From: Planctomycetaceae bacterium
GTDB lineage: Bacteria > Planctomycetota > Planctomycetia > Pirellulales > Thermoguttaceae
Direction: 5' to 3'
Assembly (NCBI GenBank): GCA_021372555.1
Contig: JAJFUI010000297.1
Location: 1 to 39,519, forward strand
DNA: 39,519 nucleotides
Shown: positions 1 through 39,519 of the stretch, piece by piece
Layout of the letters: each line of letters begins with the position of its first letter
How positions within the stretch are numbered: the first letter of the stretch is position 1
The notes under the pieces: generated by a model
What the model was told of the DNA's origin: nothing
Databases searched by the model: none
The model's input: the letters and a program-made list of their open reading frames with translations, nothing else
Position numbers and translations under genes: made by a program

Positions 1-441
1 CGCAAGGACTTCACCGGCCAGGATGAATTCAGTCGGGCGTTGTTCGACCGCTGCCGTCAAGCAAAATCCGATCTGGTCGTGATGGGCGGGTTTCTCAAGC
101 GGGTCACCATTCCCGACGAATTCACCAACCGCGTCGTGAACATCCATCCCGCCCTGATGCCGGCCTTCTGCGGCGAGGGGTTCTATGGCCATCGCGTCCA
201 CGAGGCCGTGCTGGAATATGGCGCCAAACTGAGCGGCTGCACCGTCCATTTCGCCGACAACCAGTACGACCACGGGCCAATCATTCTGCAACGGGCGGTG
301 CCAGTGCTCGATGACGACACGCCTGGGACGCTAGCCGCCCGAGTGTTCGAAGCGGAGTGCGAAGCGTATCCCGAAGCTATCGGTCTGATCGCAACCGGAC
401 GAGTTGCGATCGAAGGACGGCGGGTGCGAATCCGGAATTGA
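1..441 (+). CDS. purN: Phosphoribosylglycinamide formyltransferase, 3' part (PurN)
   Basis: This is the C-terminal 146 residues of a gene that begins before the window; the reading frame is open from base 1. PurN transfers a formyl group from 10-formyl-tetrahydrofolate to GAR in purine synthesis. The catalytic signatures are visible: NIHPALMPAF with the active-site histidine, then GCTVHFADNQYDHGPII, which matches the family HxVxxxxDxGPII motif with its catalytic aspartate. The protein ends at TGA 439-441, a normal end for the family. The macro-domain gene follows after 33 nt on the same strand and may be cotranscribed. I am confident of the family. The N-terminus, including the phosphate-binding loop, lies outside the window. 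Confidence 0.9.
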   Translation, partial: RKDFTGQDEFSRALFDRCRQAKSDLVVMGGFLKRVTIPDEFTNRVVNIHPALMPAFCGEGFYGHRVHEAVLEYGAKLSGCTVHFADNQYDHGPIILQRAVPVLDDDTPGTLAARVFEAECEAYPEAIGLIATGRVAIEGRRVRIRN

Positions 442-474
442 TGCGCCCGAGCAGGTCGTTCCTGGGGAAGCACG

Positions 475-1017
475 ATGCAGACGCAATTTCACGGAAAGAC
501 CATCGAGCTTCGCCAGGGCGATATTACGGCGGAGCAGACAGACGCGATCGTCAACGCGGCAAACAGCCGCTTGGCCGGCGGCGGAGGCGTCGATGGGGCC
601 ATCCATCGCCGGGGCGGCCTGACGATCATGCGCGACACGCGCGATCGCTATCCGGCCGGTTGCCCGACGGGCTCGGCGGTGATCTCGACGGCCGGCGAGT
701 TGAACGCGAAGTATGTGATCCATGCGGTCGGGCCGGTGTGGCACGGCGGTGGGCGGGGTGAGAGCGAACTGCTTCGCGGCGCGTTCCGGCGAAGCCTTGA
801 ACTGGCCGCCGAGCATGGTTGCCGCAGCATTGCGATGCCCGCGCTGAGCACTGGGGCCTACGGCTACCCGATGGATGAGGCGGCCAGGATCGCCCTGGCG
901 ACGGCGGCTGAGTTTCTCAAGACGCATGACCAGCCGGAGTTGATCCGTTTTGTACTCTTCGACGGGGCGGCTTATGACGCGTTCGCGGCGGCGCTGGAAT
1001 CGGTCCGCGACGACTAG
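475..1017 (+). CDS. Macro-domain protein, probable O-acetyl-ADP-ribose deacetylase (YmdB/MacroD type)
   Basis: A 180-residue single-domain protein. Macro domains bind ADP-ribose, and the MacroD/YmdB branch hydrolyses O-acetyl-ADP-ribose or removes mono-ADP-ribose from proteins. The family signatures are present: GDIT near residue 15, NAAN at 27-30 followed by a glycine-rich LAGGGGVDGAIH segment (33-44), and STGAYGYP in the second ligand loop. The length suits a stand-alone macro domain. ATG 475 is preceded by GGGGAAG, a good ribosome-binding site. It sits 33 nt after purN, so the two may share a transcript; that they share a function is not implied. The substrate cannot be told from sequence alone. 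Confidence 0.9.
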   Translation: MQTQFHGKTIELRQGDITAEQTDAIVNAANSRLAGGGGVDGAIHRRGGLTIMRDTRDRYPAGCPTGSAVISTAGELNAKYVIHAVGPVWHGGGRGESELLRGAFRRSLELAAEHGCRSIAMPALSTGAYGYPMDEAARIALATAAEFLKTHDQPELIRFVLFDGAAYDAFAAALESVRDD

Positions 1018-1077
1018 TCGGTCTGCTTCGTCGTTGGCCAAGTCGCTATAATTGGAGCCACTCAAGGAGATTGGACA

Positions 1078-1341
1078 ATGGAACAACCGCATCTTATTCT
1101 CGGCGTACACGTCACCAATCGTGCGGATCAGGCGCCCACGGTCCAGGAGCTGCTTACCCAGTATGGTTGCAGCATCAAGACGCGCATCGGACTGCACCAT
1201 GTGGACAATGAGCTCTGTTCGCCTCGCGGGCTGATCCTCCTGGAGATGTTTGGCGACCTGGGAGCGTGTCGAGAACTGAAGGCGAAGCTCGCCGCGCTCA
1301 AGGGCGTCGACGTCCAGGAAATGCTCTTCGAGCACGACTGA
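1078..1341 (+). CDS. Small ACT-like conserved-type protein, function unknown
   Basis: An 87-residue protein with a strong ribosome-binding site (AAGGAGA at 1064-1070, 8 nt before ATG 1078). A TATAAT at 1047-1052 could be its -10 box, though I see no convincing -35. The predicted alternation of strands and helices fits a beta-alpha-beta-beta-alpha-beta ferredoxin/ACT-like fold: an opening ILGVHVTNR strand, a helix over VQELLTQYG, the central strand pair CSIKTRIGLHHVD and GLILLEMFG, then a helix over ACRELKAKLAAL. This resembles the small ACT-like regulators related to the hydrogenase-regulator TM1266 group, but no residues prove a ligand. The 219 bp after it (1342-1560) hold no gene I can support. 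Confidence 0.6.
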   Translation: MEQPHLILGVHVTNRADQAPTVQELLTQYGCSIKTRIGLHHVDNELCSPRGLILLEMFGDLGACRELKAKLAALKGVDVQEMLFEHD

Positions 1342-1560
1342 CAGTCGGCATACTGCTTCGGGAGTCGAAACCGGGACGCAGCGACCCTCGAGCGCATGGT
1401 ATACCAACCCACCGGCAACCGTTGTCATCGCTCATCCCATGCCGCGATCCCACCCACTTTCTGGTTCGACGTCAATAACGGTTCTTGACGCCTTGTCTTC
1501 GCCTCCTTTGGCCTCCAGTCAACTGGCGGTGTGCACGTGTCGGCCACGTAGGAAGGGATC

Positions 1561-2199
1561 ATGATGCAACGACAGGTGATTAGTTCTCTGGCATTGGTTG
1601 CCCTAGCTGGGGCGTTCGTTTGGATGCGGAGCGGTGACGGTCAAACAACGCAAGTTGGAGCACCGTCGGGTACTCCGGGCTCCGCCGGTGATCATTACCG
1701 GCCGAAGTCGGTTGAATCCAAACACCTACTTCGCACCGTACAAGTCGTCGGTGAACTGGGATATCAATGGGGTACGATGGTGACCATTCGCGGAGACGTA
1801 CGGGAAAGTGATGACGGCAAGAGTACACGAGTGTTCTTCCGGGTCCGGTATGTCAACGGCAAGAAGCTGCATCAGCCTGTTGACATCGGGTTGATGCAGA
1901 TTCAGCCATTTTCTCGCGGTAGCCGCATTGAAATGGAAGTGGGAAAAGGACTCGAATTGCGCGGCTACGAGAAGGGGGTAATTATGGATTTCCCGCCCCA
2001 AGCAGTCGAAGAAGCGATCAAGGCTCGTGACCCGGCGCTGACCTATGACTACGTCAAGTTCGGCTGGAGGTTTGTGCCTTGGTTTGTTTACCTCAGTGCC
2101 AGGAACGTGCCCGGCCAGCATAACGACGTTCCCAGTACACGGGAGACTTCCGGTGCCCTGGGAAGAGATAAAGGGGTCGGAGAGATAAAGGGGACGTAA
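1561..2199 (+). CDS. Secreted or membrane-anchored hypothetical protein
   Basis: A 212-residue protein I do not recognise. The first 22 residues form a hydrophobic segment (VISSLALVALAGAFVWM) that looks like an uncleaved signal anchor or signal peptide. A Gly/Ser/Thr-rich linker follows, then a beta-rich middle (VQVVGELGYQWGTMVTIRGDV, about residues 61-81) and a conserved-looking tail. The last dozen residues (GRDKGVGEIKGT) and the TAA at 2197-2199 are encoded by AAAGGGG-type repeat sequence. The natural C-terminus was therefore probably replaced when the repeat arrived. ATG 1561 directly follows ggaagggatc, a usable ribosome-binding site. GC content is lower than in the housekeeping genes. 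Confidence 0.6.
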   Translation: MMQRQVISSLALVALAGAFVWMRSGDGQTTQVGAPSGTPGSAGDHYRPKSVESKHLLRTVQVVGELGYQWGTMVTIRGDVRESDDGKSTRVFFRVRYVNGKKLHQPVDIGLMQIQPFSRGSRIEMEVGKGLELRGYEKGVIMDFPPQAVEEAIKARDPALTYDYVKFGWRFVPWFVYLSARNVPGQHNDVPSTRETSGALGRDKGVGEIKGT

Positions 2200-2414
2200 A
2201 GGGGTCGAGAAGGAAATGGTAGTTCCCCAAGGGCCCCGGCCACCCGACAAAATTACTCAAACACCCATAATCGGTTCGTGTCCCCCGAATCCGTCGGTGG
2301 CTACAATGACGTCGTGTCAAGAATCGCGACTGTTCCTCCGTTCTCCCGCGTGGACGACCAAGGCAGCATGCATACGTATCCCCTTTGTTCTTCTTATCCC
2401 CTTTTTGTCTCCCT
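2165..2414. repeat. Gene-poor segment bounded by inverted AAAGGGG motifs (oldest-looking member of the island's repeats)
   Basis: Three units of the type agataaaggggtc / agataaaggggac / gtaaaggggtc lie at 2165-2206. The opposite arm at about 2376-2414 carries the complementary tatccccttt and tatccccttttt units, followed by gtctccc. The roughly 170 bp between the arms has no credible reading frame. The same motifs border the two better preserved elements further right (2992-3247 and 3899-4381). I infer a decayed or different member of the same family. No transposase remnant is visible in this copy. Confidence 0.5.
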
Positions 2415-2500
2415 AATCGACGAGTATTGCAGACCGTAGCCGCAAACCAAGTCTGTTTTGCTCGCCACGGTTCGGCGGTTAGGGCAAAACGGTGAAAACA

Positions 2501-3016
2501 ATGAGATCAGAAGACATCGTAGTGCCGCTCTATATAGATGATGTCTTGGAGACGCGAAAAACTCCGACTGGCTTTCTTGGAGTAGTCAGCCGGGCGATCT
2601 CGTGGCTGGACTGCCATACCCCTTTCATTATGCGTGAGAGAATTGGTCGAGGACGAAAGTCCGTTGAAGCACAGTTGCCGTTGAGGACGCACTTTCCATG
2701 TCGTGCATGGGAAGAAGATGACGCTGCTGTAGCGTTCGCACAGCAGGTGTTCGCGAAGATATGCGCGATACTGGACCTACCAAATGCATACATACATCCA
2801 CGGGACTCGCTCCGCTTGCTTTTTGCTCCCGGATACGATGACATTTGTGTTTTAGAGGCGGCGCGTTTCCTATGGAAGGAGTACGGAATGGAGCGGTTAC
2901 GGCTAAACAACTTGTTGACTGAGAACGGCACCGCAAAAGACCTAATTTCAGAATTGGAGCAGTTGCGAGACGAGAAGAGTGGGAGACGGAGAAAAGGGGA
3001 TACGTCTGCTCTGTAG
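2501..3016 (+). CDS. Hypothetical protein of the accessory island
   Basis: A 171-residue soluble protein I do not recognise. A GTG at 2492 in the same frame would add three residues; I prefer ATG 2501 because GGTGA lies 5 nt upstream of it. The protein is mixed alpha/beta with a basic stretch (RERIGRGRKS), an acidic patch (AWEEDDAAVAFAQQVF) opening a helix, and an amphipathic C-terminal helix (LISELEQLRDEK). There is no signal peptide and no clear catalytic motif. Codon use is AT-richer than in the flanking core genes, which suggests transfer. The last residues (RRRKGDTSAL) and the TAG stop are encoded within the left 30-bp inverted repeat of the adjoining element, so the original end is lost. 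Confidence 0.5.
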   Translation: MRSEDIVVPLYIDDVLETRKTPTGFLGVVSRAISWLDCHTPFIMRERIGRGRKSVEAQLPLRTHFPCRAWEEDDAAVAFAQQVFAKICAILDLPNAYIHPRDSLRLLFAPGYDDICVLEAARFLWKEYGMERLRLNNLLTENGTAKDLISELEQLRDEKSGRRRKGDTSAL

Positions 3017-3247
3017 AAAACGCTGAACCTTAGGTGTTGGCGATGCGTAAACGGTTGCATGAGCAGGACGGTTCTGCCACATTACGCCGACCTACGGTCC
3101 CGCCGCCGCGACATGATGCTCATGGTCTTGACCCACAACATCATGATCCTCTTGCCGTTCGATTTGATTCAACGAATCAAGGTTTTCTACAGAGCAGACT
3201 TATCCCCTTTTTATCTCCCTTATTGTCTATATCCCCTTTTTGTCTCC
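2992..3247 (+). mobile_element. Internally deleted insertion sequence (MITE-like), copy 1
   Basis: The element has 30-bp terminal inverted repeats at 2992-3021 and 3182-3211 that match with a single difference. The right repeat reads gttttctacagagcagac and ends in the tatccccttt motif. Inside are the first codons of a transposase (MSRT at 3059) joined directly to its C-terminus, recognisable by RRRDMMLMVLTHNIMIL, a common ending of DDE transposases. Almost the whole catalytic domain is gone. Beyond the right repeat, 3212-3247 carries further tctccct and tatccccttttt units that are also present next to copy 2. It cannot move on its own and would need a full-length relative elsewhere in the genome. 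Confidence 0.75.
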
Positions 3248-3256
3248 TAAGCACAA

Positions 3257-3910
3257 ATGGTACGCCTCTGTCTTAGAAATGCCTGGTTATACGCTGCAAT
3301 GTTGCTGTGCATCCTGAGTCTGTATGGATGCAGCACATCTCAGAAATCATCCCACTTAGAGTGCATCTCGCAATTGAAGAGAGTTTGGGAGGCCGTTCGT
3401 AGCTGCCAGGATAGGTCAGGCACCCAGCAAATCCCTGAAAGGGAGGCAGTGGTGCCATTTCGGATTTCCGATCTAGCGGTTGGAGACGTCTTCTGCCCGA
3501 TGGTCCTTCATATCACAGATGGCAGAGTGAAGAGTCCGTTGCTTCTTACATTTGCGATCAAGCGACGGAATTCTACCAATTGGGAACGCATGGTATTGGG
3601 CAAGATCGAGCCTAAGCCGCTTGTTCCCATTGTGTTCGTCGGAGATTCACTCTATTCAGACGACGGAAGATACGGACGTGGTATGATATGTTACCAGAAC
3701 AGATTGGTGGAAACGGGGTTTCTTCCGACCCTATCGTGGCCAATCGATTACAATATGAATCATACGATGGAAATTCATTTTCGTGCGGACGATAGCCGAT
3801 TCCCGTGGGCGAGCGAGATTGAGGCAATCCGAGTACAGCCGGTAGAGACCGGCACGGATCCAGATGTTAGGCACCGCTTCGGGAAGGAAATCGGAAGGAA
3901 AAGGGGATAA
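3257..3910 (+). CDS. Hypothetical lipoprotein of the accessory island
   Basis: A 217-residue protein with a lipoprotein signal: a short basic start, the hydrophobic stretch LYAAMLLCILSLYGC and a lipobox LYGC with the acylated cysteine at about residue 25. The mature part is beta-rich (VVPFRISDLAVGDVFC, LLLTFAIKRRN, PLVPIVFVGDSLYSDDG). I do not recognise the family. The gene lies entirely between two copies of the same deleted insertion sequence. Its ATG is about 10 nt after the first copy's tail, with no good ribosome-binding site, and its stop TAA (3908-3910) is inside the left inverted repeat of the second copy. Its expression signals may therefore come from the element. Base composition is low in GC for this genome. 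Confidence 0.55.
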   Translation: MVRLCLRNAWLYAAMLLCILSLYGCSTSQKSSHLECISQLKRVWEAVRSCQDRSGTQQIPEREAVVPFRISDLAVGDVFCPMVLHITDGRVKSPLLLTFAIKRRNSTNWERMVLGKIEPKPLVPIVFVGDSLYSDDGRYGRGMICYQNRLVETGFLPTLSWPIDYNMNHTMEIHFRADDSRFPWASEIEAIRVQPVETGTDPDVRHRFGKEIGRKRG

Positions 3911-4381
3911 GTCTGCTCCGTAGAAAACGCTGAACCTTAGGTGTTGGCGATGCTAGATGGTTGCATGAGCAGGACGTGCAAGTCGCCAGGGACGGTGCTT
4001 GTCACGGCTTGGATCGTCGCCAAGGCCGTGTTGCCGGCATACAGCCACCGATCCACGAAGAAGTTCACGCAGCACCAACTCTTCGCTTGCCTGGTGCTCA
4101 AGGCGTTTCTGAAGACGGATTATCGCGGGCTGATGGCCTGCCTGCAAGACACCGCCGTCTGGTGCTAAGGAACGGTGGTGAGCATGATCAAGCGTCGTCT
4201 AGGTTCTGCCACATCAGGCGGGACCTATTGGTCCCGCCGCCGCGATATGATGCTCATGGTCTTGACCCACAACATCATGATCCTCTTGCCGTTCGATTTG
4301 ATTCAACGAATCAAGGTTTTCTACAGAGCATACTTATCCCCCTTTTTATCTCCCTTTTTGTCTATATCCCCTTTTTGTCTA
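3899..4381 (+). mobile_element. Internally deleted insertion sequence, copy 2 (longer)
   Basis: The same element as copy 1, in the same orientation but with a smaller internal deletion. The left inverted repeat is at 3899-3928, the right one at 4316-4346 with one extra C, and tctccct / tatatccccttttt tail units continue to about 4381. It keeps about 65 codons of the transposase N-terminus and about 40 of its C-terminus. The two copies are near-identical at their ends, which points to one recent family. Copies 1 and 2 bracket the lipoprotein gene at 3257-3910 like a composite structure. I did not find a convincing target-site duplication. Confidence 0.75.
3965..4318 (+). pseudogene. Transposase remnant (DDE family, IS4/IS5-like)
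   Basis: The N-terminal part, 3965-4168, encodes a typical transposase start: a helix, then KKFTQHQLFACLVLKAFLK and a DYRGLMACL motif before a TAA. The same frame resumes after the stop with VVSMIKRRLGSATSGG and RRRDMMLMVLTHNIMIL, the characteristic C-terminus. The central DDE catalytic domain is missing between them, so the gene is dead. The family placement (IS4/IS5-like cut-and-paste) is from general resemblance only. Confidence 0.7.
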
Positions 4382-6104
4382 CCGGCGTTTTGGTTCGCAC
4401 CTCGACCTTGCCGAACGTCTCCAGCGGCTCGCCGACGCTAATGTGGACACGGTCCTTTTTCCAAAAGTTTGGCACTCGTCCGCCGGGCACCGGAATGCCT
4501 GATAGGACGGCGATCTTGGCCGGATCTTTTACGTCGGGCTGCGATAGACGCGCCCGCACGTCCTCTTCAAACGCCTCGCTGGTCACCAGATATCTTCCGA
4601 CTTTCTTCGCATCGGGCGTGACCACTACCTCCCGTCCGTCGCGTAACGTTACGGTGAACGGCCTGACGACCAAGTCTCGTTCGGTGATCTTGGCAACGTC
4701 GGCCAGGTTGAGGTTTATGCCGTTGACCTCCACCGTCCAGTCGCCCGACGAGAAGCGTCGCCTTTTCAAGAAGTCGAGTTGCTCGGGCTTCACCCCGGCT
4801 GCGGCCATTTTGTTTGGATCCGGCTCGATAACGATCTCCCGCCCCTCGGTGAACAACGCCGCGTAGAGTGTCTTATTTGTGTTCGCCAGTCGACCTGGCC
4901 ATTGATGTTCTTCCACCACGTAGCCGTCAGGCGTGCGTTTCGCTTCGACTGTGCACCTCTTGCCGACCTCCAATCCCGACGATGCCGGACTGTGCACGCG
5001 AAACTGGAACGTCTTCCCATCGAACTTGCCCTTCACAACACGATCTACGCGCATTGTGACGAGGTAGTTCTTCATGGAATACTGAATTGGCGACGCCTCA
5101 AGCGAGATAACGGTGCCTTCAAACGCCAGTAGATTGTCGCCGACTTTGGCTCGGACGTGTGACGTCTCCTCGTATGCAAACCGCTCCTTGCTCCGCTTCA
5201 GTACCGCCCCCGTCTTGTGGATCAATTGCCACTCGCCGCCTTTCCAGTAATAGGGAACGGGCCCATCCATGACTTGGTACGCGACGCCGCCGACGTGTAC
5301 CATCGCCACGCCATTCCGAAACGGCTCCGCCTCGTTAAACCGTGGCTTGATGACAAACCGGCCACTTTTATCGATGTATCCCCAGCCATCAGCCATCCCG
5401 CCCGTTCTCTCGGTCGCGACCGCGGCGAGACCGTCGCTGAACCGGTTAGCGGAGACGAATCTCGGTGAAATTACTGTCCTTCCCGAATGATCGATGAACC
5501 CGTATTTTTCCTCTCCCACAGTCGCGCTAGCGAGACAGAGAACGGCGAAGCCCTCGTAGAACTCCTTAGCGTAGCCATCGAGCACAAAGACTGTTTTGCC
5601 ATTCTTGTCGATGAACTTTGTTTGCCTCTGCCAATGATTGTCCCCCAGCGGCTTGTCAATTGAGACTGGCGCTACGCCTTCTCGAAAGTCTCCACCGCTT
5701 CCTTCCAGCAAAGTGATGACTGTTTTGCCATTTAGGTCGATGTACCGATCGCGTCCCCCGTCCCAGACGCGAGCGAGGCCATCGGAGAACTTATGAGCGA
5801 ATTCCAGCGTCAACGGGACAACGACCGTGCCTTGTGTGTTGATATAGCCCCACTTGCCGCCATCCTTGATGCCGGGGAATTGCCACTTCGCGCCCACATT
5901 GACGGGAGCCAATCCAAAAGCAAAATCCCCCGCATTGTCATAGACGGGCTCGATCACAACCCGGCCGGCCGCGTCTTTGAAACCGAGCTTGTCGTTCTTT
6001 ATAAACCGCACTAAGGCGGTGGCAGTCTCTTCGCCTGCCCACGCGAGCGACAACGAGCAGGCCGCGAACGCCACGCCCAACAAGATTGAAGAGACGAACT
6101 TCAT
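4362..6104 (-). CDS. Secreted WG-repeat protein with unknown C-terminal domain
   Basis: A 580-residue exported protein. The signal peptide spans about residues 1-24 with a likely cleavage after AWA. Residues 30-310 hold about six or seven WG (KWG) repeats of the form WGYID..G..VI.P.F..A..F..GLA, for example GWGYIDKSGRFVIKPRF. WG repeats fold as beta strands and are common in secreted or surface proteins of unknown role. The remaining 270 residues are a beta-rich domain I do not recognise, with DGREVVVTPD and EGREIVIEPD repeats about 85 residues apart. The C-terminal DKKGI and the TAG stop come from the neighbouring mobile-repeat tail, so the true end appears replaced. AAAGG lies 9 nt before ATG 6104. 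Both halves are clearly one open frame. Confidence 0.8.
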   Translation of the reverse strand: MKFVSSILLGVAFAACSLSLAWAGEETATALVRFIKNDKLGFKDAAGRVVIEPVYDNAGDFAFGLAPVNVGAKWQFPGIKDGGKWGYINTQGTVVVPLTLEFAHKFSDGLARVWDGGRDRYIDLNGKTVITLLEGSGGDFREGVAPVSIDKPLGDNHWQRQTKFIDKNGKTVFVLDGYAKEFYEGFAVLCLASATVGEEKYGFIDHSGRTVISPRFVSANRFSDGLAAVATERTGGMADGWGYIDKSGRFVIKPRFNEAEPFRNGVAMVHVGGVAYQVMDGPVPYYWKGGEWQLIHKTGAVLKRSKERFAYEETSHVRAKVGDNLLAFEGTVISLEASPIQYSMKNYLVTMRVDRVVKGKFDGKTFQFRVHSPASSGLEVGKRCTVEAKRTPDGYVVEEHQWPGRLANTNKTLYAALFTEGREIVIEPDPNKMAAAGVKPEQLDFLKRRRFSSGDWTVEVNGINLNLADVAKITERDLVVRPFTVTLRDGREVVVTPDAKKVGRYLVTSEAFEEDVRARLSQPDVKDPAKIAVLSGIPVPGGRVPNFWKKDRVHISVGEPLETFGKVEVRTKTPVDKKGI

Positions 6105-6272
6105 CGTCGGGTTACCTTTCGTGAATTGATCGCGGGACGAATCGGGCGCTTGGTTATATTCAGAAAAGCGGAGACGGTCAACGTTAAGGAAAGGCAGCCC
6201 AATTCTCGCCTTAAGCCCGCACTACGTGCCCGTTACCATGACGGTCGGCGGCGTGAAAATGGGTCTCGAGTT

Positions 6273-6412
6273 GCCCTCACCCTAACCCTCTCCCAGAGGG
6301 CGAGGGGACTTTTTGAGCCGTGCCGCCCTCACCGTAACCCGCTCCCGAAGGGCGAGGGGACTTTTGAACCGCACGGCCCTCACCCTAACCCTCGCCCATA
6401 GGGCGAGGGGAC
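6273..6412. repeat. Three tandem palindromic CCCTC...GAGGGG units
   Basis: Three units of about 36 bp (6273-6309, 6325-6361, 6376-6412) repeat with a period of about 52 bp. Each runs gccctcaccctaaccct, then a cccagaggg-type palindrome, then cgaggggac, so each can fold into a hairpin. The array lies 8 bp beyond the stop codon of the VIT/VWA gene and upstream of the WG-repeat gene, both on the - strand. It could therefore act as a 3' stabiliser or weak terminator. A related unit is inserted in frame in the gene at 16969-18138. No gene lies in the wider gap 6105-6420. Confidence 0.8.
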
Positions 6413-6420
6413 CGATTTAC

Positions 6421-8760
6421 TCAGGGCTCGATCAGATACGCCTGATCGCCGACGTTCACTAACACCGGCTCGTCGAAGACGAGGTACTGGGAGAGCGTGC
6501 GGCCGTGTTGTTCGGCGAGCTTGAAATACTCGTCGCTGAACTGCTTGATCCGCCGGGCATTGTCCATCTGCGACTTGCTCACTTGCGAATCGACCCACTG
6601 GTTGTTGCGGTGGTAAAACGTACGGTTGCCGATCTGGCGGATGTTGCGGCCGGCGTCGCTCAGTTCCCTTGTCGCGTCTTTGCCTGCCGACTGAACCGCG
6701 GGGCTGAGAGTGCCTTTGGCCGGGCGTCTGGCCATCGCGCTGGCAGTCGCACCGGCGCCGAACATGCCTGACGAGTCGCCGGGCGCAGTCGAGGCGGCAG
6801 GCGCGGCTTGCTGGGCGTTTTGCAGGCCTCCCTTCATTCGCCGCTGGGCGAAGCCTAGTTCGCCTTCGGCGGCTTTGAGCGATTCCAACCTTCCGCCGGC
6901 GCGGGCCGCGTTACCGGCGAAGTCGTGGATGCTTACGCCCTCATCGGCCATGAAGGAGGTGTAGGGGGTGAGAATGCCGTGTCGGGTGGCCAGCTCGACC
7001 AGCTCGGTAATCAACTCTTGGTTCTTGCCCTTGAGGTCCAATTCGTCGAGGATCTCGCCCACGCGACGGATCGCCCAAAGTTTCTCGACGAAGGCGAAGC
7101 TCTCGTCACGGCTCTTATCGACCAACGTTGCTGGAAAGCCGAGCGTCTGCTGTTTGTCGCCCACCATGCCCTGGACGACCACTTTGGCCGTGCCCGATGT
7201 CCGATAGCGGCCCACCAGCACGAGTTGCTCGCCGGCGAACAGGTCGAAGGAGTCCTTGGGATAGACGCGGTTGATGCGTGGGGCAGGTTGGTAACCTGCC
7301 GATGGCGTTTCGAAGACAAATTGCAGCCGGACGTTTGTCATCACGGGCGACTCGATCCGGTTATAGAGCCGGCTGACGCGGTCCTCGATATTCTCGTTGG
7401 GGCGGACGTATTCGCTCTGGCCGTAGTTCTCGCGAACCAGCTTGTCGAGCAGCCGGCTGTTGAGGTCGTAGCCGACGCCAAAGGCGAACAGTCGGGCGTG
7501 CATGCGGTTCAACGCCTTGGCGTTGGCCACGATTTTCATCTCGTTCGTCTCGCCGGAAGTGGGCAGCCCATCGGTGAGAAAGACGACGTAGTTGGGGCGC
7601 TTGGCGTCCTGCACCTGACTGAGCGCGGTCCGCATTGCGGCGTCGATGTCGGTGGTGCCGCCGGCATAAAGGCCGTCGACGAAAGCCAGCGCGGCGTTGC
7701 GCGTCTGTTCGTCGAATCGCTGGAGTTCGGGCCGAAACGCCTCGACGGTCGAGTCGTACGCGATAATGTTGAACAGATCGCCAGGGCGAAGGTTGTTCAG
7801 CACATATTTCAACGCTCCGCGGACCTGCTCGATTTTCTCGCCGCTCATGCTGCCCGAGCGGTCGATGACGAAGATCACCGTTTTGCTGGGCGGAGATCGG
7901 TCGGCTGCCTTAATTTCGGGGCTGGCCAATAGCAGGAAGTAACCGTCTTGGCTGGCGTCGGGCCGGTAGCTCAACACCCTGGTGCTAAGGCGGCCCTTGC
8001 CGAGGCCGTAGAAGAGCCGGAAGTCGCCGGCCGGAAGTTCGTTGCGGCTGGTGAACGTGACGACCGCGTGGCGCTCGTCCGGCCGCTTGATTTCGACGGC
8101 ATGCGTCGGACTGTAGACGTTCTTGATCTCGTCTTGGCTCTCGATCGAAAGGCGGATCGACAAAGTCTCGGGCGCCTCGGCCGTGTATCGGGCCGTGCTC
8201 AGCGGAAAGAGGAAGTCGGTCAGGCCGCCTACGTTGCGGCAGAGCTGTGAGTAGCGCAGCGAGACGGTGCGACTGGCCCCAGGCGGCACCGGGAAGACGT
8301 TCGTGCGGAACAGGCCGGTTCCCATCCACTCGAGCAACGCCGGGTCGCGATTCCGCCGCACAATTTCCTCGTACATTCGGCGAGCGTCGGCTGCTTTGAG
8401 CAGTTGGGCCGGAAATTCGCGGCCGTCGATCATCAGCGTCATTTGCGAGATTGCCCCGTCGTAGGGAAGCGGAAAGACGAACGCGACCTCCAGCGGCTGG
8501 CTGCCGTTGTTGACGAACGTCTGCGACACCTGGACCTCGGCCACCTGATCGATCAGCCGGGCCTGAACGTCCAATGTCTTAATTCTGTAGCTGGCAGTCG
8601 GTGTGATTGGCGATACGGGTCGGCCGGGCCATATCGTGATCGGCCGGGGCAGCCGCACCGACTGGTTGGGATTGTCGACGATCAGCAATCCTTGGGCAGC
8701 CCCAACGGCCGGCATTACGAAAGCCAGCAGGGCGGCAGTACAGAAGGCCAGGCGGCACAT
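6421..8760 (-). CDS. VIT and von Willebrand factor A domain protein, secreted
   Basis: A 779-residue protein. I start it at ATG 8760 rather than further upstream because AGGAGA lies 8-10 nt before it and a signal peptide follows at once (LAFCTAALLAFVMPAVGAAQG). Residues of about 50-155 form a VIT domain: VSQTFVNNG, then VFPLPYDGAI and FPVPPG, as in inter-alpha-trypsin inhibitor heavy chains. Residues of about 288-455 are a VWA domain with an intact metal-ion site (DRSGSMS, later TDGLPTSGE). The C-terminal third has a helical region, an Ala/Ser-rich linker and a conserved-looking end (NNQWVDSQV). Such proteins are frequent in planctomycetes and are thought to act outside the cytoplasm in binding or assembly. 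The partner is unknown. Confidence 0.88.
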   Translation of the reverse strand: MCRLAFCTAALLAFVMPAVGAAQGLLIVDNPNQSVRLPRPITIWPGRPVSPITPTASYRIKTLDVQARLIDQVAEVQVSQTFVNNGSQPLEVAFVFPLPYDGAISQMTLMIDGREFPAQLLKAADARRMYEEIVRRNRDPALLEWMGTGLFRTNVFPVPPGASRTVSLRYSQLCRNVGGLTDFLFPLSTARYTAEAPETLSIRLSIESQDEIKNVYSPTHAVEIKRPDERHAVVTFTSRNELPAGDFRLFYGLGKGRLSTRVLSYRPDASQDGYFLLLASPEIKAADRSPPSKTVIFVIDRSGSMSGEKIEQVRGALKYVLNNLRPGDLFNIIAYDSTVEAFRPELQRFDEQTRNAALAFVDGLYAGGTTDIDAAMRTALSQVQDAKRPNYVVFLTDGLPTSGETNEMKIVANAKALNRMHARLFAFGVGYDLNSRLLDKLVRENYGQSEYVRPNENIEDRVSRLYNRIESPVMTNVRLQFVFETPSAGYQPAPRINRVYPKDSFDLFAGEQLVLVGRYRTSGTAKVVVQGMVGDKQQTLGFPATLVDKSRDESFAFVEKLWAIRRVGEILDELDLKGKNQELITELVELATRHGILTPYTSFMADEGVSIHDFAGNAARAGGRLESLKAAEGELGFAQRRMKGGLQNAQQAAPAASTAPGDSSGMFGAGATASAMARRPAKGTLSPAVQSAGKDATRELSDAGRNIRQIGNRTFYHRNNQWVDSQVSKSQMDNARRIKQFSDEYFKLAEQHGRTLSQYLVFDEPVLVNVGDQAYLIEP

Positions 8761-8963
8761 GTTTTCTTTCTCCTCATTCGCGTCGGACTTCGGGGGAGAC
8801 TGGTCGCCTTGTGGGCGATCACAGAAGCTTGGATGACGGTAAGGCAAGAAAGGTTCCAGCGGGACGGCAAAATGACAAACGCGTGGTCGGTCAATCGTGG
8901 CCGGAAAAGCTGGAAGGCTGGGCAAAATGTCCAGCAGTCGACTTCGCGATATTCCGCGTTGGT

Positions 8964-8991
8964 TTGACGATGCGGACGTAACCGCTATTAT
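8964..8991 (+). promoter_or_regulatory. Sigma-70 type promoter
   Basis: TTGACG (8964-8969), a 16-bp spacer and TATTAT (8986-8991). It would start a transcript near 8998 with a leader of about 165 nt before the ACT-domain gene at 9166. The leader includes a perfect hairpin cgcgag-aatg-ctcgcg (about 9078-9093). The gap 8761-9165 holds nothing else I can support. Confidence 0.5.
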
Positions 8992-9165
8992 CGTTTACAG
9001 ATGCTTCTGCGAACGCTTCGAGTTCGAACGTCTCTCGGCAGCCGAATCGCGGCGAGCGGGGGGACTGGGCGAATCGACGCGAGAATGCTCGCGCCAGGGA
9101 AGCCCACTTCTAAGCTTTTCATGTCGGAGGAGAACCCTTATCGATTCGACGAAAGGACGACCAAG

Positions 9166-9615
9166 ATGCAAACGGCCAAGCAGCTGTCGGTTTCGTTGGT
9201 CAACAAGCCGGGACGACTTGCTGATGTGTTGGTTGCGCTGAACAAAGGAAAAGTGAATCTGAAGGCGCTGGTGGTTCTGGATGCTGGGGAACGAGGCTCA
9301 GTCAGATTTGTGCCTGACGACGTAGAGGCCGCCAAGGGTGTTCTGGACAGGATTGGGGTCAGGTACGATACCGCAGACGTTCTGACAGTGGATATCTCAA
9401 GGCAGCCAGGAGGTTTTCGCCACACGTGCGAGCGTCTGGCCGCGGAACACCTCAACATCGACTACGCCTATTGCGCGATGGCCGGCGGCCGGCAAGGTGC
9501 GGCACTGGCAGTCATCAAGGTCAACGACTTGGCCAAGGCCCAACGAGTGCTGAGCGAGAACGAGGCCACCAAGAAAAGGATAACGTTCCGCAGACCAATT
9601 CTGTCGCCCTGGTAA
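9166..9615 (+). CDS. ACT-domain protein, probable amino-acid-sensing regulator
   Basis: A 149-residue protein made of two ACT-like halves. The first (residues 5-65) begins SVSLVNKPGRLADVLVALNKGKVNLKAL, the classic ACT strand-loop-helix in which the NKPGRL turn binds an amino acid at a dimer interface. The second begins around residue 75 (ADVLTVDISRQPGGFRHTCERL) with the same pattern. There is no catalytic domain, so it probably senses a ligand or modulates an enzyme. I choose ATG 9166 because GAAAGGA is 8-14 nt upstream and the ACT fold begins directly after it. Longer in-frame starts from 9001 would add basic, low-complexity residues. A promoter lies at 8964-8991. The ligand is not deducible here. 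Confidence 0.75.
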   Translation: MQTAKQLSVSLVNKPGRLADVLVALNKGKVNLKALVVLDAGERGSVRFVPDDVEAAKGVLDRIGVRYDTADVLTVDISRQPGGFRHTCERLAAEHLNIDYAYCAMAGGRQGAALAVIKVNDLAKAQRVLSENEATKKRITFRRPILSPW

Positions 9616-9745
9616 GATGGGTGGCCGGTGCGAGGTGGTTAGTCTACGCGAAGGGCGACTTGGCCTTGCCCTATCATGCGATTCCTGGGAGACTGCGACC
9701 TGAACTTGTCGCTGGAGTGCCGGCCTTTTCTGAGGAACCGCGGGG

Positions 9746-10408
9746 ATGGCAATGCGTGGAACGGTTGCGGCGGCGGCGATAGCGCTACTCCTCGGCAGTT
9801 GCAACGCTGGTCCCGAGTACAACGCTTCGACCGACTACTTCGGGCAGAATGCGACGCAGCCGGCGGTCGTGCACAACAATCCGGCCTTCATTCCCGTGGC
9901 TGATCCGCAGTGCGCATGGGAGACCACCGTCGGCGTGCTAAGCGATTACTTCCGGGTCGAACGCGAAGAGCCGGTTCGCCGAGTGGGCGACACGCTTATC
10001 GAGGGACGCATCAGGACGTTCCCGGAGGTCAGCTCGACGGTATTCGAGCCCTGGCGCCATGACACAGCGGACCCGGAGCAGCGGACCGAGAACACGTTGC
10101 AGACAATGCGTCGTTGGGCCGTGGTTCGAGTGGTGCCGGCTCAGGGCGGGCACTGGGTCGACGTGTCGGTGTTCAAGGAGCTGGAGGACCTGGTCCGGCC
10201 AGAGCATGCTACGGCGGGCACCGCCACATTTCGGTATGACAGCTCCTTGGTGGGAATCGTCAATCCGGTCGTTGGCGAGCCGACGACGAAGGGCTGGATC
10301 GCTCAGGGCCGCGACGCTTCGCTGGAACAGCGCATCATCGCCGACCTCGTAAGCCGTTGCGGACAACCTGCTGCGCCGCAGACAGCGATGCGCGGACAGG
10401 ACAAGTGA
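9746..10408 (+). CDS. Hypothetical lipoprotein
   Basis: A 220-residue protein with a clear lipoprotein signal: GTVAAAAIALLLGSC with lipobox LGSC at about residue 19. The mature part opens with an Asn/Tyr-rich linker, then a mixed alpha/beta domain (WETTVGVLSDYFRVEREEPVRRVGDTLIEGRIRTFP, about residues 58-93). Later comes a VVRVVPAQGGHWVDVSVFKELEDL segment that looks like paired strands. I recall similar lipoproteins in planctomycetes, but none with a known role. The start is ATG 9746; a second ATG two codons on is possible. It converges with the histidine kinase gene; the 46 bp between contain a perfect 12-bp palindrome ccggacgtccgg at 10432-10443. Confidence 0.7.
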   Translation: MAMRGTVAAAAIALLLGSCNAGPEYNASTDYFGQNATQPAVVHNNPAFIPVADPQCAWETTVGVLSDYFRVEREEPVRRVGDTLIEGRIRTFPEVSSTVFEPWRHDTADPEQRTENTLQTMRRWAVVRVVPAQGGHWVDVSVFKELEDLVRPEHATAGTATFRYDSSLVGIVNPVVGEPTTKGWIAQGRDASLEQRIIADLVSRCGQPAAPQTAMRGQDK

Positions 10409-10454
10409 CGCAGGGCCGATCGACAGCCGCTCCGGACGTCCGGGGCCGGATCCT

Positions 10455-11303
10455 CTAGCGACCGGTCGGACTCACCACCGGCTGTCCAAACGGAGTGGCC
10501 GCAACCGGGGCGAAGGGCGCAACGGTTGGGCTCTTCGGCGCTGGCTTCGCGGCGACCGGCAACTTGAGTGTGAATGCCGTCCCCTTGCCTACTGTGCTGT
10601 CGACGCGGATGCGTCCGTGATGTGCCTCGATGATGTCGCGACACATCGACAGGCCGAGGCCGGTGCCGCCTTTGCCGCTGGCGTCGGGACCTTTCTTCGT
10701 GGTGTAGAAGGACTCGAAGATTCGCGGCAGTTTGTCGGCCGGGATTCCGCAGCCGCTGTCGCGAATCACCAGGTCGACCATGTTGTTCTCCGCATCGTGA
10801 AGCAGCCGAACCCAGAGTCGGCCGCCGTTCGGCATCGCCTGGCGAGCGTTAATCAGCAGGTTGAGCAAGACCTGTTGAATTTGGTTGCCGTTGACGTTAG
10901 CCGACGGAATCGGCTGATAGCTTCGCTCGACGACGACGCGATATTTATTCATTTCGCGTTCCAAAAGCAGCAACGTGTCGTCGACCAGCTTGACTAGGTC
11001 TGTTGGTTCCTGGGCCGCCGTGCGGTTGCGGGCCATGCCAAGAACGGTGTTGGTGATTGTGGCCGCGCGATTGGCCGAGGCGAGTATTTTTTCGAAGCAC
11101 TTGTCACGCGTGGGGGCGTCTTTGTGCCGCATGCCCATCTTGGCATAGTTGAGGATCGTCATCAGCACGTTGTTGAACTCGTGGGTCGTCGTGCTGACTA
11201 ATTCTCCGAGTGCGGTCAGACGCTGTGCCTGACCAAGTTGCTGCTTGAGAATCTCGACCTGCTGCTGGAGATCCAGCGAGCCCTCAACGCGATTGCTCGT
11301 CAC
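10455..11303 (-). CDS. Histidine kinase without sensor domain (NtrB-like core)
   Basis: A 282-residue cytoplasmic kinase. A short coiled-coil lead (residues 10-30) is followed by the dimerisation/phosphoacceptor domain with H41 in the sequence THEFNN. The ATPase domain follows with all boxes: N-box (NLLINARQAM), G1 (DSGCGIP), F-box (FESFYTTK) and G2 (GTGLGLSM). The H-box (HEFNN) resembles NtrB-type kinases. There is no transmembrane, PAS or HAMP region, and no response regulator gene nearby. Sensing must therefore come from a partner protein, or the signal is intracellular. The Pro/Ala-rich tail (about 30 residues) is low complexity. Translation starts at GTG 11303 with GGGAG 6-7 nt upstream. 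The convergent neighbour is unrelated. Confidence 0.88.
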   Translation of the reverse strand: MTSNRVEGSLDLQQQVEILKQQLGQAQRLTALGELVSTTTHEFNNVLMTILNYAKMGMRHKDAPTRDKCFEKILASANRAATITNTVLGMARNRTAAQEPTDLVKLVDDTLLLLEREMNKYRVVVERSYQPIPSANVNGNQIQQVLLNLLINARQAMPNGGRLWVRLLHDAENNMVDLVIRDSGCGIPADKLPRIFESFYTTKKGPDASGKGGTGLGLSMCRDIIEAHHGRIRVDSTVGKGTAFTLKLPVAAKPAPKSPTVAPFAPVAATPFGQPVVSPTGR

Positions 11304-11556
11304 GGTTTGCTCCCATCTTGCTCAGACCGGCTAAAACCCAAGGTCGCTGGCAAAGTACCGCCGCGCCCTGGCTGCCCCATTCTTATCGCTCTTGCTGATC
11401 TTCCGCGCTTGCGTGTCTTAACTTCAAGCGGCGAAAGCAGTTATCCATTCGGCGGTATCGTCGAAGTCGGCTCCTCGACTGTAGCAGAAGCGGCTATAAT
11501 CGGCGTGTTCGTGGGAAAGCGGCTTCTTGCGGCGGCCACGCAGCGGAGGGCACGGA

Positions 11557-11814
11557 ATGCATACGGTGGAGTTGCTGGAGCACGCGATCGGAGCGGCAAA
11601 ACGGTTGGGCTACACGATTCGGCAAGACTGCCTGGCGGGTCGGGGCGGCAGTTGCGAGTTGAAGGGCCGCAAGTTGTTCTTTCTGGACCTGGATCTGGGG
11701 GCCGACGAACAACTTGAGCAAATTCTGGAGGTCCTTCGCGCCGAGCCGGAAATTGGAAAGCTGGAGATGCCGAAAGAGTTGCGCCAGGTTATCGGCATCT
11801 CGGAGATCGCGTAG
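11557..11814 (+). CDS. Small conserved-type protein, function unknown
   Basis: An 85-residue protein starting at ATG 11557, with GGAGGG 7 nt upstream. Other features are a helix (TVELLEHAIGAAKRLGYTIRQ), a cysteine-containing loop (CLAGRGGSC), a strand pair (KLFFLDLDLGADEQ) and a helix (LEQILEVLRA). The arrangement suggests a small alpha/beta fold. I recall such short proteins as widespread in Pirellulales with no assigned role. A TATAAT at 11495-11500 could be the -10 of its promoter; the -35 is unclear. It converges with nadD, whose stop codon is 2 bp away. No catalytic motif is visible. Confidence 0.65.
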   Translation: MHTVELLEHAIGAAKRLGYTIRQDCLAGRGGSCELKGRKLFFLDLDLGADEQLEQILEVLRAEPEIGKLEMPKELRQVIGISEIA

Positions 11815-11815
11815 C

Positions 11816-12430
11816 TTAGCACGGTGTGCGATAGAGACCGTGCGTATGGATGTATTCCTCGACGGCGCGGGGCACACGGTAACGAATGCTTTGGCCGAGC
11901 GACGCCCGGCGGCGGATGTCGGTGGCGCTGAGGCCGATTTCGGGCATCTCAACTCGATGCGAGCGGATTAGCTCGATCCGCTGGGGCGAGGCGACTGCAC
12001 GGAGACAATCGAAGTCGACGGGTTCGCAGCCTGCGCGGCAGACGGCGACTGGCAGCGCCAACTCGCAGATGCGGCCTGGCTCTCGCCAATGGGGCAGGTC
12101 GAGGAGCATGTCGGCGCCGAGCAACAAAAAGAGTTCGCGGCTGGGGTCTTCTTCGCGGAAGTGCGTCAACGAATCGACGGTGTAGTTGACGCCGCCGCGA
12201 TCGGCTTCGTAGCGGCAGACGGAAAAGCCTGGATTCCCGGCGACGGCCAACTCCAACATCTCGACGCGCTGCGGGGCGGGGGTCGGCTGCCGGTCTTGCT
12301 TATGCGGGGCGGTGGCGGTCGGTAGGAACCACACGGCATCGAGGCTGCACTGCTCCCGGCAGCACTCGGCTAAGAGCAAGTGCCCGATGTGGACCGGATC
12401 GAAGCTGCCGCCGAAAATGCCGAGTCGCAA
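11816..12430 (-). CDS. nadD: Nicotinate-nucleotide adenylyltransferase (NadD)
   Basis: A 204-residue enzyme that joins nicotinate mononucleotide and ATP into nicotinate adenine dinucleotide in NAD synthesis. The nucleotidyltransferase signature GSFDPVHIGHL is at residues 8-18, followed by the FLPTATAPHKQ loop. The late motif LSATDIRRRASLGQSIRYRVP is the family's SSTxIR ATP-binding region. The start is TTG 12430, fixed by the family's invariant opening (M-R-L-G-I-F-G-G). No ribosome-binding site precedes it, because the upstream bases are a GCCACTA heptamer array. thrC lies immediately upstream on the same strand, so nadD is probably translated from a thrC transcript or from a signal within the repeat. 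The enzyme motifs are intact. Confidence 0.93.
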   Translation of the reverse strand: MRLGIFGGSFDPVHIGHLLLAECCREQCSLDAVWFLPTATAPHKQDRQPTPAPQRVEMLELAVAGNPGFSVCRYEADRGGVNYTVDSLTHFREEDPSRELFLLLGADMLLDLPHWREPGRICELALPVAVCRAGCEPVDFDCLRAVASPQRIELIRSHRVEMPEIGLSATDIRRRASLGQSIRYRVPRAVEEYIHTHGLYRTPC

Positions 12431-12433
12431 GGG

Positions 12434-13887
<1,454 letters not shown>

Positions 13888-14569
13888 GGGCGTGGTGATC
13901 CTGACCGCTGGGGCCGCTGGTCGGTGAACGCATTTGAGAATCGGCTCTTTGCGCACGCCCCCTGGGGCAAGCCATTTTCGCGCACCGGCCGTTCTTGACG
14001 CAAGCCTTTGGAGCGGCGAGATTTGGGTTGTTGCTTACCGAATAGCCCGAAGGCAGGGGCACATGCACAATCGCCGCGCGGCGCCCTAAGGCGTTGGCCA
14101 AGGGTAGGTTGCGAATCTCGAATTGTCGAGCGGTGGCAACGCATGGCGTGAGCGCAATTCGATTCGGGCGTGGAGAGTCAACCACCAGAGGAGCTTTTCG
14201 GCTAACCGGCGCTCCAGGGTGCAGCTTTCGGCAGCGCAGGGAATGAGACTTTCGGATCATACTTCACCGCGTCGGCTGCCTTCAAGGGTTTTTTTGGCCG
14301 ACGGGGCGCCATCCGGACGGAGGTCGGGCGTCTGGTTTTTCATGCCGGCCAAGGCCACCGCAAGCTCCGCTTACAGTGACGGCGGGATTGGTCGTGAAGG
14401 CACGCCACGTTGGCTTGGCCGGGTGTCCAGCGGCGGTGGAATCGGCGATGCGTGCTGTGGTGGTCGGGAGGCGCAACGTCTTGCCGCTTGGTGGTTAACG
14501 GCGAAGGGAACGGAGGGCGGCGATGGGGGCGAGACCGCTTTTGGGTACCTCTCCTTGCGGGTGGGTCGT
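13888..14569. other. Gene-free spacer between divergent thrC and the DksA-type gene
   Basis: About 770 bp lie between thrC (-) and the zinc-finger gene at 14660 (+). Open frames exist on both strands, but their products are compositionally odd (Arg/Ser/Pro/Gly-rich), lack ribosome-binding sites and show no domain. I read them as chance frames in GC-rich DNA. A T-run (ggttttttt, about 14287-14295) lies without a clear hairpin. A good promoter sits at the right end. Confidence 0.5.
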
Positions 14570-14598
14570 TTGACAGTCGCGGGTGGCTGGTTTAGAAT
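14570..14598 (+). promoter_or_regulatory. Near-consensus sigma-70 promoter of the DksA-type gene
   Basis: TTGACA (14570-14575), a 17-bp spacer and TAGAAT (14593-14598). A start near 14606 gives a leader of about 54 nt before the ATG at 14660. This is the best housekeeping-type promoter in the window and probably drives the zinc-finger gene and lspA. Confidence 0.75.
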
Positions 14599-14659
14599 CA
14601 GAAGTCTATAGGGGTCGGAATCCCAGCTAACTGGAGCAAGCCCACGCGGAGAAGGTGCG

Positions 14660-15037
14660 ATGAAGAACAAGCCGGAACTGCAGGTTTACAAGGACCAGCT
14701 TCTGATGCTGCGAGCGCGACTCCGCGGCGACGTCAACCGAATGGCGGATGCCGCATTGAGGAAGAGCCGCAGCGAGGCTAACGGCGACTTGTCGAGCATG
14801 CCCATCCACATGGCCGACATCGGCAGCGACAACTTCGAGCAAGAGTTTACGCTCAGCCTGATGGAAAATGACGGGGGAACGTTGTCGCAGATCGAGGCGT
14901 CGCTGGAACGCATCGAAGAGGGGACCTACGGCCAGTGTGAGGAATGCGGGTTGAAGATCCCCAAGAGCCGGTTAAACGCCATCCCCTATGCGACCCTTTG
15001 CGTGCGTTGTGCCCAACAGCAGGAGCAGGTAGGGTAG
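14660..15037 (+). CDS. DksA/TraR-family zinc finger protein
   Basis: A 125-residue protein of the DksA/TraR family. A helical coiled-coil N-terminal part (residues 5-80) leads to the four-cysteine zinc finger: CEECG at about 94, then RLNAIPYATLCVRC ending at about 116. DksA-like proteins enter the RNA polymerase secondary channel and work with ppGpp. The true DksA tip aspartates cannot be assigned with certainty here, so I leave the gene unnamed. Many bacteria carry several such paralogues. It is preceded by a strong promoter and followed 138 nt later by lspA on the same strand, a pairing I recall from several phyla. Confidence 0.87.
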   Translation: MKNKPELQVYKDQLLMLRARLRGDVNRMADAALRKSRSEANGDLSSMPIHMADIGSDNFEQEFTLSLMENDGGTLSQIEASLERIEEGTYGQCEECGLKIPKSRLNAIPYATLCVRCAQQQEQVG

Positions 15038-15175
15038 GTAGACGGCGGGGACGGGAACACCCGGGATTCTGCGAAACGGCCATTTTGCCTTTTTCGACGA
15101 CCTGGGACCGCCGCGTTAAGGACGGCGTCGAGTTCGCTTCTCCGAGCCAGGCACCGAGCAGCAGGAAGCACGGTA

Positions 15176-15730
15176 TTGAAACTGAGGGTTCCGCTCAGCC
15201 GTTATCTGGTGTTCTTTGCGATCGCGCTCGGGGCATGCGCGGCGGATCTTTTGACCAAGCGTTTGGCGTTCGAGCGGCTTGGGCCGCCGGGCGGCGAGAC
15301 GTGGTGGCTCTGGGAAAATCTCTTCGGCTTTCAAACGAGCCTAAACCGCGGGGCGCTGTTCGGGATGGCCCAGGGGTTGTGGCCCGTCTTCTCGGTACTG
15401 TCGTTTGCCGCGGCGGTGGGCATCGTGGTTTGGCTTTTCTGGTTCCGGGCTGCGCGGGATTGGCTGTTGACGGTGGCGCTCGGATTGATCACCGCAGGTA
15501 TCCTGGGCAATCTTTACGACCGGTTGGCGCTGCACGGGTTCAGGTGGCACGATGGCGCGCCGGCACATGCGGTGCGGGACTTTATCGTCATGTGCCAGGT
15601 TGGCGAGTGGCATTGGCCGAACTACAACCTGGCAGACGCGTCGTTGGTTTGCGGCGCGGCGCTGCTGATTTGCCAAGCGTTCTTCACGAAGCCAGCGACG
15701 ACAGCGCTCGAGTCTCGGGCTGAATCGTAG
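15176..15730 (+). CDS. lspA: Lipoprotein signal peptidase (signal peptidase II)
   Basis: A 184-residue inner-membrane aspartyl protease that removes the signal peptide from diacylated prolipoproteins. The conserved blocks are all visible: DLLTKR in helix 1, NRGALFG, GILGNLYDRL with the first catalytic aspartate, VRDFI, and NYNLADASLVCG with the second. Four membrane segments are evident. The start is TTG 15176, preceded by AGGAAG 8-10 nt upstream; no ATG fits before helix 1. The loop between VRDFI and NYNLAD is slightly longer than in E. coli. The substrates in this window would include the lipobox proteins at 3257, 9746 and 19231. Confidence 0.93.
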   Translation: MKLRVPLSRYLVFFAIALGACAADLLTKRLAFERLGPPGGETWWLWENLFGFQTSLNRGALFGMAQGLWPVFSVLSFAAAVGIVVWLFWFRAARDWLLTVALGLITAGILGNLYDRLALHGFRWHDGAPAHAVRDFIVMCQVGEWHWPNYNLADASLVCGAALLICQAFFTKPATTALESRAES

Positions 15731-15799
15731 GGCGTGCACTCGCACGATTCGCTTCATTCTTCAGATCACCGCGGACAACGCGCGGCTACCAGCGTGATC

Positions 15800-16888
15800 T
15801 TACTCGGAGAGTTCGCGCATGGCTCGAATCTCGGCCGCTTGCTCGGGCATGAAGGGAACCGCTGCGCCGGGTGGGGGCGAATCGGGAACCAAGCGGCGGG
15901 CAATCGCTTCCAGCAGGGGTTCGATGCCGTCGCCGCGGAGCGCGCTGACTTGCAAGCCAGACGGCGGGTAGTTGATCCCGCAGGTGGCGGCGGTTCCGAC
16001 GGCCAGGTCGCACTTGTTGTAGACGACTAGTGCGCCGGGCCATTGGTCGAGCAGCGTCTGATCGGCGGCCGACCAGGGGACGCTCTGGTCGCACACGAGG
16101 ACGATGAGGTCGGCTTTGGCCAATCGCTGGCGGGCGAGCTCGATGCCGGCGGATTCGAGGTCATCGTTTGCCTGGCGAAGGCCGGCGGTGTCGCACAACT
16201 GGACCGGCCAGCCGTCGATGGCGGTGTCGAGCGTGACGGCGTCGCGGGTGGTGCCCGGCTCGTGGTGGACGATCGACCGTTGGTGGCCGGCCAGGGCGTT
16301 CATCAGGCTGCTTTTGCCGACGTTCGGGCGCCCGGCGAGGACGACGCGCCATGCGCGGACGAGGTGCTGGCCTAGCGACGAGCGGGATAGCAGCGCGTCG
16401 ATTTTTTGCCGCGCGGGGAGGAACTCGCGGCGGGCGAGCGTCCGGTGGATGTCGTCGATTGCGCGTCGGAGTGCGCCGTCGAACTGGTCGAGAAGGATGG
16501 CAGCGGTTCGCTCGGTGCGGGCGTCGGCCATTGCGACGATCGCGGCAGCACGAATGGGATCCGCTGAGGGGCTGTTGGCCCATTGGGTCCAGGCAAGCGA
16601 CTGGCAACCGTCGGCTATAAGCGTCTGTTGAATCAGCGCAGCCGCCGCCAAGCCGCCGTGGCAGTGCAAATCGACGGAATCATCGCCGTGTCGGCAAACG
16701 ACGACTTCTTCACCGGTGGGGCCGCCGAATCGACCGAGGGCGAGTTGTTGCGGTGGGTAATCGGCGAGCGGGCGGCCGGTTGGCGTTTGGAGGTGCGATT
16801 GGACGGCTGCGAGGGCTCCCGGCCCTTCGATTCGCAGCGTGGTGACGGCCCCGCGGCCCGGCGGCGTGAGTTGAATGACGTGAAGCAT
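15800..16888 (-). CDS. MnmE/TrmE-like GTPase lacking the C-terminal catalytic cysteine
   Basis: A 362-residue relative of MnmE, the GTPase that with MnmG modifies wobble uridines of tRNA. The N-terminal domain (residues 1-110) has the GRGAVTTLRIEGPGA opening and LHCHGG of the tetrahydrofolate-binding part. The GTPase domain is intact: GRPNVGKSS (G1), GTTRD (G2), DTAG (G3), NKCD (G4), SALRGDG (G5). MnmE is normally about 450 residues and ends in a helical domain with CxGK. Here the protein stops soon after the G domain at AEIRAMRELSE, with no such motif. It is therefore probably a paralogue rather than true MnmE. ATG 16888 is chosen by homology to the MnmE start; the longer frame is Pro/Arg-rich. 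No clear ribosome-binding site is seen. Confidence 0.82.
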   Translation of the reverse strand: MLHVIQLTPPGRGAVTTLRIEGPGALAAVQSHLQTPTGRPLADYPPQQLALGRFGGPTGEEVVVCRHGDDSVDLHCHGGLAAAALIQQTLIADGCQSLAWTQWANSPSADPIRAAAIVAMADARTERTAAILLDQFDGALRRAIDDIHRTLARREFLPARQKIDALLSRSSLGQHLVRAWRVVLAGRPNVGKSSLMNALAGHQRSIVHHEPGTTRDAVTLDTAIDGWPVQLCDTAGLRQANDDLESAGIELARQRLAKADLIVLVCDQSVPWSAADQTLLDQWPGALVVYNKCDLAVGTAATCGINYPPSGLQVSALRGDGIEPLLEAIARRLVPDSPPPGAAVPFMPEQAAEIRAMRELSE

Positions 16889-16968
16889 TGCTGGAGGGCG
16901 ATTGTAACCGGTGGGCGGTCGGGGGCCAACCGCTTGCGGCCTCGGCGGGCGGATGCTAGGCTCGCGGC

Positions 16969-18138
16969 ATGGCATACCTGATCGGGACCGATGAGGCTGG
17001 GTACGCGCCGAACCTGGGGCCGCTGGTGATTTCGGCGACCGTGTGGCAGGCGCCCGACGGGGTTGGCGGGGAGGATCTGTTCGAGCGGCTTGCGCATGTG
17101 GTGGCGAGCCGGCTGGGGCGGTCGGCAGGCTCGGCGGTGGACGGCGGAAACGGCCGGATGAGAGCGGCCAGCCCTCACCCTAGCCCTCTCCCGGAGGGAG
17201 AGGGGACGAGCAATGGCCGGCACGGCCCTGACCCTGGTCATCTCCGGGAGGCAGAGGGGACGATCGGGACGAGAAGGGTGGTGTTTGCGGATTCGAAGGT
17301 GCTTTACTCGGCGGACAAGGGGCTGCGGCATTTGGAGCGGGGGCTGTGGGCGGCAATGGGGCTGGTGGGCAGCCGCCCGGCGAAGTGGCGCGACGTTTGG
17401 CGCGCGGTGGCGCCGGACGCGCTCGACGAGATGCGGCAAGTTCCGTGGTATGCGGAGTACGACCGGCCGGCGCCGTTGGATTGCGATGGTGAGGACCTGA
17501 CATTGCTGGCCGAGCCGTTGCGGGCGGGGCTTGAGGCGGTCGGTGTGCGGCTGGTTGCGGTGCGGAGTCGGGCGATCTTCGCGCATGAGTTCAACGCGTT
17601 GGTCGATCGGCACGGCAACAAAGGAGCGGCGTTGTCGCACGAGACGCTGCGGCTGGTTGCGAGGATGATCGAGTCGCTGCCGACGAAGGGGATGGAACTG
17701 GTCGACAAGACGTGTCCCGTTGGCTGCGATTCGCTACAAACGTCTCCGTCCCCTTTCGTGTCGGTGATTTGCGACAAGCATGGCGGGCGGAATCGGTATG
17801 CGGATTTGCTGGCGGATCATTTTCCGGAGCAGTTCATCGAAATCCGCGGCGAAGGCGGCCGCCGGAGCACGTATCGCTTTGGCCCGGCTGATCGCCGCAT
17901 CGAGTTCTGCTTCCGCGTGCAGGCGGAGTCGTGCCTGCCCGCCGCCCTGGCGTCGATGGCGTCGAAGTACCTGCGGGAGCTGGCGATGCGGGCGTTCAAC
18001 GAGTTCTGGCGTCGGCACATTCCCGACTTGGAACCGACGGCCGGCTACCCGGTGGACGCGAAGCGGTTTCGCGCTAACATTGCTAAGAAACAGCGGGAGC
18101 TGAAGATCGCCGACGGGATCTTGTGGCGAGAGAGGTAA
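16969..18138 (+). CDS. RNase HII-like protein with a repeat insertion
   Basis: A 389-residue protein. Its opening LIGTDEAGYAPNLGPLVISATVW aligns with RNase HII (DEAGRGPLAGP), keeping the catalytic Asp and Glu. VVFADSKVLYS matches the family's DSKKLS. Later VSVICDKHGG offers a third acidic position, and AALASMASKYLRELAMRAFNEFW matches the SIxAKxxRD helix, followed by a GYPVDAKRF block like the family's GYGT end. True RNase HII is about 200-250 residues, so this is an expanded, divergent relative. Residues of about 62-104 are encoded by a palindromic repeat inserted in frame (SPHPSPLPEGEG). Whether the activity on RNA:DNA hybrids persists is not shown. It is divergent from the MnmE-like gene. 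Confidence 0.65.
   Translation: MAYLIGTDEAGYAPNLGPLVISATVWQAPDGVGGEDLFERLAHVVASRLGRSAGSAVDGGNGRMRAASPHPSPLPEGEGTSNGRHGPDPGHLREAEGTIGTRRVVFADSKVLYSADKGLRHLERGLWAAMGLVGSRPAKWRDVWRAVAPDALDEMRQVPWYAEYDRPAPLDCDGEDLTLLAEPLRAGLEAVGVRLVAVRSRAIFAHEFNALVDRHGNKGAALSHETLRLVARMIESLPTKGMELVDKTCPVGCDSLQTSPSPFVSVICDKHGGRNRYADLLADHFPEQFIEIRGEGGRRSTYRFGPADRRIEFCFRVQAESCLPAALASMASKYLRELAMRAFNEFWRRHIPDLEPTAGYPVDAKRFRANIAKKQRELKIADGILWRER
17171..17261. repeat. Palindromic CCCTC...GAGGGG repeat inside a coding region, two units
   Basis: One well-preserved unit (17171-17207) and one decayed unit (17225-17261) of the family seen three times at 6273-6412. The length of the insert keeps the reading frame of the RNase HII-like gene. 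The encoded peptide includes SPHPSPLPEGEG, a peptide signature typical of this repeat when it falls in genes. Confidence 0.85.
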
Positions 18139-18146
18139 GGGAGCCG

Positions 18147-18689
18147 ATGGCGGAAAGCGATAGGCAACCGACGGCAGGCGATCGTTGCCGGCTGACGATT
18201 TTGGATTTGTTGCTGTTGATGTTCAGCTACGCGTTGGGGTTCGGGATCAGCCGTTGTTGGTGGGAAGAGGCCGTCAAGGTTCCGGCCAGACCGCCTTGGA
18301 CGACGCCGGTTACCATTGGCGATCTCGTGATCGACGGAATCTCTCTCGGGACGTTAATCGCCGGGCCGATTGCGGTGGTCTCGCAATGGGTTATGCGACG
18401 GCGGCGGTTGCGACTGAGCCCGGGGGAATGGCTTTGGATCGTTCCAGTGTTGAACTACCTCGGTTTGACGGTCGCTGGAAACCTGGAAATGGGCCTGGTC
18501 GCGCTCATGGTGGCCTTTCTTGCTCAGGCAATCTGCGCGGTGTTTGGCGTGGCGCTTGCTCTCTTTCGATTGAGCGGCGAGTGGAGCGGCGTCGAATGCC
18601 GATGGACCGAGATTATGGGCTGTTTCGTCAACGCTGTCATCCTCGCGGCCATTTTGTATTCAGTCGAGTTACATCCGATCGTTATCTAG
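18147..18689 (+). CDS. Hypothetical membrane protein
   Basis: A 180-residue protein with four or five membrane segments: LTILDLLLLMFSYALGF (residues 19-35), a segment around IDGISLGTLIAGPIAVV (64-80), LWIVPVLNYLGLTVAG (96-111), GLVALMVAFLAQAICAVFGVALAL (115-138) and a final one (FVNAVILAAILYS). A basic RRRRLRL loop lies between segments two and three. I do not recognise the family. ATG 18147 is chosen because AAGGGAG lies 5-8 nt upstream; the gene begins 9 nt after the RNase HII-like gene's stop, so they are likely cotranscribed. The phosphatase gene follows 16 nt downstream. No charged catalytic motif is visible in the membrane. Confidence 0.6.
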   Translation: MAESDRQPTAGDRCRLTILDLLLLMFSYALGFGISRCWWEEAVKVPARPPWTTPVTIGDLVIDGISLGTLIAGPIAVVSQWVMRRRRLRLSPGEWLWIVPVLNYLGLTVAGNLEMGLVALMVAFLAQAICAVFGVALALFRLSGEWSGVECRWTEIMGCFVNAVILAAILYSVELHPIVI

Positions 18690-18705
18690 TAACTTGGGGT
18701 GACAT

Positions 18706-19200
18706 ATGGATCTTTATGTGATCCGTCACGCGTGGGCGTTTGATCGGGACGATGAGCGATGGCCGGATGATGACTTGCGGCCGCTTACGGAGGAAGGGAA
18801 GGAGCGGTTCGCGAAGGTGGTGAAGGCGTTGGCGGGGCGAGGGCTCGCGCCCGAGGTGGTGGGCACCAGCCCCTTGGTCCGCTGCCGGCAGACGGCCGAG
18901 TTGTTGGTGGCGGGGTTGAAGGAGAAGCGGGCAGTCGTGGAGCTTGCCGAACTGCGGCCTGGCGGCGATGTGGCGGGGCTGCTGCGGTGGACGGCAAAGC
19001 AAGCACGCGAGCACGAGCGGATTGCTTGGGTTGGTCATGCGCCGGACGTGGATCGGCTTTGCGCGGCGATGATCGGCGGACCGGACGCGCTCGTGAATTT
19101 CGCCAAGGGGGGCGTAGCTGCAATCGAGTTCGACGGTGCGCCAGCGCTGGGGACGGGAAAGCTGCGGTGGCTGGTGACCGCGAAGGTGCTGGGATGCTGA
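18706..19200 (+). CDS. SixA-like phosphohistidine phosphatase (histidine phosphatase superfamily)
   Basis: A 164-residue protein of the histidine phosphatase superfamily. The catalytic RHA motif is near the start (LYVIRHAWA), followed by RPLTEEGKERF, TSPLVRCRQTAE (the conserved second arginine) and WVGHAPDVDRL with the second catalytic histidine. The short length and lack of an insertion match SixA, which removes phosphate from histidine-containing phosphotransfer proteins in E. coli. Other substrates are possible in planctomycetes. It follows the membrane protein by 16 nt and may share its transcript. It converges with the OmpA-type gene after a 30-bp gap in which I see no terminator. Confidence 0.85.
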   Translation: MDLYVIRHAWAFDRDDERWPDDDLRPLTEEGKERFAKVVKALAGRGLAPEVVGTSPLVRCRQTAELLVAGLKEKRAVVELAELRPGGDVAGLLRWTAKQAREHERIAWVGHAPDVDRLCAAMIGGPDALVNFAKGGVAAIEFDGAPALGTGKLRWLVTAKVLGC

Positions 19201-19230
19201 GATCGCGAAGCCAGACGAAAGGCGAGGACG

Positions 19231-20073
19231 CTAGCTCTTGCGCTCGGGATAGATGACCAGCTCGATGCGGCGGTTGCGGTCTTTGCCTTCGGGCGTGGCG
19301 TTCGAGACGACGGGGCGATTGGCGCCTTGGCCCATGACGAACAACTGGTTGGACTGCAAGCGAGTGTGGCTGACCAGCACGTCGTAGACGGCCATCGCCT
19401 GGCTGGCCGACAATTCGTGGTTGTTGTGAAATTGGGCGTTGGCGACGAGGTCGTTGTCGGTGTGCCCTTCGACGCCGATCATTTGATCGGGATAGGTGCG
19501 GGCGATTTCGCTGGCGACGTCGCTAAGGAGATTGGGTGCGCCGGGACGAAGTCGAGAAGTGCCCGGCTCGAATAGGACTTGGCCGCGGAGTTCGATGCGG
19601 ATTACGTCGCCGTCGCGGCGGACGTTGACGCCCGCAATGTTCGTGGCCGGCAGAGTTTGGAGGAAGCTATTGTTCGGATCGATGGAGACGCCGCCCTGAC
19701 GCTGCAAGGAGGCGGCGAAGGTTTGGGCCCGCTTGTCGCTTCCATCTTTTTCCACGCGGACCTGCGCGAGTTGGGCGGTGAGGCTTCGCAGTTGATCCTT
19801 GGTGGCGGCCAATTGGTCGTCGGCGACTTTGGTTTGCTGACGCGCTTGGGCCAGCAGGGTATCTTTTTCTTGGTTGTCGCGGTCGAGCGCGTTGGTGCGG
19901 TCCTGGAGCTGTTGGAGCTGGCGGGCGAGCATCGTCTGCTGCTGCTCGGCCTTGTTGAGTTGGCCTTTGAGGACCATCGGATTGTCGGCGCAGCCAGCAA
20001 GGGTGGCCAGGACGGCTGCGCAGAGGAGAGGCATGCGGCTGAAGGTTGTCGCCCGCCTGACGCCCGATGACAT
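19231..20073 (-). CDS. OmpA-family lipoprotein with coiled coil
   Basis: A 280-residue cell-envelope protein. The lipobox LAGC lies at about residues 25-28 after the hydrophobic LLCAAVLATLAG. Residues 35-110 are Gln/Lys/Asp-rich with heptad spacing (MLARQLQQLQDRTNALDRDNQ), a long coiled coil. Residues of about 150-275 form an OmpA-like peptidoglycan-binding domain: FEPGTSRLRPGA, then VEGHTDND and the NRRIELVIYP ending. Such proteins tether the outer membrane to peptidoglycan, which supports a Gram-negative style envelope. The start at ATG 20073 is set by TAGGAGG 6 nt upstream. csrA lies upstream on the same strand, 198 bp away. Confidence 0.88.
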   Translation of the reverse strand: MSSGVRRATTFSRMPLLCAAVLATLAGCADNPMVLKGQLNKAEQQQTMLARQLQQLQDRTNALDRDNQEKDTLLAQARQQTKVADDQLAATKDQLRSLTAQLAQVRVEKDGSDKRAQTFAASLQRQGGVSIDPNNSFLQTLPATNIAGVNVRRDGDVIRIELRGQVLFEPGTSRLRPGAPNLLSDVASEIARTYPDQMIGVEGHTDNDLVANAQFHNNHELSASQAMAVYDVLVSHTRLQSNQLFVMGQGANRPVVSNATPEGKDRNRRIELVIYPERKS

Positions 20074-20271
20074 TGCGGCCTCCTACGGAGCCATTGCCGG
20101 AGCAAGAATAGGGAGGGCGGGATGGTAGCAAGCCGCGGGAGCACCCGCAAGTGCAGTTCTTGAAGCTTGCGCTAAAAGGCGCGAGCGGAGCTATGGCGAA
20201 GAGCGGGGGCAGGGGCCCGGAAGATACAGACAGCGAGCCGGGCGAAACCCTCCCGGCCTAGAAGCGGAGCG

Positions 20272-20496
20272 CTAGTCGCGGCCGCCATTGCTGGCGACAT
20301 CGGCGTTGGTAGCCGCTTGGTCGGAGGGGGCTTCGTTTCGATGAATGGCGTCGAAGACTTCGCGGCGGTGGACAGGGACCTCTTTGGGCGCCTCGACCCC
20401 GAGCCGGACCTTATCCCCCCGGATTTCGACGACGACGATCGTAATGTCATCATTGATGACAATACTTTCGTTCTTTTTGCGGGACAACACGAGCAT
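20272..20496 (-). CDS. csrA: Carbon storage regulator CsrA
   Basis: A 74-residue RNA-binding regulator of translation. CsrA dimers bind GGA motifs in mRNA leaders. The family opening [14 protein letters not shown], the [21 protein letters not shown] core and the critical Arg near residue 44 are visible. The last 20 residues ([20 protein letters not shown]) are a Ser/Asn/Ala-rich tail, longer than in E. coli. ATG 20496 follows GAAGGAAC, which is its ribosome-binding site and carries GGA, so self-regulation is possible. A promoter candidate lies at 20594-20621. In other bacteria CsrA controls motility, carbon storage and biofilm; its targets here are unknown. Confidence 0.95.
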
Positions 20497-20593
20497 AGGA
20501 CGTTCCTTCGAACTTTTGCCAGAGCCCCAAATCGCTCTCTGCGCCCTGCCAAAAGTTACCAAAGCACGTGCGCATACATAGTACCATCATTTT

Positions 20594-20621
20594 ACGATAC
20601 GCTCGAATTGGGCGAAGTCAA
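20594..20621 (-). promoter_or_regulatory. Possible csrA promoter
   Basis: Read on the - strand: TTGACT (20621-20616), a 16-bp spacer and TATCGT (20599-20594). The leader would be about 90 nt. The surrounding 60 bp are AT-rich for this genome. Confidence 0.4.
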
Positions 20622-20885
20622 GGAAATTTACGGGCATCCGGCATCTTTTCGATCCGTAAGGCGGGCGGCCCGACGCAAGGTTGTCAAGGCTCCCCCGGGC
20701 TGCCTATTTTGCGAGGCGGCAAAGGTCGAGACGCATGGATTTTTGGCGAGACGCAAGCCGTTTCTTTCCAGCGAGTTACGGAGAATGTCGAGGGCACGTG
20801 GCCGGCGATTGGGAGGCAAATTCGTTTGGCCGGGGGAGATTCGCGGGGGGGCGTATTGAAATGCGGCTGTTTTCCGGGGCGCTTG

Positions 20886-20998
20886 GCAGGCGGGACGCCT
20901 GCACCACAAAATCTTGGAGTCTGCACCACAAGCTCAGGCGTGGCAACGATTGTCGTCGCGTCGCCGATGTGGGGGCAGGCGGGGCGAGTGCACCACAA
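20886..20998. repeat. Palindrome and three TGCACCACAA repeats upstream of the nuo cluster
   Basis: A perfect stem GCAGGCG-GGA-CGCCTGC lies at 20886-20902. TGCACCACAA occurs three times (20900-20909, 20922-20931, 20989-20998), and the third copy is again preceded by a GCAGGCGGG stretch. It looks like an intergenic REP-type element in partial copies. The rest of the gap 20622-21019 holds no gene I can support. Confidence 0.65.
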
Positions 20999-21019
20999 AG
21001 CCGGCGGGGGCCGGATGCC

Positions 21020-21048
21020 TTGGCACCTGGGGGCGAGTCCTTTATAAT
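21020..21048 (+). promoter_or_regulatory. Sigma-70 promoter upstream of nuoI
   Basis: TTGGCA (21020-21025), a 17-bp spacer and a perfect TATAAT (21043-21048). A start near 21055 gives a leader of about 100 nt before nuoI at 21154. Confidence 0.7.
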
Positions 21049-21153
21049 CGCGATTTGCGGGCTAGTCCATCATCGAATTCAGACACGCGCTCAGCGGCCG
21101 GCCGACGGTGTGTGCTTGCTGCGTTGGTGGGCGAAAGTTGTGACGAGGTTGCC

Positions 21154-21681
21154 ATGCGAGATTGGTTCCGGAACGTCTATGTCGCAGCGGTGACGGTTCT
21201 GCACACCCTGGGGGTGGGGTTGAGGTGGTGGTTTCGCACGTACGACCCCAAGGTGAAGACGTTCACTGAGCGGTACGAATACCCTGAATTTCCACTGGAG
21301 GTGGCCCCACGCTTCCGTGGATTTCACCGCTATGATCTGACAAGCTGTATCGCCTGCGAGCGATGTGCGCGGGACTGTCCAGCGGCGTGCATTTCAGTCA
21401 GTAAGGAGCGTGCGACCGGGCGCAAGGGCTTCCAGGTCACCAGCTACACGATCGACTACGGGAAGTGCATGTTCTGTGGCATCTGCACGGAGAACTGCCC
21501 GGTCGACTGTATTTTCATGGGCTCGTCTTACGACCTGAGTTGTTACAGCCGAGACGGCTGCATTGTGGACTTCACGCGGCTTCCGGTCGAGGTGGCGTGG
21601 GGCCGAGCGACGTTGAATCCGACTGCGGTGGCTCAGTCGAAGACGGTGGCGCAAGCGGTTCACGGCGGGCCTGGCGGCTAA
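21154..21681 (+). CDS. nuoI: NADH-quinone oxidoreductase subunit I
   Basis: A 175-residue ferredoxin-like subunit of complex I carrying two [4Fe-4S] clusters that pass electrons towards the quinone site. Both motifs are complete: CIACERCARDCPAACI (near residues 66-81) and CMFCGICTENCPVDCI (near 107-122). An amphipathic N-terminal part (VTVLHTLGVGLRWWFRTYDPK) would sit on the membrane arm. The start is ATG 21154 with GAGG 6-9 nt upstream. In most nuo operons nuoI sits between nuoH and nuoJ; here it is first, with its own promoter, and 120 bp separate it from nuoA. The C-terminal AQAVHGGPGG tail is low complexity. Confidence 0.93.
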   Translation: MRDWFRNVYVAAVTVLHTLGVGLRWWFRTYDPKVKTFTERYEYPEFPLEVAPRFRGFHRYDLTSCIACERCARDCPAACISVSKERATGRKGFQVTSYTIDYGKCMFCGICTENCPVDCIFMGSSYDLSCYSRDGCIVDFTRLPVEVAWGRATLNPTAVAQSKTVAQAVHGGPGG

Positions 21682-21739
21682 AGGTTGGTTGAGGAGCGCC
21701 GTTGGCGTCTAAAGGGGGACTACGAGCGGTGTTCGACTC

Positions 21740-21767
21740 TTGCAAATGGTACGTGATCTCTTAGAAT
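21740..21767 (+). promoter_or_regulatory. Possible promoter of the nuoA-nuoN operon
   Basis: TTGCAA (21740-21745), a 16-bp spacer and TAGAAT (21762-21767), about 35 bp before the GTG start of nuoA. It would give the long operon its own start separate from nuoI. Confidence 0.45.
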
Positions 21768-21801
21768 AACTCCCTTTTGGGCGTCGAGCCCTCCCGCTAC
21801 G

Positions 21802-22380
21802 GTGAACGCTATCACGCAGACATCGCCGACCGCAATCGTCGCCTACCTGGTGTTGTTCGCGACGATTGGAATACTGTTTGTTTTTGGTTGCCTTCTGCTG
21901 GGCAAGTTCTTTCGTCCGCGGACGCCCACGGCGCTGAAGCTTGAGACCTACGAGTGCGGCGAGCCATCGGTTGGTCCGGGGACGGTTCAATTCGATCTTC
22001 GGTTTTACGTGGTGGCGCTGCTGTTTCTGATATTCGAGGTGGAGGTGGCGCTGTTCTTCCCGACGGCGACTATCTTTGGCGCGGCGACTAAGGCGCGACG
22101 GGAAGCGGCGCAGACGGCGGTGTCGACTGCAGCTCCGACCGCTACGTTGGTGGTAGACAAGAGGGATGAGCGGACGGCGATTAGCCCCGAGTCGGCGCGG
22201 ACGCTGGCGTTGGTGTCGATGATCGACCTGGGGGCGTTCTTTGCGGTGCTGTTGGTGGGATTTGCCTTTATTTGGCGGCGGGGTGATCTCAACTGGGTTC
22301 GTGCGGTCCGTCATCCGGCAACGTCGGCGGAAGCCAATGCGGCTGCTTTGCGGCTGCGGCAGGACGGGTTCCCGACATGA
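21802..22380 (+). CDS. nuoA: NADH-quinone oxidoreductase subunit A
   Basis: A 192-residue membrane subunit of complex I. Segment 1 is AIVAYLVLFATIGILFVFGCLLLGKF. The conserved loop YECGEPSVGPGTVQFDLRFYVVALLFLIFEVEVALFFP is family-diagnostic, and the last segment is LGAFFAVLLVGFAFIWRRGDLNW. Typical NuoA is 120-150 residues; the excess is an Ala/Thr-rich loop of about 50 residues (about 95-140) between segments 2 and 3. The start is GTG 21802 without a clear ribosome-binding site. The stop overlaps the nuoC start (ATGA at 22377-22380). In most operons nuoB comes next, but here it is absent. Confidence 0.93.
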   Translation: MNAITQTSPTAIVAYLVLFATIGILFVFGCLLLGKFFRPRTPTALKLETYECGEPSVGPGTVQFDLRFYVVALLFLIFEVEVALFFPTATIFGAATKARREAAQTAVSTAAPTATLVVDKRDERTAISPESARTLALVSMIDLGAFFAVLLVGFAFIWRRGDLNWVRAVRHPATSAEANAAALRLRQDGFPT

Positions 22381-22907
22381 ACGCAGAAGCCATCCGTGAT
22401 CGGCTGCACCAGCCTTTTGGCCCGTGGTTGGTGGGCAGTGACTTTGCGGCGATCGATCCGTGGATCGAGGTCCGCAGCGAAGGGTTGTCGGAGATTGGCC
22501 GCTATCTGCGTGAAGATCCGGACTTGGCTTTCGACATGCTGCATTGCATTACGGCGGTCGACTATTTCCAACCGGATGAGAAGAAGGCCGCGCAGGTGGA
22601 GTGGCAGCCGCACGTCGAGCTGATCTATCACCTGTCGAGCACGGTGCATCATCATCGGCTGGTGCTGAAGGCTCGGTTGCCGCGGTGGAAGGACGACAAG
22701 CCGGGGCAGATGCCTGAGGCGCCGACGGTGAGCAACGTCTGGAGCACGGCCGAGTGGCACGAGCGGGAAGTTTTCGACCTGATGGGCGTGCGTTTTGTCG
22801 GCAATCGCGATATGCGGCGCATTCTTTGCCCCGAGGATTGGGTGGGGCATCCGCTGCGGAAAGATTACGAGATGCCGACCGAGTATCACGGGATTCAGGC
22901 GAGGTGA
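22377..22907 (+). CDS. nuoC: NADH-quinone oxidoreductase subunit C
   Basis: A 176-residue peripheral-arm subunit of complex I with the usual fold: an N-terminal part (residues 10-70) including FDMLHCITAVDYF, then the diagnostic WHEREVFDLMGVRFVGN and RRILCPEDWVGHPLRKDYEMP ending. It packs against NuoD and NuoI. It is not fused to NuoD, unlike in E. coli. Translation is coupled to nuoA by a 4-nt overlap, and nuoD begins 4 nt after its stop. The GVRFVGN sequence carries N-R where GIxFxGHP is commoner; the meaning is unclear. Confidence 0.93.
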   Translation: MNAEAIRDRLHQPFGPWLVGSDFAAIDPWIEVRSEGLSEIGRYLREDPDLAFDMLHCITAVDYFQPDEKKAAQVEWQPHVELIYHLSSTVHHHRLVLKARLPRWKDDKPGQMPEAPTVSNVWSTAEWHEREVFDLMGVRFVGNRDMRRILCPEDWVGHPLRKDYEMPTEYHGIQAR

Positions 22908-22911
22908 ACCG

Positions 22912-24117
22912 ATGCTGACCGAGCGCATGGATCCCGAGACTCTCGAGTTTGACGTCCGCACGGACGAGATGCTGATCAACATGGGGCCTCAGCATCCGAG
23001 CACGCACGGCGTGCTGCGTTTGGTGCTGCGGACCGACGGTGAAATCGTCACGGAGGTGACGCCGCACATTGGCTATTTGCACCGATGCGCCGAGAAGATT
23101 GGCGAGAACCTTACGCCGCGCCAGTTCCTGCCGTACACCGACCGGCTGGACTATTTGGCCGCGATGAACATGAATCTCGGCTGGTCGCTGGCAGTCGAGA
23201 AGCTGCTGGGCATTCGGGTTTCGGAAAAGACCCGGCACCTGCGGGTTGTCATTGCGGAGTTGAACCGGATTGCGAACCACCTGGTGGCTGCCGGATGCTA
23301 CGGGCTCGACCTGGGCAGCTTCACGCCGTTTACGTGGACGTTCCGCGAGCGTGAGAAGATTCTGAACCTGTTCGAGGAAGTCTGCGGCGCGCGGCTGACG
23401 TACAGCTATATTACGCCCGGTGGCGTGACGGCCGACTTGCCGCCCGGCTGGCTAGATCGTTGCGAGGCGTTTTTGAAGCAGTTCGAGCCAGTAATCGGCG
23501 ACCTGCACGCGATTCTGACGAACAACAAGATCTTCATTGAGCGCACGGCGGGCGTCGGCGTGCTGACCCCGGCGATGGCGTTGGACTACGGCGTGACGGG
23601 GCCGAACCTGCGAGGCAGCGGCGTCGATTGGGACCTGCGACGCGATGGCGAGCCGATCTACACCGAGATGTACGAGGGGTACACCTGGCGCATTATTGCC
23701 CCGGTCAACGGCCGCTATCCGGACGATCATCCCTATCCGGCGATTCCCAAAGAGGCCGTCGTCGGCGACTCGTGGCACCGGTATTTCGTGCGGATGCTGG
23801 AAGTCGTTCAGTCGATGGACCTGATTCGCCAGGGAATGGAGAAGTATTTGCGGGCGGCCGGCGAGGTTGACAAGCCGATTGACGTGAAGAAGAAGCTCCC
23901 GAAGGGCGAAGCGTATTTGGAAACCGAAGCGCCGAAGGGGCAGATGGGCTTCATGATTATTGGCGACGGTTCGCCGATACCGTGGCGGGTCCGGCTCCGC
24001 AGCAGCAGCTTCTGCAACCTGTCGGTGATGGGCCAGTTGTGCCGCGGCGTGCTGGTGGCCGACGTTCCATCGATCGGCGGTTCGTTGGACCTGGTGTTGG
24101 GCGAAATCGACAGGTGA
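22912..24117 (+). CDS. nuoD: NADH-quinone oxidoreductase subunit D
   Basis: A 401-residue peripheral subunit that forms the quinone-binding pocket with NuoB. The family features are intact: NMGPQHPSTHGVLRLVL (about residues 23-39), PHIGYLHRCAEKIGEN, DRLDYLAAMNMNLGW, ELNRIANHL, TGPNLRGSG, and the C-terminal SFCNLSVMGQLCRG and DLVLGEIDR. The histidine and tyrosine positions of the quinone site are present. I choose ATG 22912, with GAGGTGA 4-10 nt upstream; the longer frame from 22795 overlaps nuoC out of phase with the family. The length matches the unfused NuoD. Its usual partner NuoB is not encoded in this window. Confidence 0.95.
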   Translation: MLTERMDPETLEFDVRTDEMLINMGPQHPSTHGVLRLVLRTDGEIVTEVTPHIGYLHRCAEKIGENLTPRQFLPYTDRLDYLAAMNMNLGWSLAVEKLLGIRVSEKTRHLRVVIAELNRIANHLVAAGCYGLDLGSFTPFTWTFREREKILNLFEEVCGARLTYSYITPGGVTADLPPGWLDRCEAFLKQFEPVIGDLHAILTNNKIFIERTAGVGVLTPAMALDYGVTGPNLRGSGVDWDLRRDGEPIYTEMYEGYTWRIIAPVNGRYPDDHPYPAIPKEAVVGDSWHRYFVRMLEVVQSMDLIRQGMEKYLRAAGEVDKPIDVKKKLPKGEAYLETEAPKGQMGFMIIGDGSPIPWRVRLRSSSFCNLSVMGQLCRGVLVADVPSIGGSLDLVLGEIDR

Positions 24118-24167
24118 GGGACTGAGGCTGCAAACTAGGACGGGGGCGGCGCGCGGGGCTCGTAACC

Positions 24168-25511
24168 ATGGTTTCGATGACTGAATTACTGACGCTGCTT
24201 CCATTGCCCTCGTGGATCGTATTGACGATCGCGGGAGCGATTCAAGCCGCGCTGTTGCTGGTGGTGGCGCTCTGCTCGGCGGTGATCTTCATTTGGCTGG
24301 AGCGGAAGGTTTCGGCGCGGATTCAAGACCGGCTGGGCCCGACGCGCGTGGGCGGGCGGTTTGGCTGGCTGCAACCGCCGGCGGACGGCATCAAGCTCCT
24401 GCTCAAGGAAGACCTTATTCCCGCAGCGGCCGATCGTGCGTTGTATCGTCTAGCGCCGTACATCAGTTTCTGTGCGACGTTCTGCGTGTTTCTCGCGCTG
24501 CCGTTTGCCGCGGGGTGGGTTGCCTTGCAGCTTAACGTGGCTGCGTTCTTCGTTCTGGCGGTGGCGGGGCTCGAAGTCTTTGGGGTGATTCTCGGCGGCT
24601 ACTCGTCGGGCTCGAAGTGGTCCCTTTACGGGGCGATGCGCGAGGCGGCGCAGGTCATTAGCTATGAAATTCCACTGGCCCTGTGCGTTGTGGTGGTCGT
24701 GCTCCTGGCGGGCACGATGGACCTGGTCGAAATCGGGCGGCAGCAGGAAGGCTGGCTGTGGAACTGGAACATCTTCAACCCGTTCGCGTTCGTGACGTTT
24801 TGGGTGTACTGCACCTGCGCCTTGGCGAACACGAACCGCGCGCCGTTTGATCTGCCCGAGGCCGAGAGCGAACTGGTGGCCGGCTTCTTGACCGAATACT
24901 CGGGCTTCCGCTGGGTGTATTTCTTCATGGGCGAATACGCGGCCATGTTTGCCGTAAGCGGATTGGGAGCGATCCTCTTCTTGGGCGGGTGGAACGGGCC
25001 CGTGCCGGTAAGCCAGTGGCTAGGACTCAGCGTTGACCCGCACGGGCTGGGCGCTTGGATTGACGCGGCCGGCAACTGGGCGACCGCTCATATTGGGATT
25101 CACGAACACGTATGCTTCGCCGCATGGCTTGGCAATCTGCTGGGCATGTGCAACTTCGTCATCAAGGCCGTGCTGGGCGCGACGTGCATGATCTGGGTGC
25201 GGTGGACGATGCCACGGCTACGCATTGACCAGGTAATGACCACCTGTCTGAAATACTGTGTCCCGATCGCTTCGGCGATGATCGCCGGCGTCTTGGTGTG
25301 GAGCTTCGTGTTCCCCAGCGGAGTTGTGGCTTATGTGACAGCGCAGTTGCGTCCGGCGATTGAACACCGCGAGGCAGCGCCGCCGAAAGCTCCGGCGAAG
25401 AAGACGGCGACAAAGAGCACAGCGAGAACGATTCCGCGGGGCGAGCTTGGGGAAGGGGGCGGTGCCGGGCGTTCGCTGCTGGTGTATGGGACGGAGGAAG
25501 TGGAGCGATAA
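24168..25511 (+). CDS. nuoH: NADH-quinone oxidoreductase subunit H
   Basis: A 447-residue membrane subunit that couples the quinone site to the proton-pumping arm. It has eight or more membrane segments and the family blocks ERKVSARIQDRLGPTRVG, QPPADGIKLLLKED and DLPEAESELVAGFLTEYSG, the acidic path loop. The usual length is 320-400. The extra part is a C-terminal tail of about 50 residues (AAPPKAPAKKTATKSTARTI and following), Lys/Ala/Pro-rich and probably cytoplasmic. The start at ATG 24168 is not certain; a second ATG three codons on is equally placed, and no strong ribosome-binding site is visible. The stop overlaps nuoJ by one base. Confidence 0.95.
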   Translation: MVSMTELLTLLPLPSWIVLTIAGAIQAALLLVVALCSAVIFIWLERKVSARIQDRLGPTRVGGRFGWLQPPADGIKLLLKEDLIPAAADRALYRLAPYISFCATFCVFLALPFAAGWVALQLNVAAFFVLAVAGLEVFGVILGGYSSGSKWSLYGAMREAAQVISYEIPLALCVVVVVLLAGTMDLVEIGRQQEGWLWNWNIFNPFAFVTFWVYCTCALANTNRAPFDLPEAESELVAGFLTEYSGFRWVYFFMGEYAAMFAVSGLGAILFLGGWNGPVPVSQWLGLSVDPHGLGAWIDAAGNWATAHIGIHEHVCFAAWLGNLLGMCNFVIKAVLGATCMIWVRWTMPRLRIDQVMTTCLKYCVPIASAMIAGVLVWSFVFPSGVVAYVTAQLRPAIEHREAAPPKAPAKKTATKSTARTIPRGELGEGGGAGRSLLVYGTEEVER

Positions 25512-26173
25512 TGGGACCCATCAATTGGCAAACCTGCTTTTTCTTCCTCATGGCGGCTATCGCCTGCGGGGCGGCCATTGCCGTGGTCATCAGCAGCAAC
25601 ATCGTCCGAATGGCGTGCTGGCTGGTACTCTCGCTGGCTGCGGTCGCGGGGCTGTTTTTCCTGACCGGGGCCGAGTTCCTTGGGGCGGTGCAACTGATGG
25701 TTTACGTCGGCGGCACGATGGTTCTGCTGATATTCGGTGTGATGCTGACCGCCCGTGGACCGTTTGTGTCGATGAAGATTGGCGCGGCGCAGTGGGTTGT
25801 GGCGGTGATCGCCGCCGGCGCGCTGTTGACCGTGCTGCTGCAAGCGGCCTTCGGGACGTTTGGCCAGACGCAGGGCAAGCCGATTGCGGCGGCTGGCAGT
25901 AGCCGCGAGCTTGCGGCCAGCGGGAACGATGTGGCCGACGCGGCGTCTTATTCGCCGCTTGGCCTGGGGCTCATCGGCGTTCGCATCGACCGTCTGGCCG
26001 AGCGCGATCATGTGCTGCGCGGCGGAATGTCGGGCTATCTGTTGCCGTTCGAGATCATTTCGGTGCATCTGGTTGTCGTGCTCGTGGGGGCAGCCTACCT
26101 GGCTCGGGCGCGGCGGCGCATGGTGCCACGGCATTGGCGCGGCGGCGAGCAACCCAGCGGCGTGGAGGACTGA
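25511..26173 (+). CDS. nuoJ: NADH-quinone oxidoreductase subunit J
   Basis: A 220-residue membrane subunit of complex I with five membrane segments. The diagnostic third segment reads GAEFLGAVQLMVYVGGTMVLLIFGVMLTAR, including the pi-bulge region thought to rearrange during the cycle. The last segment is LLPFEIISVHLVVVLVGAAYLA. A Gly/Ala/Ser-rich loop of about 45 residues (GKPIAAAGSSRELAASGNDV...) lies between segments four and five. Translation is coupled to nuoH (TAATG at 25509-25513), and nuoK begins 4 nt after the stop. Confidence 0.93.
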   Translation: MGPINWQTCFFFLMAAIACGAAIAVVISSNIVRMACWLVLSLAAVAGLFFLTGAEFLGAVQLMVYVGGTMVLLIFGVMLTARGPFVSMKIGAAQWVVAVIAAGALLTVLLQAAFGTFGQTQGKPIAAAGSSRELAASGNDVADAASYSPLGLGLIGVRIDRLAERDHVLRGGMSGYLLPFEIISVHLVVVLVGAAYLARARRRMVPRHWRGGEQPSGVED

Positions 26174-26177
26174 CACG

Positions 26178-26516
26178 ATGAGCATTTTTTGTGAGCCAGT
26201 TGGATTGTCGCACTACCTGGTCGTCAGCGCGATTCTGTTCGTCTGCGGCGTGTTGTGCATGACCACGAAGCGGAACGTGCTGGGCGTGTTGATGGGGATC
26301 GAACTGGTGCTGAATGGGGCCAACCTGAACTTCATGGCGTTTGGCAGTCCGGCGATTTGCGGCACGAGCACGCTGGGGCTGGACGGTCAATTGATCGCCC
26401 TGTTTGTGATTGTCCTGGCTGCGGCGGAAGCGGCCGTGGCGCTGGCCATCGCGTTGAACTACTACCATACCCACGCCACGGTGGACGTGGACCGAGGGAA
26501 TGAGCTAAAGGGGTAA
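26178..26516 (+). CDS. nuoK: NADH-quinone oxidoreductase subunit K
   Basis: A 112-residue, three-helix subunit of the complex I membrane arm. The family signatures VLGVLMGIELVLNGANLNFMAF (with the buried glutamate of the second helix) and QLIALFVIVLAAAEAAVALAIAL (with the third-helix glutamate) are complete. ATG 26178 lies 4 nt after the nuoJ stop. Longer frames upstream overlap nuoJ and are not credible. A 104-bp AT-rich inverted repeat separates it from nuoL. Confidence 0.95.
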   Translation: MSIFCEPVGLSHYLVVSAILFVCGVLCMTTKRNVLGVLMGIELVLNGANLNFMAFGSPAICGTSTLGLDGQLIALFVIVLAAAEAAVALAIALNYYHTHATVDVDRGNELKG

Positions 26517-26616
26517 ATTGCAGACTGCAAATTGCAAAATGAAAACTGCAAACTGGCGGAGAGTCGCTCAATTTTCATTTTTCAATTCCCAATTTGCATT
26601 TTGCAGTTTTGCATAG
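26517..26616. repeat. AT-rich imperfect inverted repeat inside the nuo operon
   Basis: The left arm (about 26519-26556) has tgcaaattgcaaaatgaaaa and the right arm (about 26571-26616) has its near complement (ttttcatttttcaattcc, then aatttgcattttgcag). A GC-rich 15-bp loop, ggcggagagtcgctc, joins them. The composition is sharply AT-rich compared with the flanking genes. The arms themselves contain repeated tgcaaa and attgca words. It could be a processing site, an attenuator or a mobile repeat. Confidence 0.65.
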
Positions 26617-26620
26617 CGAA

Positions 26621-29017
26621 ATGGACCTAAACGTTTTACTACCGCGATTGTTGGCCTTGGCTTGGCTGCTGCCGCTCTGCTCGTTTGCGCTGATTGTGTT
26701 CTTCGGTCCGCGCATGGGCCGGGCCGGGCGGTACGCCGCGCACGTGGCGACGACGGCGATCATCGCCGCCTGCGTTCTGTCGTTTGCTTCGTTGGGGCTC
26801 TGGCTCACGCAGCATCCGGTCGGCGCCGCCCACGGCGCGCACGCGGCCGCAGTGCCGCCGCACATTAACGGCGATTGGTACTCGCTTGGCGAGTTCGGTT
26901 CGCTGCGGGTGACGATCGGCTACTATATCGACGCCTTGACGCTCTGCATGTTCTGCATGGTGACGCTGGTGGCCTCGTGCATCCACGTCTACTCGGCCGG
27001 CTACATGCACGGCGAATTGCACGACGTGTTCGACACGTTCGGCCCGACTGAAGAAGGGCGGATGATTCGCCGCCGCGGGCGATATTACCGCTTCTTCCAG
27101 TGCCTTTCGCTCTTTTGCTTCAGCATGTTGGGCCTGGTGCTGGCCGGCAACGTGGCGATGGTGTTCGTCTTCTGGGAACTGGTGGGCATCTGCTCCTACC
27201 TGCTGATCGGCTTCTGGCACGAGCGCAAGAGCGCGAGCAACGCGGCCAACAAGGCGTTTATTGTCAACCGTGTCGGCGACTTCGGCATGATCGTCGGTCT
27301 GATGGCCGTCTGGACGGGCATGGGCACGTTCTCATTCGGCGACTACAAGGTCACCAAGGCCGACGGAACGGTGGCGATGGCTCCCGGCATTTTCAGCCAG
27401 GTGCGGCCGGCGGCGAACGAACACAAGCTGCAGATTCCTGACGGCATGGTGAAGTCGGCCGTCGGTAGCCAAGCGTCCAATGTGCTGGTGGGTAAGTCGG
27501 ACGCCAAAGCGGTCGCGGTTGCGGCACAGGACATTCGCGATTTGAGTGCCCCGCAAAAGCTAAAGGACTGGCGGTCGCAAGGCCTCGGCTACGGCTTGCT
27601 TGTCATCGCGGGGCTCGGCATCTTCTGCGGGTGCGTGGGCAAGAGCGCTCAGGTGCCGCTGCATGTGTGGCTGCCGGACGCGATGGAAGGTCCCACGCCG
27701 GTTAGCGCGTTGATCCATGCGGCGACGATGGTGGCGGCCGGCGTTTATCTGGTCGGCAGGTTCTATCCGGTCTTCACGCCCGAAGTGCTGATGGTCATCG
27801 CCTGCATCGGTTGTGCGACGCTCTTCATCGCGGCCACCGTTGCCCTGACGGCCACAGACATTAAGCGGGTGCTGGCTTATTCGACGGTCAGCCAACTGGG
27901 ATTCATGATGTTGGCCCTGGGGCTTGGCGGCTGGCTGGCCGGCATGTTGCACCTGTTCACGCACGCGTTCTTCAAGTCGTTGTTGTTCCTCTGCTCGGGC
28001 TCGGTCATTCATGCCTGCGGCACGAACGAGATGCCGTCGATGGGCGGGCTGCGGCGGAAGATGCCGATCACGGCGATGACGATGCTAATCGGCTGCTTGG
28101 CCATTGCCGGCGCGGGCATTCCGGCCACCGTGATCGGGTTTAGCGGCTTTTACTCGAAGGACAGCATCATTGCCCAGGACCTTTCGTTCTGGGCGGCCAA
28201 TCCGCGGCTGGGCGGCTGGTTCTTCTATGCGGCCCTGTTCGGTGCGGGACTGACGGCGTTTTACATGTTCCGGTTGTGGTACATGACGTTTGCCGGCAAC
28301 CCACGGGATGGGCACGTTTACTATCACGCTCACGAGTCGCCCAGTTCGATGACTGTGCCGCTGATGATTTTGGCGGTGCTGGCGGCAGTCGGCGCGTGGA
28401 ATATCCCGTTTACCGGCGGACTGGGGCTTCAGTCGCTTTTGCAGCAGGCCCAGCCGGCCGGCATTGCCGACGGTGTCTCGGGGGGATTGTACTGGTCGAG
28501 CATCGCCATGCCGGCGCAGCATCTGGCGCACGAGCACGCGAACGCCATCAAGGCGGAATGGGCGGCGTTTGGCGTCGCGCTGGTTGGTTTCCTGCTGGCC
28601 ACGGTGTTTTACGGGCTGCGGAAGCTCGATCCGGCGGATGTGACGCGCGCGTTCCCGCGGCTTTACCGGTTCCTGTTCCGGAAGTGGATGTTTGACGAGC
28701 TTTATTCGTACTGTCTGGTTCGCCCCATGTTGAAGATTTCTGATTGGGTCGCGGCCGTCGATCGTCGAGGAATTGACTGGCTCGTTGACGGTTCGGCTCG
28801 GGCGATCGAGGGCATTGCGCGGGTGGACGACTGGTTTGATCGCATCTTCATCGACCGGGCGGTAAACGTTGCGGCGCGGTGGACGTATGCGTTGGGAATG
28901 CGGCTGCGAACGATCGAGACAGGCAACGTTCGCCAGTACGTGCTTTGGTTGGTCGTCGCCACGGTGGGCCTGTTCGTATTGATGAGTTTCTTCTGGAGCT
29001 ATGCCATTGCAGGGTGA
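26621..29017 (+). CDS. nuoL: NADH-quinone oxidoreductase subunit L
   Basis: A 798-residue antiporter-like subunit at the far end of complex I. The core is clear: FFQCLSLFCFSMLGLVLAGN, WELVGICSYLLIGFWHERKSA, QVPLHVWLPDAMEGPTPVSALIHAATMVAAGVYL and the long C-terminal part with a lateral helix (KWMFDELYSYCLVRPML). Typical NuoL is 610-660 residues. The excess includes an insertion of about 80 residues (about 240-325: KVTKADGTVAMAPGIF... to QKLKDWRS), placed just before a membrane segment. I choose ATG 26621; a TTG at 26594 lies in the inverted repeat. The catalytic lysine and glutamate positions of the family are present. Confidence 0.95.
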   Translation: MDLNVLLPRLLALAWLLPLCSFALIVFFGPRMGRAGRYAAHVATTAIIAACVLSFASLGLWLTQHPVGAAHGAHAAAVPPHINGDWYSLGEFGSLRVTIGYYIDALTLCMFCMVTLVASCIHVYSAGYMHGELHDVFDTFGPTEEGRMIRRRGRYYRFFQCLSLFCFSMLGLVLAGNVAMVFVFWELVGICSYLLIGFWHERKSASNAANKAFIVNRVGDFGMIVGLMAVWTGMGTFSFGDYKVTKADGTVAMAPGIFSQVRPAANEHKLQIPDGMVKSAVGSQASNVLVGKSDAKAVAVAAQDIRDLSAPQKLKDWRSQGLGYGLLVIAGLGIFCGCVGKSAQVPLHVWLPDAMEGPTPVSALIHAATMVAAGVYLVGRFYPVFTPEVLMVIACIGCATLFIAATVALTATDIKRVLAYSTVSQLGFMMLALGLGGWLAGMLHLFTHAFFKSLLFLCSGSVIHACGTNEMPSMGGLRRKMPITAMTMLIGCLAIAGAGIPATVIGFSGFYSKDSIIAQDLSFWAANPRLGGWFFYAALFGAGLTAFYMFRLWYMTFAGNPRDGHVYYHAHESPSSMTVPLMILAVLAAVGAWNIPFTGGLGLQSLLQQAQPAGIADGVSGGLYWSSIAMPAQHLAHEHANAIKAEWAAFGVALVGFLLATVFYGLRKLDPADVTRAFPRLYRFLFRKWMFDELYSYCLVRPMLKISDWVAAVDRRGIDWLVDGSARAIEGIARVDDWFDRIFIDRAVNVAARWTYALGMRLRTIETGNVRQYVLWLVVATVGLFVLMSFFWSYAIAG

Positions 29018-29074
29018 GAGACGGGGCTGCGAGCTAAGCGTCCCCAATCCCCAATCCCTAGCCACTATCCAATA

Positions 29075-30778
29075 ATGTTCAATTTCTCCGATCCGACCGT
29101 TTTGCTCACCTGGTTACTGAGCGCGATTATTTTCCTGCCGGCCGTGGGGGCATTGATTCTGTGCCTTGCGCCGCGTGAGAGCGATGCCAGCACGAAGCGA
29201 TTCTCGCTGTTCATCACGCTTGCGGTGTTCGCGCTCACCGTGTGGTTGGCGATCCCGGGCGGACGGGTAGGCAATTTCAATTTCAGCCAGCCGGGGATGC
29301 AAAGCATTGTGAATCACACTTGGATTCCGGCGTTCGGCATCAACTACATGCTCGGCATCGACGGGATCAGCCTGCCGCTGGTGCTGCTGACCTCGTTCCT
29401 TAGCGTGCTGGCGATGTGGGCCAGTTGGCCGATCACGAAGAGCGTGCGGGCGTACTGTGCTCTGTTCCTGCTGTTGGAAACGGGCATGTTGGGCGTCTTC
29501 CTGGCGCTCGACTTCTTCCTGTTCTACGTGTTCTGGGAAGTGATGCTGCTGCCGATGTACTTTTTGATCGGCATCTGGGGCGGACCGCGTCGCGAGTACG
29601 CCGCCATCAAGTTCTTCCTGTTCACGTTGGTCGGCAGCGTGCTGCTGTTGGTGGCGATGCTGATGTTGTATTTCGCCAGCGACGTGAGCAAGTTGAGCCA
29701 GGCGCAGCAGGTGGCGAGCAATCTGATTGGCCACGGCACGAAGCACACGTTCAACCTGCTGGCACTGATGCAACTGGGGCAGATGCCCGACTCGCCATTC
29801 CACCAGACGCTGCTGTGGGGGCAATCGCTCTCTTGGTGGGCGTTCGTGTTGTTGCTGATCGGCTTCATCATCAAGCTTCCGTCGGTGCCGGTGCACACGT
29901 GGCTGCCGGACGCCCACGTCGAGGCCCCGACGCCAATTTCGATGATCCTGGCCGGCGTGCTGTTGAAGATGGGCGGCTACGGTGTCCTGCGCGTGTGCTA
30001 TCCGGTCTGTCCGGATGCGGGTTACCACCTGGCCTGGCTTGTGTCGGGTCTCGGCACGGTCAGCATGGTGTACGGGGCGCTGGCCGCGATGGCGCAGAAG
30101 GATTTCAAGCGATTGGTGGCCTACAGCTCGGTGAGCCACATGGGCTACGTGCTTCTGGGCATCGGGGCGTGGAGCGCCACGGCCGGAACGTCCTACGACC
30201 CGAACTATTGGAACATGGCCATGAACGGGGCGATGTTCCAGATGATCGCCCACGGCATCAGCTCGGCTGGCATGTTCTTCCTGGTGGGCGTCGTCTACGA
30301 ACGGGTTCATCATCGGGACCTCGACAAGTTCGGGGGGCTGTTCGCCCGGATGCCGGTGTATGCGGGCATTTCGATGGTCATTTTCTTTGCCGCCCTGGGC
30401 CTGCCGGGGTTGTGCGGATTCATCGGCGAGTTCTTCGTCGTCGTGGGCACTTGGGCGTACTGCAAGTGGCTGGCCGTAGTGGCGGCGTCGGTGGTGGTGC
30501 TGACGGCGGGCTACATTCTGTGGACGATCCAGCGGGTGTATCTGGGGCCGGAATACAAGGGACCGCACGCCGACGCGCTGACCCCGATGACCCGGCGAGA
30601 GATCGCCATCGCGGCGCCGCTGGTCGCGTTCGCCCTGTTGCTGGGCGTCTATCCGCAGGCGCTGTTCAAGTACACGGAGCCGACAATTGGAAAGACCGTG
30701 GTGCAGAAGTTGACCGACTGGGCTCAAGCTAGCCCGAAGGCCACCGGGCACGACGTGACGGAGGGCCGGTCGCAGTGA
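29075..30778 (+). CDS. nuoM: NADH-quinone oxidoreductase subunit M
   Basis: A 567-residue antiporter-like membrane subunit of complex I. Recognisable blocks are MLGIDGISLPLVLLT, FYVFWEVMLLPMYFLIGIWG with the conserved glutamate, VPVHTWLPDAHVEAPTPISMILAGVLLKMGGYG, and QKDFKRLVAYSSVSHMGYVLLG. It has about 14 membrane segments. The spacer to nuoL is 57 bp and ends in a ccccaatccccaatccctagccactatcc run containing one GCCACTA heptamer. ATG 29075 has no strong ribosome-binding site. The stop overlaps the GTG start of nuoN (GTGA). Confidence 0.95.
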   Translation: MFNFSDPTVLLTWLLSAIIFLPAVGALILCLAPRESDASTKRFSLFITLAVFALTVWLAIPGGRVGNFNFSQPGMQSIVNHTWIPAFGINYMLGIDGISLPLVLLTSFLSVLAMWASWPITKSVRAYCALFLLLETGMLGVFLALDFFLFYVFWEVMLLPMYFLIGIWGGPRREYAAIKFFLFTLVGSVLLLVAMLMLYFASDVSKLSQAQQVASNLIGHGTKHTFNLLALMQLGQMPDSPFHQTLLWGQSLSWWAFVLLLIGFIIKLPSVPVHTWLPDAHVEAPTPISMILAGVLLKMGGYGVLRVCYPVCPDAGYHLAWLVSGLGTVSMVYGALAAMAQKDFKRLVAYSSVSHMGYVLLGIGAWSATAGTSYDPNYWNMAMNGAMFQMIAHGISSAGMFFLVGVVYERVHHRDLDKFGGLFARMPVYAGISMVIFFAALGLPGLCGFIGEFFVVVGTWAYCKWLAVVAASVVVLTAGYILWTIQRVYLGPEYKGPHADALTPMTRREIAIAAPLVAFALLLGVYPQALFKYTEPTIGKTVVQKLTDWAQASPKATGHDVTEGRSQ

Positions 30779-32424
30779 ACTTCAACGAACTGCTGCAGGA
30801 TGTTGTTCAGAAAGACACGTTGGCTTCGCTGCGGGCAGTGCAGCCTGAGTTGACGTTGTGCGCGACGATCATTGCCATTCTGTTGGCGAAGATTTTGATC
30901 CCGGCGTGGAAGCAGAGCCCGTTTCATCTGACGGTCATTGGGCTGGCGACGGCCATGTTCGTCGGCTTCCCGTGGCACGGTTCTGCCGCGGCTGCCGTGT
31001 CGACGTTGGCACAGCCGATTTTCACGGCTTCGTTGGTGTCCGACAGTTTCACCACGGTCGTTCGCTTCTTTTTGCTGACGTTCGCGATGCTTTTTGCGGC
31101 GTTCGCGGAAATTTCGACAGACGGCGAAGACGACCGGACGGAGTTCTATGTGCTGATCCTCGGCGCGCTGGTTGGCATGTGCCTGATGATCTCGGCGAAT
31201 CACGTGCTGATCGTTCTGCTCGGCGTCGAGATGGCGAGCGTTCCGTGTTACGTGCTTGCCGGGCTGAAGCGGCGGCAGTCGAAGAGCAGCGAGGCGGCGC
31301 TGAAGTACGCCGTGTTCGGCGCGGGCGCGGCCGGCGTGATGATGTTCGGGCTGAGTCTTTTGGCGGGCGGGCTTGGCACGGCCCATCTGCCGGCGATGGC
31401 CGCGAACCTGGCGAAGATGATCCAGGGCGGCATCAGCCCGCAGCAGATCACGATCCTGAGCCTCGGCGGTCTGATGGTGATGGTTGGCGTGGGGTTTAAG
31501 TTGTCGGCCGTGCCGTTCCACTTCTGGGCGCCGGACGTGTTCGAGGGGGCGACGGCCGAGGTGGCGGCGTTCCTGTCGGTAGCCTCGAAGGCGGCGGCGC
31601 TGGGGCTGCTGATGCGGCTCTGCTCCGCATTTGCCTTTCCGGCGGACATGTACTTTCACTCGCCGATCGGCGAACTGCTGCCGCAGGCTAGCCTGATTGC
31701 GGCGTTAGCGCCGGTTCGGCAATACATCGTGGCAATCGTAGCGGTTTTGGCCGCGGTGACTTGCACGTTTGGCAACCTGGCGGCTTATGGCCAAACGAAC
31801 ATGAAGCGGCTACTTGCCTACTCGACGATCGCGCACGCCGGCTACATGATGATGCCGGTGGCGGCTGCGGTTGCCCTGATCCGCGTTGGCTCGGACGGGG
31901 TCAGCGTCGACGGCGCCCGGGATGCGGTGGCTTCGCTGGTGACCTACATCAGCATTTACCTGTTCATGAACCTGGCGGCGTTCGCCATTGTGGCGTTTTT
32001 GCGAAATGCGACGGGCAGCGAGGAGATTGCCGACTACGCTGGGCTGGTGCGACGTTCGCCGGGGTTAACGGTTTGCATGGCGATCGTGATGTTCAGTCTG
32101 GTGGGGCTGCCGCCGCTCGCGGGTTTCCAGGCGAAGTGGGTGATGTTCTATTCGTTGATCGAGGCCGCCCACGTCTGTCCCGCTCTGTGGGCGTTGCTGT
32201 CGGTCGGACTGCTGAACACGATCCTGAGCCTGTTCTACTATCTACGGGTTGTTCGGGTGATGGCTCTGTCGCCGGAGCCGCTGTACCGCGAGGCGCCGAC
32301 GATTCCGCTGACATCGATGGTCGGGATGTATTGCGGGCTGCTGACGGCGCCGATGCTGCTGCTATTCTTCGCGCTCGACCGCGTATTGCCGTGGGCCCAC
32401 GCCGCCGCGTCCACCCTGTTTTAG
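30775..32424 (+). CDS. nuoN: NADH-quinone oxidoreductase subunit N
   Basis: A 549-residue antiporter-like membrane subunit of complex I. Blocks include FYVLILGALVGMCLMISANHVLIVLLGVEMASVPCYVLAG with the family glutamate, VPFHFWAPDVFEGATAEVAAFLSVASKAAALG, and MKRLLAYSTIAHAGYMMM. It is somewhat longer than usual at the N-terminus. The start is GTG 30775, overlapping the nuoM stop. The ferritin-like gene begins 4 nt after its TAG, so the transcript extends beyond the respiratory genes. Confidence 0.95.
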   Translation: MNFNELLQDVVQKDTLASLRAVQPELTLCATIIAILLAKILIPAWKQSPFHLTVIGLATAMFVGFPWHGSAAAAVSTLAQPIFTASLVSDSFTTVVRFFLLTFAMLFAAFAEISTDGEDDRTEFYVLILGALVGMCLMISANHVLIVLLGVEMASVPCYVLAGLKRRQSKSSEAALKYAVFGAGAAGVMMFGLSLLAGGLGTAHLPAMAANLAKMIQGGISPQQITILSLGGLMVMVGVGFKLSAVPFHFWAPDVFEGATAEVAAFLSVASKAAALGLLMRLCSAFAFPADMYFHSPIGELLPQASLIAALAPVRQYIVAIVAVLAAVTCTFGNLAAYGQTNMKRLLAYSTIAHAGYMMMPVAAAVALIRVGSDGVSVDGARDAVASLVTYISIYLFMNLAAFAIVAFLRNATGSEEIADYAGLVRRSPGLTVCMAIVMFSLVGLPPLAGFQAKWVMFYSLIEAAHVCPALWALLSVGLLNTILSLFYYLRVVRVMALSPEPLYREAPTIPLTSMVGMYCGLLTAPMLLLFFALDRVLPWAHAAASTLF

Positions 32425-32428
32425 TGAT

Positions 32429-32851
32429 ATGATGCAAGCGATTGAAGCTGTTCCCTCGCTGAACCGAATTCTGGGCCTACTGTGCCACTCGCTGCCGGCG
32501 TACCTGTCAGAGGCAAAGCCTTGGCGAGGGTTCAGCTACGGGGAGGTCGATGCGGTGATTGAGCGGCTTGCGGCCGACCAGCATCGCTACGCGCGCCGCG
32601 TGGCCGAGGCGATTACGCGGCTTGGCGGCCAGCCGAATCCTGGGCACTTTCGCGCGGCGTTTGCCGCAAAGAACGACCTTTCGATGGACTATCTGCTCCA
32701 CGATGTGCTTGAGTGCCAGGAGCAGGACATTGCGTCGATCACTCGCTACGCCGCCGAGGTTGATGGCGTTCCCGCTCTGCACGCGCTCATCGAGGAGATC
32801 CTGGGGAACGCGAAGGGGTATCGGGACGTGCTGAAGGGAATGGCGAAGTAG
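32429..32851 (+). CDS. Ferritin-like four-helix protein, function unproven
   Basis: A 140-residue, mostly helical protein. Helix one spans SLNRILGLLCHSLPAYLSEA. A second helix carries VDAVIERLAADQHRYARRVAEAITRLGGQPNPG, whose H..RR...I..LGG.P pattern is typical of Dps/bacterioferritin-like relatives. A third covers YLLHDVLECQEQDIASITRYAAEV and a fourth LHALIEEILGNAKGYRDVLKGM. Candidate metal ligands (E, D, H) are present, but the canonical ferroxidase set is not complete, so iron binding is uncertain. It starts 4 nt after nuoN and probably belongs to the nuo transcript. Whether it serves complex I or iron supply is inference. No signal peptide is present. Confidence 0.6.
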   Translation: MMQAIEAVPSLNRILGLLCHSLPAYLSEAKPWRGFSYGEVDAVIERLAADQHRYARRVAEAITRLGGQPNPGHFRAAFAAKNDLSMDYLLHDVLECQEQDIASITRYAAEVDGVPALHALIEEILGNAKGYRDVLKGMAK

Positions 32852-33033
32852 GGGGACGAAGGACAAAGGAAGTCGGAAGCTCGAAATCCGAAGTTCTATT
32901 GATGTTTGCTTGGATGTTGAGCCGGTGAGTCAACCTGCTTGGTCTATTTTTCGGCCTTCCGTTGGTCGGCCTTGGTTCATTGGCCACGCAAAGGTCAATA
33001 AGAATTGCGGATCGAGCTTCGTTATTCGTCACC

Positions 33034-33822
33034 ATGCTCTTCGACACGCACGCTCATCTTGATCAGGAAGAGTTCGACGCGGACCGGGCCGAGGTGATTC
33101 GCGGCGCGCGGACGGCGGGCGTTGCGATGATGGTTTGCCCTGGCGTCTCGGCAGCATCGAGTCGTGCCGCAGTGCAGGTGGCCGAGGAGTTTGGATTGCT
33201 GGCCGCGGTTGGCATCCATCCGAATTCGACGACCGAGGCAGCGCCGGACGATTGGCCGGCTGTCGTGGCGATGGTGGGACATCCGCGCGTTGTGGCCATT
33301 GGTGAGACAGGGCTGGATCGCTACTGGGACCATGCTCCGTTGGGGCTCCAGCAGGAGTATCTTGGTCGCCATTTGCAGTTGGCCGCGGATCGCGATTTGC
33401 CAGTGATTCTTCATTGTCGCGATGCGCAGGACGACATGCTGCCGATGCTTCGGGATGCGGCGGCGCGTGGCCTGCTGCGGGGCGTGATGCACGCATTCAG
33501 CGGCACGGCGGAGTTTGCCGCCGAGTGCCTCTCGTTGGGGCTGCATCTGAGCTTCGCGGGCAATGTGACCTATTCGAACCGAAAGTTCGACGGGTTGCGC
33601 GAGGTGGCTCGTGCAGTGCCGGAAGACCGGATTCTCGTCGAGACGGACAGTCCGTATCTCGTGCCACAGGTGTTCCGGGGCAAAAGGCAACGGAACGAGC
33701 CGGCCAACGTCGTGCACACTGCGGCGTTCCTGGCCGAGCTGCGTGGCACTACGCCGGAGCAATTCGCACGCGCTACGACGGCCAACGCCCGCGGGCTGTT
33801 TCGCGCGCAAGAGGGCGCCTAG
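33034..33822 (+). CDS. tatD: TatD-family metal-dependent hydrolase
   Basis: A 262-residue DNase/hydrolase of the TatD family. The metal-binding residues are complete: FDTHAHLD at residues 3-10, GETGLDRY with the bridging glutamate, VILHCRDAQDD, GVMHAFSG and VETDSPYLVP with the final aspartate. The length is standard. I choose ATG 33034, where the family begins; the frame from 32962 would add 24 residues without homology. TatD proteins act in DNA repair and degradation of damaged DNA. The 182-bp upstream gap contains gaaatccgaag-type simple repeats and no gene. It converges with the - strand floA operon. Confidence 0.93.
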   Translation: MLFDTHAHLDQEEFDADRAEVIRGARTAGVAMMVCPGVSAASSRAAVQVAEEFGLLAAVGIHPNSTTEAAPDDWPAVVAMVGHPRVVAIGETGLDRYWDHAPLGLQQEYLGRHLQLAADRDLPVILHCRDAQDDMLPMLRDAAARGLLRGVMHAFSGTAEFAAECLSLGLHLSFAGNVTYSNRKFDGLREVARAVPEDRILVETDSPYLVPQVFRGKRQRNEPANVVHTAAFLAELRGTTPEQFARATTANARGLFRAQEGA

Positions 33823-33885
33823 GCGTGCGAGAGTGCGGCCAAAAGCGGCACCAGGGTGGCGAGGCTCGAACAGAGGCGAGCCAGA

Positions 33886-34617
33886 TCATTGCCAACGTTC
33901 TTCGGGCCGCCGGATCACCTCGTTGAGCACAATCGCCTGACGGATCGAGTCGGGGTCGGAGAAGACGCCGAGCACGCCGTCGGTGAACGAGGCCAGCGCT
34001 TCCGGGGACGGCTGAGCGTCGCCGAGTGGCTCGGAAGCTTCCGGAGCGATTGCGGACTCGCCGGTCACGGCGGCCAAATGGCTCACGCTGTGGTCGAACA
34101 CCTGGTGCAGGTGTTGATCGACCTGCTGATCGGCCCTGGCGACGTCCTCGCCGAGTTGGTTGGCGCGACGGTCAAAGTATTCGTCGTCGAGATATTTGCG
34201 AACATGCTCGGTCACTTGACCGCCAACGGGGCGATCGAGCGTTGCCGCTTCCGCTCGGATCGGCTCGGCGGGCGACGAACGTGTGGAAACACTGGAGGCT
34301 TCTCTTGCTGGTGGTCTCGGCGACGTGGACCGCGCGGCATCGCCGGGCGTGGCTGGGGGCCTCGCGCTGCGTCGCTGAGCTGCACGCCGCAGAAACTCGT
34401 CGATTTCATCGCTGACGTCGGTGGGGACCGGCCGGGCGGGGCGCTGCGGCGGCGGTGGTGGATCCGCGGGGTCGTCGGCCGGCGGGGGCTGCTTTTGCCG
34501 CATCGCCGACATCAATTTGGCGACACCGGCAATGATTGCAATGATTACGGCGACGACGATCTGGACGAGATCGGCATCAACTCGCTGCTGCGCCAGCAAA
34601 GACGCTAAGACGCTCAT
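33886..34617 (-). CDS. Membrane-anchored Pro-rich hypothetical protein linked to FloA
   Basis: A 243-residue protein with one membrane segment near the N-terminus ([20 protein letters not shown], residues 17-36). A Pro/Arg/Ala-rich linker (about residues 44-130) is followed by a helical C-terminal part with [34 protein letters not shown] do not recognise a domain. Its start overlaps the floA stop by 4 nt (ATGA on the - strand), so translation is coupled. By position it is probably a partner or scaffold in the FloA membrane platform, but this is inference. The final [24 protein letters not shown] is the most ordered-looking stretch. Confidence 0.65.
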
Positions 34618-35684
34618 CCGGTGTTGCTCGTTTTACGGCCCGTGGTTGTCATGCCTGCCTTGGCGATGGAAGACCGCATATCCGTGTCGGCTTGGATGTT
34701 GCGGAGGCGGTAGTAATCCATCAGGCCCAGCTTTCCCGAGTTGAAAGCATGGGCGATGGCCTTGGGCACTTCGGCCTCGGCTTCCAGGACTTTGGCTCGG
34801 TTTTGCTCGATCTGAGCAATCATCTCCTGCTCCTCGGCCACGGCCATCGCACGGCGGCCTTCGGCGTTCGCCCGGGCGACTCGCATGTCGGCCTCGGCCT
34901 GGTCGGCTTGGAGGCGGGCGCCGATGTTGTCGCCGACATCGACGTCGGCGATGTCGATCGAGACGATTTCGAAAGCGGTTTGGGCGTCGAGCCGTCGGGC
35001 GAGCACGGTCTTGGAAATGCGGTCGGGATTGGCCAGCACTTCCAGGTGCGAATGCGACGAGCCGATGGCGCTGACGATGCCTTCACCGACGCGGGCGATA
35101 ATTGTCTCCTCGGTGGCTCCGCCGATCAATTGCCGAAGGTTTGCTCGAACCGTGACTCTGGCTCGGACCTTCAATTGTATGCCGTTCTGGGCGACGCCGT
35201 CCAACGAGTCTTTGCCCATGCCTTTGCCGGGGCAATCGATCACTTTGGGATAGACGCTCGTCTGAACGGCTTCGAGCACATTGCGACCGGCGAGATCAAT
35301 GGCGGCCGCGAGTTTGAAATCGAGTTCGACGAGCTTCGCTTTCGCAGCCGCGATCAAGGACCGGACGACCAGCGGGACGTTGCCGCCAGCCAGGTAGTGG
35401 GCCTCAAGACTCTTGGAGGTGACGCCGTGCTCATCGCCAATGCCGGCCTGGACGGCCATGATCTTGCTGCGAACGATCACGGCGGGGCTGACCTTGCGGA
35501 ATTTCATTCCGACCAGGTCGAAGATGCCGATGCCGGCGCCGGTGGTCACCGACTGGATCCAGAGCCGAAAGAAGCCGATGAAGACGGCGAAGAAGATGAA
35601 CGCCACGAACAGCGCCACGATGACGCCGAGGATGACAAGTATCTGGACGGCTTGTTTATCGGGTGCCTGGGCCAGCAGCGACAT
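34614..35684 (-). CDS. floA: Flotillin-like protein FloA
   Basis: A 356-residue membrane scaffold of lipid-raft-like microdomains. A short N-terminal part is followed by a membrane segment ([24 protein letters not shown], about residues 16-39). Then comes the SPFH/flotillin region with IRSL-type and [33 protein letters not shown], family-diagnostic for FloA. The C-terminal coiled region is Glu/Ala-rich ([47 protein letters not shown]). The length matches FloA of other bacteria (about 330). nfeD lies upstream on the same strand, as in the widespread nfeD-floA pair. The 208-bp gap between them contains the 116-bp repeat. Confidence 0.93.
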
Positions 35685-35730
35685 CGTCGGCTCCGCGGGT
35701 AGTCGAGAAGGATTGTCGGGAAATGGACCG

Positions 35731-35846
35731 TTATTGATACCGATATTGCCATTGATCGGTGTTCAACCGCAAACGCGGCTGTTTCCCGCCGAGTTTACCG
35801 GCTGACTGGCCGGGACATCGCCCGTTGGCAATACAGGACCCAATAA
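35731..35846 (+). repeat. 116-bp intergenic repeat, copy 1
   Basis: The segment begins ttattgataccgatattgcc and ends near ggacccaata. It matches 37150-37265 in the same orientation at roughly 80 percent identity by eye. The best-conserved blocks are ttcaaccgca, cggctgtttc, ggctgactgg and ttggcaa. A cggg-acatcg-cccg hairpin is possible within it. It lies between nfeD and floA on the opposite strand to them. Confidence 0.8.
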
Positions 35847-35892
35847 GTTGTGCAACGGCAATGCATTAGCATCGCGCGGCCACGGGCGGCTG

Positions 35893-36462
35893 TCAAGCCG
35901 GGGGTAACTCGAAAGGGTCGTCGTAGGTTCGCTCCAAGGGGTTGGTGACGACGTCGGCGGATTCGTCGATCGGACGCACAACAACCCTGTGACCGCGGAC
36001 CTGAACCACCCGGACGGCCTGGCCGATCTCGACGGGCATGCTCTCGCTAACGGCGTCGATGGTTTCGCCGTCGATGGTGATGGCCCCGCTCAGGAGCAAC
36101 TTGCTTTTTGCTCGGCCGGTGCGACCGATCAGGCTTTTAAGACGCTCCTTTTGGGGATCGTCGGGCAGGACGTCTTCGCTCCTTGGGGCGGAGAGGAGCA
36201 CGCGTTTGCCCATGGCGGTTTTGGGCCAGTACTTGAAAGCCAGGATGACAAGGACGATGACGCCGACGGGCGTGCCGACGAGCAAGACGGTTCCGAGCAC
36301 GGGTCCCTGATAGAACCCCATGATGATCGCCCCCACCAGGGCGGCAGTCGCCAGGAAGCCGAGCAGGCCGGCAGAGGGAAAGAAGACCTCGAGCAGGGCT
36401 AGCCCTGCGCCCAGGATCAGTAACAGGAGTGCCCAAACCCAGTACATCGGGTTGCTGCCCAT
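35893..36462 (-). CDS. NfeD-family membrane protein
   Basis: A 189-residue protein of the short NfeD group. Three membrane segments (WVWALLLLILGAGLALLEVFF, LLGFLATAALVGAIIMGFY and a valine-rich one at about residues 57-78) precede a C-terminal OB-fold domain (about 115-170): IGRTGRAKSKLLLSGAITIDGETIDAVSESMPVEIGQAVRVVQVRGHRVVVRP. The OB domain is thought to bind the partner flotillin. It is the first gene of the - strand operon with floA and the Pro-rich membrane protein. A promoter candidate lies at 36501-36529. The short tail ends in a Pro-rich FELPPA. Confidence 0.9.
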   Translation of the reverse strand: MGSNPMYWVWALLLLILGAGLALLEVFFPSAGLLGFLATAALVGAIIMGFYQGPVLGTVLLVGTPVGVIVLVILAFKYWPKTAMGKRVLLSAPRSEDVLPDDPQKERLKSLIGRTGRAKSKLLLSGAITIDGETIDAVSESMPVEIGQAVRVVQVRGHRVVVRPIDESADVVTNPLERTYDDPFELPPA

Positions 36463-36500
36463 GGTTGGGGGTAGACCGCATCCGCTGCACGAATAATGTT

Positions 36501-36529
36501 AGAGTAGTCGTCCACCCCGACTTGTGCAA
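36501..36529 (-). promoter_or_regulatory. Possible promoter of the nfeD-floA operon
   Basis: Read on the - strand: TTGCAC (36529-36524), a 17-bp spacer and TACTCT (36506-36501), about 40 bp before the nfeD start. It lies in the short divergent gap towards the sigma factor gene. Confidence 0.45.
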
Positions 36530-36562
36530 GATTCCCTTGGCGGCGGAAACCATCTGGTAGCC

Positions 36563-37141
36563 ATGAGCACGTCAGCCCCGCGTCCTGAGGAGGTACCGGC
36601 GGACACGTCCGGTGTGGACTGGTCGGCGGCGTTGGCTGCGCATGACCGGTGGCTGCGCCTTGTCGTGCGTGCCCGGCTTGGCGAGCCGCAGGCGGTCGAC
36701 GAGGTGATGCAAGAGGTGGCGCTAGCGGCCGTGCGGCAAAAGTCGCCGATCGCGGATGCGGCCAAGGTTGCACCGTGGCTTTATCGGCTGGCGGTGCGAC
36801 AGTCGCTGTTGTTCCGAAGGAAACAGGGACGCCGACGGCGGCTTGTGGACCGGTATGCGACGAAGTTCCGGCCGCGCGAGGACAATGGCCGGGAGCCTGA
36901 CCCGCTCGGCTGGCTCCTGGCCGAAGAGCGTCGTCGGCAGGTGCGGAGGGCAATGGATCGGTTGCCAGGCCGGGACGCCGAAATCCTGATGTTGAAATAC
37001 AACGAGGAGTGGAGTTATCACGCGTTGGCTGAACGGTTGGGCATTAGCCATAGCGCCGTGGAGGCACGCTTGCACCGAGCGAGGGCGCGGCTCAGGGCAG
37101 AGTTGGCGGCGCTGGACGTTATATCAGCAGAGTTGTATTGA
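36563..37141 (+). CDS. ECF-type RNA polymerase sigma factor
   Basis: A 192-residue sigma-70 family factor lacking regions 1 and 3, as in ECF sigmas. Region 2 spans about residues 20-90 with DEVMQEVALAAVRQKSP and WLYRLAVRQSLLFRRKQGRRRRL. Region 4 at about 125-185 is a typical helix-turn-helix: MDRLPGRDAEILMLKYNEEWSYHALAERLGISHSAVEARLHRARARLR. I choose ATG 36563, as the longer frame has no support; the ribosome-binding site is weak. A membrane protein gene with an anti-sigma look follows after 127 bp (containing the 116-bp repeat). The group of planctomycete sigmas is very expanded, so the signal cannot be named. Confidence 0.9.
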   Translation: MSTSAPRPEEVPADTSGVDWSAALAAHDRWLRLVVRARLGEPQAVDEVMQEVALAAVRQKSPIADAAKVAPWLYRLAVRQSLLFRRKQGRRRRLVDRYATKFRPREDNGREPDPLGWLLAEERRRQVRRAMDRLPGRDAEILMLKYNEEWSYHALAERLGISHSAVEARLHRARARLRAELAALDVISAELY

Positions 37142-37149
37142 GCGTTGAG

Positions 37150-37265
37150 TTATTGATGCCGACATTGCCACTGGTCCGGGTTCAACCGCAGGCACGGCTG
37201 TTTCAGCGGAGTTTGCTGGCTGACTGGGCGCGACATGGCCCATTGGCAACAGAGGACGGAATAGT
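37150..37265 (+). repeat. 116-bp intergenic repeat, copy 2
   Basis: The segment begins ttattgatgccgacattgcc and ends near gaggacggaata, 4 bp before the anti-sigma gene's ATG at 37269. It is roughly 80 percent identical by eye to copy 1 at 35731-35846 and occupies almost the whole gap between the sigma and anti-sigma genes. It therefore includes any ribosome-binding site of the latter (gaggacgga). Confidence 0.8.
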
Positions 37266-37268
37266 GCG

Positions 37269-38006
37269 ATGAATACCGACACCAGAAATCCGTTATCCGA
37301 CGACGCCCGCCTCGACCGGTTGGTCGATGGGGAACTGAGCGAGAAGGAACGTCGTGAGTTGCTGAAAAGTCTGGAGGAGGAGCCAGGTGGATGGCGGCGT
37401 TGCGCACTTGCTTTCCTGGAGGCGCAGTGCTGGAAGGAATCGCTGGGCGCGATGGCACGCGAGCCACGGGGGGAGCGAGAGGGACCGCCGCCGTCAATGC
37501 AGCAACCTGTGGCTCGTGCCGAAGGCCGATATTCGGTCTGGCATCGCCGCATTGCGACGGCGACGGCAATGGCCGCGAGTTTTTTGGTGGCGCTCGGATT
37601 GGTCACGTCGATGCAGCGGAGCCGGGTGGTGGAACAGCCCGGTGGAATGGATATTGCGACTGTAAAGGGGCCAGCTAATACGTCTCCTGCGAATCAGCTT
37701 GCGGGGGGCAATGGCGAGTCAGCGTCAAACCCGTGGCGATTGGTTACGCTCTCGACGCCTGGCGACGGTGTGTCGCCGCAGCGGTCGATTCGCGTGCCGG
37801 CGATGGAGCGAGAGAACGTTGACGAGGCGTGGTTGCGAACCCTGCCGTCGGCGATTCCGGACGACGTGTTGCGAGCGCTTGCGCGGACGGGCCACGAGGT
37901 GCAGCAGCGTCGCGAGCTGGTGCCGGTGCCGCTGCAAGACGGACGCCGGCTTGTCGTTCCCGTCGATCAGGTCGAAGTGCACTATACGGGAAACCCAGCA
38001 TACTAG
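37269..38006 (+). CDS. Membrane anti-sigma-factor-like protein
   Basis: A 245-residue protein. The N-terminal part (residues 10-60: RLDRLVDGELSEKERRELLKSLEEEPGGWRRCALAFLEAQCW) is a helical anti-sigma-like domain opening with the L.DGEL pattern seen in many zinc-free anti-sigmas. The classical HxxxCxxC zinc motif is absent. One membrane segment follows at about 97-117 (TATAMAASFLVALGLVTSM). The periplasmic part ends in a beta-rich RRELVPVPLQDGRRLVVPVDQVEVHYT, preceded by an Asp/Ser-rich linker. By position it is the probable partner of the sigma factor. The sensed signal is unknown. Confidence 0.75.
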   Translation: MNTDTRNPLSDDARLDRLVDGELSEKERRELLKSLEEEPGGWRRCALAFLEAQCWKESLGAMAREPRGEREGPPPSMQQPVARAEGRYSVWHRRIATATAMAASFLVALGLVTSMQRSRVVEQPGGMDIATVKGPANTSPANQLAGGNGESASNPWRLVTLSTPGDGVSPQRSIRVPAMERENVDEAWLRTLPSAIPDDVLRALARTGHEVQQRRELVPVPLQDGRRLVVPVDQVEVHYTGNPAY

Positions 38007-38078
38007 GCGAGCGTTTCGCCGAGAGCCATTTGCATTGCGTTTCGATTCTACAATCCCCGTTTCGCAGAGGATCATGCG

Positions 38079-39101
38079 ATGTTGAGATTCGTTTCGATCA
38101 GCGCGGCGGCCGTGGCGGCCGTTGTGATCGGCGCCGGTGCTGCAATTGCGGCGACCGAACAGGGCGTGGTTACGACGACGGTCACGGTTACCGGCGATGG
38201 CAATGCCTTCTACAAGGTTGCGGGCCCACTCGACGCCGGGCAGTATTGGCTGGGCATCGAATGTCTACCAGCGCCACGGCCGTTGCGGGCGCAATTGAAT
38301 TTGTCGGAGAAACAGGGCTTGCTCGTGATCGCCGTTGTGCCGGAGAGCCCCGCGGCTAAGGCTGGGGTCAAGGAACATGATGTTCTGGTTCGCGTCGGCG
38401 ACAAGCCGCTCGGCGATGTGCGAGACCTGGTTCAGGCAGTGGAGGCCGCTAAGGAGACGAAGCTGAAAATTGAACTGATCCGCGGCGGCAAGCCACAGAC
38501 GGTCGAGGCGACGCCTCGCAAACGGACGGAAGTGTCAGGCCAAACGGTTCCACCACCGGAGGCGGGCGACTGGGGCACGATCCAGAAATGGATGGAAGGC
38601 ATGTGGGCACGCGAGGGACAGGACGGCGGGCCGATGCGGTTTTGGGTTGCTCGGCCGGGCGCGATCGTGCCGAAGGACGTGCTGGTGCCGCGGCCTCTGC
38701 CACCAGACATGAGCGTAGTCATCAGCAAAGAGGGCGATAAGCCGGCCAACATTACCGTGAAACGCGGCGACAAGAAATGGGAGGCCAACGAGACGCAACT
38801 GGACAAGTTCCCGGCGGACGTTCGCCCATTCGTCGATCAGATGCTCGGCCGCAGCGCGATTGGCCTCTTTCGTGGGCTGAGCGTGATGCCTGGGGGTGCG
38901 TCGCCGGAGGCGAAAACGGGCAAGGTTGCCATCGCCGTGGAAAGGCCGGGGACAATGGTCATGCCTGGGCCGGGCAACGAGCGGCTTCAGCAGCGGCTGG
39001 ACGAAATGGACCGCCGGCTGGAGAAGTTGTTGCGAGCCGTCGAGTCGCTTCAGTCGGGGCACGGGCAACAGCCGCCGGCTTCGCCGCATGAGGACAAGTA
39101 G
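38079..39101 (+). CDS. Secreted PDZ-domain protein
   Basis: A 340-residue exported protein. The signal peptide covers about residues 1-24 (VSISAAAVAAVVIGAGAAIA with a cut after AIA). Residues of about 55-150 form a PDZ domain: YWLGIECLPAP, GLLVIAVVPESPAAKAGVKEHDVLVRVGDKPLGDVRDLVQAVEA and KIELIRGGKPQTVEATPRKR. The rest is a low-complexity region with a short coiled coil at the end (RLQQRLDEMDRRLEKLLRAVESL). There is no protease catalytic triad, so this is a binding PDZ module. AGAGGA lies 8 nt before ATG 38079. It follows the sigma/anti-sigma pair, and a terminator closes the group at 39133-39173. Its role as periplasmic sensor or target of this pair is inferred from position. Confidence 0.85.
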   Translation: MLRFVSISAAAVAAVVIGAGAAIAATEQGVVTTTVTVTGDGNAFYKVAGPLDAGQYWLGIECLPAPRPLRAQLNLSEKQGLLVIAVVPESPAAKAGVKEHDVLVRVGDKPLGDVRDLVQAVEAAKETKLKIELIRGGKPQTVEATPRKRTEVSGQTVPPPEAGDWGTIQKWMEGMWAREGQDGGPMRFWVARPGAIVPKDVLVPRPLPPDMSVVISKEGDKPANITVKRGDKKWEANETQLDKFPADVRPFVDQMLGRSAIGLFRGLSVMPGGASPEAKTGKVAIAVERPGTMVMPGPGNERLQQRLDEMDRRLEKLLRAVESLQSGHGQQPPASPHEDK

Positions 39102-39132
39102 CGACCTGCCTTCGCAGTTCCCGCTGCGATCG

Positions 39133-39173
39133 AGAGGGACGGCATCGCCGAGATGCCGCCCCTCTGTGTTTTT
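39133..39173 (+). terminator. Intrinsic terminator after the PDZ gene
   Basis: A stem of 14 pairs with one mismatch (agagggacggcatc paired with gatgccgcccctct) around a gccga loop is followed by gtgttttt. It lies 32 bp after the PDZ stop codon. Confidence 0.8.
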
Positions 39174-39231
39174 CGACAAAGACGCAAGCGTCGGGATTGA
39201 CCGACGCCTGCGGCAATTCGCCAATCATCGC

Positions 39232-39301
39232 CATTCTGAACGCAGTGAAGAGTCTGCTGGCGACGTCGAACGGGGTAGATCCTTCGCACACTCAGGATGA
39301 C
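39232..39301. repeat. Interspersed inverted repeat of the CATTCTGA...CTCAGGATGA type
   Basis: The left arm cattctgaacgcagtgaaga (39232-39251) is mirrored by agatccttcgcacactcagg (39277-39296). This is the common bacterial interspersed palindrome whose translation gives HSERSEES peptides. It lies between the PDZ gene terminator and the DUF1559 gene. Confidence 0.75.
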
Positions 39302-39319
39302 GGCAATTCCCACGTCCTG

Positions 39320-39519
39320 CTACTGGCCGAGCAGCGATTCGTCGGTGTCGACTGGAATGCCTTCGGACCGGGTTACTAAGCGGCGGAGGGTGACGGGGTC
39401 GAGCTTTTCGCTCAGGAATCGGACGCTGCCGTCGACCATAACGCCGTTGCAGCCCCCGGTGTGAAAGCCGAATGGCTCGTCGTTTGGCCCGCAATTGTTC
39501 TGGCTCCAACTGCAATTGG
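39320..39519 (-). CDS. DUF1559 (prepilin-like) protein, C-terminal fragment at the window edge
   Basis: The - strand frame has no start in the window but reads to TAG at 39322-39320. Translation of the fragment (66 residues) gives NCGPNDEPFGFHTGGCNGVMVDGSVRFL followed by SEKLDPVTLRRLVTRSEG. This matches the C-terminal H-x-G-G-x-N motif and VDGSVRFL block of the planctomycete DUF1559 family. DUF1559 proteins have an N-terminal prepilin cleavage motif and are extremely multicopy in these genomes; their role is not settled. The gene continues beyond base 39519. Confidence 0.8.
   Translation of the reverse strand, partial: NCSWSQNNCGPNDEPFGFHTGGCNGVMVDGSVRFLSEKLDPVTLRRLVTRSEGIPVDTDESLLGQ

Follow-up and report, generated by a model that had tools for sequence, protein, structure and literature searches.

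In the TIRtrons or TIRYT elements described by Di Nocera et al. (2013, PMC3733652), a Y1 transposase gene is flanked by inverted arms that have the core GGGG(A/T)(C)A(G) and overlap the end of the gene, and the repeats are dispersed as single, dimeric or grouped copies. The same holds here, with the core present in arms of relatives; the published terminal inverted repeats of RAYT/TIRYT elements share the consensus GGGGWSAS. REP, REPIN and BIME sequences with their RAYT transposases (PMC2817692, PMC3116915, PMC3733652) are likewise short inverted doublets associated with a Y1 transposase, and are found within 20 bp of gene 3′ ends with occasional intragenic copies. Rickettsia palindromic elements (Ogata et al. 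2000; reviewed in PMC10969869) are palindromes that lie in frame in many unrelated genes and add a peptide. REP-targeting insertion sequences (ISs) such as IS1397, ISPpu9 and ISNm1106 (Tobes and Pareja 2006, PMC1525189) are DDE-type elements with repeat arms on both sides, and those that insert into REPs are known in five families, IS5 among them.

The elements described here were compared with each of these systems, starting from a window that consists of one complete contig of 39.5 kb (C322) from a Pirellulales genome of 4.05 Mb in 361 contigs. Unlike the described TIRtrons, they occur in Pirellulales, have a motif present in up to 112 copies, are frequently inserted in frame in genes and include a variant found in the window (GGGGATAA). 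Unlike REPs, REPINs and BIMEs, they have arms in the form of terminal inverted repeats, not self-palindromic REPs, and the GTAG/CGTC tag at the palindrome end is absent from arms AAAAGGGGWCAGG and AAAAGGGGATAAG. They differ from the Rickettsia elements in sequence, phylum and length (71 bp against about 150 bp), in having most of the six frames open and in being linked to RAYT-type arms, and from the REP-targeting ISs in that the element between the arms is IS5-like and is set at an exact spacing from arms of the RAYT type. The literature already describes the 3′ adjacency of REPs, intragenic REPs and REP-targeting ISs, and the finding in the window is real and accounted for by known biology. 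The repeats very likely belong to non-autonomous mobile elements of the RAYT/TIRYT kind, of which they are the terminal arms; in two of three clusters an IS5-like element lies between the arms, and the elements overlap gene ends.

Three repeat clusters, E1 (2164-2410), composite 1 (2992-3246) and composite 2 (3899-4380), were delimited in the window (Table 1). In the window, 17 copies of AAAGGGG were counted, 12 of them at 2165-4381, against 4.15 +/- 2.25 in shuffles, and six of the nine copies of AAAAGGGGATA in the whole 4.05-Mb genome fall within the 2-kb block that holds four gene ends. Both composites share one plan, in which a left arm AAAAGGGGATA(C/A)GT is followed by an IS5-like remnant with the tips CTGCTCTGTAGAAAAC...TTTTCTACAGAGC and then by a tandem inverted right arm. 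They are 97% identical across 117 nt covering IS and arm (98% across 42 nt between the right arms), and composite 1 was folded with a z of -7.4. The right part of E1 recurs in the same genome at C335:1387-1503 and C65:384-488, and TAAAGGGGTCGG from the E1 left arm also forms the end of a RAYT element in a relative (L216, genome G030). The remaining AAAAAGGGG matches in the genome look unrelated among those read. On contig C217, a 447-aa ORF of unknown family ends 22 bp beyond the start of the motif, which is suggestive of a further gene end there.

Table 1. Repeat clusters and adjoining genes in the window
Feature	Positions	Strand	Remarks
Gene 1	1561..2199	+	uncharacterized 212-aa protein; possible start at 1777; conserved core intact
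E1 left arm	2164..2208	+	three tandem AAAGGGG units (GATAAAGGGGTCGGAGAGATAAAGGGGACGTAAAGGGGTCG); holds TAA of gene 1
Second dispersed repeat within E1 (CACCCGACAAAATTACTCAAACACCCATAATCGGTTCGTGTCCCC)	2235..2292	+	matched in own genome and 21 other family genomes
Dispersed element E1, end GGAGACAAAAAGGGGATAAGAAGAACAAAGGGGATACGTATG	2293..2410	-	two more copies in own genome
Gene 2	2492..3016	+	orphan 174-aa ORF, about 52% GC
Arm AAAAGGGGATACGT	2992..3005	+	flanks IS5-like remnant 1 on left
IS5-like remnant 1, tips CTGCTCTGTAGAAAACG...TTTTCTACAGAGCAG	3006..3197	+	192 bp, internally deleted; gives TAG of gene 2
Composite 1 right arm ACTTATCCCCTTTTTATCTCCCTTATTGTCTATATCCCCTTTTTGTCTC	3198..3246	-	tandem inverted units
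Gene 3	3257..3910	+	orphan 217-aa ORF, about 50% GC; lipobox-like N-terminus (by eye)
Arm AAAAGGGGATAAGT	3899..3912	+	flanks IS5-like remnant 2 on left; gives TAA of gene 3
IS5-like remnant 2	3913..4330	+	418 bp, degraded transposase
Composite 2 right arm	4331..4380	-	tandem inverted units; gives TAG of gene 4
Gene 4	4362..6104	-	580-aa protein, WG beta repeats (PF14903)

The original prediction held that four neighboring genes all take their stop codons from one family of repeats. Read directly from the sequence, the stops at 2199, 3016 and 3910 (plus strand) and 4362 (minus strand) do lie within the clusters, and three of them are provided by arms; that of gene 2, which ends in RKGDTSAL, is not, its TAG (3014-3016) being in the tip of the embedded IS5-like element (CTGCTCTGTAG, 3006-3016), outside the AAAGGGG arm. 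With this second element nested in two of the three clusters and providing one stop, a single repeat family is too simple an account. Gene 1 ends in GRDKGVGEIKGT, with its final 11 residues and TAA (2197-2199) encoded within the three tandem GATAAAGGGG/ACGTAAAGGGG units at 2164-2208. The C-terminus of gene 3 is GRKRG, with the TAA (3908-3910) inside AAAAGGGGATAA at 3899-3910, and that of gene 4 is DKKGI inside GACAAAAAGGGGATATAG, with the TAG at 4362-4364 on the minus strand. Whichever of the three clusters is entered from the left, and in whichever frame, a first stop follows within 4-39 bp; entry from the right leads to a stop within 14-91 bp, apart from one open frame in E1. The short tails of 4-12 residues are mechanical, since every left-entering frame is stopped within 39 bp.

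When the C-terminus of gene 1 was compared with those of relatives, the homologues without the repeat (L103, L106, L107 and L101) were found to have other terminal residues, in keeping with the original prediction. Because these homologues end differently and the conserved core is complete, the 11 terminal residues of gene 1 seem in this comparison to be a tail that was added. Tail residues as conserved features of the protein were dismissed, as they are absent from the gene 1 homologues. Searches of Pfam and NCBIfam returned no match for genes 1, 2 and 3; gene 2 also gave nothing in plasmid and phage searches, and gene 3 was without a match in 147 related genomes. Gene 4 has almost no homologue for its C-terminal half.

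The stretches holding ORFs 2 and 3 have a GC content of 51.6% and 50.4%, respectively, against 61.4% for the window, and the two ORFs are candidate rather than established genes. Were they not genes, only genes 1 and 4 would truly end in repeats, and the remainder of the pattern would be a coincidence of annotation, as any open frame entering the elements would appear trimmed. ORFs 2 and 3 fit the family codon model poorly (scores slightly negative) and have no database match, as such a coincidence would have it, but both frames are open for 174-217 codons at about 50% GC, and gene 3 has a lipobox-like N-terminus and a frame that outscores the five others. The frame of ORF 2 outscores all others except one, itself with 8 stops. 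Coincidence of this kind is considered unlikely.

Genes 2 and 3, as low-GC orphans between repeats, are also what would be expected if the repeats were recombination sites that link unrelated genes at their 3′ ends, the cassette-like mechanism that had been offered in the original prediction, and the near-identical right arms of the two composites could recombine. The arms around genes 2 and 3 point outward, however, and a gene-joining cassette was rejected on this orientation, with left-entering frames being stopped within 39 bp in any case. No integrase or attC-like structure was noticed in an unsystematic inspection, and the elements of relatives are self-contained inverted pairs, dispersed and also present within essential genes. 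Joining by cassettes is thus regarded as highly improbable.

The inverted arms of the window (AAAAGGGGATAAGT and its variants) correspond to the ends of RAYT/TIRYT elements, which carry a Y1 tyrosine transposase. Y1 (HUH) transposase genes lie between inverted cognate arms in relatives at several loci (L210, L212, L216, L219, L220 and L224), and some 90-120 bp separate the upstream arm from the Y1 domain. Each has its own arm variant: TAAAGGGGTCGGG at L216 (G030), which resembles the E1 left arm, TAAACGGGACAGG at L220 (G058) and GGGGACGCA at L212. The RAYT gene at L219 (relative G033) has exactly the window variant AAAAGGGGATAAG on both sides, and AAAAGGGGATAAGT is the sequence at both ends of this element. 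The RAYT protein in relatives matched Y1_Tnp with E=8.6e-14, and NF047646 with 69 bits, below the cut-off of 80. In the own genome of the window, five Y1 matches were found, and one of these genes (C222) lies between AAACGGGACAGG arms. There is no RAYT within the repeat block of the window, and none that is intact with AAAAGGGGATAAG ends in the own assembly, a fragmented and incomplete MAG. The published consensus GGGGWSAS fits the GGGGACAG and GGGGTCAG arms of relatives; window arms GGGGATAA, GGGGATAC and GGGGTCGG deviate from it, so membership of the window variant rests on its match to RAYT arms and not on GGGGWSAS.

Motif AAAAGGGGWCAGG was present in 36 of 119 family genomes, with a maximum of 112 copies and with the reversed control almost unmatched, and very often occurred in inverted pairs with a spacing of exactly 58 bp. 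For a sample of elements, 120 loci were read in nine related genomes, yielding 121 elements, of which 110 are inverted pairs and 37 are exactly 71 bp long. Three examples were folded into long hairpins (z -8.1 to -9.5). These dispersed, non-autonomous and often dimeric copies, together with the two extra copies of E1 and the RAYT genes bracketed by cognate arms, support the view of the original prediction that the repeats are mobile.

IS5-like remnants lie between the arms in two of the three window clusters. The tips of this element were defined by copies at contig ends (C6 and C101) and in relatives G010 and G027, and the copies are remnants (degraded in the window and G027) or are cut by contig ends; no target-site duplication was established for them. 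The transposase fragment matched NF033579 (IS5) with E=7.8e-14, under the family cut-off, and DDE_Tnp_1 with E=2.5e-4. IS copies sit specifically within repeat arms: an arm resembling AAAAGGGGWCAG, with a constant spacing of 4 bp, was found at 12 of 17 IS ends, compared with 0.4% at random positions. In G010, IS copies that are nearly identical carry differing arms (AAAAGGGGTCAGGG, AAAAGCGGGTCAGAA and AAATAGGGTCAGAA), which makes the arms target or host-element sequence and not part of the IS; AAAAGGGG was rejected as an IS terminus on the same grounds. The nearest named records that share this IS element come from Pirellulales MAGs.

The positions of the 121 elements relative to genes were determined after genes had been called with a custom codon-usage script. 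Seventy-two elements are extragenic, and 31 of their sides begin at a distance of 0-14 bp after a stop codon (null 4.9), compared with three sides 0-14 bp ahead of a start codon (null 4.7; binomial p=8e-7 for the asymmetry). The 31 sides come from eight genomes, but 22 of them are from G015 and G013. The preference for 3′ ends is therefore real in relatives, as the original prediction had proposed, and the same adjacency of less than 20 bp is published for REPs (PMC3733652). The supply of stops, however, is not a general rule: in nearly all 31 cases the gene uses its own stop, which lies a few bases ahead of the arm, and the neighbor's stop lies inside the element in only two of the 72 extragenic elements. 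A stop supplied by the repeat is unusual, and the pattern in the window (four of four) is not typical.

The simple reading of the 3′ bias is that a selective filter would remove copies that damage promoters or coding sequence. Stable hairpins and the 31 sides directly behind stops could instead mean that elements are retained at 3′ ends as bidirectional terminators or mRNA-stabilizing hairpins, a terminator-like function having been proposed for other REPs (PMC3733652), and the stem GGGGACAGG/CCTGTCCCC followed by TTTT resembles an intrinsic terminator on both strands. At the window clusters, however, where some 160-400 bp separate the arms, no site was scored in a scan that covers short loops only. 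Termination would moreover be harmful for the 34 of 121 elements that are in frame within genes, and a neutral filter accounts for the bias without any function. Retention for such a role is judged improbable, and the selective filter is preferred.

Unexpectedly, 34 elements (about 28%) are intragenic and flanked on either side by coding signal in a single frame, and an example of the peptide encoded is EKGTGPICAQHPKGRSGKLDLSPFP. All in-frame insertions were seen in relatives and none in the window, mostly in G058 (14), G004 (8) and G033 (7); G004 and G058, two species of one genus, share orthologous insertions, which reduces the number of independent events. Host genes were assigned by Pfam and PDB searches and include TsaD, RibF, RlmN, MurE (Mur ligase), UvrD, PurF, HemD and PheT. 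RlmN could be aligned to a PDB homologue on either side of a net insertion of 24 residues. The mean number of open frames per element is 5.4 of six for intragenic and 4.6 of six for extragenic elements. In this the elements resemble those of Rickettsia (PMC10969869), and intragenic REPs were described previously (PMC3733652); the literature search returned no account of such in-frame insertion in Planctomycetes, which is weak evidence of novelty.

Taken as arms that are REPIN- or TIR-like, the repeats would have been moved in trans by cognate Y1 tyrosine transposases. Copies would land at many sites, and those that break genes or promoters would be lost by selection, leaving copies at or directly behind stop codons, or copies that are open in frame inside a gene. 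Where a copy overlaps a gene end, the gene would read into it and be stopped within a few codons, whichever left-entering frame it is in, by the arm or by the tip of the nested IS, and would so acquire a short repeat-encoded tail. The genes of the window were probably altered by insertion rather than arising beside the repeats.

These results extend a known type of transposon-derived repeat to the Pirellulales, and so to planctomycetes, and the nested IS5-like element apparently adds to the ISs known to associate with transposon-end repeats. They explain odd repeat-encoded tails (KGT, KGD and KRG) of planctomycete proteins, a feature that can lead annotation and structure prediction astray. 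Of most interest as a lead is how often relatives carry in-frame insertions. It is conceivable, though tentative, that the Pirellulales RAYT-type palindromes of about 71 bp decorate the proteome widely and that the window holds their stop-bearing relatives, which trim or extend C-termini. If so, elements of about 71 bp that are open in nearly all six frames would enter essential genes as peptides of 24-25 residues, and most other copies would persist directly behind stop codons. With dozens of insertions, both at gene ends and in frame in essential genes, the elements are a tractable system for studying selection on mobile repeats and for testing whether such insertions are tolerated or useful.

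A 447-aa ORF on contig C217 of the same assembly, with the C-terminus ...RKGDTSRY*, has its stop 22 bp beyond the start of a AAAAGGGGATA motif and may be a fifth gene of this genome that ends at the repeats. In the window, a 7-mer, GGCTAGT, is repeated in tandem (about 10 copies) and overlaps the stop end of a minus-strand ORF. The window also holds a separate dispersed repeat (CACCCGACAAAATTACTCAAACACCCATAATCGG...) with matches in 21 other genomes of the family, and two sites with repeats of ~52 bp (CCCTCACCCTAACCCTCTCCC...GAGGGCGAGGGGAC), which are another dispersed family.

On contig C222, also of this assembly, a RAYT gene lies between a single inverted pair of AAACGGGACAGG arms together with a second ORF, which is large, transposase-like and apparently unrelated to the RAYT gene, and is perhaps another IS nested in a RAYT element. 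The IS5-like copy at the end of contig C101 adjoins or sits within RAYT-like coding sequence.

In relatives G033, G004 and G058, palindromic elements (71-bp and similar) lie in frame within tsaD, ribF, rlmN, purF, murE, uvrD and pheT, each adding about 24–31 residues; several of these insertions are common to G004 and G058, two species of one genus.

Locations of the features described
Feature	Source	Position or locus
GGCTAGT array	Window	12431-12500
Minus-strand ORF	Window	Ending at 12496
Dispersed repeat	Window	2235-2292
~52-bp repeats	Window	6259-6412; 17157-17261
447-aa ORF	C217	L038, 463-1806
RAYT gene and second ORF	C222	L122, about 1675-4691
IS5-like copy	C101	L041 end
In-frame palindromic elements	G033, G004, G058	L161, L162, L229, L237, L239, L241, L251, others
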